From assembly GCF_014196715.1 (NCBI RefSeq), contig NZ_JACIEF010000001.1, positions 1,098,872 through 1,162,871 on the forward strand: a stretch of 64,000 nt of DNA, in the 5' to 3' direction. Below are positions 1-64,000 of the stretch, piece after piece. Every line of letters starts with the position of its first letter. Position 1 is the stretch's first letter. The notes beneath the pieces were generated by a model. It had not been told where the DNA came from, did no database searches, and was given only the letters and a program-made list of their open reading frames with translations. The stretch comes from Pedobacter zeae (GTDB lineage Bacteria; Bacteroidota; Bacteroidia; Sphingobacteriales; Sphingobacteriaceae). The position numbers and the translations under genes are program-made.

Positions 1-413
1 TTCTGATCCTGTTTGCGCAAAAAAGTTAAAATAATTGCGGCGAAACCAATAACTAAACCAATGATTTTAAATTGGTTAAAATCTTCTTTAAAAATAAAGT
101 AAGCGGCTAATATGGGGATAAAAAGCGATAAGCGTTGGGCAATATCAGTTTTAACAATACCAAGGTTTTTAACCGATGCGGCAAGGAATAAGAAAATTGA
201 GGGTAATAGTACAGCCAATGTAATATAGACTGGCCATGGTGCACTGGTGGTAACCAGTTTTAAATCGGGTTTAAAAAAAAGAGAACATAAGGTTAGTGCA
301 GCGAGGTAGTTAACGGTAACTGCCTGTATAATACTGATCTGGTACCGCTTTGCCAATTTTAATAATATGGCAACCGTAACGCTGCAGCAAATACTTAAAA
401 TAATGTATATCAT
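1..413 (-). CDS. EamA/DMT-family transporter, partial (C-terminus outside window)
   Basis: Reading the minus strand from the ATG at 411-413 gives an uninterrupted, very hydrophobic protein of about 137 residues that runs off the window edge. It has four or more likely membrane helices, and the last visible helix ends in a basic stretch (FLRKQDQ). This pattern matches one EamA repeat of the drug/metabolite transporter superfamily, whose full members have about 10 helices and 280-300 residues, so roughly half the gene is missing. The start codon overlaps the ribD stop by 2-3 bases in an ATGA arrangement, so the two genes are probably co-transcribed and translationally coupled. Substrate cannot be told; a flavin link is only suggested by the ribD neighbour. 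Confidence 0.75.
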   Translation of the reverse strand, partial: MIYIILSICCSVTVAILLKLAKRYQISIIQAVTVNYLAALTLCSLFFKPDLKLVTTSAPWPVYITLAVLLPSIFLFLAASVKNLGIVKTDIAQRLSLFIPILAAYFIFKEDFNQFKIIGLVIGFAAIILTFLRKQDQ

Positions 414-1465
414 TTATTTATGTTGTTTATATAGATAGATAGTTGATCGTTTCCAATCTGAACCTGCTCTTTAAGATTTCCGTTTATGACGGGTGAAGGA
501 ATGCCCTCCATCCAGCTTTCTGATGAGCTGAAGATGCGCGCTTCATCCCACAGGTTGGAGGATAAAAACTGGTTCAGGATATTTGCGCCGCCTTCAATTA
601 TTACAGATTGTATATCCATTAAATAGAGTTGAAATGCAATTTTTTGCGCCAGGTAAAATTGCATGTCTTCCATTTGTATATACTGGACATGACCAATGAT
701 ATCGGTTTTAATTTCGTTAAAAATGATGGTTTTTGCTTCAGTATTGAAAATGTGATTGGATAGTGGTACCTGCAGGTTTTTATCGATCACTAAGCGGATA
801 GGGTTTTTACCTGGCCATTCCCGTGCCGTTAATTGCGGATTATCTGTAATCGCCGTCTGTTTTCCGATCAGGATGGCATCTTCCTCTGTGCGCCATTGAT
901 GTGCCAACCGTTTGGCTAAAGCGCCGGTTATCCACTTTTGTTGGCCACCTTTCGTTGCAAAATAACCATTAGCTGTTTCGGCCCATTTTAAAATAATGTA
1001 TGGCCTTTGCTGTTGTATCCTGGTGAAAAACCTTCTGTTAAGGTAGCGGCATTCATCTTCTAAAACGCCGGTTAATACTTCAATTCCTGCATTTTTAAGC
1101 TTTTCGATGCCTTTGCCATCAACACTTGAAAAAGGATCTCTATTGCCGATAACTACTTTTTTAATCTGGTGTTTTACAAAAAGATCGGCGCATGGCGGGG
1201 TTTTACCAAAATGTGCACAAGGCTCGAGACTTACGTAAGCAGTTGCCTGTTTTAGCATGGCCTCAGCCTCATGCCCGTATCGATCAAACACAGCTTTAAC
1301 TGTATTGGGTTCTGCGTGTGCTTGTCCGTATGCCTGGTGATAACCTTCACCGATAACCTTGTGGTTTAACACGATTACGCAGCCTACCATTGGATTTGGA
1401 CTTACATGGCCCATACCTAGCAGGGCTAACTCTAAACAGCGTTTTATATAGAATTCATCGCTCAT
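410..1465 (-). CDS. ribD: Bifunctional diaminohydroxyphosphoribosylaminopyrimidine deaminase / 5-amino-6-(5-phosphoribosylamino)uracil reductase
   Basis: Cytosolic enzyme of riboflavin synthesis that deaminates and then reduces the pyrimidine intermediate made from GTP. The N-terminal deaminase domain (about residues 1-145) shows the zinc site HAE at 50-52 and the EPC...PPC motif with Cys83 and Cys92. The C-terminal reductase domain (about 150-351) contains the TAITDNPQLT and IEGGANILN stretches typical of RibD/RibG. Length, 351 residues, is normal. It overlaps the downstream EamA-type gene and is divergent from prmC with only about 80 bases between them. No FMN riboswitch is visible upstream. 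Other rib genes are not in the window, so the pathway is dispersed, as is usual for Bacteroidota. Confidence 0.95.
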   Translation of the reverse strand: MSDEFYIKRCLELALLGMGHVSPNPMVGCVIVLNHKVIGEGYHQAYGQAHAEPNTVKAVFDRYGHEAEAMLKQATAYVSLEPCAHFGKTPPCADLFVKHQIKKVVIGNRDPFSSVDGKGIEKLKNAGIEVLTGVLEDECRYLNRRFFTRIQQQRPYIILKWAETANGYFATKGGQQKWITGALAKRLAHQWRTEEDAILIGKQTAITDNPQLTAREWPGKNPIRLVIDKNLQVPLSNHIFNTEAKTIIFNEIKTDIIGHVQYIQMEDMQFYLAQKIAFQLYLMDIQSVIIEGGANILNQFLSSNLWDEARIFSSSESWMEGIPSPVINGNLKEQVQIGNDQLSIYINNINK

Positions 1466-1546
1466 TAGGGCAAAAGTAGTAAAAAAAGAGTCATAGGCTT
1501 ATCAAAACAGATTTGTTATCATCTCAAATAAGTAATTTTGCTGTTC

Positions 1547-2449
1547 ATGAACATAGGAACACTCGAGGAGCATTACAGATTAGAACTTTCACCTTTATAC
1601 GAAAGTGACGAGGCAAAAGCCTTATTTAGCCTTGCTGCTGAGCAGGTTTTGGCTTTGCCTCCTGCTAAGTTGATGATGCATAAGGACGAAACCTTAAGTT
1701 TCATCAATACGCAAAAGCTTTTAAGTATCCTGAACGACCTCCAGACCGGTAAGCCTATTCAACACATTTTAGAGGAAGCCCATTTTTATGGGCTGGTTTT
1801 TAAAGTCAACGAAAATGTACTCATACCAAGGCCCGAAACAGAGGAGCTGGTTGAATGGATCATTTCAGTTTACAGTCAACAAGGTTCAGCTAATAGTTTT
1901 GGAGGGCCTAAAAAGCTTCGTGTACTTGATATTGGAACGGGATCTGGTTGTATCCCGATAACGCTTAAAAGACACCTTCCAAATGCAAAGGTATCTGCAC
2001 TGGATATTTCTACTGAAGCTATTGCCATTGCACAAGAAAATGCCCGGCAAATCGGGGTCGAAATCGATTTTATAACAGCAGATATTTTAGCATTTAAATC
2101 TGAAGAAAAATTTGATATAATAGTAAGCAATCCTCCTTATATCAGGGATTTAGAGAAAAGCGAAATGCATAACAATGTCCTAATGCACGAGCCTCATTTG
2201 GCCTTGTTTGTTAGCGACAAAAATCCATTGATTTTTTATAAGGCGATAGCTGATTTTGCTAAAACAAATTTAAATCCCGGGGGAGAGCTCTTTTTTGAAA
2301 TCAACGAATATTTAGGTGAAGAAACAGTTGAGATGATGGCTAATAAAGGCTTTAAAAATATTCAATTAAGAAAAGATATGCAGGGAAAAGACCGGATGAT
2401 CAAAGCAGTGTTTAATGGAGGAGGGGTGCTGTGTAATGATAAAGTGTAA
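1547..2449 (+). CDS. prmC: Peptide chain release factor N(5)-glutamine methyltransferase
   Basis: Methylates the glutamine of the GGQ motif in release factors RF1 and RF2 using S-adenosylmethionine. The protein is 300 residues from the ATG at 1547; an in-frame TTG three codons upstream is less likely. An N-terminal helical domain precedes a Rossmann methyltransferase domain with the SAM-binding motif DIGTGSGC at 128-135 and the catalytic NPPY motif at 195-198, which binds the target glutamine amide. Length and motif order fit PrmC/HemK rather than the rRNA or DNA methyltransferases that share NPPY. It is divergent from ribD and convergent with xerD (23-base gap). Confidence 0.95.
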   Translation: MNIGTLEEHYRLELSPLYESDEAKALFSLAAEQVLALPPAKLMMHKDETLSFINTQKLLSILNDLQTGKPIQHILEEAHFYGLVFKVNENVLIPRPETEELVEWIISVYSQQGSANSFGGPKKLRVLDIGTGSGCIPITLKRHLPNAKVSALDISTEAIAIAQENARQIGVEIDFITADILAFKSEEKFDIIVSNPPYIRDLEKSEMHNNVLMHEPHLALFVSDKNPLIFYKAIADFAKTNLNPGGELFFEINEYLGEETVEMMANKGFKNIQLRKDMQGKDRMIKAVFNGGGVLCNDKV

Positions 2450-2472
2450 TCAGCAATGAACCTTGACCAAAA

Positions 2473-3372
2473 CTAAGCCCTTGGATGAAATTGTGTAATC
2501 ACCTCTCTTAGATAATCGCGGTCTATATGGGTATAAATTTCTGTGGTGGTAATGCTCGAATGGCCCAGCATCTCCTGTACTGCACGTAAATCGGCGCCAC
2601 CTTCAATTAAATGTGTTGCAAATGAATGCCTGAGTGTATGCGGACTAATTGTTTTTTTTAATCCGCTGGCAACTGCAAGACTTTTAATCAGGTTAAAAAT
2701 AGTAATACGCGAAAGTTTGGCCCCAAAGCGGTTTAAAAATATAAAATCTTCATGCCCCTTTTTAATATTTGTATGCACACGTACCTCATTAATATAAATA
2801 TCGAGCAATTTTAATGCTGTGCTGCCAATGGGTACCAGGCGTTCTTTATTACCTTTCCCGATTACCTTGATAAACTCGATCTGAGGAAAAAGACCCGAGA
2901 TCCTTAATTCAGTTAACTCGGTTACGCGTAAGCCACAGCCGTACAATACTTCTATAATGGCCTTGTTGCGCATCCCTTCAGGTTTCGAGGCATCAATGGT
3001 GGCGATAAGTTCGTTAATCTCATGAATATTCAGTGTATCAGGTAGTTTTCTGCTCAATTTAGGCGCCTCCAATAATGCTGTTGGATCATCGGTAATCACA
3101 TCTTCAAGCAGGAGAAAGGAGAAAAAAGCCTTCAGCCCTGATATTACCCTTGCCTGCGTGCTTGCTAGCATACCCAGTTCGTTTAACCACGAAATAAAAG
3201 ATTTTAGGTGCGTTATGGTAATATCGGTTAGTTTGGGTGTTTCGTTAACCGACTTAAAATACTGGGCAAGCTTATCAACGTCATTCAGGTATGCCTCTAC
3301 AGAATTTCGCGATAACGACTTTTCCAGTTTTAAATACGACTTAAATCCTTTAATATATGATGGCCAAAGCAT
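2473..3372 (-). CDS. xerD: Site-specific tyrosine recombinase, XerD type
   Basis: Chromosome-dimer resolution recombinase acting at dif with a partner XerC-like protein. The 299-residue protein has an N-terminal SAM-like core-binding domain (about 1-90) and a C-terminal catalytic domain with the expected residues: Arg in GCGLRVTEL, the HTLRHSFATHL box, the His in LGHSSI, and the nucleophile Tyr in TEIYTHI. Size and the lack of flanking integrase-type features or att-like repeats fit a housekeeping Xer protein rather than a phage or transposon integrase. XerC versus XerD cannot be settled without alignment. It is divergent from aroQ, with about 60 bases between the starts. Confidence 0.88.
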   Translation of the reverse strand: MLWPSYIKGFKSYLKLEKSLSRNSVEAYLNDVDKLAQYFKSVNETPKLTDITITHLKSFISWLNELGMLASTQARVISGLKAFFSFLLLEDVITDDPTALLEAPKLSRKLPDTLNIHEINELIATIDASKPEGMRNKAIIEVLYGCGLRVTELTELRISGLFPQIEFIKVIGKGNKERLVPIGSTALKLLDIYINEVRVHTNIKKGHEDFIFLNRFGAKLSRITIFNLIKSLAVASGLKKTISPHTLRHSFATHLIEGGADLRAVQEMLGHSSITTTEIYTHIDRDYLREVITQFHPRA

Positions 3373-3433
3373 GCTTTTATTTGAGATTTTTTATAACATT
3401 GCAACGTTACAACATTTAACGTTACAACAGACC

Positions 3434-3850
3434 ATGAAACTACAAATTATTAACGGGCCAAATTTAAACTTATTGGGGGTTCGCGAGCCATCTATTTATG
3501 GAAATACCAGTATCGAGGATTATATAAAAGAGTTAAAAACGGTGTATCCTCAGATAGAAATTGAATATTTTCAAAGTAATGTAGAAGGCGAAATCATTAA
3601 TAAATTGCACGAAGTTGGCTTTAGTTACGATGGAGTTGTATTAAATGCCGGTGGTTATACACATACTTCAGTTGCCATTGCAGATGCTATAGCTGCCATT
3701 AAAACCCCTGTTGTTGAAGTACATATTTCTAATATCTATGCCCGCGAAGAGTACCGTCATGTTTCGCTGACAGGCAAAAACTGCCAGGGTGTTTTAACAG
3801 GCTTTGGCATAAAAGGTTACCGCCTGGCTATCGAAAGTTTGCTGATTTAA
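3434..3850 (+). CDS. aroQ: 3-dehydroquinate dehydratase, type II
   Basis: Third step of the shikimate pathway, converting 3-dehydroquinate to 3-dehydroshikimate. The 138-residue protein has the type II hallmarks: GPNLNLLGVREPSIYG at the N-terminus (active-site Arg and Tyr), the FQSNVEGEI segment, NAGGYTHTSVAIADA, and EVHISNIYAREEYRH with the catalytic His and the lid residues. The frame stays open upstream to about 3158, but that extension lies on the xerD antisense strand. The ATG at 3434 gives the exact family start, MKLQIINGPN. No other aro genes are near. Confidence 0.95.
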   Translation: MKLQIINGPNLNLLGVREPSIYGNTSIEDYIKELKTVYPQIEIEYFQSNVEGEIINKLHEVGFSYDGVVLNAGGYTHTSVAIADAIAAIKTPVVEVHISNIYAREEYRHVSLTGKNCQGVLTGFGIKGYRLAIESLLI

Positions 3851-3916
3851 GTGAATCTAAACCCGTATTATAGCTGGTGAATACTACCATCTGAGACCAT
3901 TTGATGAAGAGAGAAT

Positions 3917-4930
3917 CTAGGTCAAATTCGAAAAATATTTAATTTTCCTGATAAAGAATGCCCAAACAATACTGTTATTATATACCCCGGTATGTTTGGC
4001 ATAATCTTTTTGGGCTATTTTACGCTTTTTATTAGTTTTTGATAAAGATTTAAGGAAATGCCAGTGGCCTTTGCTTACAGCCATGGTGAATTTAGGTTTT
4101 CCGGTAAGCAGAAAGTGCCACCAGGCGATAAAATCGATAAACATGCGAATGGTAATCCTGAAAACAGCGTCGCCTGCAGGGAGGTTTTTCTGCATGATGA
4201 TGAGGTTGTTCCTGAAATTAAGGTATGTTTTAAATGGATTTTCGGTTTGTAAAGTCCCGCCGCCAACATGGTATACTTCGGCATCCGGACAATACATAAT
4301 TTTGTAGCCCAGGTTTTTTAATCGCCAGCACAGGTCTATTTCCTCCATGTGGGCGAAAAGATCGGCATCCAGGCCACCAGCTTCTCTCCAACATTTGCTT
4401 TTGATAAAAAAGGCTGCACCACTCGCCCAAAAAACCTCTTGCTGTTCATTATACTGACCGTTATCTAGCTCATAAACATTAAAAAGCCTTCCTCGGCAGA
4501 AAGGAAAAGCGTAAATATCCAGGTAACCCCCGGCAGCTCCTGCATATTCGAACTGATTTTTGTTCAATTGCCATTTAATTTTAGGCTGTGCTGCTGCAAT
4601 CTTTGTGTCACTTTCCATTAGTTGAATAACGGGTTTGATCCAGTTTGGGCTTACTTCCACATCCGAATTGAGCAGAATAAAATAATCGGCCTCTACACGT
4701 TCCAAAACCTTGTTATAACCTCCTGCAAAACCGTAATTCCTGTCGTTGTGGATAATTTTAACAGTCGGGAAATTCTCCTGTAAAAATGAAACCGAATCAT
4801 CTGTTGAAGCATTATCGCCTACAATAATCTGCAGGTTATCATATTCAGAAAGCAAAATTCCTGGTAAAAACTGCTTTAAATATGCTTTTCCATTCCAGTT
4901 TAAAATTACAATGGCTACTGATGGGTTCAT
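3917..4930 (-). CDS. Family 2 glycosyltransferase (rhamnosyltransferase-like)
   Basis: Predicted cytosolic or membrane-associated GT-A transferase that adds a sugar to a cell-surface glycan. The 337-residue protein begins with VAIVILNWNGKAYL, has the GDNASTDDSV nucleotide-binding segment near residue 40, a DxD-like metal site in LLNSDVEVS near 100, and the acceptor-side motif GAAFFIKSKCWREAGGLD near 190 followed by MEEIDLCWRLKNLGY. These match the GT2 group that includes dTDP-rhamnosyltransferases. A C-terminal basic amphipathic region may sit on the membrane. Just upstream on the same strand lies the stub of an LpxL-type acyltransferase and divergently a WbqC-like gene, so this looks like a cell-envelope glycan locus. 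Donor and acceptor are unknown. Confidence 0.85.
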   Translation of the reverse strand: MNPSVAIVILNWNGKAYLKQFLPGILLSEYDNLQIIVGDNASTDDSVSFLQENFPTVKIIHNDRNYGFAGGYNKVLERVEADYFILLNSDVEVSPNWIKPVIQLMESDTKIAAAQPKIKWQLNKNQFEYAGAAGGYLDIYAFPFCRGRLFNVYELDNGQYNEQQEVFWASGAAFFIKSKCWREAGGLDADLFAHMEEIDLCWRLKNLGYKIMYCPDAEVYHVGGGTLQTENPFKTYLNFRNNLIIMQKNLPAGDAVFRITIRMFIDFIAWWHFLLTGKPKFTMAVSKGHWHFLKSLSKTNKKRKIAQKDYAKHTGVYNNSIVWAFFIRKIKYFSNLT

Positions 4931-4949
4931 TCTTTTATCCGGGTTTAAT

Positions 4950-5255
4950 TTACAGCACTAATGGCGCTACAGCCAGTGTTGAAGCTGTTCTTTTTATAAT
5001 GTTTTCTAAAAATAAATGCGAAATATTCGGTTTCTTCTTTCTTGGGAAATTTTTTTCTGTTGCTTTTATTTCAACAGCAGGTATTTCCGGGAAAGATTGG
5101 GTTAAACGCTTCCTGGTAACTTTTTTTTGGTAGCCAGTTATGTAATAAAGCAGATAATATAGTAATCTTGCAAAAATAAAGCGCAAAGGCAGGGAGAGGG
5201 GCAATAACAGGTATAGAAAAAATATGCCAACTTGCGGAATCCCTCTTTTAATCAT
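4950..5255 (-). pseudogene. Truncated lysophospholipid/lipid A acyltransferase (LpxL/HtrB-like) remnant
   Basis: The 101-codon frame starts like an LpxL-type acyltransferase: a hydrophobic N-terminal helix (IFFLYLLLPLSLPL), then a YQKKVTRKRLTQSFPE stretch, the usual family N-terminus. Family members run to about 290 residues and carry an HxxxxD/E active site. Here the frame turns basic and unrelated after EKNF and stops at 4950, only 20 bases from the start of the glycosyltransferase gene, and no HxxxxD is present. In the +1 frame the sequence continues as FPKKEETEYF, which also looks acyltransferase-like, so a frameshift plus a large 3' deletion is the simplest reading. It is in the same orientation as the GT2 gene. 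A short functional protein cannot be excluded. Confidence 0.55.
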
Positions 5256-5294
5256 TATTTTTAAAACGTTTCAGCTACAAACATAAATTTTCAA

Positions 5295-5906
5295 ATGCAG
5301 AATACAGCTATACTTCCATTATTTTATCTTCCACCGGTAGGTTATTTTAGTTTATTGCAAAACCTGGCAGAGGATTTCTTAATTGAAAAACATGAACATT
5401 TCGCCAAGCAGACTTACCGCAACCGGGCCAGTATTTATTCGCCCAATGGCAAACTGGATATTACTGTGCCGGTGGTTAAAGGTTCGAAGGTGCATACTAA
5501 AATGAAGGATGTGCGCATCAGTTATGGTTTTAACTGGCAACGTTTGCATTGGTTAAGTTTAGAAAGCTGTTACAGGAGTTCTGCTTATTTCGAATTTTAC
5601 GAAGATGAACTGTCGCATTTTTATACCAAAAAGTTCGATTTCCTGTTCGATTATAACCTTGAGCTTTTAGAGTGGCTGAACAAAAAAATAAAATTGAACA
5701 AAAGTTTTAATGTAACAGGCGAATATTTTGACGATATCAAACCAGAACTGGATTTTCGTTCAGCCATGAACCCTAAAAAACAGGAAGATATTGTAAACAA
5801 TAAGCCATATTATCAGGTTTTTGAAGATAGACATCAATTTTTACGCAACTTAAGCATAGTTGATCTGTTATTTAACCAGGGCCCTCAGGCCCGGCTATAT
5901 TTGTAA
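5295..5906 (+). CDS. WbqC-like family protein
   Basis: The 203-residue soluble protein opens with a PLFYLPPVGYFSLL segment, followed by EKHEHFAKQTYRNRASIYSPNGKLDITVPV and a WQRLHWLSLESCYRSSAYFEFY block. This order matches the WbqC-like family seen in O-antigen and capsule clusters, where a role in glycan or lipid-linked intermediate processing is assumed but unproven. No signal peptide is seen. It is divergent from the acyltransferase stub and glycosyltransferase, which supports an envelope-glycan context, and lies 3 bases ahead of corA, so the two may be co-transcribed. Confidence 0.8.
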   Translation: MQNTAILPLFYLPPVGYFSLLQNLAEDFLIEKHEHFAKQTYRNRASIYSPNGKLDITVPVVKGSKVHTKMKDVRISYGFNWQRLHWLSLESCYRSSAYFEFYEDELSHFYTKKFDFLFDYNLELLEWLNKKIKLNKSFNVTGEYFDDIKPELDFRSAMNPKKQEDIVNNKPYYQVFEDRHQFLRNLSIVDLLFNQGPQARLYL

Positions 5907-5909
5907 GAT

Positions 5910-7031
5910 ATGGGAAAAAACAAGCCACGTAACCGTCATAAACACTATAGAGTTCCGGCGCCAGGCACCAGTCCGGGCTTGTATGCCATTGATGAAGATG
6001 CGTTAAAACCAATCATTGTATTGCACGCCTACAATGAAAAGAGCTATAAGAAAACTGAACTGGAAAACATCAATAACATCGATAAACTGGTTGAGGATAA
6101 AGATTTCTATTACTGGTTCGATATCAAAGGCCTGGCTGACCCCAATATCTTTGAAACCCTGTATGCAAAGCTCGACATCAGCAGGCTTGTGCTTGAAGAT
6201 ATCACCAGTTCTTATCAGCGGCCAAAGCTGGATGAATACGATAATGATAAATACATTTTTTCGGTAAGCAGGCATTTATATTTAAGCGATGATAATATGC
6301 TCTGCAATGATCAGATCTCTTTTATCTTGTCAGAACGTACATTAATTACTTTTCAGGAAACTTACGCTGATTGTTTTGAGCCGGTAAGAAAACGGTTGGA
6401 AATAGGGAAGGGCAACATCCGTATTGGTGGTAGCAGTTATTTAATGTACGCCATTATGGATGTAATTGTAGATAACTATTTTGCGCTTTTGAATTTTTGG
6501 GGAGAAGAATTGGATGCAATTGAAGACCGGTTATACGATCATCCTGATAAAAGGATCATGTATGATACACAGGCCATTAAAAGATCGTTGATTACCATCA
6601 GGAAGGTAGCCTGGCCGGAAAGGGATAAATTGAACGATATTATCCGCACCGATAGCCCATTAATATCTGATCTGACCAAAACCTATATGAAAGATGCTTA
6701 CGATCATTGCATTCAGATTATAGACTTTATTGAATCTTTAAAAGAGATTGCATCGGCCAATATTGATATGAATCTATCGATCATCAGTAACCGGATGAAC
6801 GAAATTATGAAGGTGTTGACCATTATATCATCCATATTTATCCCATTAACCTTTATTGCAGGGATTTACGGGATGAATTTTAGCAGGGAAGATCCGGCTA
6901 CAGGAAAGATACTGAAAGATAATATGCCTGAATTGTATGCACCACATGGTTATTTATATACCTGGGGAGTGATGGTGCTGATTGCAATTTTACAGGTGAT
7001 CTATTTTTGGCGCAAAGGATGGTTCAAATAG
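5910..7031 (+). CDS. corA: CorA-family magnesium/cobalt transporter
   Basis: Inner-membrane homopentameric channel for Mg2+ (and Co2+). The 373-residue protein has a long acidic and helical cytosolic N-terminal domain, then two C-terminal membrane helices. The first ends in the signature GMN at 321-323 (IAGIYGMNFS), the second is GVMVLIAILQVIYFW, followed by a short basic tail. The periplasmic loop between them is longer than in many CorA proteins and carries DPATGKI. The gene follows the WbqC-like gene by 3 bases. Co2+ transport would be a loose link to the B12 locus just downstream, but that is only inference. A second Mg2+ system (MgtE, 42.4 kb) is also present. Confidence 0.92.
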   Translation: MGKNKPRNRHKHYRVPAPGTSPGLYAIDEDALKPIIVLHAYNEKSYKKTELENINNIDKLVEDKDFYYWFDIKGLADPNIFETLYAKLDISRLVLEDITSSYQRPKLDEYDNDKYIFSVSRHLYLSDDNMLCNDQISFILSERTLITFQETYADCFEPVRKRLEIGKGNIRIGGSSYLMYAIMDVIVDNYFALLNFWGEELDAIEDRLYDHPDKRIMYDTQAIKRSLITIRKVAWPERDKLNDIIRTDSPLISDLTKTYMKDAYDHCIQIIDFIESLKEIASANIDMNLSIISNRMNEIMKVLTIISSIFIPLTFIAGIYGMNFSREDPATGKILKDNMPELYAPHGYLYTWGVMVLIAILQVIYFWRKGWFK

Positions 7032-7085
7032 TGCTTATAAAGCATTTAAAATGTGGTAGTTAAGTCGGGTAGATTCGTCATAACA

Positions 7086-7115
7086 CCCTTTATGTCCCGG
7101 ATGAGGCATAAAGGG
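7086..7115. repeat. Perfect 9-bp inverted repeat after corA
   Basis: CCCTTTATG at 7086-7094 pairs perfectly with CATAAAGGG at 7107-7115 around a 12-base loop. There is no T run on either side, so it is not a typical intrinsic terminator. It could be an RNA-stability hairpin at the corA 3' end or an operator. The rest of 7032-7242 shows no gene. Confidence 0.5.
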
Positions 7116-7242
7116 GGAAATTAATGGAGGAATCGTGCTTTAAATCAAGCTCATCAGCTTACATCTTCGATGATAGAGGTGCATAGGTTATACCTAACTG
7201 CACAAACAAATTCAACAGATTTTATATTGTAACACTTTTTCT

Positions 7243-7250
7243 TACCTTTG
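7243..7250 (+). promoter_or_regulatory. Bacteroidota -7 promoter box of the B12 operon
   Basis: TACCTTTG matches the TAnnTTTG consensus exactly and lies just before the riboswitch start, so transcription would begin near 7255. No well-spaced -33 TTG is evident (the closest is at 7227-7229, spaced too short), so the assignment rests on the -7 box and position. Confidence 0.5.
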
Positions 7251-7254
7251 CGGC

Positions 7255-7425
7255 GCTTTTGGTTCCCGGCTTACAACCGGGATTAAAAGGGAATACAGTG
7301 TAAATCTGTAACTGTCCCGCAGCTGTAAGCTCTGTAACGGTTTTTCTATTCTTTCGCCACTGTCCCGACATGTTGGGATGGGAAGGCAGAAAACCGGGAG
7401 TAAGTCAGAAGACCTGCCTTTAGCA
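7255..7425 (+). promoter_or_regulatory. Cobalamin (adenosylcobalamin) riboswitch
   Basis: The leader carries the conserved cobalamin-aptamer elements in order: GGTTCCCGGC with its complement ACAACCGGGA, an AAAAGGGAATACAGTG segment near 7285, AACTGTCCCGCAGCTGTAAG near 7310, GCCACTG near 7356, GGGAAGG near 7380, and the 3' block AGTAAGTCAGAAGACCTGCC near 7399-7418. Between it and the btuB start, AGCTTT and GAAGCT near 7436-7456 can form a hairpin, a possible expression platform. Known riboswitches of this class switch off B12 uptake genes when cobalamin is plentiful, so the btuB-like and DUF6580-like genes should be repressed by B12. Confidence 0.95.
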
Positions 7426-7533
7426 TTAATTTCATAGCTTTCGTGGATTGAAGCTGGAGTTGAAGTACTTAACGTTTACGTATTTTCATTTCTTTTACAA
7501 TCTGTTGGCTATAGGTAAAACTAACCATCAAAA

Positions 7534-9402
7534 ATGAACAAAAAAACAATTTTAGCAGCCGCCGGTTTAGGCGTGGTACAGCTAATGATTAGCCAATGGG
7601 CTAACGCGCAGCAAAAAGACACTTTGCAGCTTAAAGACGTGGTCATTTCTGCCACTAAAAACGATCAAAAACAATCACAAACCGGTAAGGTGGTCAGCAT
7701 CATCAGTAGAGAGGTGTTGGAACGCAGCAATGGTAAATCGTTACCGGAACTCATCAGCGAGCAGGCTGGAATTATTGTAGCCGGCGCCAGCAGCAACCCC
7801 GGACTGAACAAATCGGTTTTTTTCAGGGGGGCGGGAAGTGCCTATGCTGTTGTTTTAATTGATGGTATTGTGCAGAACGATCCATCAGGAAACGGTGGTG
7901 CATTCGATTTAAGATTGCTTTCCATCGATCAGATCGATCACATCGAAATTTTAAGAGGCGGACAGTCTACCATTTATGGTTCTGATGCCGTTGCCGGAGT
8001 AATCAACATCATTACTAAAAAAGGTGGTCCAAAAGGCAATACCATTTATGGTGTGGCCAGTGCAGGAAGTTACGAAACTTATAAAGGAACTATTGGTTTA
8101 AATGGTGGTGTTGAAGGGTTTTCCTATAACATCAATTATACCCATGCCAAAACCGACGGGATTTCAGAAGCAGCAACGCCAGTAGGAAGCACAGCCCAAT
8201 TTGATAAAGACGGTTTTAAAACCGATGCCTTAAATGCAAATTTCGGTATCAAATTGGACAATCATTTCTCGGTTAATCCATTTGTACGTTATTATTTCGG
8301 TAATTATAAATTTGACGGCGGCGCATTTGCCGATGCAAACAACTATTCTATCCTGAAAAACTTTGCTGCGGGTACCAATGCGAAATATGAATTTGCTACC
8401 GGTAAAGTAACGTTAAATTATAGTTTCGAAAATACAAGAAACGATGCGCATAGCCAGTATCCTAGCCTTAACGAGGGAAGGGCATCTTTGCTGGATTTAT
8501 TCTATAATCAAAAATTGAACAACAAACTCGATTTATTGGTAGGTATCGATAACCGTGTATTGAAATTATCATCAGTAGCAAATAAACCGGAAACAAATAT
8601 TTTTGCCGCCTACGGATCATTGTTCTTACACGATTTAAGTGTATTCAACCTTGAAGTTGGCGGACGTTACAATAAACATGAGCAATATGGCGAAAACTAT
8701 ACCTATTCAATTACCCCAAGTATCAACATCATAAAAGAAATTAAATTATTCGGAACGGTTTCAACAGCATTTAAAGTGCCTACCTTAAATATGCTTTTTG
8801 GCCAGTTTGGTGCCAATCTTGATCTGAAGCCCGAAAAATCAAAGAATTACGAAGCTGGTGTTAACTTTAGCTTTGCTGATGACAAATTCAGCTTGCGTTT
8901 AGCCGGTTACAAACGCGACTTAACTGATGCCATTATTTATGTTTATCCTACCGGTTACATTAACCAGGTAAGCCAAAAAGTCAAAGGATTCGAGGTAGAG
9001 CCGGCAGTTAAATTCGGTGTATTCAATATCAATGCGTACTATGCCTATGTAGAAGGAAACGAATTTAATTTTATAGATAATGCCGTTGCCAATTATCTTT
9101 TCCGCAGACCGAAACATACTTTTGGCATCAATGCAGGTGCACAGGCCACAGATCATTTATACGTAAGTACCAATTTCCGTTATTTTGGCAAACGTAACGA
9201 TGGTAATTTTACCACTTATACGGTAGATAATCTGCCTGCTTACCAATTGTTAAATGCTTATGCAGAGTATGCTTTGGCTAAAAAACGTGTAAAATTGTTC
9301 TTCGATGCCAAAAACATCCTGAACGAAAAATACAACGAGATTATCGGCTATAATAGTATGGGTTTCAATTTTAATACCGGTGTAATTTTTAATATACACT
9401 AA
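7534..9402 (+). CDS. btuB: TonB-dependent outer-membrane cobalamin receptor, BtuB-like
   Basis: Energised outer-membrane receptor for vitamin B12. The 622-residue protein has a signal peptide ending near ANAQ (residue 25), a TonB-box-like segment (DVVISATKND), a plug domain (about 45-160) with the SVFFRGAGSAYAVVLIDG, IEILRGGQSTIYGSDAVAGVINIITK motifs, and a 22-stranded-barrel-type remainder ending in an aromatic-rich C-terminus (FNTGVIFNIH). Length is typical of BtuB rather than of the much longer SusC proteins. The cobalamin riboswitch directly upstream identifies the substrate class. The gene is followed after 37 bases by a DUF6580-like membrane protein. Confidence 0.9.
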   Translation: MNKKTILAAAGLGVVQLMISQWANAQQKDTLQLKDVVISATKNDQKQSQTGKVVSIISREVLERSNGKSLPELISEQAGIIVAGASSNPGLNKSVFFRGAGSAYAVVLIDGIVQNDPSGNGGAFDLRLLSIDQIDHIEILRGGQSTIYGSDAVAGVINIITKKGGPKGNTIYGVASAGSYETYKGTIGLNGGVEGFSYNINYTHAKTDGISEAATPVGSTAQFDKDGFKTDALNANFGIKLDNHFSVNPFVRYYFGNYKFDGGAFADANNYSILKNFAAGTNAKYEFATGKVTLNYSFENTRNDAHSQYPSLNEGRASLLDLFYNQKLNNKLDLLVGIDNRVLKLSSVANKPETNIFAAYGSLFLHDLSVFNLEVGGRYNKHEQYGENYTYSITPSINIIKEIKLFGTVSTAFKVPTLNMLFGQFGANLDLKPEKSKNYEAGVNFSFADDKFSLRLAGYKRDLTDAIIYVYPTGYINQVSQKVKGFEVEPAVKFGVFNINAYYAYVEGNEFNFIDNAVANYLFRRPKHTFGINAGAQATDHLYVSTNFRYFGKRNDGNFTTYTVDNLPAYQLLNAYAEYALAKKRVKLFFDAKNILNEKYNEIIGYNSMGFNFNTGVIFNIH

Positions 9403-9439
9403 TAAAAATTAACTTTGCTCAACGAATAACCAAAATACA

Positions 9440-10033
9440 ATGGCTCATTTAAAATTTAATCCCCGTAACTTAGTACTGCTCTTAATGATATTAGCAATTA
9501 CGGCCTTGCGTTTGCTGATAACATTTAATTCAGATGAATTGAAATTTGCTAATTTTTCCTCAATCGGGGCAGTAGCTTTATTTGGTGGTGCCTATTTTAA
9601 AGATCAGGCCAAAGCTTTTGCTTTTCCGTTACTGAGTTTGTTTTTAAGCGACTTTATTTTAGCCTCCACTATTTTTAGTAAATATAGCGGCGATTCTTTT
9701 TTATACGAAGGCTGGTATTGGACCTATATTGCCTTTGCTTTAATGGTTTTAGTTGGCAGGATTCTGCTTAAAAATGTAAATGTGGTAAATTTATTAGCCT
9801 CAACATTAAGCATTGTGCTTATTCACTGGTTGGTTACCGATTTAGGTGTTTGGATCAATAATCCGGCCTATACCCAGGATTTAGCAGGTTATTGGAGCTG
9901 CCTGGTAAAAGCCATTCCATTCGAAATCAGGTTCTTGGAAGGAACCGTTATTTACGGGGCTTTACTTTTTGGTGCTTTCGAAATTTTAAAAGCTAAATAC
10001 CCGGTATTAAAATTAGAAGCGCAAGCGGTATAA
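9440..10033 (+). CDS. DUF6580-like integral membrane protein, candidate B12 transport component
   Basis: The 197-residue protein is almost entirely hydrophobic, with about five or six membrane helices, and contains the segments FANFSSIGAVALFGGAYF and LSLFLSDFIL near residues 35-75, which I associate with the DUF6580 family of Bacteroidota. Its size and topology resemble the substrate-binding S components of ECF transporters. It is the second gene under the cobalamin riboswitch and is followed by a terminator, so its expression should follow B12 status. A role as inner-membrane B12 transporter or its S component is inference; no EcfT or ATPase gene is nearby. Family assignment is from memory of the motif, not a search. 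Confidence 0.7.
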   Translation: MAHLKFNPRNLVLLLMILAITALRLLITFNSDELKFANFSSIGAVALFGGAYFKDQAKAFAFPLLSLFLSDFILASTIFSKYSGDSFLYEGWYWTYIAFALMVLVGRILLKNVNVVNLLASTLSIVLIHWLVTDLGVWINNPAYTQDLAGYWSCLVKAIPFEIRFLEGTVIYGALLFGAFEILKAKYPVLKLEAQAV

Positions 10034-10053
10034 AATACCAGATTTAAATAGAA

Positions 10054-10092
10054 ATCCTCTTTTGATTCAGTTCAGAAGAGGATTTTTTTTAT
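10054..10092 (+). terminator. Intrinsic terminator of the riboswitch operon
   Basis: AAATCCTCTT at 10054-10063 pairs with AAGAGGATTT at 10078-10087, followed by a T run to 10092. It separates the btuB/DUF6580 pair from the btuF-like operon. Confidence 0.85.
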
Positions 10093-10136
10093 CTTAGATA
10101 ACTAATTACTTTTTTAATTAATACATTTTACATCCA

Positions 10137-11078
10137 ATGAAGGTTGTTTCCTTTTTACCTGCTGCTACCAAAATGATCTATGATATGGGCCTTCAGGATT
10201 ACCTCTATGGCGTAACCTTCGAATGCCCGAAAGAAGCAGCCGATCAGCCCAAGGTAGTGCGTTGCATATTGGAAGGTAAAAACTACTCCAGTATAGAGAT
10301 TGACCGGATTTTTTCGGCATCCAAAGCGCAGGGTAAAAGCCTGTATTGGGTAGATGATGCACTTTTAGAAAGCATTGCACCTGATGTTGTTTTTACGCAG
10401 GATATCTGTGAGGTATGTAATATTGATACAGTTTGTACCGAAACGGCTGTGATGAAACTAAGCAAGCAGCCACTTTTGGTTCCGCTTTCGCCAAATAACC
10501 TGCAGGATGTTTTCGAATGTGCCATCACTATTGCAAGGGCATTGGGAAAGGAAGAAGTCGCTTTTGCTTACCTGGCCCGTTTGCAGCAGAAAACCGATCA
10601 GATTTTAGATCAATTACGCGAAAACCGATCTCCTTTAAAGCGGGTGATGCTGATGGAATGGATAGAACCAATATACAATTGCGGACACTGGATTCCCTTC
10701 CAGATTGCCGCTGCCGGAGGGGTAGATATGCTTTCGAACCCTGCAGGCGATTCGATTGTTACTCCTTGGGAAAAGATTGTGAAATATAATCCTGAGGTTC
10801 TGGTTATTGCACCTTGCGGCTTTGATCAGAAACGCAGCCTGGAAGAAATGAGCCTGCTTACAGCGAAAGCCGGATGGGAAACGCTCGAAGCAGTAAAAAA
10901 TAACCAAGTATATATTGCCGATTTTGATATGTTTACCCAGCCCAGTATAGGAACCTTGATAGAAGGTATCGAAGCCTTAGCTTGCATGTTCCATCCCCGA
11001 ATCTTTAAAGCTGATGGAAATGTCGCTAAGAAATTTATCAATTACACGCAGTCTGTTCAATCACTCCAATCGGTGTAA
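10137..11078 (+). CDS. Cobalamin-binding protein, BtuF-like
   Basis: The 313-residue protein starts MKVVSFLPAATKMIYDMGL and shows the type III periplasmic-binding-protein fold of the cobalamin/siderophore group: GVTFECPKEA near 30, VDDALLESIAPDVVFTQDICEVC near 75-95, and WIEPIYNCGHWIPFQIAAAGG near 185. Bacteroidota have many such BtuF-like proteins in B12 loci. No clear signal peptide or lipobox is visible at this start, so a periplasmic location is uncertain and it may act in the cytosol. It lies after the riboswitch operon's terminator and 6 bases before the sirtuin gene, so it probably has its own promoter in 10093-10136. Confidence 0.8.
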   Translation: MKVVSFLPAATKMIYDMGLQDYLYGVTFECPKEAADQPKVVRCILEGKNYSSIEIDRIFSASKAQGKSLYWVDDALLESIAPDVVFTQDICEVCNIDTVCTETAVMKLSKQPLLVPLSPNNLQDVFECAITIARALGKEEVAFAYLARLQQKTDQILDQLRENRSPLKRVMLMEWIEPIYNCGHWIPFQIAAAGGVDMLSNPAGDSIVTPWEKIVKYNPEVLVIAPCGFDQKRSLEEMSLLTAKAGWETLEAVKNNQVYIADFDMFTQPSIGTLIEGIEALACMFHPRIFKADGNVAKKFINYTQSVQSLQSV

Positions 11079-11084
11079 TATTTT

Positions 11085-11771
11085 ATGAAATTAGTTGTTT
11101 TAACAGGGGCAGGCATCAGTGCCGAAAGCGGATTGAAGACTTTCAGGGATGCTGATGGCTTGTGGGAAGGATATAATGTGTATGATGTAGCTACACCAGA
11201 GGCCTGGGAAAGAAACCCGGAGTTGGTGCAGGAGTTTTATAACGAAAGAAGACGCCAGGTTTTAGCAGCCGAACCTAACCGGGCACATCAGTTACTTGCT
11301 GCACTCGAAAAAGACTTTGACGTTGAAATCATTACCCAAAATATCGACGACCTTCATGAAAGGGCAGGATCTACAAAAGTTACCCATCTTCATGGCGTAA
11401 TTACCAGATCGCAGTCAGATCTACGACCCGATTTAACGTACCCTATTCAGGGAACAGAAATCAAAATGGGAGATTTATGTGAATTGGGATCTCAGCTCAG
11501 GCCCCATGTGGTATGGTTTGGCGAGGCGGTACCCATGATTGAAGTTGCCGCAAAACTTTGTAAACAGGCAGATATATTTGTACTCATTGGTACTTCACTG
11601 GCCGTTTATCCGGCAGCCGGATTAATTGATTTTGTACCCGCTATTGTAGATAAATATATCATCGATCCGCGTATACCCGATGTTAAACGGTATAAAAATG
11701 TGATCAATATCGAAAAAAATGCCGTTGAAGGTGTAGCCCAACTTAACGAAATTTTATTGAATGCCCGGTAA
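11085..11771 (+). CDS. NAD-dependent protein deacylase, SIR2/CobB family
   Basis: Removes acyl groups from lysines using NAD+. The 228-residue protein shows GAGISAESG at 8-16, TQNIDDLHERAG at 84-95, the catalytic HLHG with His103, and GTSLAVYPAAG near 170. Tyr52 and Arg55 in FYNERR correspond to the Tyr/Arg pair that marks class III sirtuins with desuccinylase and demalonylase activity. The region between His103 and RPHVVWFGE, where many sirtuins have two CxxC pairs for zinc, has only one Cys, so the zinc site appears lost. It sits between the BtuF-like gene and a PP-loop ATPase with a 6-base gap before it and an 11-base overlap after, a tight operon. Any link to B12 metabolism is by context only. 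Confidence 0.9.
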   Translation: MKLVVLTGAGISAESGLKTFRDADGLWEGYNVYDVATPEAWERNPELVQEFYNERRRQVLAAEPNRAHQLLAALEKDFDVEIITQNIDDLHERAGSTKVTHLHGVITRSQSDLRPDLTYPIQGTEIKMGDLCELGSQLRPHVVWFGEAVPMIEVAAKLCKQADIFVLIGTSLAVYPAAGLIDFVPAIVDKYIIDPRIPDVKRYKNVINIEKNAVEGVAQLNEILLNAR

Positions 11772-12486
11772 AAAGATCTGTATATTCAACTGGAGCGGTG
11801 GTAAAGACAGTACGCTGGCACTTCACTATGCCCTGCAGGATCCCGGGCTGGAAATCCGCTACCTCATTACAACCGTTACCGAAAAATACAACCGCGTTTC
11901 AATGCACGGTGTAAGGGAAGCTTTGCTGATCAGGCAGGCTGAAAGTATTGGCATTCCTTTGTATCAGATCCGTTTAGGTGAAATGCCCGATATGGAGACT
12001 TACGATAATACGATGAAAATGCATCTTTCGAAATTTAAGGAAGAAGGCATCACCCATTCTATTTTCGGAGATATATTTTTGGAGGATTTGCGTTTATACC
12101 GCGAAAACAAATTAGCCGAAATTGGTATTGAGGCTATTTTTCCGCTATGGCAAAAAGATACCAGGCAACTGGTCAGTGAGTTTATCAACCTGAACTATAA
12201 AACCATCATTGTTTGTACACAGCAACATTTAAAAGATTTTTGTGGAAAAGTAATCAACGAGGAACTGATTGATCAGCTCCCTCCGGAAATTGATCCCTGC
12301 GGAGAAAATGGTGAGTTTCATACATTTGCATTTGAAGGGCCTGTTTTCAGGAAGAAAATTAATTTTTCGGTTGGTGAGCAGGTTTTCAGAACTTACAATA
12401 CACCCGCAAAAGCAGGGCGGGATGACGATTCTCCCTGTGTTTCAACAGCACTTTCCGGCTTTTGGTATACCGATTTGGTAGAATAA
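11761..12486 (+). CDS. PP-loop ATP pyrophosphatase, Dph6-related
   Basis: Adenylating enzyme of the N-type ATP pyrophosphatase family. The 241-residue protein has the P-loop SGGKDS at 12-17, the LGEMPDMETYD and GDIFLEDLR segments near 75 and 105, and a GENGEFHTFAFEGPVF motif near 190, features of the Dph6/diphthamide-synthase-related family. Bacteria lack diphthamide, so the substrate must differ. Its start lies 11 bases inside the sirtuin gene, so translation is coupled. Position in a B12 locus suggests a role in cobinamide or nucleotide-loop amidation or salvage, but this is inference only. Confidence 0.85.
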   Translation: MPGKKICIFNWSGGKDSTLALHYALQDPGLEIRYLITTVTEKYNRVSMHGVREALLIRQAESIGIPLYQIRLGEMPDMETYDNTMKMHLSKFKEEGITHSIFGDIFLEDLRLYRENKLAEIGIEAIFPLWQKDTRQLVSEFINLNYKTIIVCTQQHLKDFCGKVINEELIDQLPPEIDPCGENGEFHTFAFEGPVFRKKINFSVGEQVFRTYNTPAKAGRDDDSPCVSTALSGFWYTDLVE

Positions 12487-12617
12487 TTTTTTCTTTCTAA
12501 AACATTTTGGCATCATTTTTTCTTTACTATTCATAATTAACTAAATCGCACATTCAAAATGAAACTGTTTAGCATGGTTAGGTAGCTAAACTGGCGTCAT
12601 ATTTAAAATTTAAAGTT

Positions 12618-13115
12618 ATGAAAAAGATATTGGTAGTAATCGCATTAAGTTCTGTTATGTTTGCTTGTAACAATAAGGAAAAAGAAGAAGCAGCATTAAA
12701 ACAACAACAGTTAGAAAAACAAATGGCTATTAAAGCAGTAAAAGACAGTTTACGGTTAGATAGCTTTAAGAAAGCTGAAGCGGCTAAAGTAGAACAGGAA
12801 AAAGAAGCTAAACGCCAGGCCGAATTAGCCGCAGCCAGAAGGGCAGGTGCAGCGTCATCAAGATCGTATGCAAGTTCTGGTGGTAGCTCAAGTGGTTCAT
12901 ATGGTGGTACTCAGCCAACAGCTAAGAAAAAAGGCTGGAGTGATGCTGCAAAAGGAGCTGTAATCGGTGGAGCAGCAGGAGCTGTGGGTGGTGCCTTAAT
13001 CGATAAGAAAAAAGGTAGAGGTGCCATTATCGGTGGATTGGTTGGTGCCGGTGGCGGTTATCTGATCGGTAGAGGAGAAGACAGGAAATCAGGCCGTGTG
13101 CAACCTAAAAACTAG
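12618..13115 (+). CDS. Glycine-zipper lipoprotein
   Basis: The 165-residue protein has a lipoprotein signal with Cys17 (SSVMFAC), a Lys/Glu/Gln-rich helical stretch (about 25-75, likely coiled coil), a Ser/Gly linker, and a C-terminal glycine-zipper region (VIGGAAGAVGGALI and IIGGLVGAGGGYLIG). Such zippers, as in SlyB/YMGG-type proteins, insert in or lie against the outer membrane. Function is unknown. Its 5' region has an inverted repeat, GTTTAGC/GCTAAAC (12567-12573 and 12585-12591). An intrinsic terminator follows the stop. Confidence 0.85.
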   Translation: MKKILVVIALSSVMFACNNKEKEEAALKQQQLEKQMAIKAVKDSLRLDSFKKAEAAKVEQEKEAKRQAELAAARRAGAASSRSYASSGGSSSGSYGGTQPTAKKKGWSDAAKGAVIGGAAGAVGGALIDKKKGRGAIIGGLVGAGGGYLIGRGEDRKSGRVQPKN

Positions 13116-13134
13116 GCTTTTTTAAGATAAAAGG

Positions 13135-13162
13135 AATCCCGATTTTACATCGGGATTTTTTT
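13135..13162 (+). terminator. Intrinsic terminator after the glycine-zipper lipoprotein
   Basis: AATCCCGAT at 13135-13143 pairs with ATCGGGATT at 13149-13157 around a 5-base loop, followed by a T run. Confidence 0.85.
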
Positions 13163-13208
13163 ATGCCCAATTAAAAAGGTTTAATATATTTACATAAAAA
13201 AATACCCA

Positions 13209-13541
13209 ATGACAGAAACTGCAGATAAAGGCCAGATCCAACACTTTGTAATGTTTTGGTTAAAACCACAACTTACCAAAACTGAAATAGCAGACTTTGC
13301 TAACTTTTTTGAGAGTTTAAAATCCATTAAATACATCAAAAGTCTAAGTTATGGTTTAGCAGCCAATACACCGGTACGCCCCGTTACCGATAATTCTTTC
13401 ACTTACTCGCTTACCATAACGTTCGCAAACATTGCCGATCATAATGCTTACCAGGAAGATAAAACGCATTTAGACGCAGTAGAAAAATTTTCTAAAAACT
13501 GGTACAGGGTTGTTGTTCACGATACGGTAGTTTCGGTTTAA
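13209..13541 (+). CDS. Dabb (stress-responsive alpha-beta barrel) protein
   Basis: The 110-residue protein fits the dimeric alpha-beta barrel 'stress responsive A/B barrel' family: QHFVMFWLKPQ at the start of strand 1, a helix with DFANFFESL, the YSLTITFANIADHNAYQ strand and helix, then LDAVEKFSKNW. Members are small soluble dimers of mostly unknown function. The start at 13209 gives MTETADK. It is monocistronic, with a strong terminator after it. Confidence 0.8.
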   Translation: MTETADKGQIQHFVMFWLKPQLTKTEIADFANFFESLKSIKYIKSLSYGLAANTPVRPVTDNSFTYSLTITFANIADHNAYQEDKTHLDAVEKFSKNWYRVVVHDTVVSV

Positions 13542-13588
13542 GCTATCGGATTTAGCCAAAGATTTCCAGATGATATTAATCGCAGATG

Positions 13589-13627
13589 CGCAAAGAGAAA
13601 CCTGTGTTTTTCTTTGCGTTTCTTTTT
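13589..13627 (+). terminator. Intrinsic terminator after the Dabb gene
   Basis: CGCAAAGA at 13589-13596 pairs with TCTTTGCG at 13611-13618, followed by a T-rich tail to 13627. Confidence 0.75.
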
Positions 13628-13653
13628 TTATCACCTGAAATTTTCCTGCGTTT

Positions 13654-13928
13654 CGTCATTTCTAGCGGAGTGTAAGGTAGCGGAGAAATCTATTACTCCA
13701 GGTTTCTATAATTTAACCTTTATCTACTCTTGTAAAAGATTGCTTCATCTGCCTAGATTACCGTGCTTCGATTCGCAACGACTAGGGTTTTTAACCCTGT
13801 TATCCGCGCGTCACCAACAAAATGAACCAATGGACGATCTTTAGCCACAGGTTTACACATAGCAGGCTTTTCGTTTTTACCATGAGTTTTCGTCATTTCG
13901 ACCGGAGTGCAACGTGTTGGAGAAATCT
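13654..13928. repeat. Two degenerate copies of a dispersed repeat in a gene-free gap
   Basis: Degenerate copies of a 38-bp family starting CGTCATTTC and ending GAGAAATCT lie at 13654-13691 and 13891-13928. The similarity goes on after each copy (ATCTACTCTTGTAAAA, then a TTGCTTCAT block), so a unit of about 110 bp was duplicated 237 bp apart. The same short element recurs near 21.7, 47 and 50.5 kb. The gap from 13628 to 14291 otherwise shows no convincing gene; short open frames here have no family motifs. Confidence 0.7.
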
Positions 13929-14291
13929 ACTCATTCAAATTTCTATAAATCAACTTTTATCTACTCTTGTAAAAAGGTTGCTTCATGTTACCCGAACTTC
14001 TGCGCTTTGTCTGCAATGAAGAGTTATTAAGCTTTGCTACCTGTATGCGCTGGCAGATCAATCAATAGCAAATAAGCCTGTAGACTAGCAAACTTCTCAT
14101 TTATTTGGCAAAATTAAGCCTCAGAATTATATTTTGTTAAATGATTTAAAAATCAAAATATCAGTACTTTATGCTAAATTATATTAATTAAAAGTATAGT
14201 TTTGGTGTGGTTTTAAGATCAAAAAATGCCCGAAAATTCAGAATATAATTCTGAATATATGTTTAATCAATTGTTAATCAGTTGTTTATGT

Positions 14292-14543
14292 CTAATATTG
14301 ATGTCTATTGTAGGCTGCCGTGAAGTCGGTACGCATCACCTTAAACCTTTCGATAACAGTCTGGATAAATTCTTCATCTAAAATTTCGAACACGTCATTT
14401 ACGCCGCCCCCGCTCAGGTCGAGTTCGGCCAGTTTATAGCTTTGTTCGAAAGTGCCCTGTTCAAATTTGATGATGAATTTCTGATTCATGGAAAAAATGG
14501 TGATCTTACATTCCGGGTGTGGAAGTTCCGCTACTACTCTCAT
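14292..14543 (-). CDS. Small conserved hypothetical protein
   Basis: An 83-residue soluble, acidic protein (MRVVAELPHPECKITIF at its start, then QKFIIKFEQGTFEQSYKL). It looks like a compact alpha/beta domain without signal peptide or membrane segment. I recall similar short proteins in other Bacteroidota but no function. It lies 18 bases downstream of the CrtA-like gene on the same strand and may be co-transcribed. Confidence 0.65.
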   Translation of the reverse strand: MRVVAELPHPECKITIFSMNQKFIIKFEQGTFEQSYKLAELDLSGGGVNDVFEILDEEFIQTVIERFKVMRTDFTAAYNRHQY

Positions 14544-14561
14544 GCTGATTTTAAGTTTTAA

Positions 14562-15254
14562 TTATTGTGTATTGATTTTAATGCCATTTAAAGTGCCCCA
14601 GCTTTCAATAATCGCGAAGCGGGCAAACAGCTCTTCTTTATACCACTCGCGCGCCCTGGTGAGTCTGATAACGTCTGAATGATCGTGAGATTGGTAGGCA
14701 TAAGCCTTCATACTTTCCGCATTTTCCCATATTGAAAAAGTAGCCTGGTCAAAAAATGGATTTTCGCCAATCCCTGCTGAAAGGATAAAGCCAGGGGCAG
14801 CCCTCATGGCATCCGCGGCTCTTTTTACATTGCTCCTGAATTCCTTTAGCTTATTAAATCTGATGGCCGCCCTAGTAATCACTGCAATTTTTCCGGTATG
14901 ATTTACAGCTGTTTTTTTTGTCTTAAAAGGCTCTTTTCCTGACCATAATCCATGACTAGATAAAGGATTAAGTAAGATAGTAAAGCTTTCGCAACCAAAT
15001 AATTTAAACCATTTCATTACGAATGATCTGAAACTGAAGTCATCATAAGTTGCCCGGTCATCCCAGGTAGTTAATATGGCCCAGTGCCGGTAATCGGCAG
15101 GGAGGTCTACCTGTGCATCTTTGCCGCTACCCATCAATTTCCAAAACCTGCACCCTTTGTTTAGCCATAGCGGGATTCTGAGGATTGCCATGCCAATAAA
15201 GGCAAAGGGGATGGTAAAGCTCCGGAATTTGGTGATGGTTAATGCTACGATCAT
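14562..15254 (-). CDS. CrtA-like (spheroidene monooxygenase-related, DUF3291-like) protein
   Basis: Using the ATG at 15252-15254 the product is 230 residues; the frame is open 40 codons further upstream but that part overlaps the neighbouring promoter region and looks non-coding. Recognisable parts are FRSFTIPFAFIGMAILR at the N-terminus, HWAILTTWDDRATYDDF near 80, GKIAVITRAAIRFNKLKEF near 130, and FFDQATFSIWENAESMKAYAY near 175. These match the spheroidene monooxygenase/CrtA-like ferredoxin-fold family, whose members bind haem or act on carotenoids. No carotenoid genes are nearby, so the substrate is unknown. Confidence 0.75.
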   Translation of the reverse strand: MIVALTITKFRSFTIPFAFIGMAILRIPLWLNKGCRFWKLMGSGKDAQVDLPADYRHWAILTTWDDRATYDDFSFRSFVMKWFKLFGCESFTILLNPLSSHGLWSGKEPFKTKKTAVNHTGKIAVITRAAIRFNKLKEFRSNVKRAADAMRAAPGFILSAGIGENPFFDQATFSIWENAESMKAYAYQSHDHSDVIRLTRAREWYKEELFARFAIIESWGTLNGIKINTQ

Positions 15255-15383
15255 AATGATTGGTTGACCTGTCAAAACTAAGGAATTTAAAGATAGCTTA
15301 TCATTCAAATTTTCGTCATTAAAATCAAAGTTTCCATACATTTCGCAAATCATGATTAACTTTGGGTTACACAAAAAAATAAA

Positions 15384-15863
15384 ATGGCAGAAGATTTAGT
15401 TATTACCAGGGATACTTCGAAAGAAGAACAATATCAATCGATCATTCCACAGATTGAGGCCTTACTGCAGGGAGAAACAGATTTTATCGCCAATCTTGCA
15501 AATGTTGCCGCAGCACTTAAAGAGCAGTTTGGCTGGTTTTGGGTAGGCTTTTATTTGGTTAAGCATGATGAACTTGTTCTTGGTCCGTTTCAGGGGCCGG
15601 TAGCCTGCACGAGGATCAGCAAAGGAAAAGGTGTTTGTGGTACTTCATGGGCTGAAGCCCGGACCATTATTGTTCCCGATGTGGATGAATTTCCAGGACA
15701 CATTGCCTGTGCATCTGCTTCAAGATCTGAAATTGTCCTGCCTTTGATCGTTGATGGTAAGGTTATCGGTGTGCTTGATGTGGATAGTGAAGTGTTGAGT
15801 AAATTCGATGAAACAGATCAGCTTTATTTAGAGCAGGTTATAGCTATTTTATTAAACCGGTAA
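15384..15863 (+). CDS. msrC: Free methionine-(R)-sulfoxide reductase, GAF fold
   Basis: Reduces free methionine-R-sulfoxide, an oxidative-stress repair step. The 159-residue protein is a single GAF domain with WFWVGFYLV, GPFQGPVACTRI, GKGVCGTSW and HIACASASRSEIVLP. Cys75, Cys85 and Cys109 match the three catalytic cysteines of the fRMsr family (E. coli YebR/MsrC), and the spacing is the same. It starts a run of co-directional genes reaching 21651; the next gene begins 12 bases later. Confidence 0.9.
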   Translation: MAEDLVITRDTSKEEQYQSIIPQIEALLQGETDFIANLANVAAALKEQFGWFWVGFYLVKHDELVLGPFQGPVACTRISKGKGVCGTSWAEARTIIVPDVDEFPGHIACASASRSEIVLPLIVDGKVIGVLDVDSEVLSKFDETDQLYLEQVIAILLNR

Positions 15864-15875
15864 TTTAAGAAGATA

Positions 15876-16481
15876 GTGAAGTTAAAACCAGGATATTACC
15901 TGAATGAAGATGTGGTGGGGCTCGCAAAAGATCTGTTGGGAAAGGTGTTGTATACCAAAATTGACGACGAAATTACAGCCGGAATAATAGTAGAAACGGA
16001 AGCGTATTTTGGAATAAAAGATAAAGCCTCCCATGCATATGGCGGTCGCCGTACCAACCGTACCGAAACCATGTACGGTGCCGGTGGTATTGCTTATGTA
16101 TACCTCTGTTATGGTATGCATCATCTTTTCAATGTGGTTACTTCTGTTGAAAATGATCCTCATGCCGTTCTGATCAGAGGGGTAGAGCCGCTGGTTGGTA
16201 TAGAAATTATCGAAAAGCGCAGGGGGATGTCTGGTACAAAGGGAGCTATTTCTGCAGGACCCGGATCTGCTGCAAAAGCACTGGGGATTGACAGGGCCTT
16301 CAATACAAAAAGTCTTTTAGGTGATGAAATCTGGATCGAGGATCATGGTATCCGGTATGATGAAGAAAATATCGCGGCTACGCCTCGTGTGGGTATTGCT
16401 TATGCCAAAGAGCATGCCCTGTTGCCCTGGCGATTCTTTGTAAAAGGCAATAAATATGTGAGTAAGCCAAATAAGGTGTAA
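15876..16481 (+). CDS. 3-methyladenine DNA glycosylase, AAG/MPG family
   Basis: Base-excision enzyme that removes alkylated purines. The 201-residue protein starts at a GTG at 15876 (reading MKLKPGYYL) and shows the AAG signatures IIVETEAYFG near 45, HAYGGRRTNRTETMYG near 60, GIAYVYLCYGMHHLFNVV near 80, and VLIRGVEP near 105. Length matches bacterial AAG proteins. It lies 12 bases after the methionine sulfoxide reductase gene, a small damage-repair pair. Confidence 0.92.
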   Translation: MKLKPGYYLNEDVVGLAKDLLGKVLYTKIDDEITAGIIVETEAYFGIKDKASHAYGGRRTNRTETMYGAGGIAYVYLCYGMHHLFNVVTSVENDPHAVLIRGVEPLVGIEIIEKRRGMSGTKGAISAGPGSAAKALGIDRAFNTKSLLGDEIWIEDHGIRYDEENIAATPRVGIAYAKEHALLPWRFFVKGNKYVSKPNKV

Positions 16482-16535
16482 TAAAATAAAAACCTTTTAG
16501 TTTGCTTCCTGTTTCTCTTTCATATACAGAAAATC

Positions 16536-17024
16536 ATGAAAAACGAGAAAAATATAGCAATCCTTAAAGAGATGGCAGAAAGTGTGAGAACATGTATGTT
16601 TACCACCTTTTCTTCAAAAGACGAATTTGGCAGCAGGCCTATGGGTACTGCGAAAATAGAAGATGACGGCAGTTTGTGGTTTTACACCAATGCATACTCT
16701 CCAAAAACAAAAGAGATTTCAAAAGAAAATAACGTGCTGCTCGCCTATAGCGATCCTTCTAAAAATACTTATTTAACAGTTAAGGGGAAAGCTGAATTTG
16801 TGGAGGATAAAGTGCGAAAAGAGGCATATTTTTCTCCCTTTATTAAAGCTTGGTTTCCGGATGGAATTGAAGATCCACGATTGACCCTGATTAAAGTTAC
16901 CCCTGAAGAGGCTGAGTACTGGGATGCATCTGCATCAAAAATTGTGGTATTATTCAGCCTATTAAAGGCGGCAGTAACTGGTACTACACCTGACCTCGGC
17001 CAGCATGAAACCATGAAGTTTTAG
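16536..17024 (+). CDS. Pyridoxamine 5'-phosphate oxidase-family protein (general stress protein 26-like)
   Basis: The 162-residue protein has the split-barrel flavin fold: MFTTFSSKDEFGSRPMG, LWFYTNAYSPKTKEI, VLLAYSDPSKNTYLTVKGKAEF and FSPFIKAWFPDGIEDP. This is the general stress protein 26 subgroup, which binds FMN or FAD but usually does not make PLP. It follows the glycosylase gene by 54 bases. Activity is not assigned. Confidence 0.85.
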   Translation: MKNEKNIAILKEMAESVRTCMFTTFSSKDEFGSRPMGTAKIEDDGSLWFYTNAYSPKTKEISKENNVLLAYSDPSKNTYLTVKGKAEFVEDKVRKEAYFSPFIKAWFPDGIEDPRLTLIKVTPEEAEYWDASASKIVVLFSLLKAAVTGTTPDLGQHETMKF

Positions 17025-17089
17025 TAAAATATAACAAATTGGAAAGCAGGATTGGAAACAATACCTGCTTTTTTTGTAATATTGGCGCA

Positions 17090-18379
17090 ATGAATTTCGA
17101 AAATACCCTTTCATTTGCTCAAAAGCAGGACGAGGCTGACCAGCTTCGTCATTTCAGGTCAGATTTCTTGTTCCCTAATCATAATGGAAAAGATTTTATT
17201 TACCTGTGTGGTAATTCTTTAGGTCTTCAACCTAAAGTAGCACAGCAGGTATTGAAACGCCAGTTGGACAACTGGGCCAATTATGCTGTGGAAGGCTGGT
17301 TTGATGGAAATGAGCCCTGGATGTTCTATCACAAAGAGTTAAAAAAGCTTATGGCGCCAATCGTGGGTGCTTCACCTGCTGAAGTTTGCCCCATGAATAC
17401 CCTTACGGTTAACCTGCACCTGTTGATGGTTAGTTTTTATCAGCCCAAAGGCAAGCGCTTTAAAATCATTATGGAAGGTGGTGCATTCCCATCCGATCAG
17501 TATGCAATAGAAAGCCAGGTGCGGTTTCATGGTTTTGATCCAAAAGAAGCGATTATAGAGGTTTTTCCGCGTGAAGGAGAGGAAGTACTTCGGACAGACG
17601 ATATTGTGGCTCAGATCAAGGATAATGCTGATCAGATTGCCCTGGTATTATTTGGCGGGATTAACTACTACACCGGGCAATGGTACCATATGGAAGCTAT
17701 TACCAAAGCCGGCCATGAAATTGGAGCCATTGTAGGCTGGGATTTGGCGCATGCAGCCGGGAATGTTCCGTTAAAACTTCATGATTGGGGGGTGGATTTT
17801 GCCTGCTGGTGTTCTTACAAATATCAGAATTCTGGTCCCGGAGGTATCAGTGGAATTTTTGTTCATGAAAAACATTTTAACAATACTGCTTTAAGTCGTT
17901 TTGCCGGCTGGTGGGGTTATCAGGAAAGCAGTCGCTTTAAAATGGAAAAAGGCTTTGTTCCTGAGGCCGGAGCGGATGGCTGGCAGGTGAGTTGTACCCA
18001 GGTTATGCCAATGGCTTTATATCATGCATCCCTTCAGATTTTTGAAAAGGCGGGTTTTATTGATCCCTTAAGAAGTAAGAGTATTACTTTAACTGAATAT
18101 CTTGAGTTTATTATAAATGAGGTAAATAAGTATTTAGGATTTGAGCAATATAAAATCATTACGCCAAAAAAAGCCGAAGACAGGGGTGCACAGTTATCCA
18201 TTATTGCCCGGCACAAGGGCAAGCAGATTTTTGATGGTTTAATGGCCAATCATGTTCTTGGAGATTGGCGCGAACCTGATGTGATCCGTTTAAGTGCCGT
18301 GCCGCTCTATAATTCTTATGAGGACGTTTATGTAGCCGGACAGGTGTTATTAAAAGTGAGTAACGATATCTTAAAGTAA
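17090..18379 (+). CDS. kynU: Kynureninase
   Basis: PLP enzyme that cleaves kynurenine to anthranilate and alanine (3-hydroxykynurenine to 3-hydroxyanthranilate). The start at the ATG at 17090 gives 429 residues; the frame is open 17 codons upstream but those lie in the intergenic leader. Seen motifs: YLCGNSLGLQPK near 40, EGGAFPSDQYAIESQV near 130, WDLAHAAGNVPL near 217, and the PLP Lys244 in CSYKYQNSGPGG. No other tryptophan-to-NAD (kynurenine pathway) genes are in the window. It lies between a PNPOx-like gene and bestrophin in a tight co-directional run. Confidence 0.93.
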   Translation: MNFENTLSFAQKQDEADQLRHFRSDFLFPNHNGKDFIYLCGNSLGLQPKVAQQVLKRQLDNWANYAVEGWFDGNEPWMFYHKELKKLMAPIVGASPAEVCPMNTLTVNLHLLMVSFYQPKGKRFKIIMEGGAFPSDQYAIESQVRFHGFDPKEAIIEVFPREGEEVLRTDDIVAQIKDNADQIALVLFGGINYYTGQWYHMEAITKAGHEIGAIVGWDLAHAAGNVPLKLHDWGVDFACWCSYKYQNSGPGGISGIFVHEKHFNNTALSRFAGWWGYQESSRFKMEKGFVPEAGADGWQVSCTQVMPMALYHASLQIFEKAGFIDPLRSKSITLTEYLEFIINEVNKYLGFEQYKIITPKKAEDRGAQLSIIARHKGKQIFDGLMANHVLGDWREPDVIRLSAVPLYNSYEDVYVAGQVLLKVSNDILK

Positions 18380-18390
18380 AACGAATAGAA

Positions 18391-19254
18391 ATGATCAACT
18401 ACAATCCTAAAAACTGGAGTGCCTTCATTTTCCATATCCACAAAAGTGATACTTTCAGAAAACTGTGGCCTTTAATGCTTGCCGTTGGTTTCTTTTCAGG
18501 TTTGGTGGCTTTTGCCGAACTGAATTTCTTCCAGCTTTCAAAGAGTAGCTATGTGACCAATGTTGGTATGATGCACAGTTTATTGGGTTTTGTTTTATCG
18601 CTGCTATTGGTATTCAGGACCAATACTGCTTACGACAGGTGGTGGGAAGGCAGGAAGCTTCTGGGATCATTAACGAATGTGAGCCGTAACCTGGCCATGA
18701 AAATTAAGGCGCTTAAACTTGCAGATGAAGATGTCCGTTTTTTCGAGTATGGAATACCTAAATATGCTTTTGGCTTAAAAGAGCACCTGCGTGAAAAATT
18801 ATATTTCGGTAAAAACAGTTTTTTGATCGAAGTAGAAGAAGGCAAACATATTCCAAACCAGATTGCAGGCAGTTTAATCAACAGGCTTTACGGATTGCTC
18901 GAGAAAGGAGCCATCTCCCAGGAGCAGTTTATTGTATTATCAGGCGATTTTAATCAGTTTACCGATATCTGCGGTGCCTGCGAAAGGATTAAAAATACGC
19001 CGATCCCATTTTCATATAGTGCCTTCATTAAAAAGTTTATCTTTATTTATGTGGTTACCCTGCCGTTTGGATGGGTGTTCAGTTTGGGCTATTTTGTGGT
19101 TCCTATTGTACCCTTTATCCTCTATGTATTAGCAAGTTTGGAGCTTATAGCTGAAGAAATAGAAAATCCATTTGGTTATGATGCCAACGACTTGCCTGTA
19201 GATCAGATTTGCACCAATATCGAAAAACATGTAGGGGAGATTTTAGGCAAATGA
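18391..19254 (+). CDS. Bestrophin-family anion channel
   Basis: The 287-residue protein has four membrane helices, two near the N-terminus (LMLAVGFFSGLVAF, LGFVLSLLLVFRTNTAYDRWWEGR) and a C-terminal pair (FIFIYVVTLPFGWVFSLGYFVV and VPFILYVLASLELIAEEIENPFG). RTNTAYDRWWEGR and the EIENPFG motif are the bestrophin (UPF0187) signatures, and the bacterial homologues form pentameric channels. It follows kynU by 11 bases and its stop overlaps the start of the HDAC-like gene by 4 bases. Ion selectivity cannot be read from sequence. Confidence 0.88.
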   Translation: MINYNPKNWSAFIFHIHKSDTFRKLWPLMLAVGFFSGLVAFAELNFFQLSKSSYVTNVGMMHSLLGFVLSLLLVFRTNTAYDRWWEGRKLLGSLTNVSRNLAMKIKALKLADEDVRFFEYGIPKYAFGLKEHLREKLYFGKNSFLIEVEEGKHIPNQIAGSLINRLYGLLEKGAISQEQFIVLSGDFNQFTDICGACERIKNTPIPFSYSAFIKKFIFIYVVTLPFGWVFSLGYFVVPIVPFILYVLASLELIAEEIENPFGYDANDLPVDQICTNIEKHVGEILGK

Positions 19255-20153
19255 TCAAAATTGCCTGGCACCCAATATACGTACATCCTTTACCGGAAGG
19301 GCACCGGTTTCCCATGTTAAAATATGAACTGATACCTGAGCAGCTTTTGCATGAAGGCACTATTGAGCACCATAATTTATTTAGTCCCGACCTGCTTGGT
19401 GAGGAAGTGGTGTTGTTAACTCATCAAAAAGCGTATTGGGAGCAATTAAGGGATCTGACCCTTTCGGCCAAAGATCAACGGCGCATAGGTTTTCCTTTAA
19501 ATGCACAGCTTTTGGAACGGGAACTGCGGATTGCGAAGGGTACAATTGATGGTTCCTGTTTTGCTATGGAGCATGGCATTGCGTTTAATGTGGCAGGCGG
19601 AACACATCATGCCGGCAGCAATTGGGGTGAAGGTTTTTGCTTGCTGAATGATCAGGCAATATCAGCTAATTATTTGTTAGATAATGATTTAGTTAACCGT
19701 ATTTTAATTATTGATTTAGATGTACACCAGGGAAATGGTACTGCAGAAATCTTCAGGCATGAGCCTCGGGTATTTACTTTTTCGATGCATGGTGATAAAA
19801 ATTTCCCTTTCCGGAAAGAGATTTCCGATTTGGATGTGCCATTGGAAGATGGCCTGCAGGACGAGGACTATTTATCAATCTTAAACACCAACCTTAAAAA
19901 AGCATTCGAAAAAGCCCGGCCTGATTTTGTATTTTACCTTTCTGGTGTAGATGTGCTTTCAACTGATAAACTGGGTAAACTGGCCTTGAGTAAAGCCGCC
20001 TGTAAAGAGCGCGATAGGATGGTGTTGCAGGCCTGTAAGGATAAAAATCTGCCTTTACAGGTCAGTATGGGTGGAGGTTATTCGGTCCATATCAAGGATA
20101 TTGTGGATGCCCATTGTAATACTTTCCGCCTGGCTTTTGATTTATTTGCATAG
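19251..20153 (+). CDS. Histone deacetylase-like zinc deacetylase (AcuC/HDAC superfamily)
   Basis: The 300-residue protein starts at the ATG overlapping the bestrophin stop (ATGA). It has His119-His120 in GGTHHAG, the zinc motif DLDVHQGNGT with Asp157 and His159, and a GVDVLSTDKLG segment near 240 holding the third zinc ligand. Together these define the arginase/HDAC fold, including acetoin-utilisation AcuC and acetylpolyamine amidohydrolases. The substrate could be an acetylated protein lysine or a polyamine. A sirtuin gene also lies in the window (11.1 kb). Confidence 0.88.
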   Translation: MIKIAWHPIYVHPLPEGHRFPMLKYELIPEQLLHEGTIEHHNLFSPDLLGEEVVLLTHQKAYWEQLRDLTLSAKDQRRIGFPLNAQLLERELRIAKGTIDGSCFAMEHGIAFNVAGGTHHAGSNWGEGFCLLNDQAISANYLLDNDLVNRILIIDLDVHQGNGTAEIFRHEPRVFTFSMHGDKNFPFRKEISDLDVPLEDGLQDEDYLSILNTNLKKAFEKARPDFVFYLSGVDVLSTDKLGKLALSKAACKERDRMVLQACKDKNLPLQVSMGGGYSVHIKDIVDAHCNTFRLAFDLFA

Positions 20154-20194
20154 GCAGCACCCAGAAAATATAATATCCTTATCTTCGCGGCAAT

Positions 20195-20878
20195 ATGTTG
20201 GAGATTATTTACCAGGATGAGCATTTAATTGCAATTAACAAACCCCATGGCCTTTTGGTACATCAATCTTCTATTGCCAGGGATGCTACAGAATTTGCCC
20301 TGCAGCTGCTGAGGGACCAGGTAGGCAAGCACGTTAGTCCGGTACACCGCTTAGACCGTAAAACTGGCGGAATCTTACTTTTTGCTTTTGATAAGCAATC
20401 TGAAATTGCTATGCATCAGCAATTTATGAATGCAGAAACTGATAAAAAGTATTTGGCCATACTACGAGGCTTTACGCCCGATACCATGGGTATCGATTAT
20501 CCCTTGTCTAAAGAAAACGGGACGCTCCAGGATGCTTTTACCGCTTTCAGAACGTTGCAAAGGGCAGAGATTGACGTAGCGTTCGGCAAGCATCCAACAT
20601 CGAGATACTCGCTGGTAGAAGCTACACCTAAAACCGGAAGGATGCATCAGTTGAGAAGGCATTTCAGCCATATCCTTCATCCCATTATTGGAGATCGGAC
20701 ACACGGTTGTAACAAACAGAATAAATTTTTCAAGGAGCAATGGAATATGACAACGATGCTGCTTCATGCTTCTGAACTGGAATTTATTCACCCTGTAACC
20801 AAAGAAAAAATACATTTAAAAGCCGGTTTACACGACGAATTTAAAAGGGTAATGGATTTCATGAAAATGGAGCATTAA
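20195..20878 (+). CDS. truC: Pseudouridine synthase, RluA family (TruC-like)
   Basis: Makes pseudouridine in RNA; TruC modifies tRNA position 65. The 227-residue protein has NKPHGLLVHQSS near 15, the catalytic HRLDRKTGG with Asp54, and the C-terminal GRMHQLRRHFSHILHPIIGD segment. It lacks an S4 domain, which fits TruC rather than RluD. The long insertion-free core and the QLRRHF motif favour TruC over RluA, but other short RluA-family members are possible. A second RluA-family enzyme lies at 49.6 kb. Confidence 0.85.
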   Translation: MLEIIYQDEHLIAINKPHGLLVHQSSIARDATEFALQLLRDQVGKHVSPVHRLDRKTGGILLFAFDKQSEIAMHQQFMNAETDKKYLAILRGFTPDTMGIDYPLSKENGTLQDAFTAFRTLQRAEIDVAFGKHPTSRYSLVEATPKTGRMHQLRRHFSHILHPIIGDRTHGCNKQNKFFKEQWNMTTMLLHASELEFIHPVTKEKIHLKAGLHDEFKRVMDFMKMEH

Positions 20879-20916
20879 CACAATTTTTGCTTTTAAAATC
20901 TGTTTATATAGCATCT

Positions 20917-21651
20917 ATGATTAAATACCTACGATTTACACTCCCAGTTTTAGCGCTTTTTGCCGCCAGTTGTTCTTCTGTTTATATGCCAAACGTTCCC
21001 AATACGCCAATGTTGAGCAAACAGGGCGAATTTAGCGGCGGTGCACACATCTCACTAAAAGGCAATGCCAGTATTAATGGTGCTTATGCCGTTTCAGATC
21101 ATATTGGTGTACTCTTTAGTGGTTCGAGGATGAATAGTGAACGGAAAACAAAGGATTTTGGACATAAACTGATTGAGATCGGTGGCGGTTATTTTGATAC
21201 TTTTGGTCCTGATGATAACCGGATCATCGAAATTTATGGTGGTGTAGGAAAGGGCTGGAGCGATATCACTTTCCGTGATTTTAAGAATGATATGTTGGTT
21301 AGCAGTGAATTGCAGGAGATAGATTACCGCAAAGCTTTCTTGCAGGTTAATTATAGTTCTAAAAAGAAGAACAACCTTCATTTATTTGGAAAGGATTTTC
21401 CGATTAATTATGGCACGGCATTAAGGATCAGCCACGTAAAAATGGACCGGTTCTTTTTAAATGGAGTAGTGCAACCGAAAGAAGATAATATTTTCTTCGA
21501 ACCCGTTTTTTTTACGCGTATGGCACTCAGTAAAACTTTTCAGCTCCAATATACCACGAGTAGTAATATTGGCTTAAAGAGCCGTAAATATATGTCTGCC
21601 GGCAATTCTATCTTTACCATTGGTGTAGTAGTGAATGTTGGAGGGAAGTAA
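20917..21651 (+). CDS. Outer-membrane-associated lipoprotein, unknown function
   Basis: From the ATG at 20917 the 244-residue protein has a lipobox with Cys19 (LALFAASC), followed by VYMPNVPNTPML, GGAHISLKGNASINGAYAVSDHIGVLFSGS and several beta-strand-like repeats ending in IFTIGVVVNVGGK. This resembles small lipid-anchored beta-barrel or beta-sandwich proteins common in Bacteroidota. No enzyme motif is seen. The frame extends 10 codons upstream from a TTG, which is less likely to be the start. It ends the 15.4-21.7 kb co-directional run. Confidence 0.75.
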   Translation: MIKYLRFTLPVLALFAASCSSVYMPNVPNTPMLSKQGEFSGGAHISLKGNASINGAYAVSDHIGVLFSGSRMNSERKTKDFGHKLIEIGGGYFDTFGPDDNRIIEIYGGVGKGWSDITFRDFKNDMLVSSELQEIDYRKAFLQVNYSSKKKNNLHLFGKDFPINYGTALRISHVKMDRFFLNGVVQPKEDNIFFEPVFFTRMALSKTFQLQYTTSSNIGLKSRKYMSAGNSIFTIGVVVNVGGK

Positions 21652-21666
21652 TACAGTTGCTATGAG

Positions 21667-21854
21667 TAAGAAATTATGTACTTTAGATTTCTCCACTTCG
21701 GTCGAAATGACGATTCGTGTTAGGACAAACTTCTCATTTTATTATGCAGCTCGCGTCATTTCGACTGAAGCGTAGCGAAATGGAGAAATCTGTCTCTAAG
21801 AAATTATGTATTTTAGATTTCTCCACTTCGGTCGAAATGACGGTTCGTGTTAGG
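21667..21854. repeat. Direct repeat pair flanking an inverted copy of a dispersed element
   Basis: A 58-bp unit (TAAGAAATTATGTA, then TTTAGATTTCTCCACTTCGG, then GTCGAAATGACG, ending GTGTTAGG) occurs at 21667-21724 and 21797-21854, period 130, with two or three changes. Between them at 21754-21791 lies the related sequence in the opposite orientation (CGTCATTTCGACTGAAGC to GGAGAAATCT). Each arm contains the same dispersed element as at 13.7, 47.0-47.6 and 50.5 kb. On folding, adjacent opposite copies would form long hairpins. It sits between the lipoprotein gene and the MATE gene 3' end. Confidence 0.85.
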
Positions 21855-21858
21855 GCAA

Positions 21859-23217
21859 CTATCCCTCTTTTAAACTCCTGGTCTTATTCTGAAGCCTTAA
21901 AAACAATAGGACAGAAGCAGTCAGTAAACCCAGGGTTAACCCGTACCAGATTCCATTTACACCCAGGCCGAAATGAAATCCCAGTAAATATCCTATCGGA
22001 ATACCCACTACCCAATAAGCTAAAAAGGTAATAATGGTCGGGATGTTTACATCGCCCATACCACGTAAAACGCCTAATCCTACCACTTGGGTCCCGTCAA
22101 ATAATTGAAAAAATCCGGCAATGATCAATAATTGCGCTGCAATTGGGATAACCATTACATCTTCTGTATAGATAAAAGGCATGATGTTGTTGGCCAATAC
22201 AAAAATGACGGCTGTACACGACATAAACAGCAAAATAACATGGTAACTGGCTATTGCTGATTTGCGCAGGTCATCAAAATTACGTTTTCCAAAGTTATTT
22301 CCGGTTTTAATGGTTGCTGCTGAAGCTACACCACTGGCAATCATATAGGTCATTGCTGCCAGGCTGATTGCAATCTGGTGTGCGGCCTGTTCTGCTGCAC
22401 CAATGGTACCGATCAGCACGGCAGCACCGCTAAAAGCGCTGATTTCAAATGAATACTGCATCGCAACAGGCATGCCGATCTTAGCAATTTTAATAGCCCT
22501 TAACCTATCGTAGAAAGTAGCTTTAAAACTGATCAGGTATTTTTTAAAATGTTGTGAGCGTAATACATAAACCGACATGACGGTTGCCATCAGCAGCCTA
22601 TCGATCAAAGTACTTAGGCCTACACCGCTAACACCCATTGGTTTGATGCCGAACATGCCTTTTACAAAAATAATCCCCAGGATGATGTTGAGGGCATTTC
22701 CCCAGATGGAAACAAACATAGCCTGTTTGGTAAAACCCAAGCCTTCTGCAAACTGTTTAAAAGTTTGAAAAATCAACAGGGGGATGATGGAAACCGATAA
22801 TAGGTTGAGGTAGGGTTTGGCATAATGCACTACTTCCGGTGTTTGTTCGAGGTGATCGATTACGAAAAATATTCCCAACTGCACCAATATGTACAAAAAA
22901 ATCCCAACGCAGATATTGATGATGAGGCTATTGGATAAGAGTTTACCACATTCATCGTAATTCTGACGGCCGTTTTCCTGGGCAATTAGGGGTGTTAACC
23001 CATAGGAAATACCCAGGCCGATCACTAAAATGAGTATAAATATGCTGTTAACCAGCGATACAGCAGCTAATTGAATGGTATCGGTAAAATGACCAACAAT
23101 AATACTATCAGCCATTTGCACCAGTGTATGGCCTACCTGCGAGCCAACAATTGGTAACGCCAAATGAAGGTTTTCTTTGTAATAGGGTTTATATTTGGTA
23201 TAAATTTTAGAAAACAT
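21859..23217 (-). CDS. MATE-family efflux transporter
   Basis: Inner-membrane Na+- or H+-coupled multidrug exporter of about 12 helices. The 452-residue protein has HLALPIVGSQVGHTLVQMADSIIVG at the N-terminus and the duplicated second-half start VAMQYSFEISAFSGAAVLIGTIG near 250, both typical of MATE proteins (NorM group). Substrate is not predictable. Convergent with the upstream lipoprotein run, with the repeat pair between. Confidence 0.88.
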   Translation of the reverse strand: MFSKIYTKYKPYYKENLHLALPIVGSQVGHTLVQMADSIIVGHFTDTIQLAAVSLVNSIFILILVIGLGISYGLTPLIAQENGRQNYDECGKLLSNSLIINICVGIFLYILVQLGIFFVIDHLEQTPEVVHYAKPYLNLLSVSIIPLLIFQTFKQFAEGLGFTKQAMFVSIWGNALNIILGIIFVKGMFGIKPMGVSGVGLSTLIDRLLMATVMSVYVLRSQHFKKYLISFKATFYDRLRAIKIAKIGMPVAMQYSFEISAFSGAAVLIGTIGAAEQAAHQIAISLAAMTYMIASGVASAATIKTGNNFGKRNFDDLRKSAIASYHVILLFMSCTAVIFVLANNIMPFIYTEDVMVIPIAAQLLIIAGFFQLFDGTQVVGLGVLRGMGDVNIPTIITFLAYWVVGIPIGYLLGFHFGLGVNGIWYGLTLGLLTASVLLFLRLQNKTRSLKEG

Positions 23218-23348
23218 AGGTTTGCAAAGGTCGGGTTTTTAAACCTCAAAAAATAGGAATGTAGAAAAGTTAGTACGCGGTTTTTAATAAACGTAATCGT
23301 GGTGCTGAATTTATTTCAGTATTTTAGATATGAAATCTCTTGCTTGGG

Positions 23349-23367
23349 CCCTGAAACAAGTTCAGGG
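23349..23367. repeat. Short palindrome of a REP-like type
   Basis: CCCTGAA at 23349-23355 and TTCAGGG at 23361-23367 (extendable to GCCCTGAA/TTCAGGGC) form an 8-bp hairpin in the 184-base gap after the MATE gene. Similar CCTGAAAC-AAGTTCAGG elements are commonly scattered in Bacteroidota genomes. No other copy was seen in this window. Confidence 0.6.
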
Positions 23368-23401
23368 CGACGGCTTTCAGTGGAAAAGCCCGTAAATACA
23401 A

Positions 23402-24031
23402 CTATCTCACCGCCGTAAAGTACTCTTCTTTCTCGCTGGTATGCGATTTAATTACATTGGTTAAAATTAAGTTGACCAATACCTTCTGGGCTTTTCGGTA
23501 CGAACTCCGTAACAGCTTGCTAAATTCTTTCAGTGTTATTTTTTCGTGCTGTTCCAGGTACTCGAGTAATTTTTTTTCGTTTTCAGAATAGGAGATCAGT
23601 ACTCCTTTATTTTTATGTTCCTGTTTCAATACTTCAACAATAATACGGCTCGCCAATACACTTTTATCGTCAATACGGATGTAAACCCACCATTTTTTCT
23701 GATCATCAAGTGCATAATGCGGTTTGGTATCACTTTCAGGGATATTAACCACTAAAACCAGTTTATCGTCTACATAAATTTCTTCAAAATGCGGTTCAAT
23801 AGCAGGTTTACAAAACTGATGTGCAGAAGTTAAAATCATGTATTTTTCTTCTTCTTCCGATTTAACACCCTTAATTGAGCCATTATCGGCTACACCTATC
23901 AATAACTTACCCCCTTTATTATTGGCAAATGCGACCAGGCTCTTGGCAATTTTTTCAGTACTGGTAATGGTTTTCTTAAAATCGAGCATTACACCTTCGC
24001 CCTGCAAAATTAAACTCTTAATACTCGGCAT
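23402..24031 (-). CDS. AlbA_2/Schlafen-type ATP-binding domain protein
   Basis: The 209-residue protein fits the AlbA_2 (AAA_4) domain: LDFKKTITSTEKIAKSLVAFANNKGGKLLIGV near residue 15, with the ANNKGGxLLIGVxDNG core, followed by EKYMILTSAHQFCKPAIEPHFE and NIPESDTKPHY. A short helical C-terminal part (EKKLLEYLEQHEKITLKEFSKLL...) looks like a winged helix. AlbA_2 proteins act as transcriptional regulators or as RNA/DNA-associated domains in defence systems, but no partner gene lies nearby. It sits 9 bases after the DUF4442 gene on the same strand, probably one operon. Confidence 0.8.
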   Translation of the reverse strand: MPSIKSLILQGEGVMLDFKKTITSTEKIAKSLVAFANNKGGKLLIGVADNGSIKGVKSEEEEKYMILTSAHQFCKPAIEPHFEEIYVDDKLVLVVNIPESDTKPHYALDDQKKWWVYIRIDDKSVLASRIIVEVLKQEHKNKGVLISYSENEKKLLEYLEQHEKITLKEFSKLLRSSYRKAQKVLVNLILTNVIKSHTSEKEEYFTAVR

Positions 24032-24040
24032 AATCTAAAA

Positions 24041-24532
24041 TTAATAGGCAACCCTTGGCATTTCGCCTTGGTGCAGGTTTCGGATATAGACTTCATTCAT
24101 AACGGTCGCACACAATTCACCACTTTTATTGGTAATTTCCATTGGATAAGCTTTTACAAATTTTCCAACGGTTTTTAAAGCATGCTCAGCCTCGTTCAAC
24201 ATTTCATCGGTTACGGTTATGGTAAAATATAAGGTAGAACGACCAGGTTTTAAGTATTGTATAGAGGCACTTTTAAGCCAGACACGCACCTTAAACCCAC
24301 GTCTCTGCATCAATTGATCAAACAACAGGGCGTAAAAAGGATCTGTTGCAGCATAAATGGTTCCTCCAAAAATAGAGCCATTATAATTTTTATTCAGGAA
24401 GCTCTTGCTTAATTTAACCGTACAGCTTCTAAATTCATTTTCAAATTTCTGAACCCAAATGCGCTGGAAAAACAAAGGCGGGTAAAAGCGCATTACCCAT
24501 TTCAGGGTGTTTTGAGAAATAATCATATTCAC
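24041..24532 (-). CDS. DUF4442 hotdog-fold thioesterase-like protein
   Basis: The 163-residue protein shows WVMRFYPPLFFQRIWVQKF at the N-terminus, then GSIFGGTIYAATDPFYALLF near 55, SASIQYLKPGRSTLYF near 90, and a C-terminal SGELCATVMNEVYIRN. This matches DUF4442, a hotdog-fold family related to acyl-CoA thioesterases. Catalytic residues are not certain. The downstream AlbA_2 gene follows by 9 bases. Confidence 0.8.
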   Translation of the reverse strand: MNMIISQNTLKWVMRFYPPLFFQRIWVQKFENEFRSCTVKLSKSFLNKNYNGSIFGGTIYAATDPFYALLFDQLMQRRGFKVRVWLKSASIQYLKPGRSTLYFTITVTDEMLNEAEHALKTVGKFVKAYPMEITNKSGELCATVMNEVYIRNLHQGEMPRVAY

Positions 24533-24894
24533 TAATATCAGAAAGTTTTATCATCTTTTAAAGTTTTGGCCGGGTTGTTTCAGTAATATTTCGGTAATTT
24601 ACCTCATTTGGTATTCAGGTTAATCCTATTGGCCTGTTAGCGGCTTTAAGTAACATAGCCTACAGTTTAGCCTTCGGTTAAATACCCGGCTGTATGGATG
24701 GATCGTGTTGTGCACCGTGCTCAAATAAACCTCTAAATCTGCCGAATAATTTAAAAAATCATATCAATAGCATTTATTTTGTATTGTAATCTATTAACAA
24801 TCAGTATGATATATTTAAAAATTTTATTTTTTGAAGAAAAAAACAAAACCAAATGATTAAAAGGTTGTTAGGTTGATAGATAACAATAAAAACT
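24533..24894. other. 362-base gap between DUF4442 gene and small lipoprotein
   Basis: No coding frame, tRNA-like or repeat structure seen. It is A+T-rich and must hold the divergent promoters for 24041-24532 (minus) and 24895-25098 (plus), but no exact TAnnTTTG box is evident. Confidence 0.5.
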
Positions 24895-25098
24895 ATGAAA
24901 AAAATAATCTTAAGTCTTGCTTTTGCGGGTTCTCTTATGATAGCCACATCAGCATGCAATTCGTCAAAAAATATGGCTGGTTCTTCAGACAGTACAAAGA
25001 CGGATTCGACCACTACGGCTCCAATGGACACGACAGCTAAAAAAGTGCCAGATACAACAAAAACGCCACCTGACACTACAAAAAAGAATCTTATGTAG
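24895..25098 (+). CDS. Small Thr/Ser-rich lipoprotein
   Basis: A 67-residue protein with a lipobox at Cys21 (LMIATSAC), followed by a low-complexity tail of Asp-Thr-Thr-Lys repeats (DSTKTDSTTT, MDTTAKK, TTKTPPDTT). Nearly all polar residues after the signal; no fold is predicted, probably disordered. Such small lipoproteins are frequent in Bacteroidota, function unknown. A clear terminator follows, supporting a real gene. Confidence 0.75.
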   Translation: MKKIILSLAFAGSLMIATSACNSSKNMAGSSDSTKTDSTTTAPMDTTAKKVPDTTKTPPDTTKKNLM

Positions 25099-25104
25099 GA
25101 TCTT

Positions 25105-25139
25105 AAAAGCCACTCTGACACGGGGTGGCTTTTATTTTT
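25105..25139 (+). terminator. Intrinsic terminator after small lipoprotein
   Basis: AAAGCCAC near 25106-25113 pairs with GTGGCTTT at 25125-25132, followed by TTATTTTTA. Confidence 0.85.
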
Positions 25140-25200
25140 AAAAATCTATTTTAAATATTTGTGTTATTGCGTACTTTCAGCGATTAAACCAGATATTTAA

Positions 25201-26433
25201 ATGGATCATCAAGCAAAAACCAACAACCGTAATGTAATTTTCTTAGTCATTGTTGCCGCCCTGGGCTATTTCGTTGATATTTACGACCTTGTTTTATTCT
25301 CTGTAGTTCGCCTGAAAAGCTTTACTGACATAGGTGTTTCTGCCGAGCACATGCGTACCGAAGGGGAGTATGTAATTAACATGCAGATGTTCGGTTTATT
25401 GCTTGGCGGATTGCTCTGGGGAATTATCGGCGATAAATTTGGCCGTATTAAAGTGTTGTTCGGTTCAATCTTAATGTATTCTTTAGCCAATATAGCCAAC
25501 GGTTTTGCAGCTGATGTACATACCTATGCCATTATCAGGTTTATAGCCGGCATTGGCCTGGCTGGAGAACTTGGAGCCGGAATTACTTTGGTTACAGAAA
25601 CTATGGACAAAGAAAAACGCGGTTATGGAACCATGGTTGTGGCCGGAATTGGTTTATTGGGTGCAGCAGCAGCAGCTACCATCGGAAAGCATTTCAGGTG
25701 GGAAACCGCTTATTTTGTAGGTGGGGGAATGGGGCTATTGCTATTGCTTTTACGGGTGGGTACATTCGAATCAGGGATGTTTAAACATGCCGAACAAAGT
25801 TCGGAGGTTTCGAAAGGCAATTTCTTTATGCTTTTTTCTGACCGCAAGCGGTTCTTAAAATACCTGGCCTGTATCTGTTTAGGACTTCCGCTGTGGTTTA
25901 TTGTGGGGATTTTGGTTACCCAATCGCCAGAGATCGGAAAGGCACTTGGTGCAAAAGAACTGCTTAACGCCGGCACCGGTATTATGTATACTTACTTTGG
26001 TATAGCCATTGGCGATGTGGTTTGTGGGGTTCTGGCACAAGTTTTAAGATCGCGTAAGAAAACCGTGCTTATTTTTCAAAGTTTATCTGTAATTACGGTA
26101 CTTGTTTATTTAAACAGTAAAGGTTTAACAGAAAGTAATTTTATCCTGATCTGCCTGTTTATGGGCTTCGCAGTAGGGTATTGGGCTACATTCGTAACCA
26201 TTGCAGCCGAACAGTTCGGTACCAATATCCGTTCGACGGTAACCACCACAGCGCCGAATTTTGTACGCGGTGCCTTGATTCCGATAACTTTCGTTTTCGA
26301 ATTCTTTGTTCATCGTTATAATATCGTATCGGCCGGATTTATTGTCATGGGAATTGTAACGGTAATCGCCATGATTTCGGTTGCTTCGCTAAAGGAAAGC
26401 TTTAATAAAGACCTTAATTATTTAGAAAAATAG
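25201..26433 (+). CDS. MFS transporter
   Basis: 12-helix secondary transporter of the inner membrane. The 410-residue protein has the MFS loop motif GDKFGRIKVLF near residue 80 and a second-half copy of the fold. The long helix 4 region (IAGIGLAGELGAGITLVTETMDK) resembles sugar/acid porters of the AAHS/SHS type. No signature identifies the substrate. Upstream is a lipoprotein terminator; hemF follows after 94 bases. Confidence 0.85.
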   Translation: MDHQAKTNNRNVIFLVIVAALGYFVDIYDLVLFSVVRLKSFTDIGVSAEHMRTEGEYVINMQMFGLLLGGLLWGIIGDKFGRIKVLFGSILMYSLANIANGFAADVHTYAIIRFIAGIGLAGELGAGITLVTETMDKEKRGYGTMVVAGIGLLGAAAAATIGKHFRWETAYFVGGGMGLLLLLLRVGTFESGMFKHAEQSSEVSKGNFFMLFSDRKRFLKYLACICLGLPLWFIVGILVTQSPEIGKALGAKELLNAGTGIMYTYFGIAIGDVVCGVLAQVLRSRKKTVLIFQSLSVITVLVYLNSKGLTESNFILICLFMGFAVGYWATFVTIAAEQFGTNIRSTVTTTAPNFVRGALIPITFVFEFFVHRYNIVSAGFIVMGIVTVIAMISVASLKESFNKDLNYLEK

Positions 26434-26527
26434 CGTTCGGTTAGGCTACGGACTAAAACAGCAATGTCAATAAAATGTACTATATCAATATAAATCAGCT
26501 TTGCTGTTCGAATAGCCTTAAATTTGT

Positions 26528-27442
26528 ATGGAAATAGAAAAAGCCATCATGTTTAAAGAAGAAGTAGCAGAGCGGTATAAACAGATTCAGGATGAAATCT
26601 GTCGCGGATTGGAAATTGCCGATGACAAGGGAAAATTTGAAGAGGAATTGTGGGAAAGAAATGGTGGGGGAGGCGGCCGTACCCGGATTATGCAGAACGG
26701 TGCCATCATCGAGAAGGGTGGTGTTAATTTTTCTGCGGTACATGGTCAACTACCCGATGCGGTAAAAAAAGCGTTTAATGTTACCGAAGATGATTTTTTT
26801 GCAACTGGCGTTTCTATCGTAATTCATCCAAACCATCCTCTGGTGCCGATTATCCACATGAACATCCGGTATTTTGAATTAAATGAAGAAACCCGTTGGT
26901 TTGGTGGCGGTATCGATTTAACCCCGCATTATGTGTTTGAAAATGATGCCCGCTTTTTTCACCATAAATTAAAACAGGCCTGCGACGAGTTCAAAGCTGA
27001 TTTTTATCCAAAATTTAAAATCCACGCCGATGACTATTTCTTTATTAAACACCGTGAAGAAACGCGCGGAATTGGTGGTATTTTTTATGATCGCTTAAAA
27101 CCTCAAAACACCGGTTTATCCTGGCAGGAGATTTTGGATTTTTCCATCAATATCGGCGAAACATTTTTACCGGTCTATACCGAACTGATAGACCGTAACC
27201 GGGATAAAGAATTTACCGAAAAACATAAAGAATGGCAATATCAGCGCCGTAGTCGTTACGTAGAATTTAACCTGGTTTATGATTCAGGAACAAAATTCGG
27301 ACTGGAAACCAATGGCCGGATCGAGTCTATTTTAATGAGCTTGCCTCCTCAGGCCAACTGGGGCTACAATGTTCAGCCAAAAGAAGGTTCAGAAGAATAT
27401 AAAACACTGCAATTGCTTAAAAAGGGGATAAATTGGGTGTAA
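26528..27442 (+). CDS. hemF: Oxygen-dependent coproporphyrinogen III oxidase
   Basis: Converts coproporphyrinogen III to protoporphyrinogen IX in haem synthesis, using O2. The 304-residue protein has the family blocks WERNGGGGGRTRIMQNG near 40, GGVNFSAVHG near 65, HMNIRYFE near 112, and WFGGGIDLTPHYVFENDA near 124. Length matches aerobic HemF. The alternative HemN was not seen in the window. A predicted C-terminus LPPQANWGYN near 280 is also typical. Confidence 0.95.
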   Translation: MEIEKAIMFKEEVAERYKQIQDEICRGLEIADDKGKFEEELWERNGGGGGRTRIMQNGAIIEKGGVNFSAVHGQLPDAVKKAFNVTEDDFFATGVSIVIHPNHPLVPIIHMNIRYFELNEETRWFGGGIDLTPHYVFENDARFFHHKLKQACDEFKADFYPKFKIHADDYFFIKHREETRGIGGIFYDRLKPQNTGLSWQEILDFSINIGETFLPVYTELIDRNRDKEFTEKHKEWQYQRRSRYVEFNLVYDSGTKFGLETNGRIESILMSLPPQANWGYNVQPKEGSEEYKTLQLLKKGINWV

Positions 27443-27470
27443 GTGCTCCTATAGGATAACGGGTTCTTTA

Positions 27471-28169
27471 TTAAAATAAAGTCAGCGGCGCCTGTACTTC
27501 ATGAAAACCGGCTTTCAGTTTTCCGGTCCTAAAATCGTTTACCATGTTGTGTGCCATACGTGTTGGTTCGGGGATACGATAATTTCCAGTGCATTTTTTT
27601 ATGATTTCCAGGCTTTGATCAGCGGTAATCAGGTAACCTGCAGATACAAAAACCGGGGCAGAATTGATTTTGGTACGCAAAGCAAAACCCAGGGTTTCGC
27701 CATGACTGTTGATTTCTGTACTGCTTAATTTCCTGTTTTCTGGAACATGGTTTTCTCCATACAGAAGGCTTTTGGCGCATCCAATGGTGGCCTGATTGGC
27801 CAGGATCCCGAAATGCGATGCAACTCCCATGCGGCGCGGATGTAAAGTTCCGTTGCCATCCAACACGACCACATCTGGTTTCGAGCTTATCAATTCCCAA
27901 ACTTTTAATAAGGCCGGCACTTCTTTAAATCCTAAAAAACCTGGTTTATACGGAAAATTGGTTTCGTAGGTTTCGAGTGCAAAAGATTTCAGGATCATAT
28001 CAGGATAACTTAATATCACCATTCCGGCATACATCGTTGAACTGTTTTTATTAAATGAGATGTCTGCACCGGCAATCGTTTCGATTTTTTGGACCGGGTG
28101 AAATTTTAATTGCCTGGCGAGCTGGATCTGGTAAGCAGTAGCCTCTTCGAAACTGTAATGATCGTACAT
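27471..28169 (-). CDS. nfi: Endonuclease V (deoxyinosine 3'-endonuclease)
   Basis: Nicks DNA beside deoxyinosine as part of deamination repair. The 232-residue protein contains the metal ligands Asp36 in AGADISFN, Glu83 in GFKEVPALL and Asp104 in VVLDGNGTLHPRRMGVASHFGI, the hallmark of EndoV/Nfi. It is preceded on its strand by the esterase gene by 14 bases, likely the same transcript, and faces hemF convergently. Confidence 0.93.
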   Translation of the reverse strand: MYDHYSFEEATAYQIQLARQLKFHPVQKIETIAGADISFNKNSSTMYAGMVILSYPDMILKSFALETYETNFPYKPGFLGFKEVPALLKVWELISSKPDVVVLDGNGTLHPRRMGVASHFGILANQATIGCAKSLLYGENHVPENRKLSSTEINSHGETLGFALRTKINSAPVFVSAGYLITADQSLEIIKKCTGNYRIPEPTRMAHNMVNDFRTGKLKAGFHEVQAPLTLF

Positions 28170-28183
28170 TATTTTAGTACAGG

Positions 28184-29425
28184 TTAAGGCTGTAAATTGT
28201 TTTGAAGTTCTTTTAAGCGCAACTTAATTTCATCTGAAGCAGGATCCAGTGCACCGGCTTTTTTATATGCCGTAATTGCTTTTTGTTTCTCCCCATTTTT
28301 GGTATATGCTGCGCCAAGTGCCATGAAGGCTCTCGGAGAAGAGGGATAATTAGCGGTATTCATTTTCAGCAGATCAATGCCATTTTTTAAAGTTGCCGGA
28401 TATTTGATGAGCCATTGCGCCCAACCGTTAAAATACGATTCATCCGGTATAATCGGATATCCAAACTTTTGGGATAATGTTTTATAATGGTCCATAATAA
28501 TCTCAGAATTTATCTTTTGGTCGTTTATTGGCGGAAGTTCCCATTGGCGATAAACGAACCGGAGTCCGTCATAATAGGATATTATGGGAACAGTCATGTG
28601 ACTTTCGTTAGGATAACCCTTGTATTTAAAATCTAATCCTTTAATATTCTGTTTTTTGAGTAAAGAATCAAACTTTAGTACATCAGTATGGAACTGAGGA
28701 TCAGATGATGCGCCTTCGTTGCCATCACTAAAAAAAAGTGTTTTTGGTAAAACAGGAATAGTTTTCAGTTTTTTATCAGCGAGCTTGAGCAGGAATTTTT
28801 GGTCCCACCAAAATGAAGGGCTTGCTGCAATATACGCATTGAACAGATCCGGGTGATTAATCAGGCAATTGATAACAGTGAGTGCACCAAAAGAATGCCC
28901 TGCAAAAATGCTATAAGGAAGCGTTTTGTAATTCGAATTAACATAGGGCTGAAGCTCTTTCTGAATGAACTGAAAAAACTGTTCATTTCCTCCACTGTTT
29001 TTGTACGGAGACTTGCCAGAAGTGTCAGCTTTTCCAAAATAATCCAGAATGCTATGCGATGGAGTGAGGTCACGATTACGGTCTGTATTGGTAATTCCAA
29101 CCACAATGAGTGGTGGAATAGCATATACATCTTGCCGGCTAAGATATTTAGAATATTCTACCATTTGGTTAAAATGGTTGTCAGCATCAAGAACATAAAT
29201 TACCTGGTACCGTTTCTCTGATTTTTCAGGTGCATAAATCAGTAGCTTTCGGTCTTCGTTTAAAATGTTGGAATGCAGTGTTACAATTTCGCCGAGGTTG
29301 GCTTTAACCGGTTCTGATTTTTGAGCTTTTGTTTTAAACGAAAAAAGTAGAATTACAAAAATAGATATGAATTTAAAACGAGCCAGGTTCTTTAAGGAAT
29401 TTACCTTTAGCAATAGTCGTTTCAT
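28184..29425 (-). CDS. Secreted alpha/beta-hydrolase (esterase, enterochelin-esterase-like) with TPR tail
   Basis: The 413-residue protein has a long N-terminal hydrophobic segment (SIFVILLFSF), probably a signal peptide or anchor. The esterase domain (about 40-300) has the nucleophile Ser178 in AGHSFG and a likely catalytic His in NESHMTVP near 265. A C-terminal part (about 340-405) has PRAFMALGAAYTKNGEKQKAITAYKKAG, which fits one or two TPR repeats. The Fes/esterase D group cleaves siderophores or acyl esters; the true substrate is unknown. Start choice is uncertain because an internal Met may give a shorter signal. Confidence 0.8.
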   Translation of the reverse strand: MKRLLLKVNSLKNLARFKFISIFVILLFSFKTKAQKSEPVKANLGEIVTLHSNILNEDRKLLIYAPEKSEKRYQVIYVLDADNHFNQMVEYSKYLSRQDVYAIPPLIVVGITNTDRNRDLTPSHSILDYFGKADTSGKSPYKNSGGNEQFFQFIQKELQPYVNSNYKTLPYSIFAGHSFGALTVINCLINHPDLFNAYIAASPSFWWDQKFLLKLADKKLKTIPVLPKTLFFSDGNEGASSDPQFHTDVLKFDSLLKKQNIKGLDFKYKGYPNESHMTVPIISYYDGLRFVYRQWELPPINDQKINSEIIMDHYKTLSQKFGYPIIPDESYFNGWAQWLIKYPATLKNGIDLLKMNTANYPSSPRAFMALGAAYTKNGEKQKAITAYKKAGALDPASDEIKLRLKELQNNLQP

Positions 29426-29613
29426 AATTGCCTGAGCGTTTATAAATTAAAGGATACTTAAAGCTACGTAAAAAACATTTAATGATTTAATTTTTCGTCA
29501 GATTAATACAACTGTTTCACTCTTAATTGTATATTATTATTTGTCCTATAATTAATATTATGTTAAGTTGTAGTTTCTGCTACATCCCTATCAATGTGGA
29601 TTTGCCTGATTAT

Positions 29614-30759
29614 CTAGAGTTCCTGAAGTTTACGGTTAAGCTCCTGAACTTTGTCGGTATGTTTCTTTTTGGTATAGATATCGATGAGTAGCTGTACGGT
29701 TTTTTTATCGTTCGGGTTAATTTCATTTGCGCGCTGCAAGGCAAATTGAGCATGGTTAATTAATCCATTGTATTTGGAAGCTTTATCGGCATCATTTTTA
29801 TTGAGCGTTTCATTTGCAGTATTGATATATGCCAAGCTCAGTTGATACAATGCGTCGAAATAATTTTGATCTGTAGACAAAGCTTTATTGTAAGCCAATA
29901 TGGCTGTAGCATTATTTCCGCCAACCTGTTGCAGGTAGCCATAAAGAAAATACAATAGTTTATTTCCTTTTTCTACTTTTAAATTATTTTCAATAAGTCC
30001 CTGGGCTTTACTATAATTCTCGGTATCAAGTAAAAGATTAATGTAATCGTTAGTTAGAAAGCGATTGAACGGATTAAGCACAAGACCATCTTCCAGCGTT
30101 TTAATAGCGGTTTCATTTTCCGATTTCACCACGTACATCTGCGCCATTTTCTGAAAAACAGACGGATTTCTGATTCCATTTTCTTTTGCGCGTTTAAAAT
30201 AGGTTAAAGATTCGTCGTAAGCCTGGATATTTAACGCGCAAATGGCTGTGTTTAAGGCTAATGTGGTGTCAGCAGGAAAATTGTCAGATACTTCTTTCAG
30301 ATCGGTAAAAGCCTCTTTAAATTCGTTGTTGAAAAACGCTTCATTGCCCTTCTCCTGTTTTTTGATCAGGATATTATGGCTCGAGGCCTTGATCATTCCA
30401 CCATTGTCGTTATAACGGTCTAAAGATTTTGCTTTTTCAATCGCCTCTACCGCACTATCGTAAAATTTATTGGCATTGTTCGGATCCGTATCAATTAATG
30501 ATGCAAATGACGTGAGATATGATTTTATCGACCAGGTTTCGGTCCAGTTTTTTGTTTTATTGTCTTTTTCTGCAGATTCTATCGATTTTAAGCCTTCATT
30601 AATAATCGATAATTGCTTCTTCTCATCCTCTTTATTGGCTATTGAGGCCTGCAATTTACCTACAGCATTCCTGGCAATCAGGATCTGGCTTTTTTGAGCT
30701 ACAGCATTAAAAGAGATGAAAATTAAGGCGGTTAAAGATATTTTAAGGCAGTTCTGCAT
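29614..30759 (-). CDS. Secreted TPR-repeat protein (paralogue of the next gene)
   Basis: The start at 30757-30759 (MQNCLKISLTALIFISFNAVAQ) gives 381 residues with a signal peptide cut near AVAQ. About ten helical repeats of TPR type follow; recognisable ones include LALNTAICALNIQAYDESLTYFKRAKENG and YLQQVGGNNATAILAYNKALSTD. The organisation parallels the protein at 30859-31947, so the two arose by duplication. It is the last gene in the gyrA-TPR series, with a terminator between the two TPR genes, so it probably has its own promoter. Confidence 0.75.
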   Translation of the reverse strand: MQNCLKISLTALIFISFNAVAQKSQILIARNAVGKLQASIANKEDEKKQLSIINEGLKSIESAEKDNKTKNWTETWSIKSYLTSFASLIDTDPNNANKFYDSAVEAIEKAKSLDRYNDNGGMIKASSHNILIKKQEKGNEAFFNNEFKEAFTDLKEVSDNFPADTTLALNTAICALNIQAYDESLTYFKRAKENGIRNPSVFQKMAQMYVVKSENETAIKTLEDGLVLNPFNRFLTNDYINLLLDTENYSKAQGLIENNLKVEKGNKLLYFLYGYLQQVGGNNATAILAYNKALSTDQNYFDALYQLSLAYINTANETLNKNDADKASKYNGLINHAQFALQRANEINPNDKKTVQLLIDIYTKKKHTDKVQELNRKLQEL

Positions 30760-30807
30760 AGAATAATGTAATGAAGGTAAACTGTAATAAACCATAAAAA
30801 TAAACAT

Positions 30808-30844
30808 AAAAAAAAGAGCCCCGAAATTTCAGGGCTCTTTTTTT
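30808..30844. terminator. Intrinsic terminator between the two TPR genes
   Basis: AGAGCCC at 30814-30821 region pairs with GGGCTCT at about 30831-30838, with an A run before and a T run after, so it can terminate on both strands. In gene order it ends the gyrA-TPR transcript. Confidence 0.8.
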
Positions 30845-30858
30845 TATGCGGACTCGGA

Positions 30859-31947
30859 TTATTGTTTAGGCAAAGCGTCTAAACGTTTCTTAATATCGTC
30901 GTAATTTTTAGTATCGTTTCTAAACGCATAAATTGTTTTCAGTGTTTCCAATGCGCCCTGGTTTTTCGCATCGATCTCTAATGCCTTTTTATAAAAAGGA
31001 AGCGATTTATCTAACAAAGCATTCATTTTGCCAGTTACTTCGTTAAATTCCTTCACTTTTTTAGAGTCGATTTTATTTCTGTCGGCCTGTAATTTTAAAG
31101 CCTGACTAAAATAGATATTACCCAGTAAAACCTGATAGTTAGCATTATTAGGTTCTTTTGTCGCCAGGGCTGTTAACATCTGCTCAGATTTTGCGGCATC
31201 ACCCCTATCGATATAAATCTGTGTTTCAGTCTTGATCCAATCGGTATTATCAGGGAATTTTGCAGTAGCTTCTTTAATTAAGGCCAATGCAGCGGTAGTA
31301 TCTTTTTGTTTGCTTAAAACAGCGTTGATAATTTCAGAATATAAATCTTTAGACTGTGGAGAGTTTAAAGAAATTACCTTTTTAAACTGGGTAATCATGT
31401 CCGGATAATTTTCGATATTCCTTGCTGCAATACCTGCATTTAAATACATGGCAGTATCTTGAGGATTGATTACCGTGGCCGCTACAAATTTTTCATAAGC
31501 TCTTTTGTAATCTTTCTTATTGTAAGCGATTATACCGCCGTTCCTAACAGCATTGCTGATGTTGGTTTCAGCCAGATTAATGTTGTCTTTTTCATTTCCT
31601 TTGGTATCCAGTTTTTTAGCTTCCGCAATTGCATCCTGGGCAATTTTCAAATTGGCATCAGCATTTGCTGCACTGGTTGAATCTAAAATAGCTACAGAAG
31701 AAGCAAATAATGCGCGGTACGACCATGCTTCAGGCATTACCTTAGATTTCTCATCTGCAATGGCTTTATCGGTATGGGCCAGTCCTTTTGCCAATGATTC
31801 CAGTTTTTTCGCCAGAGGTGTCGATGCATTTGCAGAAGTTAGCTGGAATAATCCCCAGTCGTTCTTTGCTGCGGTTACTTCACTTTTCTGAGCAAAAGCA
31901 GCACTTACCGCACCTGCCAGAAATATACTTAGAACTACTCTTTTCAT
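30859..31947 (-). CDS. Secreted TPR-repeat protein
   Basis: 362 residues with a signal peptide ending AFAQ near residue 20, then TPR-like helical repeats: DTAMYLNAGIAARNIENYPDMITQFKKVISL, AALALIKEATAKFPDNTDWIKTETQIYIDRGD and KSLPFYKKALEIDAKNQGALETLKTIY. It follows gyrA by 26 bases, so the two are likely co-transcribed; a gyrA-TPR order is common in Bacteroidota as I recall. Role unknown; probably periplasmic. Confidence 0.8.
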   Translation of the reverse strand: MKRVVLSIFLAGAVSAAFAQKSEVTAAKNDWGLFQLTSANASTPLAKKLESLAKGLAHTDKAIADEKSKVMPEAWSYRALFASSVAILDSTSAANADANLKIAQDAIAEAKKLDTKGNEKDNINLAETNISNAVRNGGIIAYNKKDYKRAYEKFVAATVINPQDTAMYLNAGIAARNIENYPDMITQFKKVISLNSPQSKDLYSEIINAVLSKQKDTTAALALIKEATAKFPDNTDWIKTETQIYIDRGDAAKSEQMLTALATKEPNNANYQVLLGNIYFSQALKLQADRNKIDSKKVKEFNEVTGKMNALLDKSLPFYKKALEIDAKNQGALETLKTIYAFRNDTKNYDDIKKRLDALPKQ

Positions 31948-31973
31948 AATTTTTATTCTAATCTTAATTTTAG

Positions 31974-34562
31974 TTAATTTTCCTCTTCGGTTTCGTTATT
32001 TGTATCCTCCTCCTCTTCAGTGTCATCCGCTTCTGGAGTGGTATCAGCCTCTAATTCCTCACCATCTACCACTACACTTTCCAGATCAACTGTTTCTTCT
32101 TCATCCTCTTCATGATCGATTTTGGTTACCGATGCAATTTCATCATCACCTTTTAACGAGATCAGACGCACACCCTGTGTTGCACGTCCCATTACCCTTA
32201 AAGCTGATACCGGAATCCTGATCACAATACCCGAACGGTTAATGATCATCAGGTCTTCACTATCCGTAACGTCTTTAATGGATACTAATTGTCCTGTTTT
32301 CTCGGTAACATTAATGGTTTTCACCCCTTTTCCACCACGATTGGTTACACGGTAATCTTCAATATCAGTACGTTTTCCATAACCTTTTTCTGACACCACC
32401 AACACGGTAACTTCAGGATTGTTAACAGCAATCATGCCAACAACTTCATCCTGGTCGTGAGCGAGCCTAACACCACGTACACCGGTAGCTGTTCTACCCA
32501 TCGGACGCACGGTTTTTTCGTTAAAACGGATGGCCCTTCCTGAGCGTAAAGCCATTACAATTTCGCTTTCGCCATTGGTTAAACAGGCTTCCAATAGGAT
32601 ATCGCCCTCGTTGATGTTGATGGCATTGATACCATTTACACGCGGGCGTGAATAGGCTTCAAGAGAAGTTTTCTTAATGGTACCTTTTTTAGTACACATA
32701 ATAATGAAATTGTTCTCTAAGTATTCCTGATCTTTAAGATTTTTAACCTTGATATAGGCTTTGATTTTTTCTTCTTTAGGGATATTGATAATGTTCTGGA
32801 TGGCCCTTCCCTTACTGGTGCGAGAGCCTTCAGGAATTTCGTACACCCTTAACCAAAAACACCTTCCGGCTTCGGTAAAGAACAGCATGTAGTTGTGGTT
32901 GGTGGCCACCAGCATGTGCTCAATAAAATCTTCATTCCGTGAGGTACTACCCTTCGATCCTTTTCCGCCCCTGCCCTGCGCTTTAAATTCGCTAGCAGGT
33001 GTACGTTTAACATATCCTTCATGAGAAATGGTGATGACAACTTCTTCATCATCGATAAAATCTTCCATGCTCATGTCTTCGGCAGAATGAACAATGGTCG
33101 TTTTACGTTCATCGCCGAATTTTTGTTTTACTTCCTCTAGCTCATCTTTGATGATTTTCATACGTAAACCCTCATCTGCGAGAACAGATTTCAAATATTC
33201 GATGGTTTTCATCAATTCTGCATATTCTTCTTTGATTTTATCCCGCTCCAGTCCTGTTAAACGACGTAAAGTCATATCGAGGATTGCACGTGCCTGAAGA
33301 TCGCTCAAACCGAATTTTTCCATTAAACCCAGGCGGGCATCCTCAGGAGTTTGCGAAGCACGGATCAATTTAATTACTTCATCTAAATGATCTAGCGCAA
33401 TTAAATAACCTTCTAAAATATGTGCACGTTTTTCCGCTTCAGCCAGTTCATATTTGGTGCGGCGAACAATAACATCATGACGGTGATCTACAAAATGTGC
33501 AATCAGGTCTTTAAGGTTCAGCATTTGTGGCCGCCCCTTTACCAATGCAATGTTGTTTACACTAAAAGAGGTTTGCAGCGCTGTATACTTATATAAGTTA
33601 TTTAATACGATGGAAGCATTGGCATCGCGTTTAATTTCGTACACGATACGGATACCATCTTTGTTCGATTCGTCTTTAATGTTGGCAATACCTTCCAGTT
33701 TTTTCTCCCCTACCAATTCGGCAGTACGCTCAATCATCTGGGCTTTATTTACCTGGTAAGGAATTTCGGTTACGATAATCAGCTCGCGGTCTTTAACGCT
33801 TTCAATTTCGGCTTTGGCACGCATTACAATACGGCCACGCCCGGTTTCAAAAGCTTCTTTAACACCGGTGTAACCATAAATGATACCACCTGTAGGGAAA
33901 TCCGGAGCTTTTACAAACTTCATGAGTTCTTCTACTGTAATATCGCGGTTATCGATGTAGTTTACCACACCGTCTATTACTTCGGTAAGGTTGTGTGGTG
34001 CCATATTAGTGGCCATACCTACGGCAATACCACTCGATCCGTTAACCAGGAGGTTAGGGATTTTTGAAGGTAAAACGGTTGGTTCCTGCTCGGTATCATC
34101 AAAGTTTAACTGAAAATCAACGGTATCTTTGTTAATATCAGCAACCATTTCTTCGGCAAGTTTACTAAAACGGGCCTCAGTATAACGCATTGCAGCTGGC
34201 GAATCGCCATCGATGTGACCAAAGTTTCCCTGTCCATCTACCATCGGGTAACGCAGGCTCCAGTCCTGGGCCATACGCACCATGGTAAAATACACCGATG
34301 CATCACCGTGCGGATGGTATTTACCCAATACCTCTCCCACAATACGGGCAGACTTTTTATAAGGCTTACCACTCGTTACACCCAAACCAAGCATGCCATA
34401 AAGCACACGGCGGTGTACCGGTTTTAATCCATCGCGTACATCAGGCAATGCCCTCGATACGATTACCGACATTGAATAATCAATGTAGGCCGATTTCATC
34501 TGCTCTTCTATGTTAATTGGAATGATTTTGTCGTTCTGTTGATTCTCTAAATCTTCTGCCAT
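31974..34562 (-). CDS. gyrA: DNA gyrase subunit A
   Basis: Type II topoisomerase breakage-reunion subunit that introduces negative supercoils. The 862-residue protein has the winged-helix and tower domains with the active-site Tyr127 ([10 protein letters not shown]), then the C-terminal beta-pinwheel. A GyrA-box-like [10 protein letters not shown] lies near 545, versus the usual QRRGGKG. At the quinolone-binding site the residues equivalent to E. coli Ser83 and Asp87 are Ala88 and Phe92 in [12 protein letters not shown]. The acidic tail (about the last 45 residues) is not in E. coli GyrA but is known in other Bacteroidota. GyrA rather than ParC is chosen because of full length and the box. 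Confidence 0.95.
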
Positions 34563-34596
34563 AAATTATTATTCTCGTTACTTAAAACGATATTAA

Positions 34597-34632
34597 AAAA
34601 GGTATTACTATAACCTTGCGAATTTAACAAAA
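34597..34632 (-). promoter_or_regulatory. Probable gyrA promoter
   Basis: On the minus strand TTTTG (34628-34632) is followed after 23 bases by TACCTTTT (34597-34604), close to the Bacteroidota TTG-N(19-23)-TAnnTTTG pattern (the last base differs). Transcription would start about 25 bases before the gyrA ATG. Confidence 0.4.
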
Positions 34633-34834
34633 TTATGCCGAATTAAGGCATTGTGGAAAAGTTTTGACCTTTGTTAGAGGTTTTTTATTCCCAGGTAGAT
34701 TTTAATTTACTGAAGGCCAGTTTAAGAGTTTTTGAATTAAATCCATCCGATTTCAAAAACCTGGTAGATTTGTAGAGAACTAAAATTGAGTTTGTGGCTT
34801 AATTCTAATACTTTTGCGTTTCAACCCAAAGAAA

Positions 34835-36046
34835 ATGGCTAACAAGAAAAAATCTGCAATGAGTTTTATTATGATTACCCTCCTGATCGATTTTACAGGT
34901 TTTGGGATCATTATTCCGGTTTTACCAAAACTTATACAGGATTTTACCGGCGGCGGTTTTGGTCTGGCTGCTGAATATGGCGGCTGGCTTACGCTGGCAT
35001 ATGCATCGGTGCAGTTTATATTTTCGCCTATTATTGGTGCCATGAGCGATCGTTATGGCCGTCGCCCCGTGTTGTTAAGTTCGCTTTTCGGCCTGGGCAT
35101 CGATTATATTTTCCTGGCTTTTGCCCCTTCTATTATCTGGTTATTTGTTGGGCGGATTATTGCGGGTATTACCGGCGCAAGCTTTACCACGGCTCAGGCT
35201 TATATTGCCGACATTTCAGCACCTGAAAAGCGGGCACAGAATTTTGGCCTGGTAGGTGCTGCTTTTGGTGTAGGCTTTATTTTGGGCCCCGTGCTGGGTG
35301 GTGCTTTCAGTCATTTTGGTACCCGCGTGCCTTTTATGGTAGCAGCTGGATTATCGTTGATTAACTGGCTGTATGGTTATTTCATTTTACCCGAATCGTT
35401 ACCAGTAGAAAAACGCAGGGCCTTCGATTGGAAAAGGGCAAACCCGATCGGTTCATTGCGCAGTATAGGTAAATACCCGGCCTTATTGGGCTTAATGGCT
35501 ACCTTATTCTTATTGTATTTTGCCAGCCATTCGGTTCAAAGTAACTGGACCTTCTACACCATGGAAAAATTTAACTGGGATGCATCCTGGGTAGGTTATT
35601 CACTGGGTTTTGTAGGTTTGGTTATCGGTGTTGTGCAAGGTGGATTAATCCGGATAATTCTACCCAAGATTGGCGAAAAGAAAGCCGTTTATTTTGGTTT
35701 AATGCTGTACGTAATAGGTTTTGTGGCTTTCGCTTTTGCAACAAAGGGCTGGATGATGTTTGCCTTTATGCTTCCGTATGGTTTGGCTGGAATTGGCGGA
35801 CCGGCTATGCAGGGGTTAATTTCGAACCAGATCCCGGCAAATGCGCAAGGCGAAATGCAGGGTGTTTTAACGGGTTTACAGAGCCTGGCTGCTATTTTTG
35901 CACCCTGGGTTATGACACATATATTTGCTTATTTTATTGAAGGCCAGGCGCCTGTTTATTTTCCGGGTGCGCCATTTATATTGAGTGCGGTTTTAACGTT
36001 GATCGGTTTGTTTATCGCCTTCAGATCGTTGAAGAAATACCACTAG
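34835..36046 (+). CDS. MFS drug:H+ antiporter, TetA-like
   Basis: From the ATG at 34835 the 403-residue protein has 12 likely helices, the MFS motif [15 protein letters not shown] near 60 and the [17 protein letters not shown] segment near 110 typical of TetA(B/C)-type exporters, then [25 protein letters not shown]. These match the tetracycline/multidrug group. Whether it exports tetracycline cannot be told. It is divergent from gyrA with 270 bases between. Confidence 0.82.
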
Positions 36047-36073
36047 CACAAATATCTTATTTCCCGCAGTCCC

Positions 36074-36250
36074 AAGAAGATCAGCGCAGATTAAAAAAGC
36101 GTTCAATCTGTGTTTTTTTGTGAAATCAGCGGGAGGTAAATAAGATTAGTCCTTATCAATTTGCCCACAGATTTAAGAAGATTAACGCAGACTTAAAAAA
36201 TGTACTCTTATCGCGTTTTCTGCGGAATCAGCGGGAGGTAAATGAGATTA
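36074..36250. repeat. Imperfect tandem duplication near the PhoH2 gene end
   Basis: Two related units of about 75 bp at 36074-36148 and 36175-36250 share AAGAAGAT, CGCAGA, TTAAAAAA and end with TCAGCGGGAGGTAAAT and AGATTA. They differ at several bases. They separate the TetA-like and PhoH2 genes and no terminator-like stem is seen in them. Confidence 0.65.
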
Positions 36251-36254
36251 AACT

Positions 36255-37607
36255 TTATAACAACTCGTTCGCCAGGTTGGCCAGCTCACTCCGCTCCCCT
36301 TTATGTAAGGTGATATGCGCATATAATGGATGATTTTTCGCATTTTCTATCAAATATGATAAACCATTACTTTCCGAGTCGAGGTAAGGCGTATCAATTT
36401 GGTAAATATCGCCGGTAAAGACAATTTTGGTATGTTCCCCTGCCCTCGAAATAATGGTTTTCACTTCGTGTGGGGTTAAATTCTGTGCTTCGTCTATAAT
36501 AAAGAAAATTTTGGTTAAAGTTCTGCCTCGGATAAAAGCCAAGGGCGCGATGGCAATCTTTTCAGTGGTAATTAATTCGTCTATTTTATCCGACATTTTA
36601 TCATCACCGGCGAATTGCTCTTTGATGAACCGCAGGTTATCCCATATAGGTGCCATAAAAGGATCTGTTTTCGATTTGGCATCACCCGGTAAGAAACCAA
36701 TGTCTTTATTGCTCAGCGAAACAATTGGCCGGGTAACATAGATCTGCCTGAAGTTTTTGCGCTGCTCTAAAGCACTTGCCAAAGCCAATAGCGTTTTACC
36801 TGTTCCGGCATTGCCCTGTATGCTCACCAGTTTAATGTTGGGATCGAGCAGCGCATGTATGGCAAAAGCCTGTTCAATATTTTTGGGTTTGATTTTAAAA
36901 ACGGGGCTGGTAGAAACTGCCGAAATGGTTTTTAAGCTGTTGTTATAAAATACGCTGGCATTTTTCCGTTTATTTTTTAAAATATAAAAATGGTTGGCAT
37001 TTTTTGCCGGCAATCCAATATCGTTGGCTGCCAAAAAAGGGTGTTGTTTCACCGCTTCGATTATTTCGGGCGAAAAATCGGTTAATTCTGTTTTACCGGC
37101 ATAAAGTTCATCTACATTTTTAATTTTTCCGGTTTCATAATCCTCGGCATTTAACGAAAGTGCTTTGGCCTTCAACCTTAAACAGATATCTTTTGAAACC
37201 AGTACCACATGTTTATGCGGATATTCGGCTTTTAAACTTAAGGCAGCATTTAAAATTTTATGGTCGATTTTACCTTTCCCGTATACTTCCTCGGCATTTA
37301 CTACCAGCTGATTTTCATTCAGGATTACCTTAAATTTACCAGAATTGGCTTTTTTTAATGGCGTCCAGTCGCTGATGAGTTTCTGCCGGGCCGTTTCATC
37401 TATTAAACGGATAAAGCTCCTGGCCTCAAAATTACGGGTATCGTTGCCGCTCTTAAAATTATCGAGCTCCTCAAGTACCTGGATCGGAATGGCTACATCA
37501 TGTTCGTGAAAATTGTTGATCGCATCATGATCATACAGGATTACGGAGGTATCTAAAACGAATATCTTTTTTAACGGACTGGAAATTAATTTACCTTTTT
37601 TGGCCAT
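36255..37607 (-). CDS. PhoH2: PIN-domain ribonuclease fused to PhoH ATPase/helicase
   Basis: The 450-residue protein has an N-terminal PIN domain (about 13-160) with acidic residues Asp19 (FVLDTSVIL), Glu46/Glu47 and Asp140, and a C-terminal PhoH domain (about 240-450) with Walker A GNAGTGKT at 265-272 and IIDEAQNLTPHEVKTI near 390. Known PhoH2 proteins unwind and cut RNA in an ATP-dependent manner. No upstream antitoxin-like gene (PhoAT) is seen at its 5' end; that region has the unusual unit at 37.7-38.1 kb instead. Confidence 0.9.
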   Translation of the reverse strand: MAKKGKLISSPLKKIFVLDTSVILYDHDAINNFHEHDVAIPIQVLEELDNFKSGNDTRNFEARSFIRLIDETARQKLISDWTPLKKANSGKFKVILNENQLVVNAEEVYGKGKIDHKILNAALSLKAEYPHKHVVLVSKDICLRLKAKALSLNAEDYETGKIKNVDELYAGKTELTDFSPEIIEAVKQHPFLAANDIGLPAKNANHFYILKNKRKNASVFYNNSLKTISAVSTSPVFKIKPKNIEQAFAIHALLDPNIKLVSIQGNAGTGKTLLALASALEQRKNFRQIYVTRPIVSLSNKDIGFLPGDAKSKTDPFMAPIWDNLRFIKEQFAGDDKMSDKIDELITTEKIAIAPLAFIRGRTLTKIFFIIDEAQNLTPHEVKTIISRAGEHTKIVFTGDIYQIDTPYLDSESNGLSYLIENAKNHPLYAHITLHKGERSELANLANELL

Positions 37608-37726
37608 TTGGTAAATTTAATATTTTAGTGATAAAATAAGGCAAATTGATCGAATGATCTTTTTTATTTAACCACAGATAACACGTGTGTATTTGGGCTT
37701 AAAAGCAGCATTATGCTCAGGGCAAA

Positions 37727-38134
37727 ATAAAAACGGGGACTTCTTCTTTCGATTCTTTCCCCGTTTTAACTTTAAAAACAACCGTGGTTGTATTTTAAAG
37801 CATCAAATCGTTTGTTACTTTGATCTTTCCGTTTTCGTTAGGTTTTGCAACTTTTACGATCCGTGAAAATTTATTTCCAACTCTTCCATTCGTAAACTTC
37901 TTAGTTTTCCATAAGCTCTGTCTGGGCCTTTTCGATTTTCTTATCTTCCGACCTTGCGGTGGCAATGTATATTCTTAATCGGTTTAACCCTTTCAGAAAT
38001 CAATCGTTTTCCCTGTAAACATTCCGAAACAATTTCCCTTTCGGTTCTTTATCTCTTTTGGATTGCTTTATCAGAATTCAAAGTACTTCGTATTTGATAT
38101 GATCTAATTTAGAACGAAAAGCTTCATTTGTCAA
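37727..38134 (-). other. Transcribed-looking unit: decayed small gene or non-coding RNA
   Basis: The 790-base gap between PhoH2 and the FUSC gene holds a minus-strand unit that ends in a good intrinsic terminator (AAACGGGGA and TCCCCGTTT at 37731-37766, T run on the minus strand) preceded by a shorter hairpin ACAACC/GGTTGT at 37778-37791. Reading from a TTG at 38132-38134, one frame of 77 codons (MTNEAFRSKLDHIKYEVL at the start) is broken by two in-frame TGA codons (codons 19 and 45) and ends at 37901. A +1 frame then continues with NGRVGNKFSRIVKVAKPNEN and KVTNDLML before a stop at 37795. TTGACA at 38129-38134 and TAAATT 17 bases later could instead be a promoter for a structured RNA. I see no RNase P, tmRNA or SRP RNA signatures. 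The 38135-38398 remainder is A+T-rich and otherwise empty. Confidence 0.35.
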
Positions 38135-38398
38135 GTGAAATGTAAAGGTTTTTATAAACAAAGTTATTCACTTAAAAACGTTGGTTATCAACATTTTATA
38201 TTTCTTAAATAGGTATTTGCATAGCGCTTTAAGCATGTTGGCCATGGTTATTAACAATTGGCCGGTATTTACTTATAAACAATTATTATTGTTTTGTTAA
38301 TCAGTTGTTTACCGATTTTCTGCTTAAAAATTTAAAAAAAGCAAAAAACTTAATTTTAATCGCAACAAAAAAAATAGCTATTATGTTATTTTTGTAAT

Positions 38399-40558
38399 AT
38401 GCAGATCAGGCAACCCATTAGAAATATACAGGACTTTTTATTGAGTACGTACTTTGCCGACGGTCTCCGTATTACTATTGGTGTGCTGCTCCCCTCTTTA
38501 ATTCTTGCCCAGTTTGGTATGTTAAAATATGGGATGACCTTGTCGCTCGGCGCTTTATGCGTAAGTGTGGTCGATACCCCGGGTCCGATGGTACACCGCA
38601 GGAATGCGATGCTCATTACCACTGCTTTAATTTTTACCTTTTCTATGATCACGGGTTTAACCAATAAAAACCATTTTTTTATCGGATTTTTGTTGGCCAT
38701 ATCGAGCTTTGTTTTTTCGATGTTTTACATCTATGGTGTCAGGGCGGCAGCGGTAGGTACTGCGGTGCTGTTAATCATGGTATTAAGTATTGATGACATC
38801 AGGCCCTGGCAAGAAGTATTGTTATCTGCGTTTATGGTACTGGTGGGTAGCCTTTGGTATACCGGTTTAAGCTATTTTGTTTACCGCTTGCGACCTTTCC
38901 GTCTTGTACAGCAATCCTTAAGTGATTCTATTATAGAGGTTGCAGAGTTTTTACGCGAGAAAGCCAAATTTTATCATCAGAACAACAACTACGATAAAAC
39001 CTATACCGAACTGTTACAGCTTCAGGTTTCCGTTCATGAAAAACAGGATGCTGTGCGCGAATTACTGTTCAGGACACGCGAGATCGTAAGGGATTCGACA
39101 CCAGAAGGACGTTTTCTTTTATTGGTGTTTGTAGATATGGTTGACCTGTTTGAGCAGGTAATGTCTACCTATTATAACTACCAGCAGCTGCACGATCAGT
39201 TTGATAAGGCAGGGATTTTATCTGACTATGAAATGGCTATTAAACGGATTTCTTATGCACTGGATGATATAGCCTTTGCTTTAAAAAGTGGTAGAACGCC
39301 AGTTATTTCGAAACGTTTGCTGATCGAAATTGAACGGTTGAAGATCAAAATCAATAACCTGGAGAAAAATAACGAAAACCAGGAATACAATACCCTGGGT
39401 ATTATTGCACTGAAGAACATTGAGGTTAACATCGAAAATATCCTTGCCAGGGTAAAAACCATTTTCAGTTATTTTAAGGTAAGGAACAGTAAGGAAATCC
39501 GTCAGGCGGAAGTAGATACCGAGAAATTTATCACCAGGCAGAAGTTCGATTTTAAACTGTTTACCGAGAATTTAACTTACAGTTCTTCAACTTTCAGGCA
39601 TTCGTTAAGAGTTGCTGTGGTTATGCTTTTGGGTTTTGTGGTATCACAGCTCCTTAATTTTTCGCATAGTTACTGGATTCTGCTTACCATCCTGGTGATC
39701 TCAAAACCAGGATTCAGTTTAACCAAAGAGCGTAATTACCAACGCTTAATCGGCACTACCATAGGCGCATTTATCGGTATGGGCGTGGTAACATATGTAA
39801 ATGATAAAAACACGCTGTTTGTAATCCTGTTGATCTGCATGATCGGTTGTTATAGTTTCCAGCGGAAGAACTATGTGGTAAGTGTACTTTTTATGACCCC
39901 CTATATCCTGATCCTCTTTGATTTTTTGGGTATGGGAACCATTGCCCTGGCCCGAGAAAGGATTTACGATACCTTTATTGGTTCTGGGATTGCGTTGCTG
40001 GCCAGTTACTCGCTATTCCCAACCTGGGAGCATGAGAAACTTAAAGAAGCCATGCTCGATATCCTGAAGGCCAATAAAGCATATTACGAACAGGTAACTA
40101 AATTATATTTCGAAAAGAACTATAACCGCACAGAATATAAGCTGGCCCGGAAAGAGGTTTATGTAAGTACTGCCAATTTAGCCTCGTTATTTCAACGGAT
40201 GTTCTCTGAACCTAAAAGCAAACAATTGTTTATTGAAGAAGTGCACCAGTTTACGGCACTTAGCCATTTGTTGTCTTCTTATGTTGCAACGCTTTCGCTT
40301 TACAATAAGGAACATCAATTTATCTTCGAAAGTTTCGATGCCTTAAAACCGGTTGCCAATAACACCAATTATTTGTTAGATGCTGCAATAGACAATTTGG
40401 AGCAAGGAACCGGCGCAATTGACCATGTGCCACTCATCCGGTTAAATGATAAGGGCTTAGCGATAAAAAAAGGTGAAGATTTGGTTCCGGAACAATTCGA
40501 TCTTATCCAAAAGGTAGCTTACGATATCTACAAACTCTCGGTAAAAATTAAGATTTAA
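38399..40558 (+). CDS. FUSC-family (YccS/YhfK-like) inner-membrane protein
   Basis: The 719-residue protein has an N-terminal block of about six helices (DGLRITIGVLLPSLILAQFG, NAMLITTALIFTFSMITG, AVGTAVLLIMVLSI), a long cytosolic coiled-coil-rich stretch (about 160-390), then a second block (RHSLRVAVVMLLGFVVSQLL, ILLTILVISKPGFSLTKERNYQRLIGTTIGAFIGMG). The KPGFSLTKxRxxxRxxGTxxG motif is the FUSC signature of fusaric-acid-resistance-like transporters. Likely an efflux protein for aromatic acids; substrate unknown. It has a long A+T-rich upstream region. Confidence 0.85.
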   Translation: MQIRQPIRNIQDFLLSTYFADGLRITIGVLLPSLILAQFGMLKYGMTLSLGALCVSVVDTPGPMVHRRNAMLITTALIFTFSMITGLTNKNHFFIGFLLAISSFVFSMFYIYGVRAAAVGTAVLLIMVLSIDDIRPWQEVLLSAFMVLVGSLWYTGLSYFVYRLRPFRLVQQSLSDSIIEVAEFLREKAKFYHQNNNYDKTYTELLQLQVSVHEKQDAVRELLFRTREIVRDSTPEGRFLLLVFVDMVDLFEQVMSTYYNYQQLHDQFDKAGILSDYEMAIKRISYALDDIAFALKSGRTPVISKRLLIEIERLKIKINNLEKNNENQEYNTLGIIALKNIEVNIENILARVKTIFSYFKVRNSKEIRQAEVDTEKFITRQKFDFKLFTENLTYSSSTFRHSLRVAVVMLLGFVVSQLLNFSHSYWILLTILVISKPGFSLTKERNYQRLIGTTIGAFIGMGVVTYVNDKNTLFVILLICMIGCYSFQRKNYVVSVLFMTPYILILFDFLGMGTIALARERIYDTFIGSGIALLASYSLFPTWEHEKLKEAMLDILKANKAYYEQVTKLYFEKNYNRTEYKLARKEVYVSTANLASLFQRMFSEPKSKQLFIEEVHQFTALSHLLSSYVATLSLYNKEHQFIFESFDALKPVANNTNYLLDAAIDNLEQGTGAIDHVPLIRLNDKGLAIKKGEDLVPEQFDLIQKVAYDIYKLSVKIKI

Positions 40559-40683
40559 TTTAAAAAATTGATCTTGTAGTAGCTTCCCTGGTTACGATTT
40601 CTAATGCGAAGTGGGTTTTGGGGAACAAACCCTGTTAAAACAAAGGCGGGCATAAATTGTTAATTAGGGATATTAAAAAATTT

Positions 40684-41094
40684 ATGGAAAAGCTATATAC
40701 CGCTGAAGTTACAGCTATTGGAGGAAGAGATGGGCATATTAAATCGAGCGATGGAATTTTAGATTTCGATTTAAGAAAGCCAAAGGAACTTGGCGGACAG
40801 GGAGGTGCCACCAATCCGGAAGAATTATTTGCTGCTGCCTGGGGACCATGTTATCTAGGGGCGCTGGCTAGTGTAGCAGAGCGCGAAGGTGTGGATGTTA
40901 GTGAAGCTAATGTGAAAGTATTGGTTTCCTTTAACAGAGATGGTAATGCTTTTGTACTCTCTGCAGATTTAGATGTTCACATTCCGGGCATTTCGCATGA
41001 GGAAGCACAGCTTTTGGCTGATAAAGCACATCGGGCATGCCCCTATTCTAAAGCTACAAAAGGAAATATTGAAACAAGGGTAACTGCAGTATAA
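40684..41094 (+). CDS. ohr: Organic hydroperoxide resistance protein, OsmC/Ohr family
   Basis: Thiol peroxidase that reduces organic hydroperoxides. Using the ATG at 40684 the 136-residue protein has the Ohr hallmarks: TAIGGRDGHIKSSDG with Arg15, ATNPEELFAAAWGPCYLGAL with peroxidatic Cys56, and HRACPYSKATKGNIE with resolving Cys119. The frame is open 9 codons upstream without support. No MarR-type OhrR gene is adjacent. A bidirectional terminator lies between it and bioB. Confidence 0.9.
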   Translation: MEKLYTAEVTAIGGRDGHIKSSDGILDFDLRKPKELGGQGGATNPEELFAAAWGPCYLGALASVAEREGVDVSEANVKVLVSFNRDGNAFVLSADLDVHIPGISHEEAQLLADKAHRACPYSKATKGNIETRVTAV

Positions 41095-41227
41095 ACAGGT
41101 TAGTTATTTTCTTGTTAAGGCGAGGTCAGATGTTACCATCTGACTCTAAAATAGATGATAAAACAGGACTTGATTTGGTGTCAGTTGGAAACAACTGACA
41201 TCACGAATAAAAAGAAAGAATGATAAT

Positions 41228-41258
41228 AAAAAATCCCGGTTAAGCCGGGATTTTTTTA
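41228..41258. terminator. Bidirectional intrinsic terminator, ohr/bioB
   Basis: AAATCCCGG at 41231-41239 pairs with CCGGGATTT at 41245-41253 around TTAAG, flanked by an A run and a T run, so it serves both convergent genes. Confidence 0.88.
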
Positions 41259-41293
41259 TTTATTATACGGGCACACTAAAATTATACTCCCGG

Positions 41294-42295
41294 TTAAACA
41301 GCTTCTTCTTTAATCCTTGTGTTTTCAGGACGGCCATTTTTGAAAGCCTCGCGGGTTTTTAAACCCAATAGTTCAAACATGGCCATATCATCTGTAAATG
41401 CAGGATTTGGTGTAGTTAATAATTTGTCGCCTGCAAAAATAGAACTTGCGCCGGCCATAAAGCAAAATGCCTGCTCTAAGGTACTCATTTCATTTCTGCC
41501 TGCTGACAAACGTACCACCGAGTTTGGCATTACAATACGTGCGGTGGCAATCATTCTCACCATATCCCAGATCGGAACCCGCGGCTGGTTTTCTAAAGGT
41601 GTACCTTTTACCGGAACCAAAGCATTAACCGGAACCGATTCAGGATGTTTCTCCATGTTCGATAAGGTCTGCAACATCGACACACGATCTTCTACCGTTT
41701 CGCCTAAACCGATAATACCTCCGCTGCAAACGGTTAATTTTGCTTTACGGACATTTTTAATGGTATTTAAACGATCATCGTAGGTTCTGGTCGAAATAAT
41801 ACGTTTGTAATCATCTTCAGATGTATCGATGTTATGGTTATAGGCATATAAGCCGGCATCAGCCAAACGCTGTGCCTGATTTTCGGTAAGCATACCCAAA
41901 GTACAGCAAACTTCCATATCCATATCGTTCACAGCCTTAACCATTTCAATAACACGGTCAAAATCGCGGTTATCGCGTACTTCGCGCCAGGCTGCACCCA
42001 TACACAAACGTGATGCACCGCCTTCTTTAGCCTTAACAGCAGCACTAACTACCTGGCTAACCTGCATTAAAGGCTGTACTTCTAAATCGGTATGGTAACG
42101 GGCAGCTTGCGGGCAATAGGAACAATCCTCTGCACAACCTCCGGTTTTTATAGAGATCAATGAACTAACCTGAACTTCATTGTAATCTTTATTTTCCCTG
42201 TGGATAGTAGCGGCTTCGTAAACCAGATCCAAAAATGGTCTGTTATAAATTTCGTATATTTCTTCTTTTGTCCAATCGTGTCTGGTTGTTTGCAT
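41294..42295 (-). CDS. bioB: Biotin synthase
   Basis: Radical SAM enzyme that inserts sulfur into dethiobiotin. The 333-residue protein has the CxxxCxxC motif Cys54, Cys58, Cys61 ([10 protein letters not shown]), then [49 protein letters not shown], and [10 protein letters not shown]. These and the length leave no doubt. No other bio genes are in the window. Likely monocistronic, with mgtE upstream on the same strand by 102 bases. Confidence 0.97.
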
Positions 42296-42397
42296 GTGGA
42301 TCAGATTTAATTTTATTCGTCTTAGTTTAATTCGCAGGCCGCCTATTCAGTTTTTCAGATATAGAATCCCGAATTCACAAAACCGGGCAGGTCCTGA

Positions 42398-43747
42398 TTA
42401 TAATAAAAGTTTACTGGCCAACCCTAAAATCAAGAGGAAGCCAAAAACGTCGGTAAAAGTAGTAATAATTATAGATGATGCAATGGCAGGATCTATACCT
42501 ACACGTTTTAAAATAAGTGGAATACCGGCCCCTGTAATACCCGCAATGATCAGATTACCCGTCATAGCCAGGAAGATAACCAATCCAAGCATTGGATTTC
42601 CATCAAAAAAGAAGGCAAAAATAAATACGATTAATCCGTTAGCGGCGCCATTAATTAAACCAACTGTAAATTCTTTTAAAACTGTTCTGTAAGCTTGTTT
42701 ATCTGTTAAATCGTAAAGTGAGATACGCCTCACCGTTACAGCAAGCGCCTGGGTGGCTGCATTTCCGCCCATGCCGGCAATAATGGTCATATAGGCAGCC
42801 AACGAAGGAATCAATTTAATGGTTGGATCGAAATAACGCACCACCGATGAAGCTAAAAAAGCGGTACCCAGGTTGATAATCAGCCATGGTAAACGCGATT
42901 TTACGGCTTCTATCCAGTTACCGCTTAATTCCTCATCTTCTGATACCCCTGAAATTTTGAGGATATCCTCAGTGCTTTCCGCCTCAATTACATCGATCAC
43001 ATCGTCGAAAGTTACCCTTCCCAATAATTTCTGGTGTTCATCTATTACCGGAATACTGGTTAAATTATATTGAGAAATCAGGTTGGCTACTTCTTCCTGG
43101 TCGGTATCAGGATGAACATAAACGGCATCTATTTTAACCAATTCGGTTATTTTGGCATTGTGTTTTGCCTTAATGATGTCTTTTAACGAAACAATGCCTT
43201 TGAAAACTTCCTCGTCATCTACCACATAAATGGTATAAAACTCTTCCATTTCCTCACTTTGACGGATAATTTCGTCAATTGCATCTTTTTTGGTCAGGTT
43301 GATGTTTACACAGATCAGCTCTGTATTCATCAAACCACCGGCCGTTTTTTCGTCGTAGGTTAAAAGGTTCCTGATTTCTGAGGCATGATCTTCGGTAAGG
43401 TCTTCCAGGATTTCGTTCTGCTCATGATCTTCCAGTTGCGAAATAATATCGGTTGCATCATCATAATCCAGCTCCTCAACAATTTCGGTACGTTTATCGG
43501 GATGAAGCTCAAAGAGTAAATCTTCCGGATGCGATTCTTCATCCATTTCCGAAATGATCTCCGAAGCTATCTCTGCAGGAAGTAAGTTTATAATGTGCCG
43601 TTGTTCGGATTTATCCAAACGTTCGAACAAAATCGCAATTTCTGAAGCATGGTATTCCTCTAAAACTGCCTTTAAAGTTTCATCACCAGCTAAAATTGCA
43701 TTTTTAACCTTGAGTACGTCGCTTTTATCTATTTCGAATGACTGCAT
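42398..43747 (-). CDS. mgtE: Magnesium transporter MgtE
   Basis: Mg2+ channel gated by internal Mg2+. The 449-residue protein has an N-terminal helical superfamily domain (about 1-130), two CBS domains (about 135-260; TYDEKTAGGLMNTELICVN), then five membrane helices with GMGGNAATQALAVTVRRI, the pore motif, near 325. The acidic residues in the N-domain fit its Mg2+ sensor role. Second Mg2+ transport gene in the window after corA. Confidence 0.95.
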   Translation of the reverse strand: MQSFEIDKSDVLKVKNAILAGDETLKAVLEEYHASEIAILFERLDKSEQRHIINLLPAEIASEIISEMDEESHPEDLLFELHPDKRTEIVEELDYDDATDIISQLEDHEQNEILEDLTEDHASEIRNLLTYDEKTAGGLMNTELICVNINLTKKDAIDEIIRQSEEMEEFYTIYVVDDEEVFKGIVSLKDIIKAKHNAKITELVKIDAVYVHPDTDQEEVANLISQYNLTSIPVIDEHQKLLGRVTFDDVIDVIEAESTEDILKISGVSEDEELSGNWIEAVKSRLPWLIINLGTAFLASSVVRYFDPTIKLIPSLAAYMTIIAGMGGNAATQALAVTVRRISLYDLTDKQAYRTVLKEFTVGLINGAANGLIVFIFAFFFDGNPMLGLVIFLAMTGNLIIAGITGAGIPLILKRVGIDPAIASSIIITTFTDVFGFLLILGLASKLLL

Positions 43748-44179
43748 CTATAACCTAACCAAAACGTCCTAAAGCCATAAATATAATTAAAAATTGATTT
43801 TAAAACCCCTTAAAATTTATTCTAATCTTTTTATTTATCCTATTGAATAGTAATTATTCATTTAGAATCAGATAACCAGCTTACGGTGGTTAAGATTAAA
43901 CCGATGAATAGCAAGGGATTAGTATCCACATTAACTTGAATTATCATTCTGTAAAGCGGAGATAAAAATATTCGGGTTTGTGGCAAAATGATTGGAAATC
44001 AGCTGAGGGGTTTACTGCTGTGTAACAGTTAGAGATTACAGGGTAACCTCTTTTAACTCCCGGTACAATACCCTGCACCAAAAGCGGCCAAAAGAATAAA
44101 ATTAAACCATATGTAAAATGCATGATGCAAGATGGGGCTTTCTGATAGAAAAACTTAAATTAGGAATCAAATTATACCC
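43748..44179. other. 432-base gap between mgtE and the serine hydrolase
   Basis: A+T-rich, divergent promoter region for mgtE and the serine hydrolase gene. No coding frame, repeat or RNA signature seen. Confidence 0.5.
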
Positions 44180-45427
44180 ATGAAAAGGATTTTAATGATT
44201 GCATTTTCGTTGATGAGCTTATCTGTTATGGCACAAAAAACCGACACTGTTTTTCTAAAGAAGCTAATGGAAAGCAAACCTGAACTTTTTTCTGCAGTAC
44301 TCCATCGGCCAGGCTATAATCAAATACAGATCCTTTATACCCAAATTGACCGCGATGCCAGGAATAAACCTATTTTCAAAACCTTTAGTTACGCATTAGA
44401 TCCGCGCCATTATTTTTATCCGGCAAGTACAGTTAAACTGGCTGCCGTAATTTTTGCCCTCGAAAAGGTAAATAGGCTAAAAAGTACCGGTTTAACCGCT
44501 AAAAGCATCATGATTACCGATAGTGCCTATAAAGGGCAAACAAGAGTTTCGAAAGATACCAGTGCCAGGAACGACTTGCCTTCTGTTGAGCATTATATTA
44601 AAAAAATACTGCTTACCAGCGATAACGATGCTTTTAACCGGTTATTTGAATTTATCGGCCGTGCAGAAATCAATAAAAAGTTAAAAGCAAACGGGTTAAA
44701 TGATAGCCGGATTCTTAACCGCTTAGCCATTGGCGATGCCGGCGAATCGGCTAAACATACCAACCCGGTTAAATTTTACAATGGCCGTAAATTGGTGTAT
44801 GATCAACCGGCACAATATGATCCAAAAGATTATGAACTGCAGTTAACCAATCTGGTAATGGGTAAAGGTTATCTGGACAGTGCCGATAAGTTGGTGAACA
44901 AACCATTTAGTTTAGCTGGTAAAAATGCTTTTTCCATTAACGATCAGCAGAAATTGATGCAGAAACTGATCTTTCCTGAAGCTTTCCCGGTGAATGAACG
45001 ATTGAAGCTCACTGCCGAAGATTATAAGCTGATTTATACTTATATGAGCAAATACCCAACAGAAAGTGATTTCCCAAAATATGATCCGAAAGAATTTTGG
45101 CCTACTTATGCAAAAATGCTTTATTACGGACGGGAACAGGTAACGCCAGATCCCAACATCAGGATTTTTAATAAATATGGCGACAGCTATGGTTATATTA
45201 TCGATAATTCTTTCTTCGTTGATTTTAAAAATGGTATCGAATTTTTCCTGACAGCGGTGGTTCACAGTAATGAAGATGGGATTTTTAACGATAACAAATA
45301 TGAATATGATACCGTTTGTTTCCCCTTTATGAAAAATCTGGGGCAAAGTATTTACGAACTGGAATTAAAACGGACAAAAAAGTTTAAGCCAAACCTGAAC
45401 AAATTCAAAATGGATTATAATCGTTAA
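44180..45427 (+). CDS. Periplasmic serine hydrolase, beta-lactamase/transpeptidase fold
   Basis: The 415-residue protein has a signal peptide ending VMAQ near residue 19, a SxxK nucleophile motif Ser83-Lys86 (ASTVKL), an SDN triad at 147-149 (LLTSDNDAF) and a KYG in place of the KTG third motif (IFNKYGDSYGY). This fits the class A beta-lactamase/D-alanyl-hydrolase-like fold, but the family in Bacteroidota is mostly uncharacterised 'serine hydrolase'. True beta-lactamases have about 290 residues and KTG, so resistance is not implied. Confidence 0.8.
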   Translation: MKRILMIAFSLMSLSVMAQKTDTVFLKKLMESKPELFSAVLHRPGYNQIQILYTQIDRDARNKPIFKTFSYALDPRHYFYPASTVKLAAVIFALEKVNRLKSTGLTAKSIMITDSAYKGQTRVSKDTSARNDLPSVEHYIKKILLTSDNDAFNRLFEFIGRAEINKKLKANGLNDSRILNRLAIGDAGESAKHTNPVKFYNGRKLVYDQPAQYDPKDYELQLTNLVMGKGYLDSADKLVNKPFSLAGKNAFSINDQQKLMQKLIFPEAFPVNERLKLTAEDYKLIYTYMSKYPTESDFPKYDPKEFWPTYAKMLYYGREQVTPDPNIRIFNKYGDSYGYIIDNSFFVDFKNGIEFFLTAVVHSNEDGIFNDNKYEYDTVCFPFMKNLGQSIYELELKRTKKFKPNLNKFKMDYNR

Positions 45428-45532
45428 AACCTTTCTCTTGTTTAATGGTTTATAGCCTATAAATTGTCTAAAAAACTATACATTAATTAAAAAATAATAT
45501 ATTCGCATTTCAAATAGAAGAATACATCTACA

Positions 45533-46936
45533 ATGGCTAAATTATTAATAATTGACGATGAACGAGCGATAAGGAGTACTTTACGCGAAATTTTGGAATA
45601 CGAAAATTACGATGTTGAAGATATCGATAACGGTATTGATGGCCTCGAAATGATCAAAAAAGGAAATTTCGACCTGGTTCTTTGCGATATCAAGATGAAT
45701 AAAATGGACGGTATGGAAGTGCTCGAACAGGCACAGATCATCAAACCGGATTTACCTTTTATCATGATATCCGGGCATGGAACCGTTGAAACGGCTATCG
45801 AAGCCAGTAAAAAAGGAGCCTTCGATTTCATCTCGAAACCACCTGATTTAAACCGTTTACTGATTACGGTCCGAAATGGTTTAGACCGTGGAACTTTAGT
45901 TACTGAAACCAAGGTTTTAAAGCGTAAGGCAAGCAAAACCCGCGAAATTTTAGGCGTATCAGAGAGTATTTCAAAAATTAAGGAAACGATTGAGCGTGTT
46001 GCCCCTACTGATGCCCGTGTATTGATTACCGGTGCAAATGGTAGTGGTAAGGAATTGGTAGCCCGTTGGTTACATGAAAAATCGAACCGTGCAGATAGTT
46101 CATTAATTGAAGTTAACTGTGCTGCAATCCCATCTGAACTGATTGAAAGTGAATTGTTTGGTCACGAAAAAGGCTCATTTACGTCTGCCGTTAAACAGCG
46201 TATCGGCAAGTTCGAACTGGCTAATGGCGGAACTTTGTTCCTTGATGAGATTGGCGATATGAGTTTATCAGCCCAGGCAAAAGTATTACGGGCTTTACAG
46301 GAACATAAAATTTCGCGCGTTGGCGGTGAAAAGGAAATTGAAGTAAATGTGCGCGTTTTAGCGGCAACCAATAAAGATTTATTAAAAGAAATTGAAGATG
46401 GTAATTTCCGTATGGACTTGTACCACAGGTTAAACGTAATCAATATCCATGTACCACATTTAACAGAACGCATTGACGATATTCCTATAATTGCCCAGAA
46501 CTTTTTAGAAAGTATATGCAGCGATTACGGAATGCCGGTTAAGAAAATAAATGATGCTGGAATGGCCGCATTACAGGCTTTACCATGGACAGGTAACGTA
46601 CGTGAACTGCATAATATGATCGAACGATTGATCATATTGAGCGATAAGGTAATTACCGAGAACGATGTACGTGCTTTCGCGAATCCGGGGGGCGGAACCA
46701 ATATCGGTGCGGCTAACAGCACACAGCATGCAGCGGCAGGCAGTTCGGCATTAGCCTCTTCTTTTGATTCATTTAGCAATTTCCAGGATTATAAAGACCA
46801 TGCTGAACGTGAGTTTATCAAATTCAAACTGGAAAAAAACAATTGGAATGTTTCAAAAACAGCTGATGAGATTGATATTCAAAGAAGCCACTTGTACAGT
46901 AAAATTGAAAAATTTGGCTTAAAGAGAGCGGAATAG
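45533..46936 (+). CDS. Sigma-54-type response regulator, NtrC family
   Basis: 467 residues in three parts. An N-terminal receiver (about 1-115) with phosphoacceptor Asp52 and Lys102; a central AAA+ domain (about 140-375) with Walker A GANGSGKE at 167-174 and Walker B-like TLFLDEIGDM near 235; and a C-terminal Fis-type HTH (EFIKFKLEKNNWNVSKTADEIDIQRSHLYSKIEKFGLKRAE). The sigma-54 contact loop is GSFTSA at 214-219, not GAFTGA. The cognate kinase is not adjacent. The last 11 codons start the triplicated repeat described below. Confidence 0.93.
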   Translation: MAKLLIIDDERAIRSTLREILEYENYDVEDIDNGIDGLEMIKKGNFDLVLCDIKMNKMDGMEVLEQAQIIKPDLPFIMISGHGTVETAIEASKKGAFDFISKPPDLNRLLITVRNGLDRGTLVTETKVLKRKASKTREILGVSESISKIKETIERVAPTDARVLITGANGSGKELVARWLHEKSNRADSSLIEVNCAAIPSELIESELFGHEKGSFTSAVKQRIGKFELANGGTLFLDEIGDMSLSAQAKVLRALQEHKISRVGGEKEIEVNVRVLAATNKDLLKEIEDGNFRMDLYHRLNVINIHVPHLTERIDDIPIIAQNFLESICSDYGMPVKKINDAGMAALQALPWTGNVRELHNMIERLIILSDKVITENDVRAFANPGGGTNIGAANSTQHAAAGSSALASSFDSFSNFQDYKDHAEREFIKFKLEKNNWNVSKTADEIDIQRSHLYSKIEKFGLKRAE

Positions 46937-47715
46937 CCCCTACAAAAGTTGAAAAGTTATCATATTGGAATGTTTGAAGGTTCTCCGGACAACATTCCAA
47001 TTTTTTATACATTTCGTCATCTCGACTGAAGTGCAGCAGAATGGAGAGATCTGTATTTTAAGATTTCTTCCTCCAGCTTTGCGATCTAATAAGATCATTT
47101 GAAACTTAAAGGTGCTTGGAAACAGCCGGTACCTGAACAATTCGTAGCGACTAATGCATTGAACTTTATAACATTGAAAAATTTGGCTTAAAGAGAGTGG
47201 AATAGCCCCAACAAAGGTTGCAAAGTTATCATATTGGAATGTTTGAAGGTTCTCCTGACAACATTCCAATTTTTTTATACATTTCGTCATCTCGACTGAA
47301 GCGCAGCGGAATGGAGAGATCTGTATTTTAAGATTTCTTCCTCCAGCTTTGCGATCTAATAAGATCATTTGAAACTTAAAGGTGCTTGGAAAACAGCCGG
47401 TACCTGAACAATTCTCAGCGACTAATGCATTGAACTTTATAACATTGAAAAATTTGGCTTAAAGAGAGCGGAATAGCCACAACAAAAGTTGAAAAGTTAT
47501 CATGTTGGAATGTTTGAAGGTTCTCCGGACAACATTCCAAATTTTTTATACATTTCGTCATCTCGACTGAAGCGCAGCGGAATGGAGAGATCTGTATTTT
47601 AAGATTTCTTCCTTCAGTTTTGTGATCTAATAAGATCATTTGAAACTTAAAGGTGCTTGGAAATAGCCGGTGCCTGAACAATTCTTAGCGACTAATGCAT
47701 TGAATTTTATAACAT
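46904..47715. repeat. Triplicated 269-271-bp unit starting inside the NtrC-type gene
   Basis: Three head-to-tail copies start at 46904, 47173 and 47444 and the last runs to about 47715. Each begins with the final codons of the regulator (ATTGAAAAATTTGGCTTAAA) including its stop, so copies 2 and 3 carry extra untranslated gene ends. Each unit contains a terminator (TTGGAATGTT with AACATTCCAA, T run: 46965-47007, 47234-47277, 47505-47548), the dispersed element (47015-47052, 47285-47322, 47556-47593), and an AATAAGATCATTTGAAAC/TTTATAACATT tail. Copies differ at a handful of bases, so duplication is recent. Long minus-strand frames here are an artefact of the repeat. Confidence 0.95.
46965..47007 (+). 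terminator. Intrinsic terminator of the NtrC-type gene, first of three copies
   Basis: TTGGAATGTT at 46965-46974 pairs with AACATTCCAA at 46991-47000, then TTTTTTA. The copies at 47234-47277 and 47505-47548 keep the stem; the third has an extra A before the T run. Confidence 0.85.
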
Positions 47716-47740
47716 TTCAACTTTCCAACATTAAACAATC

Positions 47741-49531
47741 TTAACTCAGATAATCGTTCTGCCTCATCAGCAAAGCCCTGTACTTATTAAAGATAGCTGT
47801 TTTAGAAACAAAGCCTAGGTATTGATTCTGTGCGGTAAGCACAGGTAAAATCCACACATTATCCCGTTCCATTTTCTCCAGTACCATTTTCAGGTCATCG
47901 TTTTCTGTTATGGTATTCGGTGCAGGCCGAACCAGGCTCGAAGCCAGTAAATTATCCTGATCGGGATGATTAATCATTTCATTAAAAAGCTCCTCGATAT
48001 AAATAATGCCTTTAAAATTACCCAGCTCATCGGTAACGGCACAGATATTTTTATGCGATTGCAAAATTTCATTCATCTTAACCGGAATACGGTCGTTCAT
48101 CTGTAACTGGGGATAACTTTTCTCGATCAGGTATTTCAGTTTCATCTGGTTTAAAACCGTTGTGTCTTTATCCTCGTGAGATAGTAATTCTCCCTTATCG
48201 GCCAGTGCCTTGGTGTAAATGGAGTGTTTTTGCGAGCTGCGGTTAATGGCATAAGAAATCGCAGTGGTGATCATTAATGGAACCATTAGAATATATCCCC
48301 CTGTAATTTCAGCAATTAAAAAAATACCGGTTAAAGGTGCATGCATAATGGAACCTAAAGCAGCGGCCATACCCGCCACGATAAAATTAGAAACATTAAG
48401 CTGTGCTATTCCCGACAGGTTTACCACATAAGCAAAGATAAACCCGATTAATCCTCCCATAATTAAACTGGGCGCAAATGTACCACCATTACCTCCCGCA
48501 CCTAAAGTAACAAGGGTGGCGATAGATTTCATAAAGATGGTAACTACCGTAAATAGTACAACCACAGCCGAAACTGAGCTATAGTCGGCAAAAATACTGT
48601 TGTTGATTACCGTATGATAATCACCTTTTAACAGCCCTTTTATCGTAATGTAGCCTTCACCATATAAAGTTGGAAACAGAAATACGAGAACTCCCAGCAG
48701 CAAACCGCCAACCATTACTTTGGTGTAAGGATGTTTTATTTTGTAGAATAATCCTTTTACCGCATAATTTGCTTTGGTAAAATAGATAGAAAATAAACCA
48801 ATAAAACACGCCAGTATAACATAGTAAAATAAAGCATTAACCTGCCACCCTTCGGTAACCAAATAGAAAAGTTGTTGGGTGTAAAATAATCTTGCCACTA
48901 CTGCTGCGGTTGCCGCCGACAACAGAAGCGGAATAAATGCAGGAATGGTAAATTCGGGCAATAAAATTTCGATGGCAAACACAATGCCCGCTACCGGACT
49001 GTTAAAAGCACCCGCAATACCGGCAGCTGCGCCACAGGCCACAAGCATGGTAACCTCACGGTACGATAAACCCAATACACGGCCAAGATTGGATCCGATT
49101 GCTGATCCACTCGTTACAATTGGAGCCTCTAAACCTGTGGAGCCACCAAAGCCAACCGTAACTGCTGCAGTTATAATCTGGGAGTAAATATTATGTGCTT
49201 CTACCTTGCTTGATTTTTTTGAAATGGCATAAAGCAAAGGCGTTAAACCCGTTTCGAATTTGCTTTTACGGATAAAGTATTTGATGTACAAAACCGTTAA
49301 GAAAATACCGATCATCGGAAATATAAAGTACAGGTAATATTTATACTTCCAGTGCCAATCTGATTGGAGGAATTCTTCAATATGGTGAGTTAAACTTTTT
49401 AAAGCGGCAGCGGCCAGTCCAGCTAAAATCCCAACAATTACAGCAAGGATAATTAAGAAATTACGGTTTGATATTTTAGATTTCCGGTACTGGTTGATCT
49501 TATCAAGGTAATTTACAAATCTGATGTACAT
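47741..49531 (-). CDS. ClC-family chloride channel or H+/Cl- antiporter with CBS domains
   Basis: From the ATG at 49529-49531 (MYIRFVNYLD) the product is 596 residues. The membrane part (about 20-430) has the ClC anion motifs GSTGLEAPIV (in place of GREGP, keeping the gating Glu) and GGNGGTFAPSLIMGG (GxFxP). The C-terminal part (about 470-590) has two CBS-like segments ending with NVWILPVLTAQNQYLGFVS. The gating Glu suggests an antiporter, but the proton Glu was not checked. The frame is open 16 codons upstream with a plausible but poorer start. RluA-type synthase lies just upstream on the same strand. Confidence 0.88.
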   Translation of the reverse strand: MYIRFVNYLDKINQYRKSKISNRNFLIILAVIVGILAGLAAAALKSLTHHIEEFLQSDWHWKYKYYLYFIFPMIGIFLTVLYIKYFIRKSKFETGLTPLLYAISKKSSKVEAHNIYSQIITAAVTVGFGGSTGLEAPIVTSGSAIGSNLGRVLGLSYREVTMLVACGAAAGIAGAFNSPVAGIVFAIEILLPEFTIPAFIPLLLSAATAAVVARLFYTQQLFYLVTEGWQVNALFYYVILACFIGLFSIYFTKANYAVKGLFYKIKHPYTKVMVGGLLLGVLVFLFPTLYGEGYITIKGLLKGDYHTVINNSIFADYSSVSAVVVLFTVVTIFMKSIATLVTLGAGGNGGTFAPSLIMGGLIGFIFAYVVNLSGIAQLNVSNFIVAGMAAALGSIMHAPLTGIFLIAEITGGYILMVPLMITTAISYAINRSSQKHSIYTKALADKGELLSHEDKDTTVLNQMKLKYLIEKSYPQLQMNDRIPVKMNEILQSHKNICAVTDELGNFKGIIYIEELFNEMINHPDQDNLLASSLVRPAPNTITENDDLKMVLEKMERDNVWILPVLTAQNQYLGFVSKTAIFNKYRALLMRQNDYLS

Positions 49532-49606
49532 TCTATTGTTTTTTAAATAGAGGGCGATGGCCAAAAGTAGCAAAAACAAAGAAAGACGCCAATTTAAAGA
49601 CTTCTT

Positions 49607-50329
49607 TTATGCGTCGAACTTGTCCAGTAATTTAATTAATGTTGCAAAATCTTTAGGGTATGGCGCATCGATCACAATATCCTGATCATCAAGTCCTTTA
49701 AAAACCAAATGACGGGCATGTAAAGCAAAACGTTTCATGATTGGTTGCTCATCTTCGCCTTTGGTTAATCTATAGCCCCTTTTAATCGAAGAAAGAAAAA
49801 CGGGTTTACCTTTATACATTTCATCACCAACAATAGCAGCTCTTTGCGTGGCCAGGTGGATACGGATCTGGTGCATTCTGCCGGTAATGGGTTTGCACTC
49901 TACCAAAGTATAGTGTTTGTAGTATTTTAAAGAATTGAATATCGTTTCAGCCCGTTTTCCTTCAACCCTGTCAATGGTTACATTTTTATTGCCATCGTTT
50001 AAAATGGGTAGGTCAACAGTTAAATCATCAAAAATAACATGGCCATCAACCACTGCATGATAGGTTTTACTTACCTTTCTTCTCTCGAACTGCATAGAAG
50101 CATGGCGGTAACCTTCAGGGTTTTTTGCAATAATTAAAGCGCCGGAAGTTTCTTTATCTAAGCGGTGACAAACCTGTGCATCATCACTGTATTGTTTGGC
50201 CAAGCGCAACACATTGGTTTCACCAGATCCACCACGCTCATCAAGCGAGGCTAAAAATGGTGGTTTGTTGATCACAATAAAATCGTTGTCTTCAAAAAGA
50301 ATAAGGTCTTTAAAATTGGTAAATTTCAA
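49607..50329 (-). CDS. RluA-family pseudouridine synthase
   Basis: The 240-residue protein has NKPPFLASLDERGG near 21, the catalytic HRLDKETSG with Asp58, and GRMHQIRIHLATQRAAIVGDEMYKG near 150. No N-terminal S4 domain is present, so it is a short RluA-type synthase that could act on rRNA or tRNA. TruC-like gene at 20.2 kb is a different member. It precedes the ClC gene by 75 bases. Confidence 0.85.
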   Translation of the reverse strand: MKFTNFKDLILFEDNDFIVINKPPFLASLDERGGSGETNVLRLAKQYSDDAQVCHRLDKETSGALIIAKNPEGYRHASMQFERRKVSKTYHAVVDGHVIFDDLTVDLPILNDGNKNVTIDRVEGKRAETIFNSLKYYKHYTLVECKPITGRMHQIRIHLATQRAAIVGDEMYKGKPVFLSSIKRGYRLTKGEDEQPIMKRFALHARHLVFKGLDDQDIVIDAPYPKDFATLIKLLDKFDA

Positions 50330-50641
50330 ACTGTGCTTTAATTAATGAAGTGCAAAAATACGATTTTATTTTTTTAAGACGGCCGTCACCCCGAATTTAT
50401 TTCAAGGTTTAATAAGAAGGATACTGAAGTGAATACGAGCAAACAATATAGAAGAATCGTCTTTTCTACTGGAGCCAACCGGTTTTGCCAGCAGCGAAAT
50501 GGAGAAATCTATAGAGAAGGATTTAGCTGGGCTGAACACTCCGTGGTTCTCGACTGCGTTGCACTCCGGTCGAAATGATGATCCAGCAGAAGGCTTTCAG
50601 CCATATTGATTCTTATACAATAAATTATCCCTCAGAATGGC
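50330..50641. other. Gene-free gap with decayed copies of the dispersed element
   Basis: At 50491-50510 a partial copy (GCAGCGAAATGGAGAAATCT) lies in plus orientation and at 50556-50580 a partial copy in minus orientation (GCGTTGCACTCCGGTCGAAA). These frame a unit of about 90 bases resembling an older version of the 21.7 kb pair. No gene is seen. Confidence 0.6.
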
Positions 50642-50696
50642 AACATAAAAAAACACAGATTAATCATCAGGTAAATACCTTTATTAATCTGTGTTT
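50642..50696 (-). terminator. Terminator of the OmpR-type regulator gene
   Basis: A perfect 14-bp stem, AAACACAGATTAAT (50651-50664) with ATTAATCTGTGTTT (50683-50696), encloses a smaller nested hairpin AGGTA/TACCT (50669-50680). On the minus strand it is followed by a T run (A run 50648-50653 on plus). It lies 21 bases after the regulator stop. Confidence 0.75.
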
Positions 50697-50717
50697 ATAT
50701 GTGGTGTGAAAAATTGC

Positions 50718-51407
50718 TTAGGAAAGTTCAAACTTATAGCCTACTCCTTTTACAGTCGAAACATAGGTTTCACCTAATTTTTCCCTTAATTTACGGATGT
50801 GTACATCAATAGTCCTGTTGGTTACCACGACCGAGTCTTCCCAGATATTTTTTAGGATCGATTCGCGGGTGTAAACTTTTCCCGGTTTCGAAGCCAATAA
50901 ATACAGGAGTTCAAATTCTTTTTTGGCCAGCACTACTTTGTTTCCGGCTTGAAAAACCAGGTAAGCTTCGCGGTCGATGACCAAATCGCCAATTTCCAAC
51001 TTGTTTTCAGATACTTCTTCCGTCCCTGCATTTCTTCTTAATATAGCGTTAATGCGGCTAACCAGGGCACGTGGCTTGATCGGTTTTGCAATGTAATCAT
51101 CAGCGCCTACATTAAAACCTGCAATTTCGGAATATTCTTCACTCCTGGCGGTTAGGAATACCATAAATGTATTCTTAAATTCAGGAATGGCACGCATTAA
51201 ACGGCAAGCCTCTATCCCATCCATTTTAGGCATCATAATATCCAGGATGATTAAATCCGGATGAACCTTTTTCGCAACAGTAATTCCTTCCTGGCCATTG
51301 GTAGCTGTGAAAACCTGATAACCTTCTTTCTTTAGGTTATACTCAATAAGTTCCAGAATATCTGGTTCATCATCAACAATTAATATTTTCTGACCTGCGT
51401 TGTTCAT
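50718..51407 (-). CDS. OmpR/PhoB-family response regulator
   Basis: The 229-residue protein has a receiver with phosphoacceptor Asp56 (DLIILDIMMPKMDG) and Lys-containing IAKPIKPRALVSRI near 105, then an OmpR-type winged helix (about 130-228) with KEFELLYLLASKPGKVYTRESIL and GVGYKF. The histidine kinase is not next to it. Regulon unknown. The gene lies downstream of the TlpA-type gene by 103 bases. Confidence 0.93.
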   Translation of the reverse strand: MNNAGQKILIVDDEPDILELIEYNLKKEGYQVFTATNGQEGITVAKKVHPDLIILDIMMPKMDGIEACRLMRAIPEFKNTFMVFLTARSEEYSEIAGFNVGADDYIAKPIKPRALVSRINAILRRNAGTEEVSENKLEIGDLVIDREAYLVFQAGNKVVLAKKEFELLYLLASKPGKVYTRESILKNIWEDSVVVTNRTIDVHIRKLREKLGETYVSTVKGVGYKFELS

Positions 51408-51510
51408 AGTTAAATATTTGTTACGAAAGTAGTATCTGTGATGCAGTATTTAGTTAAGCTTAAGTTAAGAAATTGTTAATTACTTAAATTAGTTTAACAT
51501 GGATTTTTTT

Positions 51511-52623
51511 TTAACGTAACGTTTTAGCTAAAAATGCTTCTAATTCATTTCCCCGTAGGTTTTTTGCTATAATTTTTCCCGATGGATCAACAAGATATGA
51601 AGTAGGGATAGCCTGTACCTGGTATTTTTTTACCGTTTCCCCGTTAAAATCTTTTAGTTCCGAAACGTGGGTCCAGGTTAATCCATCAGCCTTTACCGCA
51701 CCCAACCAGGCTGCTTTATCGGTATCTAAGGAAATGCCAATGATGTCAAAATTTTTGCTTTTATATTTATTGTAAACTTTAACTACGTTCGGGTTTTCCT
51801 GGCGGCATGGCTGGCACCATGAAGCCCAAAAATCGATCAGTACATATTTTCCTTTATAATCTGATAAACTTACCGGCTTATGATCTGCAGTATTAATCGT
51901 AAAAGCAGGCGCAACCTGTCCTACCTGAACAGCTTTTAATAGGGCCATCTGTTTTACAAAAGTATCTACAGTGGCATTGCCTTTAATTTCTTCTTTAATC
52001 TCATCTGCAAACTGCACCAGCTCGGCTTCAAACTCCTGCGGACTTAAAGTATTCATTGCGTAAAAACTGGCAAGTGTTCCTTTATTATCTTTAGCAAATT
52101 TAATGATTTGTGTATTAAGCTGGTTGATATACGATTCGTACTGTGGTTTCATCGATTCTAACACCGCTGCCCTGTTTTGTGGCTGTGTTGCAACTTTTGC
52201 CTCAAAATCTGCCTGCAATTTTTCTACCTGTTTGGCGAAATTATTTCGGATGGCATTCAGTTCTGAGAGTTTATCTACTTCATTTGCACCGGAGATTTTG
52301 TAAGCCATGGTTTTATCGGCTATATCGGCTTCCAATTTGATATCGTCGCCGTTTTTTGCAATGAACATAAATTCATGGTTACCCAACGATATCCTGAAAA
52401 AATCAACCGATGGTGTTTTGCGTGTGAACTTAAATTCTCCCTTTTCTGATAAATTGGTCGAATCAATTGCCACCATGTTGCTGTTTTGCATTCCATATAA
52501 AAACACTTTCTTCTCTGTTCCAGGATTGATGAAAGTTCCTTCAATGGTAAAGCTGTCTTTGGGTTTGCACGCCGTGAAGGCGATCGCGATCAGCATAAAT
52601 ATGCTCAATTGTTTTAGTCTCAT
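51511..52623 (-). CDS. TlpA-like thioredoxin lipoprotein with DUF4369-like N-domain
   Basis: Periplasmic thiol:disulfide oxidoreductase. The 370-residue protein has a lipobox with Cys19 (IAFTAC), an N-terminal DUF4369-like domain (about 25-110), a helical linker, and a TlpA/AhpC-type domain (about 235-370) with the redox motif WCQPC (Cys270, Cys273). Such proteins in Bacteroidota handle disulfide reduction or cytochrome maturation. It overlaps the gatB stop by one base, so expression is linked to gatB. Confidence 0.9.
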   Translation of the reverse strand: MRLKQLSIFMLIAIAFTACKPKDSFTIEGTFINPGTEKKVFLYGMQNSNMVAIDSTNLSEKGEFKFTRKTPSVDFFRISLGNHEFMFIAKNGDDIKLEADIADKTMAYKISGANEVDKLSELNAIRNNFAKQVEKLQADFEAKVATQPQNRAAVLESMKPQYESYINQLNTQIIKFAKDNKGTLASFYAMNTLSPQEFEAELVQFADEIKEEIKGNATVDTFVKQMALLKAVQVGQVAPAFTINTADHKPVSLSDYKGKYVLIDFWASWCQPCRQENPNVVKVYNKYKSKNFDIIGISLDTDKAAWLGAVKADGLTWTHVSELKDFNGETVKKYQVQAIPTSYLVDPSGKIIAKNLRGNELEAFLAKTLR

Positions 52624-54086
52624 TATTTCAGTTTTTCAAGTATTAATCCATTTAATTTTTTAGCATCGGCTTTACCTTTGGCCAGTTTCATTACATCGCC
52701 AACAAATAAACCTAAAACGCCTTTTTTTCCTTTCTTGTACGCTTCTACCTGTTGAGGATACTTATTTAACACTTCATCAATAAAAGCACTTAATTCATCT
52801 TCGTTTTCGGAAATGAGCAAATTTAACGACTGTGCTAAATCGGTCACTTTTGCGTCTTCCTGTAATTCAACTGCCGGTAATAACTGTTGAACCGCAATCT
52901 GCTGGGTAATTTTTTTATCATCAACCAGGTTGATCGTTTCGGCCAGTTGTACGGGTTTTATGTTAAACCCGGCAATGTTAATCCCTTTTTCATTTAAAAT
53001 AGCCCTTACCGGACCGATTAACCAATTGATCAAACTTTTCTTATTGTTTACAAAAGGTTTGGCCGTATTGAAATAAGTGAGCAGATCCAGATCCTCTGCA
53101 AATAAGGCCGAATCGGCCTTACTGATCCCAAATTCAGCCATCATTTGTTCTGAAATCTCATTCGGCAGAAGAGGCATCAACGATTTGATTTCTGCCAGCC
53201 AATCGTCCGAAATGTAAACAGGCTGCAGATCGGGATCTGAAAAGTAACGGTAATCATTTGCTTCTTCTTTGGTACGCATAGGGGAAGTAATTCCGCTATC
53301 CGCATCAAAATTCAAGGTGCTCTGGATGATCTTCCCACCATTAGTGATAACTTCTACCTGGCGGCTAAATTCGAAATCCATAGCCCTGCGCACGTTACGC
53401 ATGGAGTTTAGGTTTTTTACTTCACAGCGGGTTCCAAAGCCTGTTGTACCACTTGGTCGTATAGAAATATTGGCATCGCAACGCAAGCTGCCCTCTTCCA
53501 TATTACCGTCGCTTACATTTAAATGCCTCACCAATTTCCTGATTTCGCTCAGCAACACCGAAGCTTCTTCCGAACTTCTGATATCGGGCTCGGTTACAAT
53601 CTCAATTAATGGCACACCTGCACGGTTTAAATCAACCAGCGAATAATTATCATCCTGGTCGTGGATACTTTTACCTGCATCTTCCTCTAAATGGATCCGG
53701 TTAATCCCAATCTTCTTTTTAGAACCATCTGCAAGCTGGATTTCTAAAAAACCATTTACACAGATCGGTTGATTATCCTGCGTAATCTGATAACCTTTCG
53801 GTAAATCGGCGTAGAAGTAATTTTTTCTATCGAAATGATTCACCTGATTGATGGTACAGTTTAAGGCCAGCCCTATCCGGACAGCTTTTGCAACCACTTC
53901 TTTATTAAGTTTAGGTAAGGCACCGGGCAAGGCAAGTGAAACGGTTGATATATTTTGATTGGGTAAAGCTCCGAAAGCTGCACTATCAGCTGAAAATATT
54001 TTAGTATGCGTATTTAACTGAACATGGATTTCCAATCCTGAAACGAGTTCGAAGGCAGTTTGGGGGCTTGTTTCTTGTAAAGGCAT
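52623..54086 (-). CDS. gatB: Asp-tRNA(Asn)/Glu-tRNA(Gln) amidotransferase subunit B
   Basis: Subunit of the GatCAB complex that amidates mischarged Glu-tRNA(Gln) or Asp-tRNA(Asn). The 487-residue protein has ELVSGLEIHVQLNTHTKIFS at the start, PKGYQITQDNQPIC near 118, IHLEEDAGKSIHD near 150, LVDLNRAGVPLIEIVTEPDI near 170, and the C-terminal tail domain. Other gat genes are not in the window, as is common. Its stop overlaps the TlpA gene start by one base. Confidence 0.96.
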   Translation of the reverse strand: MPLQETSPQTAFELVSGLEIHVQLNTHTKIFSADSAAFGALPNQNISTVSLALPGALPKLNKEVVAKAVRIGLALNCTINQVNHFDRKNYFYADLPKGYQITQDNQPICVNGFLEIQLADGSKKKIGINRIHLEEDAGKSIHDQDDNYSLVDLNRAGVPLIEIVTEPDIRSSEEASVLLSEIRKLVRHLNVSDGNMEEGSLRCDANISIRPSGTTGFGTRCEVKNLNSMRNVRRAMDFEFSRQVEVITNGGKIIQSTLNFDADSGITSPMRTKEEANDYRYFSDPDLQPVYISDDWLAEIKSLMPLLPNEISEQMMAEFGISKADSALFAEDLDLLTYFNTAKPFVNNKKSLINWLIGPVRAILNEKGINIAGFNIKPVQLAETINLVDDKKITQQIAVQQLLPAVELQEDAKVTDLAQSLNLLISENEDELSAFIDEVLNKYPQQVEAYKKGKKGVLGLFVGDVMKLAKGKADAKKLNGLILEKLK

Positions 54087-54197
54087 TAAAGCTTCGTATT
54101 AGGGTAAGTTTTGTTAACCACAGCTTTGCCGTTTAAATACGGATTAATCTATGGTTAACTATTATGGTGTCAAATATAGTTATTATTTGGTTTTTCG

Positions 54198-55385
54198 TTA
54201 AAAAAGGCTCGATGGAGAAATTTTTAGAAACTCCTGCCATGGCAAACCTCCTGCTCCAACTAAAAGGATTTTATCTGGCTTATACATTTTGCTAAAAGCA
54301 TGCATGCCAGATGTGCCACTAACCAAACCTGTGCTTTTAACCTCCAGGCCAATTGTTTTACCGCGTTTTTCTAAAACAAAATCTATCTCATCATTTCTAT
54401 GGCGCCAGTAAAATACCTTGTATCCTTCTACAAAAGAAGAGTTTAGCAGGTGCGCCCCGATTGAAGATTCGACCATTCTTCCCCATTCTGCGGGTTGTTT
54501 CCTTATTTCCTCAAAAAGCTCATTTCTCTGTGCACTCACCAATGCATTGTTATGTACCTGGAATTTAGGACTTGACGAACGTTTACGAATTACGTCAGCC
54601 GCGAATTTTTCAATACCGCCCAACAAGCCTGCAGTATCTAACAATTGCAGATAATGAGACAAGGTAGTGGTATTACCGGCATCAGAAAGTTGCCCTAGTA
54701 TTTTGGTAAAAGACAGTATCTGACTTGAATATAAACAACCCAATTCAAATAAACGTTTCATTAAAGCAGGTTTATCTACACGCGTGAGCATTAAAATATC
54801 TTTCGAAATACTGGTTTCTATCAAAGCATTTGAAACATAGTTTTTCCAGCGCTCTTCATCTTTAATTAAACCTGCTGAGCCGGGATAACCTCCAAACCAT
54901 ACATACTCTTCGGCTGTAAAACCAAAAGCGCTTTCCATTTCTGTAAAGCTCCAGTGCCCCATATAGGTTAATTCGAAACGGCCGGCAAGCGACTCAGTAA
55001 GCCCCTGTTGGATAAGCAGCCTTGAAGATCCCAATAAAATTACTTTCAGGTTTACTTCATTCCGCACGTCTTCTTCCCAAAGACGTTTCACCATTTCACT
55101 CCAATTATCAATTTTCTGAATTTCATCAATTACAAGAAGGTATTCATCAACCCCAGTTTTTTTTAAAAGCTCCCTGGTATTATACCATATCAGTTCTATC
55201 CATGTTCTATCAGAAGCCGCAACAGCATCTGCAGATTCGAATATATAAGGCGTATCAATTCCCTTAACCAATTGACTGATCAATGTTGTTTTGCCTATCT
55301 GCCTAGGTCCTACAAGTACTTGAATAAACTTCTTAGGTTCATTCATTACTTTTTTAAGTTTCTGTAAATAAGATCTTTGAAACAT
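54198..55385 (-). CDS. AAA_14/DUF4143-family ATPase
   Basis: From the ATG at 55383-55385 the 395-residue protein has a P-loop in LVGPRQIGKTTLISQLVKG near 35, LLVIDEIQKIDNWSEMVKRLWEE near 95 as Walker B, and an arginine-rich ILLGSSRLLIQQGLTESLAGRFEL motif near 130. The C-terminal part (about 270-395) with FYWRHRNDEIDFVLEKRGKTIGLEVKS fits the DUF4143 PD-(D/E)XK-like domain. These proteins are widely distributed, some mobile, with unknown substrate. Tandem palindromes overlap its promoter. It lies alone between gatB and the secreted pair. Confidence 0.88.
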   Translation of the reverse strand: MFQRSYLQKLKKVMNEPKKFIQVLVGPRQIGKTTLISQLVKGIDTPYIFESADAVAASDRTWIELIWYNTRELLKKTGVDEYLLVIDEIQKIDNWSEMVKRLWEEDVRNEVNLKVILLGSSRLLIQQGLTESLAGRFELTYMGHWSFTEMESAFGFTAEEYVWFGGYPGSAGLIKDEERWKNYVSNALIETSISKDILMLTRVDKPALMKRLFELGCLYSSQILSFTKILGQLSDAGNTTTLSHYLQLLDTAGLLGGIEKFAADVIRKRSSSPKFQVHNNALVSAQRNELFEEIRKQPAEWGRMVESSIGAHLLNSSFVEGYKVFYWRHRNDEIDFVLEKRGKTIGLEVKSTGLVSGTSGMHAFSKMYKPDKILLVGAGGLPWQEFLKISPSSLF

Positions 55386-55394
55386 AACTAACAA

Positions 55395-55438
55395 TTTACT
55401 CAATACATTGAGTAAAATTACTCAATAAACTTAGTAAT
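55395..55438. promoter_or_regulatory. Tandem palindromes (operator-like) upstream of the AAA_14 gene
   Basis: TTTACTCAAT and ATTGAGTAAA form a perfect 10-bp inverted repeat with a 2-base centre at 55395-55416. Directly next to it ATTACTCAAT at 55417-55426 and ACTTAGTAAT at 55429-55438 form a second, imperfect one. Centres lie 22 bases apart, two helical turns. The palindrome edge is 10 bases from the start codon, where a promoter would lie. Confidence 0.7.
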
Positions 55439-55633
55439 TCAAAAAGGTATCTAAATTCCTGTTAATAGAATCTTATATCAAGATATAACTAGGCCAAAAA
55501 AGGCAAAAACAAGTTCGTTATAATAAGTGCTGTAATCACTACACAATAAAAGGCTTTGAAACTGGTCTTTTTATTTAATAATTTTTGGCACGTATTTGGC
55601 ATTGGATAAAAACACACACAAATTAAATTGGTT

Positions 55634-56125
55634 ATGAAAAGATTATTTTTAATTGCTGCATTAATGATGGTTTCATTTTTCAGCATTCCGGCAAAAGCTC
55701 AGTTAAATGTAAATGTGAACATTGGTTCGCAACCCTTATGGGGACCTGTAGGCTACGATCATGTTGATTATTATTACCTTCCCGACATAGAAAGCTATTA
55801 TTATGTTCCGAAGAGACAGTTCGTATACCTGAATGGAAACGATTGGGTTTTTGCTAATTCTTTACCCAGCAGATATAGTAATTACGATTTATACAGCGGT
55901 TATAAAGTAGTAGTTAATTCGCCAAGACCATATCTGAATTTCAGAAACGACAAGGTAAAGTATGCAAAATATAAAGGTAATAAAGGTCAGTTGATCATCA
56001 GGGATAGCCGCGATAGTAGATATTATGAGATAAAAGGGCATCCACACGGCATGCCTCCAGGACAGGCTAAAAAAATCTTTGGAAAAGAGAATAAAGGCAA
56101 AGGCCATGGAAATGGCAAACATTAG
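55634..56125 (+). CDS. Secreted tyrosine-rich protein, paralogue of next gene
   Basis: From the ATG at 55634 the 163-residue protein has a signal peptide ending AKAQ near residue 22, a conserved core (VNVNIGSQPLWGPVGYDHVDYYYLPDIESYYYVPKRQFVY) and a basic Gly/Lys/His-rich tail (KKIFGKENKGKGHG). The core matches the gene at 56251. No known family recognised; probably periplasmic or surface. A terminator follows. Confidence 0.75.
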   Translation: MKRLFLIAALMMVSFFSIPAKAQLNVNVNIGSQPLWGPVGYDHVDYYYLPDIESYYYVPKRQFVYLNGNDWVFANSLPSRYSNYDLYSGYKVVVNSPRPYLNFRNDKVKYAKYKGNKGQLIIRDSRDSRYYEIKGHPHGMPPGQAKKIFGKENKGKGHGNGKH

Positions 56126-56146
56126 CCTGTCATATTAAATTAAGTT

Positions 56147-56177
56147 AAAAGGAGCTTCGAAAGATGCTCCTTTTTTA
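56147..56177 (+). terminator. Intrinsic terminator after first secreted protein
   Basis: AAAGGAGC at 56148-56155 pairs with GCTCCTTT at 56166-56173, followed by a T run. Confidence 0.85.
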
Positions 56178-56250
56178 TTTCTCTGTTACAATAGAAGTTT
56201 TGGCACAGCGTTTGAATTAATGAAACACACACACAAATAAATAGATTATT

Positions 56251-56757
56251 ATGAAAAAGTTATTCATCATCTCCGCGATTGTAGGTATCGTGGCTTTAAC
56301 AGCTAATCAATCTAACGCTCAGGTAAGTATTAATTTAAACATTGGCACGCAGCCTGCGTGGGTTCCGGCGGGCTATCAAAGTGTTGATTATTATTATCTC
56401 CCGGAGGTACAATCCTATTATTGTGTGCCGCAAAGACGATTTGTTTATTTAAGCGGAAGCAGGTGGATACGTTCGAGGTATTTACCGGCCAGGTATAGAG
56501 GTTATGATCTCCATCACGGAAGGAAAATCGTAATGTACGGAAATAATCCATACCGTAATTTTAATGAACACAGGGTAACCTATATTAGCCGTAACAATTA
56601 TTACCGTTCATCTTATGGTGGCGGAGACAGGATCAGATACAATTCGCCCCGGTATGATTACAGACCGCACCGCGAAAAAAACTGGCATCGTGAAGGACGT
56701 GGAGATTTCATGTTAAGAGGCCACGGTCATGGTGGTGGAAAACACGGCAGACATTAA
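56251..56757 (+). CDS. Secreted tyrosine/arginine-rich protein, paralogue of previous gene
   Basis: 168 residues with a signal peptide (MKKLFIISAIVGIVALTANQ) and the shared core INLNIGTQPAWVPAGYQSVDYYYLPEVQSYYCVPQRRFVYLSG, then an Arg/Tyr-rich middle (YRGYDLHHGRKIVMYG) and a Gly/His-rich tail (RGHGHGGGKHGRH). The two cores share about half of their residues by eye, so the pair is a tandem duplication, but the middle and tail have diverged. Unknown function. The next gene (alaS) is convergent with a shared terminator. Confidence 0.75.
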   Translation: MKKLFIISAIVGIVALTANQSNAQVSINLNIGTQPAWVPAGYQSVDYYYLPEVQSYYCVPQRRFVYLSGSRWIRSRYLPARYRGYDLHHGRKIVMYGNNPYRNFNEHRVTYISRNNYYRSSYGGGDRIRYNSPRYDYRPHREKNWHREGRGDFMLRGHGHGGGKHGRH

Positions 56758-56767
56758 CATAAAAAAA

Positions 56768-56797
56768 CAAAAAAGAGGCTCTAGGGCCTCTTTTTTA
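56768..56797. terminator. Bidirectional terminator between second secreted protein and alaS
   Basis: AAAAGAGGC at 56771-56779 pairs with GCCTCTTTT at 56786-56794, flanked by an A run and a T run. Confidence 0.85.
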
Positions 56798-56837
56798 CAT
56801 TCAAAGTGTTATCTTGATTTATTTTATGGTTATCTCA

Positions 56838-59459
56838 TTATTGATGATGAGGTATAAAATTTTCTGCTTTTTCCAGCACAGTTTTTAAGCCGGCCGGATT
56901 TTTGCCCCCTGCGGTTGCATAAAAAGGCTGTCCGCCACCACCACCCTGGATTTCTTTACCCAGTTCGCGTACGATGTTCGAGGCATTTAATCCTTTTTTA
57001 ACCAAATGATCAGAAAGCATTACGGTTATACCTGGTTTCCCATCAATTTCTGTTGTAAAAATAAGGAAAAGGTTATCAATCATGTCTTTTAAAGAGAAAG
57101 CCAGGTTTTTAATTGCTTCTGCACTTTGCAGGTCGATGTGTTTGGCAATCAGGTTGATTCCGTTAATTCCTCTAACATGGTGTACAATTTCATGTTTTAA
57201 ATTGTTTACACGTTCCAATGTCGATTTTTCGATTTCCTTTTTCAGTTTGGCATTCTCATCCAATAAGGCCTGAACAGATGCAGATAAATCCTTGCTTCCG
57301 TTTAATAAAGCCTTTAAATGCCCCAATTCTCTTCTCTGATCGAGGAAAAATTGTTCAGCCTTATCGGCAGTAATGGCTTCGATACGGCGAACACCTGCTG
57401 CTACTGCACTTTCTGAAACAATTTTAAAAGAACCAATCTGTCCGGTGGCTTTTACATGCGTACCACCGCAAAGCTCTTTGGAAAAATGATCATCGAAGGT
57501 AATCACACGAACAAAATCTCCATATTTTTCACCAAATAGCGCAGTTACACCACTTTCAATTGCATCCTGATAGGGAACATTGCGCTGCTCTTTAAGTTTA
57601 ATGTTCTGGCGTATTTTTTGGTTTACAATAACTTCGATCTGGGCCAACTCTTCATCAGTTACCTTTGCAAAATGAGAAAAATCAAAGCGCAGGTAATCGG
57701 CGTTTACCAGTGAACCTTTCTGGTTAACATGTTTGCCCAGCACCTTTTTAAGCGCTGCATGCAATAAATGCGTTGCTGAGTGATTATCTTCTGTTAAAAT
57801 ACGTTTATCTTCATCTACAACCGCCCAGAATTTACCTTCTAAATTATCAGGCAAAATGTCGGTAAAATGAACTGTTAGTCCGTTTTCCTTTTTGGTATCA
57901 GTGATATCTACCCAGAACTGGCGGCTATGGTCTTCTAAACGGCCGGTATCACCTACCTGACCACCGCTTTCTGCATAAAAAGGCGTTTGTCGCAGCACAA
58001 TCTGGTATTGCTCTTTGCCCTTAGCTTTAACTTTACGGTATTTTAAAATCTCTGTTTCAATTTCCAGGTCGTCGTATCCTACAAATTCACTTTGATCTTC
58101 GGCATTTACTACAATCCAATCGCCTGTGTCAATAGCTGTTGCGGCCCTACTGTCGTCTTTTTGTTTTTTCAACGCCTGCTCGTAACCAAGCAGATCAACA
58201 CTCCAGCCTTTTTCCCTGGCCATTAGCTCGGTTAGATCGATCGGGAAACCGAAGGTATCTGATAATTCGAAGGCAAAAGCTCCTTCAACTACGTGATTGG
58301 TGGCCTGGTATTTTTCGAAACGCTGAATCCCTGTCGACAAGGTCCTCAAAAAAGAAACTTCTTCTTCTAAAACTACTTTTTGAACAAAATCCTGCTGAGA
58401 GATCAACTCATCAAAAACGCCTTTAAATTGTTCGGCCAATAAAGGAACCAACTGATTTAAAAACGGCTCTTTAAAGTTTAAAAAAGTATAGGCATAACGT
58501 ACAGCCCGGCGTAAAATCCTGCGGATTACGTAACCGGCTTTGTTGTTGGAAGGCAACTGGCCATCGGCAATAACAAAAGAGATGGCGCGGATATGATCAG
58601 CCATTACGCGCATGGCAATATCAGTTTTCTCGTCAGCCCCGTATTTAACGCCTGCTTTATCAGAAATAAATTGGATCAGCGGCTGGAAAACATCGGTATC
58701 GTAATTGGATGTTTTATCCTGTAAAACCCGTACCAAACGTTCAAAACCCATCCCGGTATCTACATGTTTAGCCGGTAAACTTTGCAATGCCCCATCTTTT
58801 AAACGGTTAAACTGCATAAATACGTTGTTCCAGATTTCTATCACCTGTGGATGATCTGCATTTACCAGCGAAGCACCGTCAACTAAAGCTTTTTCTTCGT
58901 CGGTACGGCAATCTACATGGATTTCAGAGCAGGGGCCACATGGTCCGGTATCGCCCATTTCCCAGAAATTATCTTTTTTGTTTCCTGGTAAAATATGGCT
59001 TTCATCAACATATTGTTTCCAAAGGTCGTAAGCTTCCTGGTCTTTTTCCAGGCCTTCTTTTTCATCGCCTTCGAAATAGGTAACATATAATTTTTCTTTC
59101 GGGATTTTATAAACTTCGGTCAATAACTCCCAGCTCCAGGCAATGGCCTCTTTTTTAAAATAATCGCCAAAGCTCCAGTTGCCCAGCATTTCGAACATGG
59201 TGTGGTGGTAGGTATCGATACCTACTTCCTCCAGGTCGTTATGTTTACCGGAAACGCGCAAACAGCGTTGCGTATCTGCAACACGAGAATATTTTACGGT
59301 GGCTTCTCCTAAAAACAAATCTTTAAATTGGTTCATACCTGCATTGGTAAACATCAATGTAGGGTCGTTCTTAACTACAATCGGTGCTGAGGGAACAACA
59401 TGGTGCTGTTTCGATTCAAAAAAACTAAGGAATGCCTGTCTAATCTCTTTTGCTGTCAT
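56838..59459 (-). CDS. alaS: Alanyl-tRNA synthetase
   Basis: Charges tRNA(Ala). The 873-residue protein has the class II catalytic core (about 1-250) with DTYHHTMFEMLGNWSFGDYF near 80 and GFERLVRVLQ near 240, the editing domain (about 550-720) with HSATHLLHAALKKVLG (zinc site HxxxH) and CGGTHVKATGQIGSF, and a C-terminal oligomerisation domain ending GGGGGQPFYATAGG. All expected parts are present. It is divergent from the MerR-type gene with overlapping promoters. Confidence 0.97.
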   Translation of the reverse strand: MTAKEIRQAFLSFFESKQHHVVPSAPIVVKNDPTLMFTNAGMNQFKDLFLGEATVKYSRVADTQRCLRVSGKHNDLEEVGIDTYHHTMFEMLGNWSFGDYFKKEAIAWSWELLTEVYKIPKEKLYVTYFEGDEKEGLEKDQEAYDLWKQYVDESHILPGNKKDNFWEMGDTGPCGPCSEIHVDCRTDEEKALVDGASLVNADHPQVIEIWNNVFMQFNRLKDGALQSLPAKHVDTGMGFERLVRVLQDKTSNYDTDVFQPLIQFISDKAGVKYGADEKTDIAMRVMADHIRAISFVIADGQLPSNNKAGYVIRRILRRAVRYAYTFLNFKEPFLNQLVPLLAEQFKGVFDELISQQDFVQKVVLEEEVSFLRTLSTGIQRFEKYQATNHVVEGAFAFELSDTFGFPIDLTELMAREKGWSVDLLGYEQALKKQKDDSRAATAIDTGDWIVVNAEDQSEFVGYDDLEIETEILKYRKVKAKGKEQYQIVLRQTPFYAESGGQVGDTGRLEDHSRQFWVDITDTKKENGLTVHFTDILPDNLEGKFWAVVDEDKRILTEDNHSATHLLHAALKKVLGKHVNQKGSLVNADYLRFDFSHFAKVTDEELAQIEVIVNQKIRQNIKLKEQRNVPYQDAIESGVTALFGEKYGDFVRVITFDDHFSKELCGGTHVKATGQIGSFKIVSESAVAAGVRRIEAITADKAEQFFLDQRRELGHLKALLNGSKDLSASVQALLDENAKLKKEIEKSTLERVNNLKHEIVHHVRGINGINLIAKHIDLQSAEAIKNLAFSLKDMIDNLFLIFTTEIDGKPGITVMLSDHLVKKGLNASNIVRELGKEIQGGGGGQPFYATAGGKNPAGLKTVLEKAENFIPHHQ

Positions 59460-59479
59460 TTCAATATTATTGGAGGCAA

Positions 59480-59528
59480 CAAAATTAAAATTTTATTGCG
59501 TTATTAAGGAAAAATCGACCTACATTTG
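59480..59528. promoter_or_regulatory. Overlapping divergent promoters of alaS and the MerR gene
   Basis: TACATTTG at 59521-59528 with TTG at 59496-59498 (22-base spacer) is an exact Bacteroidota promoter for the MerR gene. On the minus strand TAATTTTG at 59480-59487 is an exact -7 box for alaS, 20 bases before its start codon; no -33 TTG is seen. The two boxes are about 40 bases apart. Confidence 0.55.
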
Positions 59529-59575
59529 AATACTTTAATTAACCGATATAAAACACTCATAATCAAGCACAAGTT

Positions 59576-59911
59576 ATGCCGTATAAAGAAAGGGACATTA
59601 ATAAAATGTATTATACCATGGGCGAGGTGACTGAAATGTTTAATGTAAACGCGTCGCAGATCCGTTTTTACGAAAAAGAATTCGATATCCTGCAACCTAA
59701 GAAAAACAAGAAAGGCAACCGCTTATTTACTCCCGAAGATATAGAGAACCTAAAGATCATTTTCAATTTGGTTGATGAAAAAGGCTTTACCTTAAAAGGC
59801 GCGAAGGAATACTTAAAGAACAATAAATCGGATGTGAAAGAGAACCAGAGAATTATTGATTCATTGGAAAAGTTGAAAAGTTTTTTGGTCAACCTGGCTG
59901 AAGAACTTTAG
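59576..59911 (+). CDS. MerR-family transcriptional regulator
   Basis: The 111-residue protein starts with a MerR winged helix: YYTMGEVTEMFNVNASQIRFYEKEFDIL, then GNRLFTPEDIENLKIIFNLVDEKGFTLKGAKEYLKNN. The usual coiled-coil dimerisation helix is short and no metal-binding C-terminal domain follows, so the effector, if any, is unknown. This compact form is common in Bacteroidota. It is divergent from alaS. Confidence 0.88.
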   Translation: MPYKERDINKMYYTMGEVTEMFNVNASQIRFYEKEFDILQPKKNKKGNRLFTPEDIENLKIIFNLVDEKGFTLKGAKEYLKNNKSDVKENQRIIDSLEKLKSFLVNLAEEL

Positions 59912-60057
59912 GCAGCTATTTGATTTGTACATCGGTTAATTGCATTAATTAAAGCGTTTTAAAAATACATTTTTGTAGTTTTTTATTTATTTTCCTATAT
60001 TAGGATCAACAATACAAAAATCACCCTATTTTTTATTAACCAGTTTAACTCCTGCTT

Positions 60058-60270
60058 ATGAAAATATGGTGTGCATTGTTGCTCTTCTCTTTTCCCTATT
60101 TTTTATTTTCCCATAACCATTTTGGTGGCTGTTCTTTCGTAATGGTTAACCATGTAGGTACCTGTGCAAATCCTTTTGGAAGTATGCCGGCTCCCAGCCG
60201 GGAAATGGCGATTGTACAGGTTTTTAATTTTTATGATCAATTTCTAACCAGGAGGGATCATGCGCTTTAA
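60058..60270 (+). CDS. Short possible secreted peptide upstream of the HhH-barrel gene
   Basis: A 70-residue frame with a plausible signal peptide (MKIWCALLLFSFPYFLFSHN) and two Cys. Its end overlaps the start of the next gene by 11 bases. No family recognised. The coding potential is uncertain: the frame may be chance, or a coupling leader for the next gene, whose strong AGGAGG lies inside it. Confidence 0.4.
   Translation: MKIWCALLLFSFPYFLFSHNHFGGCSFVMVNHVGTCANPFGSMPAPSREMAIVQVFNFYDQFLTRRDHAL
60250..60256 (+). promoter_or_regulatory. Strong Shine-Dalgarno for the HhH-barrel gene
   Basis: AGGAGGG lies 3 bases before the ATG at 60260. Such a near-perfect sequence is unusual in this window, where most starts lack it, and it supports the 60260 start. 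Confidence 0.7.
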
Positions 60271-62290
60271 GAGCTTAATAGCCGGGTTTGTAATGATCGG
60301 ATTCATGGCAAATGCCCAAACCAATACTCAGGAGACAGATATACGTGATATTTTGGAGAGCATGGCCGAAAGCCTCCCGGATGATTACGATATGACGGAA
60401 TTGGTAGATGTATTGGAGAAATACCGTAAACATCCAATTAACCTGAACCGAACTACGGTTGAAGAATTGAAAACACTGGTTTTCCTATCTCCCCTGCAGA
60501 TCGGGAACTTCTTTAACTATATAAAAGAAAATGGCCTGCTCGAGGATGTGCTCGAATTACAAAGCATTGATGGTTTTGATATTAAAACCGTACGTACCAT
60601 CCTGCCATTTGTAACGGTGAACAATATCACGGAATACCGGCAACTCCGCTTTAAAAATATGATAAATGCTGGCGGAAATGATTTGATGATGCGTTTCGCA
60701 CAGACCTTACAAAAACAAAAAGGGTATACAGATTTACCCGGTAACCGGTATTTAGGCTCGCCCGAAAGATTCCAAATGCGCTACCGGTATCATTATAGTT
60801 CAATTCTATCAGCAGCCGTAACTTTTGACAAAGATGCTGGCGAAAAATTTATAGGCAAACCCTTCGATTTCTATTCAGGCAATATCACCTTATTAAAATT
60901 AGGTAAGCTAAAAAAATTGGTGCTTGGGGATTATGCATTGCAATTTGGGCAGGGTTTAACGTTATGGTCGGGTTTTTCTTTCGGCAAAGGTCCCGATGTA
61001 ACCAGTGTAGCTAAAAAAGATTTAGGTTTAAGACCTTATAACTCTACCAACGAATATTCTTTTTTTAGAGGAACTGCTGCAACAATTAACTTATTTAAGA
61101 ATGTAGAGCTCACTCCTTTTGTTTCTTTCCGTAATCTTGATGCCAGTCAGAAATCAGATTCCGAAGGAAATCTGATTCAGTCTACAATTAATCAGACCGG
61201 ATTGCATAGAACACCCACAGAGATTAAGAATAAAGGCGTGCTGCCACAAAGCGTACTGGGTACAACCATTCAATATACCAAAGATGAATTTGCGGTTGGT
61301 GCAATTGCTTATCATACCCATTACAGGAATCGTTTTGTTACACAAACAGCAGCCTACGACCGGTATAGTTTCACAGGAAAATCGTTAACCAACCTGGGCT
61401 TGTTTTATAATTATACCTATAAAAACATGTATCTCTATGGCGAGGTGGCTAAGGGTTTAGTTGGTGGAGTTGCCTATATTAATGGTATCCTTATCAGTTT
61501 GTCTCCAATCGTTTCTGCTGCCTTAACTCATCGTAATTACGCTAAAGATTACCATAGCTTCTTTAATCAGGCGGTATCCGAATCAACCGAAGCGGTAAAT
61601 GAAAAAGGCTTATATTTTGGCTTAAATATTAATCCAAATAAACATTGGGCATTTTCTTTTTATGGCGATTATTTTAGGTTTCCGTGGTTAAAATACCGCA
61701 TAGATGAGCCATCAAAGGGTTACGAGGTTTTAGCTCAAGCCCTTTATACACCAAGCAAAACCGTTAAAATTTTAGTTCGGTTCAAAACAGAACATAAACA
61801 ACAAAATACCGATTTGGATGTTGCTGTAAATTTTTTGGATGATGTAAAAAGAGAGGGATACCGGGCAGAGGCATCCTGGCAATTAACTGATAATTGGCGC
61901 TTTCAAAATCGGATAGAGGTTTCTCAATATAAAAAAGGTAGTGCCAATAGGGCGTTCGGCTATCTCATTTTTCAGGATATAGACTATTCGCCGATGTTTG
62001 CCAGGCTAACCGGAAATGTGAGATTTGCCTATTTCAATACGCCAGGCTATAACAGTAGAATTTACGCCTACGAAGATGATGTGTTGTACAGTTTTGCTTT
62101 TGGTATGTATAGTGGAAAGGGTGTTCGTACCTATTTGAACCTAAGGTATAATGTAATCAAGAGACTAAGTTTTTGGATGAGGTATGGCTTGTTTGTGTAC
62201 AGGGATGTAGAAACGGTAGGGACTTACCTGGATGAAATTAAAGGCAATAAAAAATCGGAAATTAAAATCCAGTTACGTTATCAATTTTAA
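60260..62290 (+). CDS. Secreted helix-hairpin-helix protein with predicted outer-membrane barrel
   Basis: The 676-residue protein has a signal peptide ending ANAQ near residue 20. Residues about 50-120 hold two ComEA-like helix-hairpin-helix units (PINLNRTTVEELKTLVFLSP and LLEDVLELQSIDGFDIKTVR). The remaining 550 residues are rich in alternating aromatic and polar strands (for example YYHYSSILSAAVTFD and KLVLGDYALQFGQGLTLW) and end in RYQF, a C-terminal Phe of the kind that marks outer-membrane barrels. The comEC gene follows after 3 bases. ComEA-type HhH domains bind DNA; the fused barrel suggests DNA binding at or transport through the outer membrane, which is inference. Confidence 0.85.
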   Translation: MRFKSLIAGFVMIGFMANAQTNTQETDIRDILESMAESLPDDYDMTELVDVLEKYRKHPINLNRTTVEELKTLVFLSPLQIGNFFNYIKENGLLEDVLELQSIDGFDIKTVRTILPFVTVNNITEYRQLRFKNMINAGGNDLMMRFAQTLQKQKGYTDLPGNRYLGSPERFQMRYRYHYSSILSAAVTFDKDAGEKFIGKPFDFYSGNITLLKLGKLKKLVLGDYALQFGQGLTLWSGFSFGKGPDVTSVAKKDLGLRPYNSTNEYSFFRGTAATINLFKNVELTPFVSFRNLDASQKSDSEGNLIQSTINQTGLHRTPTEIKNKGVLPQSVLGTTIQYTKDEFAVGAIAYHTHYRNRFVTQTAAYDRYSFTGKSLTNLGLFYNYTYKNMYLYGEVAKGLVGGVAYINGILISLSPIVSAALTHRNYAKDYHSFFNQAVSESTEAVNEKGLYFGLNINPNKHWAFSFYGDYFRFPWLKYRIDEPSKGYEVLAQALYTPSKTVKILVRFKTEHKQQNTDLDVAVNFLDDVKREGYRAEASWQLTDNWRFQNRIEVSQYKKGSANRAFGYLIFQDIDYSPMFARLTGNVRFAYFNTPGYNSRIYAYEDDVLYSFAFGMYSGKGVRTYLNLRYNVIKRLSFWMRYGLFVYRDVETVGTYLDEIKGNKKSEIKIQLRYQF

Positions 62291-62293
62291 ACA

Positions 62294-64000
62294 ATGTTTA
62301 AATCTGAATATGTTTTTGTCAGGATCCTTTTCCCCTTTCTTTTAGGTATCTGTGTTTTTTATTTCTTTCAGATGAGCCTATATATTCAGCTATTCACTGT
62401 AATGCTGCTTGTTATTTTACCGGGCACTTTATTTCTAAACATTACCTATAAAAGATTAAGCATATATCGTTATAAAGGAACTATTGGGCTTTTAATTTTT
62501 CTACTTTTTTTCAGTCTTGGCGCTTTGCTCTGCTTGCTCAATAATGAAAGCCTGAACCAAAGTTACTTCGCCAAAACTCCCTGCAATTACTTAAAAGTTT
62601 GGGTGAATGATGAACCACAACAAAGCAATACGCTCTTGCGCTTTAAAGCTAAGGTAATATCAGGATATCAAAAAGATAAACAGGTGCGGCTAAGCGGACA
62701 GATGCTTATTACCTTAAGATTGGACAGCATAAGCCCCATAAAACTTAAATATGGCGACGAAATTATAATTCCGGCTAAATATACAGTGGTAGAGCCTCCA
62801 TATAATCCTGCAGAATTCGATTTTAAAGCCTGGTTAGGTAGCCAGAATATTTACCACCAGGCATTTATGGATCAGGACCACATTGTTATCAATAAAAATA
62901 ACATTAGTAACCCCATTATAAAGAGGGCTTTAAACTTAAGGGAAAAACAGGTTGCAAAATACCGGAGACTGATTAAAAACGACGAGGCTTTTGCCGTGGC
63001 CTCTACTCTTATTTTAGGCTACCGGGCCGATTTAAATCAAGAAACTTTATCGGCATATTCCAGAACAGGAACCATTCATGCTTTATCAGTATCAGGGGCA
63101 CACGTAGCGATTATCTATGTTGTTTTAGATTTGCTGTTCTTTTTTTTGAATAATAACCGGGCATTAAAGATGCTGAAACTCCTGCTTATCTGTGCTTTGA
63201 TTTGGGGATATGCTTTGTTAACCGGACTATCCCCTTCCGTGGTTCGCTCGGCCATAATGATTACTGTTTTAATCATGGCCAAAGGTTTATCAAAGAAAAC
63301 AAACAGTTATAATGTTCTGGCCTTTTCAGCCTTTTGCCAGTTGGCTTATCATCCATTTTTAATCTGGGATGTTGGCTTCCAACTCTCCTACCTGGCTGTA
63401 TTTGGTTTAATTTATCTTCAGCCTAAAATTTACAACCTCCTTTATGCTGGGCCAAATTGGATAGATAAATTATGGAGTTTTACCTCTATGTCTTTAGCTG
63501 CACAAGTAGTTACGTTTCCATTAAGCATTTATTATTTCCATCAATTTCCGCTTTACTTTCTTTTTGCCAATCTTTTGATTACCATCCCATTGATATTAAT
63601 GATGTATTTAGGAATTGTAGTCTTAATTCCGCCATTCGGTTTCCTGTCCCCGGTTTTAGAATGGATCATAAATTTTACCAATGCCGTACTGAAATGGATG
63701 GCCAGTTTACCGTATGCCAGCTTTTCATCCATATGGATTAATTTACCCGAATTAACCTTATTGAGCCTTTTTTTGGGATTGGCCGTTTATGCATTGGCCA
63801 AATTTAATAAACAACTTTTGTTCACTTCTTTATTGTTATTGGTTTGTTATCAGCTTTTGGTTATGTGCGACGGTTTAAAGGCTTTTCACCAAAGGAAAAT
63901 CATTTTCTTTTCCCTCAGAAAAAACTATGCGGCTGCTTTTATTAATGGAAAAGAAGCTGTTTTAATTTCAGATCTTACCAGAGAGGATAAAAACTATTCA
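62294..64000 (+). CDS. comEC: ComEC/Rec2-family DNA transport channel, partial (3' end outside window)
   Basis: Inner-membrane channel for single-stranded DNA in natural transformation. The frame is open for 569 codons without a stop to the window edge. After an N-terminal membrane block it has an OB-like domain (about 90-200), then the competence domain with HALSVSGAHVAIIY near residue 260, GLSPSVVRSAIM near 310, and FQLSYLAVFGLIYLQ near 365. The beginning of the C-terminal beta-lactamase-like part would be outside. The gene lies 3 bases after the HhH-barrel gene, probably one operon. Confidence 0.95.
   Translation, partial: MFKSEYVFVRILFPFLLGICVFYFFQMSLYIQLFTVMLLVILPGTLFLNITYKRLSIYRYKGTIGLLIFLLFFSLGALLCLLNNESLNQSYFAKTPCNYLKVWVNDEPQQSNTLLRFKAKVISGYQKDKQVRLSGQMLITLRLDSISPIKLKYGDEIIIPAKYTVVEPPYNPAEFDFKAWLGSQNIYHQAFMDQDHIVINKNNISNPIIKRALNLREKQVAKYRRLIKNDEAFAVASTLILGYRADLNQETLSAYSRTGTIHALSVSGAHVAIIYVVLDLLFFFLNNNRALKMLKLLLICALIWGYALLTGLSPSVVRSAIMITVLIMAKGLSKKTNSYNVLAFSAFCQLAYHPFLIWDVGFQLSYLAVFGLIYLQPKIYNLLYAGPNWIDKLWSFTSMSLAAQVVTFPLSIYYFHQFPLYFLFANLLITIPLILMMYLGIVVLIPPFGFLSPVLEWIINFTNAVLKWMASLPYASFSSIWINLPELTLLSLFLGLAVYALAKFNKQLLFTSLLLLVCYQLLVMCDGLKAFHQRKIIFFSLRKNYAAAFINGKEAVLISDLTREDKNYS

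Follow-up and report, generated by a model that had tools for sequence, protein, structure and literature searches.

How DNA would cross the outer membrane of Bacteroidota is a question raised by ComEC itself, which was matched in 80 of 80 genomes hand-picked from the Bacteroidota genomes of our profile searches, most of the Bacteroidia among them being without a secretin. As ComEC was matched in every genome, its presence is uninformative on co-occurrence. The outer-membrane DNA routes known for comparison are the secretin and the Helicobacter ComB route. In the 64,000 nucleotides of Pedobacter zeae analysed here (the window), comEC is preceded by a gene whose product joins a helix-hairpin-helix (HhH) domain to a predicted outer-membrane barrel, hereafter the HhH-barrel.

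Organization of the locus

The HhH-barrel gene (60260..62290, + strand) is supported by its ORF, its homologues and an AlphaFold2 model (pLDDT 88.1, pTM 0.86), and encodes 676 residues comprising a signal-peptide-like N-terminus, judged by eye from the translation (residues 1-20; 60260..60319, +), an (HhH)2 domain (residues 46-118; 60395..60613, +), and a strand-rich remainder ending in Phe, which is predicted to form an outer-membrane beta-barrel (residues 139-676; 60674..62287, +). Three bases separate the end of this ORF from the start of comEC (62294..64000, +; PF03772 2.2e-56, DUF4131 3.3e-22), which is cut by the window end and reads as a 696-aa frame in the genome (locus L191). This organization confirms the initial annotation, the two hairpin units noted there forming one (HhH)2 domain. 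Immediately upstream, a gap (59912..60259, +) that holds no more than the beginning of a 70-codon ORF (60058-60270) is preceded by a gene encoding a MerR-type regulator (59576..59911, +; PF13411 1.1e-21). Further upstream, at 57-59 kb on the opposite strand, a frame reads as alanyl-tRNA synthetase according to our reading of the ORFs. In 11 of the first 15 database matches listed the HhH-barrel carries an in-frame upstream extension to 743 aa, a probable start misannotation because the matching ORF in the window sits in another frame. The gene family is already annotated, some members bearing the database name 'ComEA family DNA-binding protein', and its architecture appears undescribed within the open-access literature searched, where we found no paper describing an HhH-barrel fusion and none bringing together natural transformation, Pedobacter and comEA.

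A ComEA-like fold joined to a predicted barrel

In the model the barrel comprises approximately 24 strands, by manual count, and its fold matches in the PDB include MtrB, ushers, TonB-dependent receptors, AlgE and LptD. Together with the C-terminal Phe and the strand pattern, these matches of residues 139-676 are consistent with an outer-membrane beta-barrel, and since the HhH domain precedes strand 1 it is predicted to be periplasmic. Neither the secretin domain (PF00263) nor the TonB-receptor (Plug, TonB_dep_Rec), usher or Mtr domains of Pfam matched the protein at E<=1. When residues were assigned to the two faces of the barrel from hydropathy alternation and not from coordinates, with no control barrel and with strand parts outside the membrane included, inward positions were better conserved than outward ones (0.66 vs 0.52). 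The window protein has 26 K/R vs 15 D/E on the inward face so assigned, giving a net basic composition that the averages of both sequence groups share. A large barrel with a putatively net basic lumen, in a family widespread in free-living Bacteroidota, would also suit a nutritional role, in which DNA or nucleotides are taken up as food and not for transformation; nevertheless, in Sphingobacteriaceae the gene is linked to comEC and not to nucleotide catabolism, and we regard this explanation as highly improbable.

The HhH region is matched weakly by HHH_3 (PF12836; residues 57-119, E 1.1e-4, 22.7 bits, below the cut-off of 27), by TIGR01259 comE (0.0029) and by two PDB chains of ComEA (E 0.79 and 2.3). 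In the predicted model, where the helices span residues 46-117, the HhH region alone has ComEA 8dss_B as its best fold match (1.1 A over 63 columns), i.e. the (HhH)2 fold of ComEA is found. The prediction therefore bears out the earlier proposal that one polypeptide joins a ComEA-like (HhH)2 fold and an outer-membrane barrel.

ComEA contacts DNA through glycine-containing hairpins, a feature that the window protein does not share. The Pedobacter sequences are FLSPLQI in hairpin 1 and DGFD, with one glycine kept, in hairpin 2. Likewise, the hairpin 1 glycine is absent in 20 of 20 aligned Bacteroidia loci outside Sphingobacteriaceae, and DNA capture by this domain, as first suggested, is doubtful because the first hairpin is glycine-free both here and in those 20 loci. 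Moreover, acidic residues outnumber basic ones in the HhH region of this protein (8 K/R vs 11 D/E). Since S57, L59, Q60 and I61 are invariant in the aligned hairpin stretch of 24 sequences within Sphingobacteriaceae, hairpin 1 looks repurposed and not decaying. The window protein is thus not a ComEA member by two tested features, the hairpin glycines and the location: ComEA is soluble or inner-membrane-anchored in the periplasm, whereas residues 139-676 are a predicted outer-membrane barrel. Many Balneolaceae homologues display mostly ComEA-like hairpins (e.g. IPGLN and GIG), PG followed by a hydrophobic residue is found in hairpin 1 of 7 of the 20 aligned loci from classes other than Bacteroidia, and relatives with intact hairpins may still work in a ComEA-like manner.

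Genomic context and distribution

A comEC-like ORF lies directly downstream of the HhH-barrel gene in every one of the 80 loci fetched, a set made up of the best 80 of 579 relatives, most of them Pedobacter. In a phylum sample of 30 loci with 1.5-kb flanks, comEC follows in 7/7 Sphingobacteriaceae and in 0/23 others, and within 20 kb it was found in 6/6 Sphingobacteriaceae carriers vs 0/40 carriers of other families. The conserved linkage initially expected holds, therefore, among these mostly Pedobacter loci but not in other families, and as a Bacteroidota-wide trait it is ruled out.

The wider conserved neighbour is a gene for a PorV-family small barrel, not comEC. A same-strand gene with a product of ~275 aa is located directly upstream in 24 of 40 regions outside Sphingobacteriaceae and in 3 of 9 inside; in the Sphingobacteriaceae set of 80 loci, five of which have no upstream sequence, a PorV-family gene occupies this place in 47 of the 75 testable ones. 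Three of the upstream products match NF033709 (PorV/PorQ, NCBIfam) at 5.6e-5, 1.1e-14 and 2e-15, all below the cut-off. The partner is absent at the window locus and at its ten closest fetched loci (L039-L048), no window ORF matched it at E<=10, and no orthologue was found in the window genome, where the best match (3.5e-5) lies in other, longer frames.

A profile built from Pedobacter sequences matched 268 of 392 evenly drawn Bacteroidota genomes at 1e-5 (120 of 178 genera), the weakest of these matches possibly being HhH-only, and a wider profile matched 128 of 148 Bacteroidia genomes at 1e-10 (88 of 103 genera), the match being weak (9e-11 to 6e-13) in three of the 128. The HhH-barrel is absent from all four genomes of family f4 in the 148-genome sample, a family considered Flavobacteriaceae-like from gene order around comEC (the names given to f1 and f4 come from homologues and gene order). 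Within Sphingobacteriaceae, a single genus contributes at least five further genomes without it. This near-core occurrence in Bacteroidia favours a role unrelated to DNA, as a general transporter or assembly protein of the outer membrane, in which the HhH would serve as a protein-docking element or plug and the adjacency to comEC would have arisen once, in the Sphingobacteriaceae line. The restriction of comEC linkage to one family is in accordance with it, as are a conserved neighbour that is a PorV-family barrel and no competence gene, the lack of any ComEA-type ORF of at least 90 aa near the HhH-barrel at 49 loci (HhH-barrels themselves aside), and the strong conservation of a glycine-free FLSPLQI, such as a protein interface would show. 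Nevertheless, comEC remains the adjacent gene in all the fetched loci (the best 80 of 579) and in three Sphingobacteriaceae genera, the HhH is nearest to ComEA by sequence (TIGR01259, PDB) as well as by fold, and canonical hairpins are present in the Balneolaceae relatives, so that we consider a DNA-unrelated transporter somewhat unlikely.

Other candidate components of DNA uptake

The initial annotation tentatively placed the protein in a secretin-free uptake route. In the window genome no match to the secretin domain PF00263 was found at E<=1, and the five matches to the type IV pilus ATPase PF00437 are all below the cut-off. Across the 80 hand-picked genomes, PF00263 is found in 25: a single one of the 26 Bacteroidia carriers of the HhH-barrel, 19 of the 34 carriers from other classes, and five of the 20 non-carriers; therefore, the secretin-free claim fits Bacteroidia but not the phylum. 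Because 15 of the 20 examined non-carriers are also without a secretin, the HhH-barrel is not the one secretin substitute of Bacteroidota, and such genomes must rely on other routes or take up no DNA.

On contig C2 the window genome encodes a separate ComEA-type protein of 299 aa, with three HHH_3 stretches, an N-terminal hydrophobic stretch recognized by eye and a net basic composition (42 K/R vs 29 D/E over 259 residues), which rules out the HhH-barrel as the sole HhH/ComEA-like protein of this genome. Of the proposal that passage and DNA capture are combined in one polypeptide, the fused architecture stands as predicted, but this second protein encoded elsewhere speaks against the combination. 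Judging from its length and the position of its HhH, the triple-HhH protein may be the counterpart of RA0C_RS02645, an HhH protein reported as essential for transformation in a transposon screen of Riemerella anatipestifer (PMC8459023). Also essential in that screen were RS04920, a DUF5689 protein, and RS04915, which is predicted to reside in the outer membrane and was proposed by the authors as the outer-membrane route (PMC8459023). A fall in transformation is reported for Riemerella tonB mutants (PMC8383284). Riemerella itself presumably lacks the HhH-barrel, given the f4 and f3 genomes that resemble its relatives.

A strong DUF5689 gene (4.9e-43 to 1.5e-61) is present in 15 of 15 non-carrier genomes outside Sphingobacteriaceae. 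In most of ten regions listed gene by gene, with domains checked for one of the ten, this gene follows a frame of ~890-980 aa and an endonuclease-family gene is divergent. A profile (A4) was built from nine of these ~890-980-aa barrels, which presumably represent RS04915, judging from domains and gene order. In the hand-picked set it matched at E<1e-200 in all 15 non-carriers outside Sphingobacteriaceae, nine of these being the source of the profile sequences, and in five of the 26 Bacteroidia carriers; neither the 34 carriers from other classes nor the five Sphingobacteriaceae non-carriers gave a match at this level. For the hand-picked Bacteroidia alone, Fisher's p is 2.5e-4, and 0.19 without the Flavobacteriaceae-like f4; in the evenly drawn Bacteroidia sample, RS04915-like barrels occur in 10 of 20 non-carriers vs 22 of 128 carriers (p=0.002; p=0.09 without f4). 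Strict mutual exclusion is ruled out by this co-occurrence, and the complementarity of the two barrels is a trend, not a rule. No full-length A4 match was found in the window genome, the best (1.4e-13, contig C3) covering model residues 6-153 only. A Riemerella-type pair is likewise ruled out there, the sole DUF5689 match being weak (1.7e-17) and located behind frames called SusC/SusD-like from their N-termini and not from a domain scan.

The presence of RS04915-like proteins beside the HhH-barrel in those 22 carriers, and in the five hand-picked ones, would fit an accessory role in competence, in which the HhH-barrel is an outer-membrane dock keeping DNA or the ComEA-type protein close to ComEC, and conduction of the DNA falls to another barrel (e.g. 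RS04915-like or a TonB-dependent receptor). The essentiality of RS04915 and the tonB phenotype, as reported for Riemerella, point in the same direction. The window genome, however, offers neither an RS04915-like protein nor a DUF5689 gene in any setting other than the SusC/SusD-like one, and such a role seems to us quite improbable.

Proposed mechanism and significance

Our preferred reading, held tentatively, is that the HhH-barrel may be an outer-membrane DNA-uptake port feeding ComEC, and probably not the main DNA receptor. It accounts most simply for the comEC operon together with the ComEA-like fold and the large barrel of the prediction, and it is kept tentative because the linkage is confined to one family and the DNA-binding hairpin is lost in Bacteroidia. 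The simple model is further opposed by the dependence of competent Riemerella on a different predicted outer-membrane protein and by the secretins present in 19 of 34 carriers outside Bacteroidia. Extracellular DNA would pass through, or be held at, the barrel with its putatively net positive inward face; the periplasmic HhH, with its glycine-free first hairpin, would here dock partners or bind DNA weakly, and in Balneolaceae relatives with intact hairpins it may bind DNA in a more classical way. The separate triple-HhH protein, presumably membrane-anchored, would then pull the DNA in and hand it over to ComEC, and the PorV-family barrel encoded upstream in many relatives would probably assist or plug the port. 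DNA entry by such a port would need no type IV pilus. Extended to the whole phylum, the hypothesis becomes that of a translocon working without secretin or pilus, with a 24-strand barrel bearing its own ComEA-type domain and an ancestral PorV-like companion (cf. SprA and PorV), passing DNA to the triple-HhH protein and ComEC; such a gate, serving Bacteroidota in general for DNA at the outer membrane and replaced in Flavobacteriaceae by RS04915/RS04920, we consider unlikely.

The barrel with its ComEA-type domain is conserved widely, its gene lies beside comEC in one family, and it offers a target for deletion of a single gene. As the port, the HhH-barrel would be a channel for DNA in the outer membrane that differs from both the secretin and the Helicobacter ComB routes. 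Otherwise, an outer-membrane protein of near-universal occurrence that databases call 'ComEA family' would be in need of a new name and function.

Comparison with known systems

With ComEA (Geobacillus stearothermophilus 8dss; TIGR01259, PF12836) the HhH-barrel shares the (HhH)2 fold, a similar leader before helix 1, close to PINLN, and, in one family, linkage to comEC. In contrast to ComEA, it is fused to a predicted barrel, its HhH is net acidic, the hairpin 1 glycines are missing in Bacteroidia, and the window genome encodes a separate ComEA-type protein besides it. The HhH-barrel would serve the same outer-membrane step as the PilQ-type secretin with type IV pilus of Vibrio cholerae and Neisseria, but it has no PF00263 domain and is predicted to be monomeric, in a genome with no secretin match and no pilus ATPase above the cut-off. 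Barrel size and fold are shared with FimD/PapC ushers, MtrB and other large barrels, although identity with ushers is just 7-9% over the alignments and the usher, Mtr and TonB-receptor Pfam domains are absent at E<=1. PorV and PorQ, the small barrels of the T9SS, belong to a broad family (NF033709), a member of which, below the cut-off, is encoded directly upstream of the HhH-barrel in many relatives; the true PorV/PorQ models are longer than this ~275-aa partner, which was not found in the window genome. Finally, the RS04915/RS04920/RS02645 system of Riemerella is a secretin-free route for which a barrel and an HhH protein have already been proposed (PMC8459023). There, barrel and HhH protein are encoded by separate genes, the RS04915-like homologue barrel carrying CarboxypepD_reg and a weak Plug domain, whereas the HhH-barrel joins both in one polypeptide.

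The HhH-barrel gene, which encodes a ComEA-like HhH domain joined to a predicted outer-membrane barrel, is preceded by a gene for a PorV-like small barrel in 47 of the 75 related loci that could be tested. No PorV-like gene was found at positions 59912-60259 of the window, nor in the ten closest loci (L039-L048), and a second group, comprising most of L097-L118, likewise has none upstream; its absence from both groups suggests that this gene was lost more than once. Within L140-L153, 13 loci, none of them from Bacteroidia, carry a divergent gene two positions upstream (relative position -2) whose product has about 316 residues (cluster 2).

The start of the HhH-barrel gene is overlapped in a different frame by a 70-codon ORF (60058-60270, forward strand). 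In 11 of the first 15 homologue clusters, whose proteins are given as 743 residues long, the annotation adds a stretch similar to this ORF to the N-terminus in frame, which is probably a start misannotation. Two Pedobacter genomes (L071, L087) have the HhH-barrel broken into two frames.

In Flavobacteriaceae-like genomes, a divergent gene adjoins the pair encoding a DUF5689 protein and a barrel like RS04915, a Riemerella transformation protein (PMC8459023). In L216 this gene (1075-2151, reverse strand; barrel and DUF5689 locus at 2266-6483) encodes an endonuclease/exonuclease/phosphatase family protein (PF19580, 8.6e-106), and a similar arrangement, with domains checked for L216 alone, is seen in L218, L220, L221, L225 and L227-L229. 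A nuclease beside this pair could process incoming DNA.

Among 80 hand-picked Bacteroidota genomes searched with PF00263, a long secretin frame (550-741 residues) was found in six from Bacteroidia (G378, G261, G349, G021, G088 and G103). These secretins possibly belong to the atypical Cytophaga-type T2SS, which PMC6668835 groups with type IV pili.
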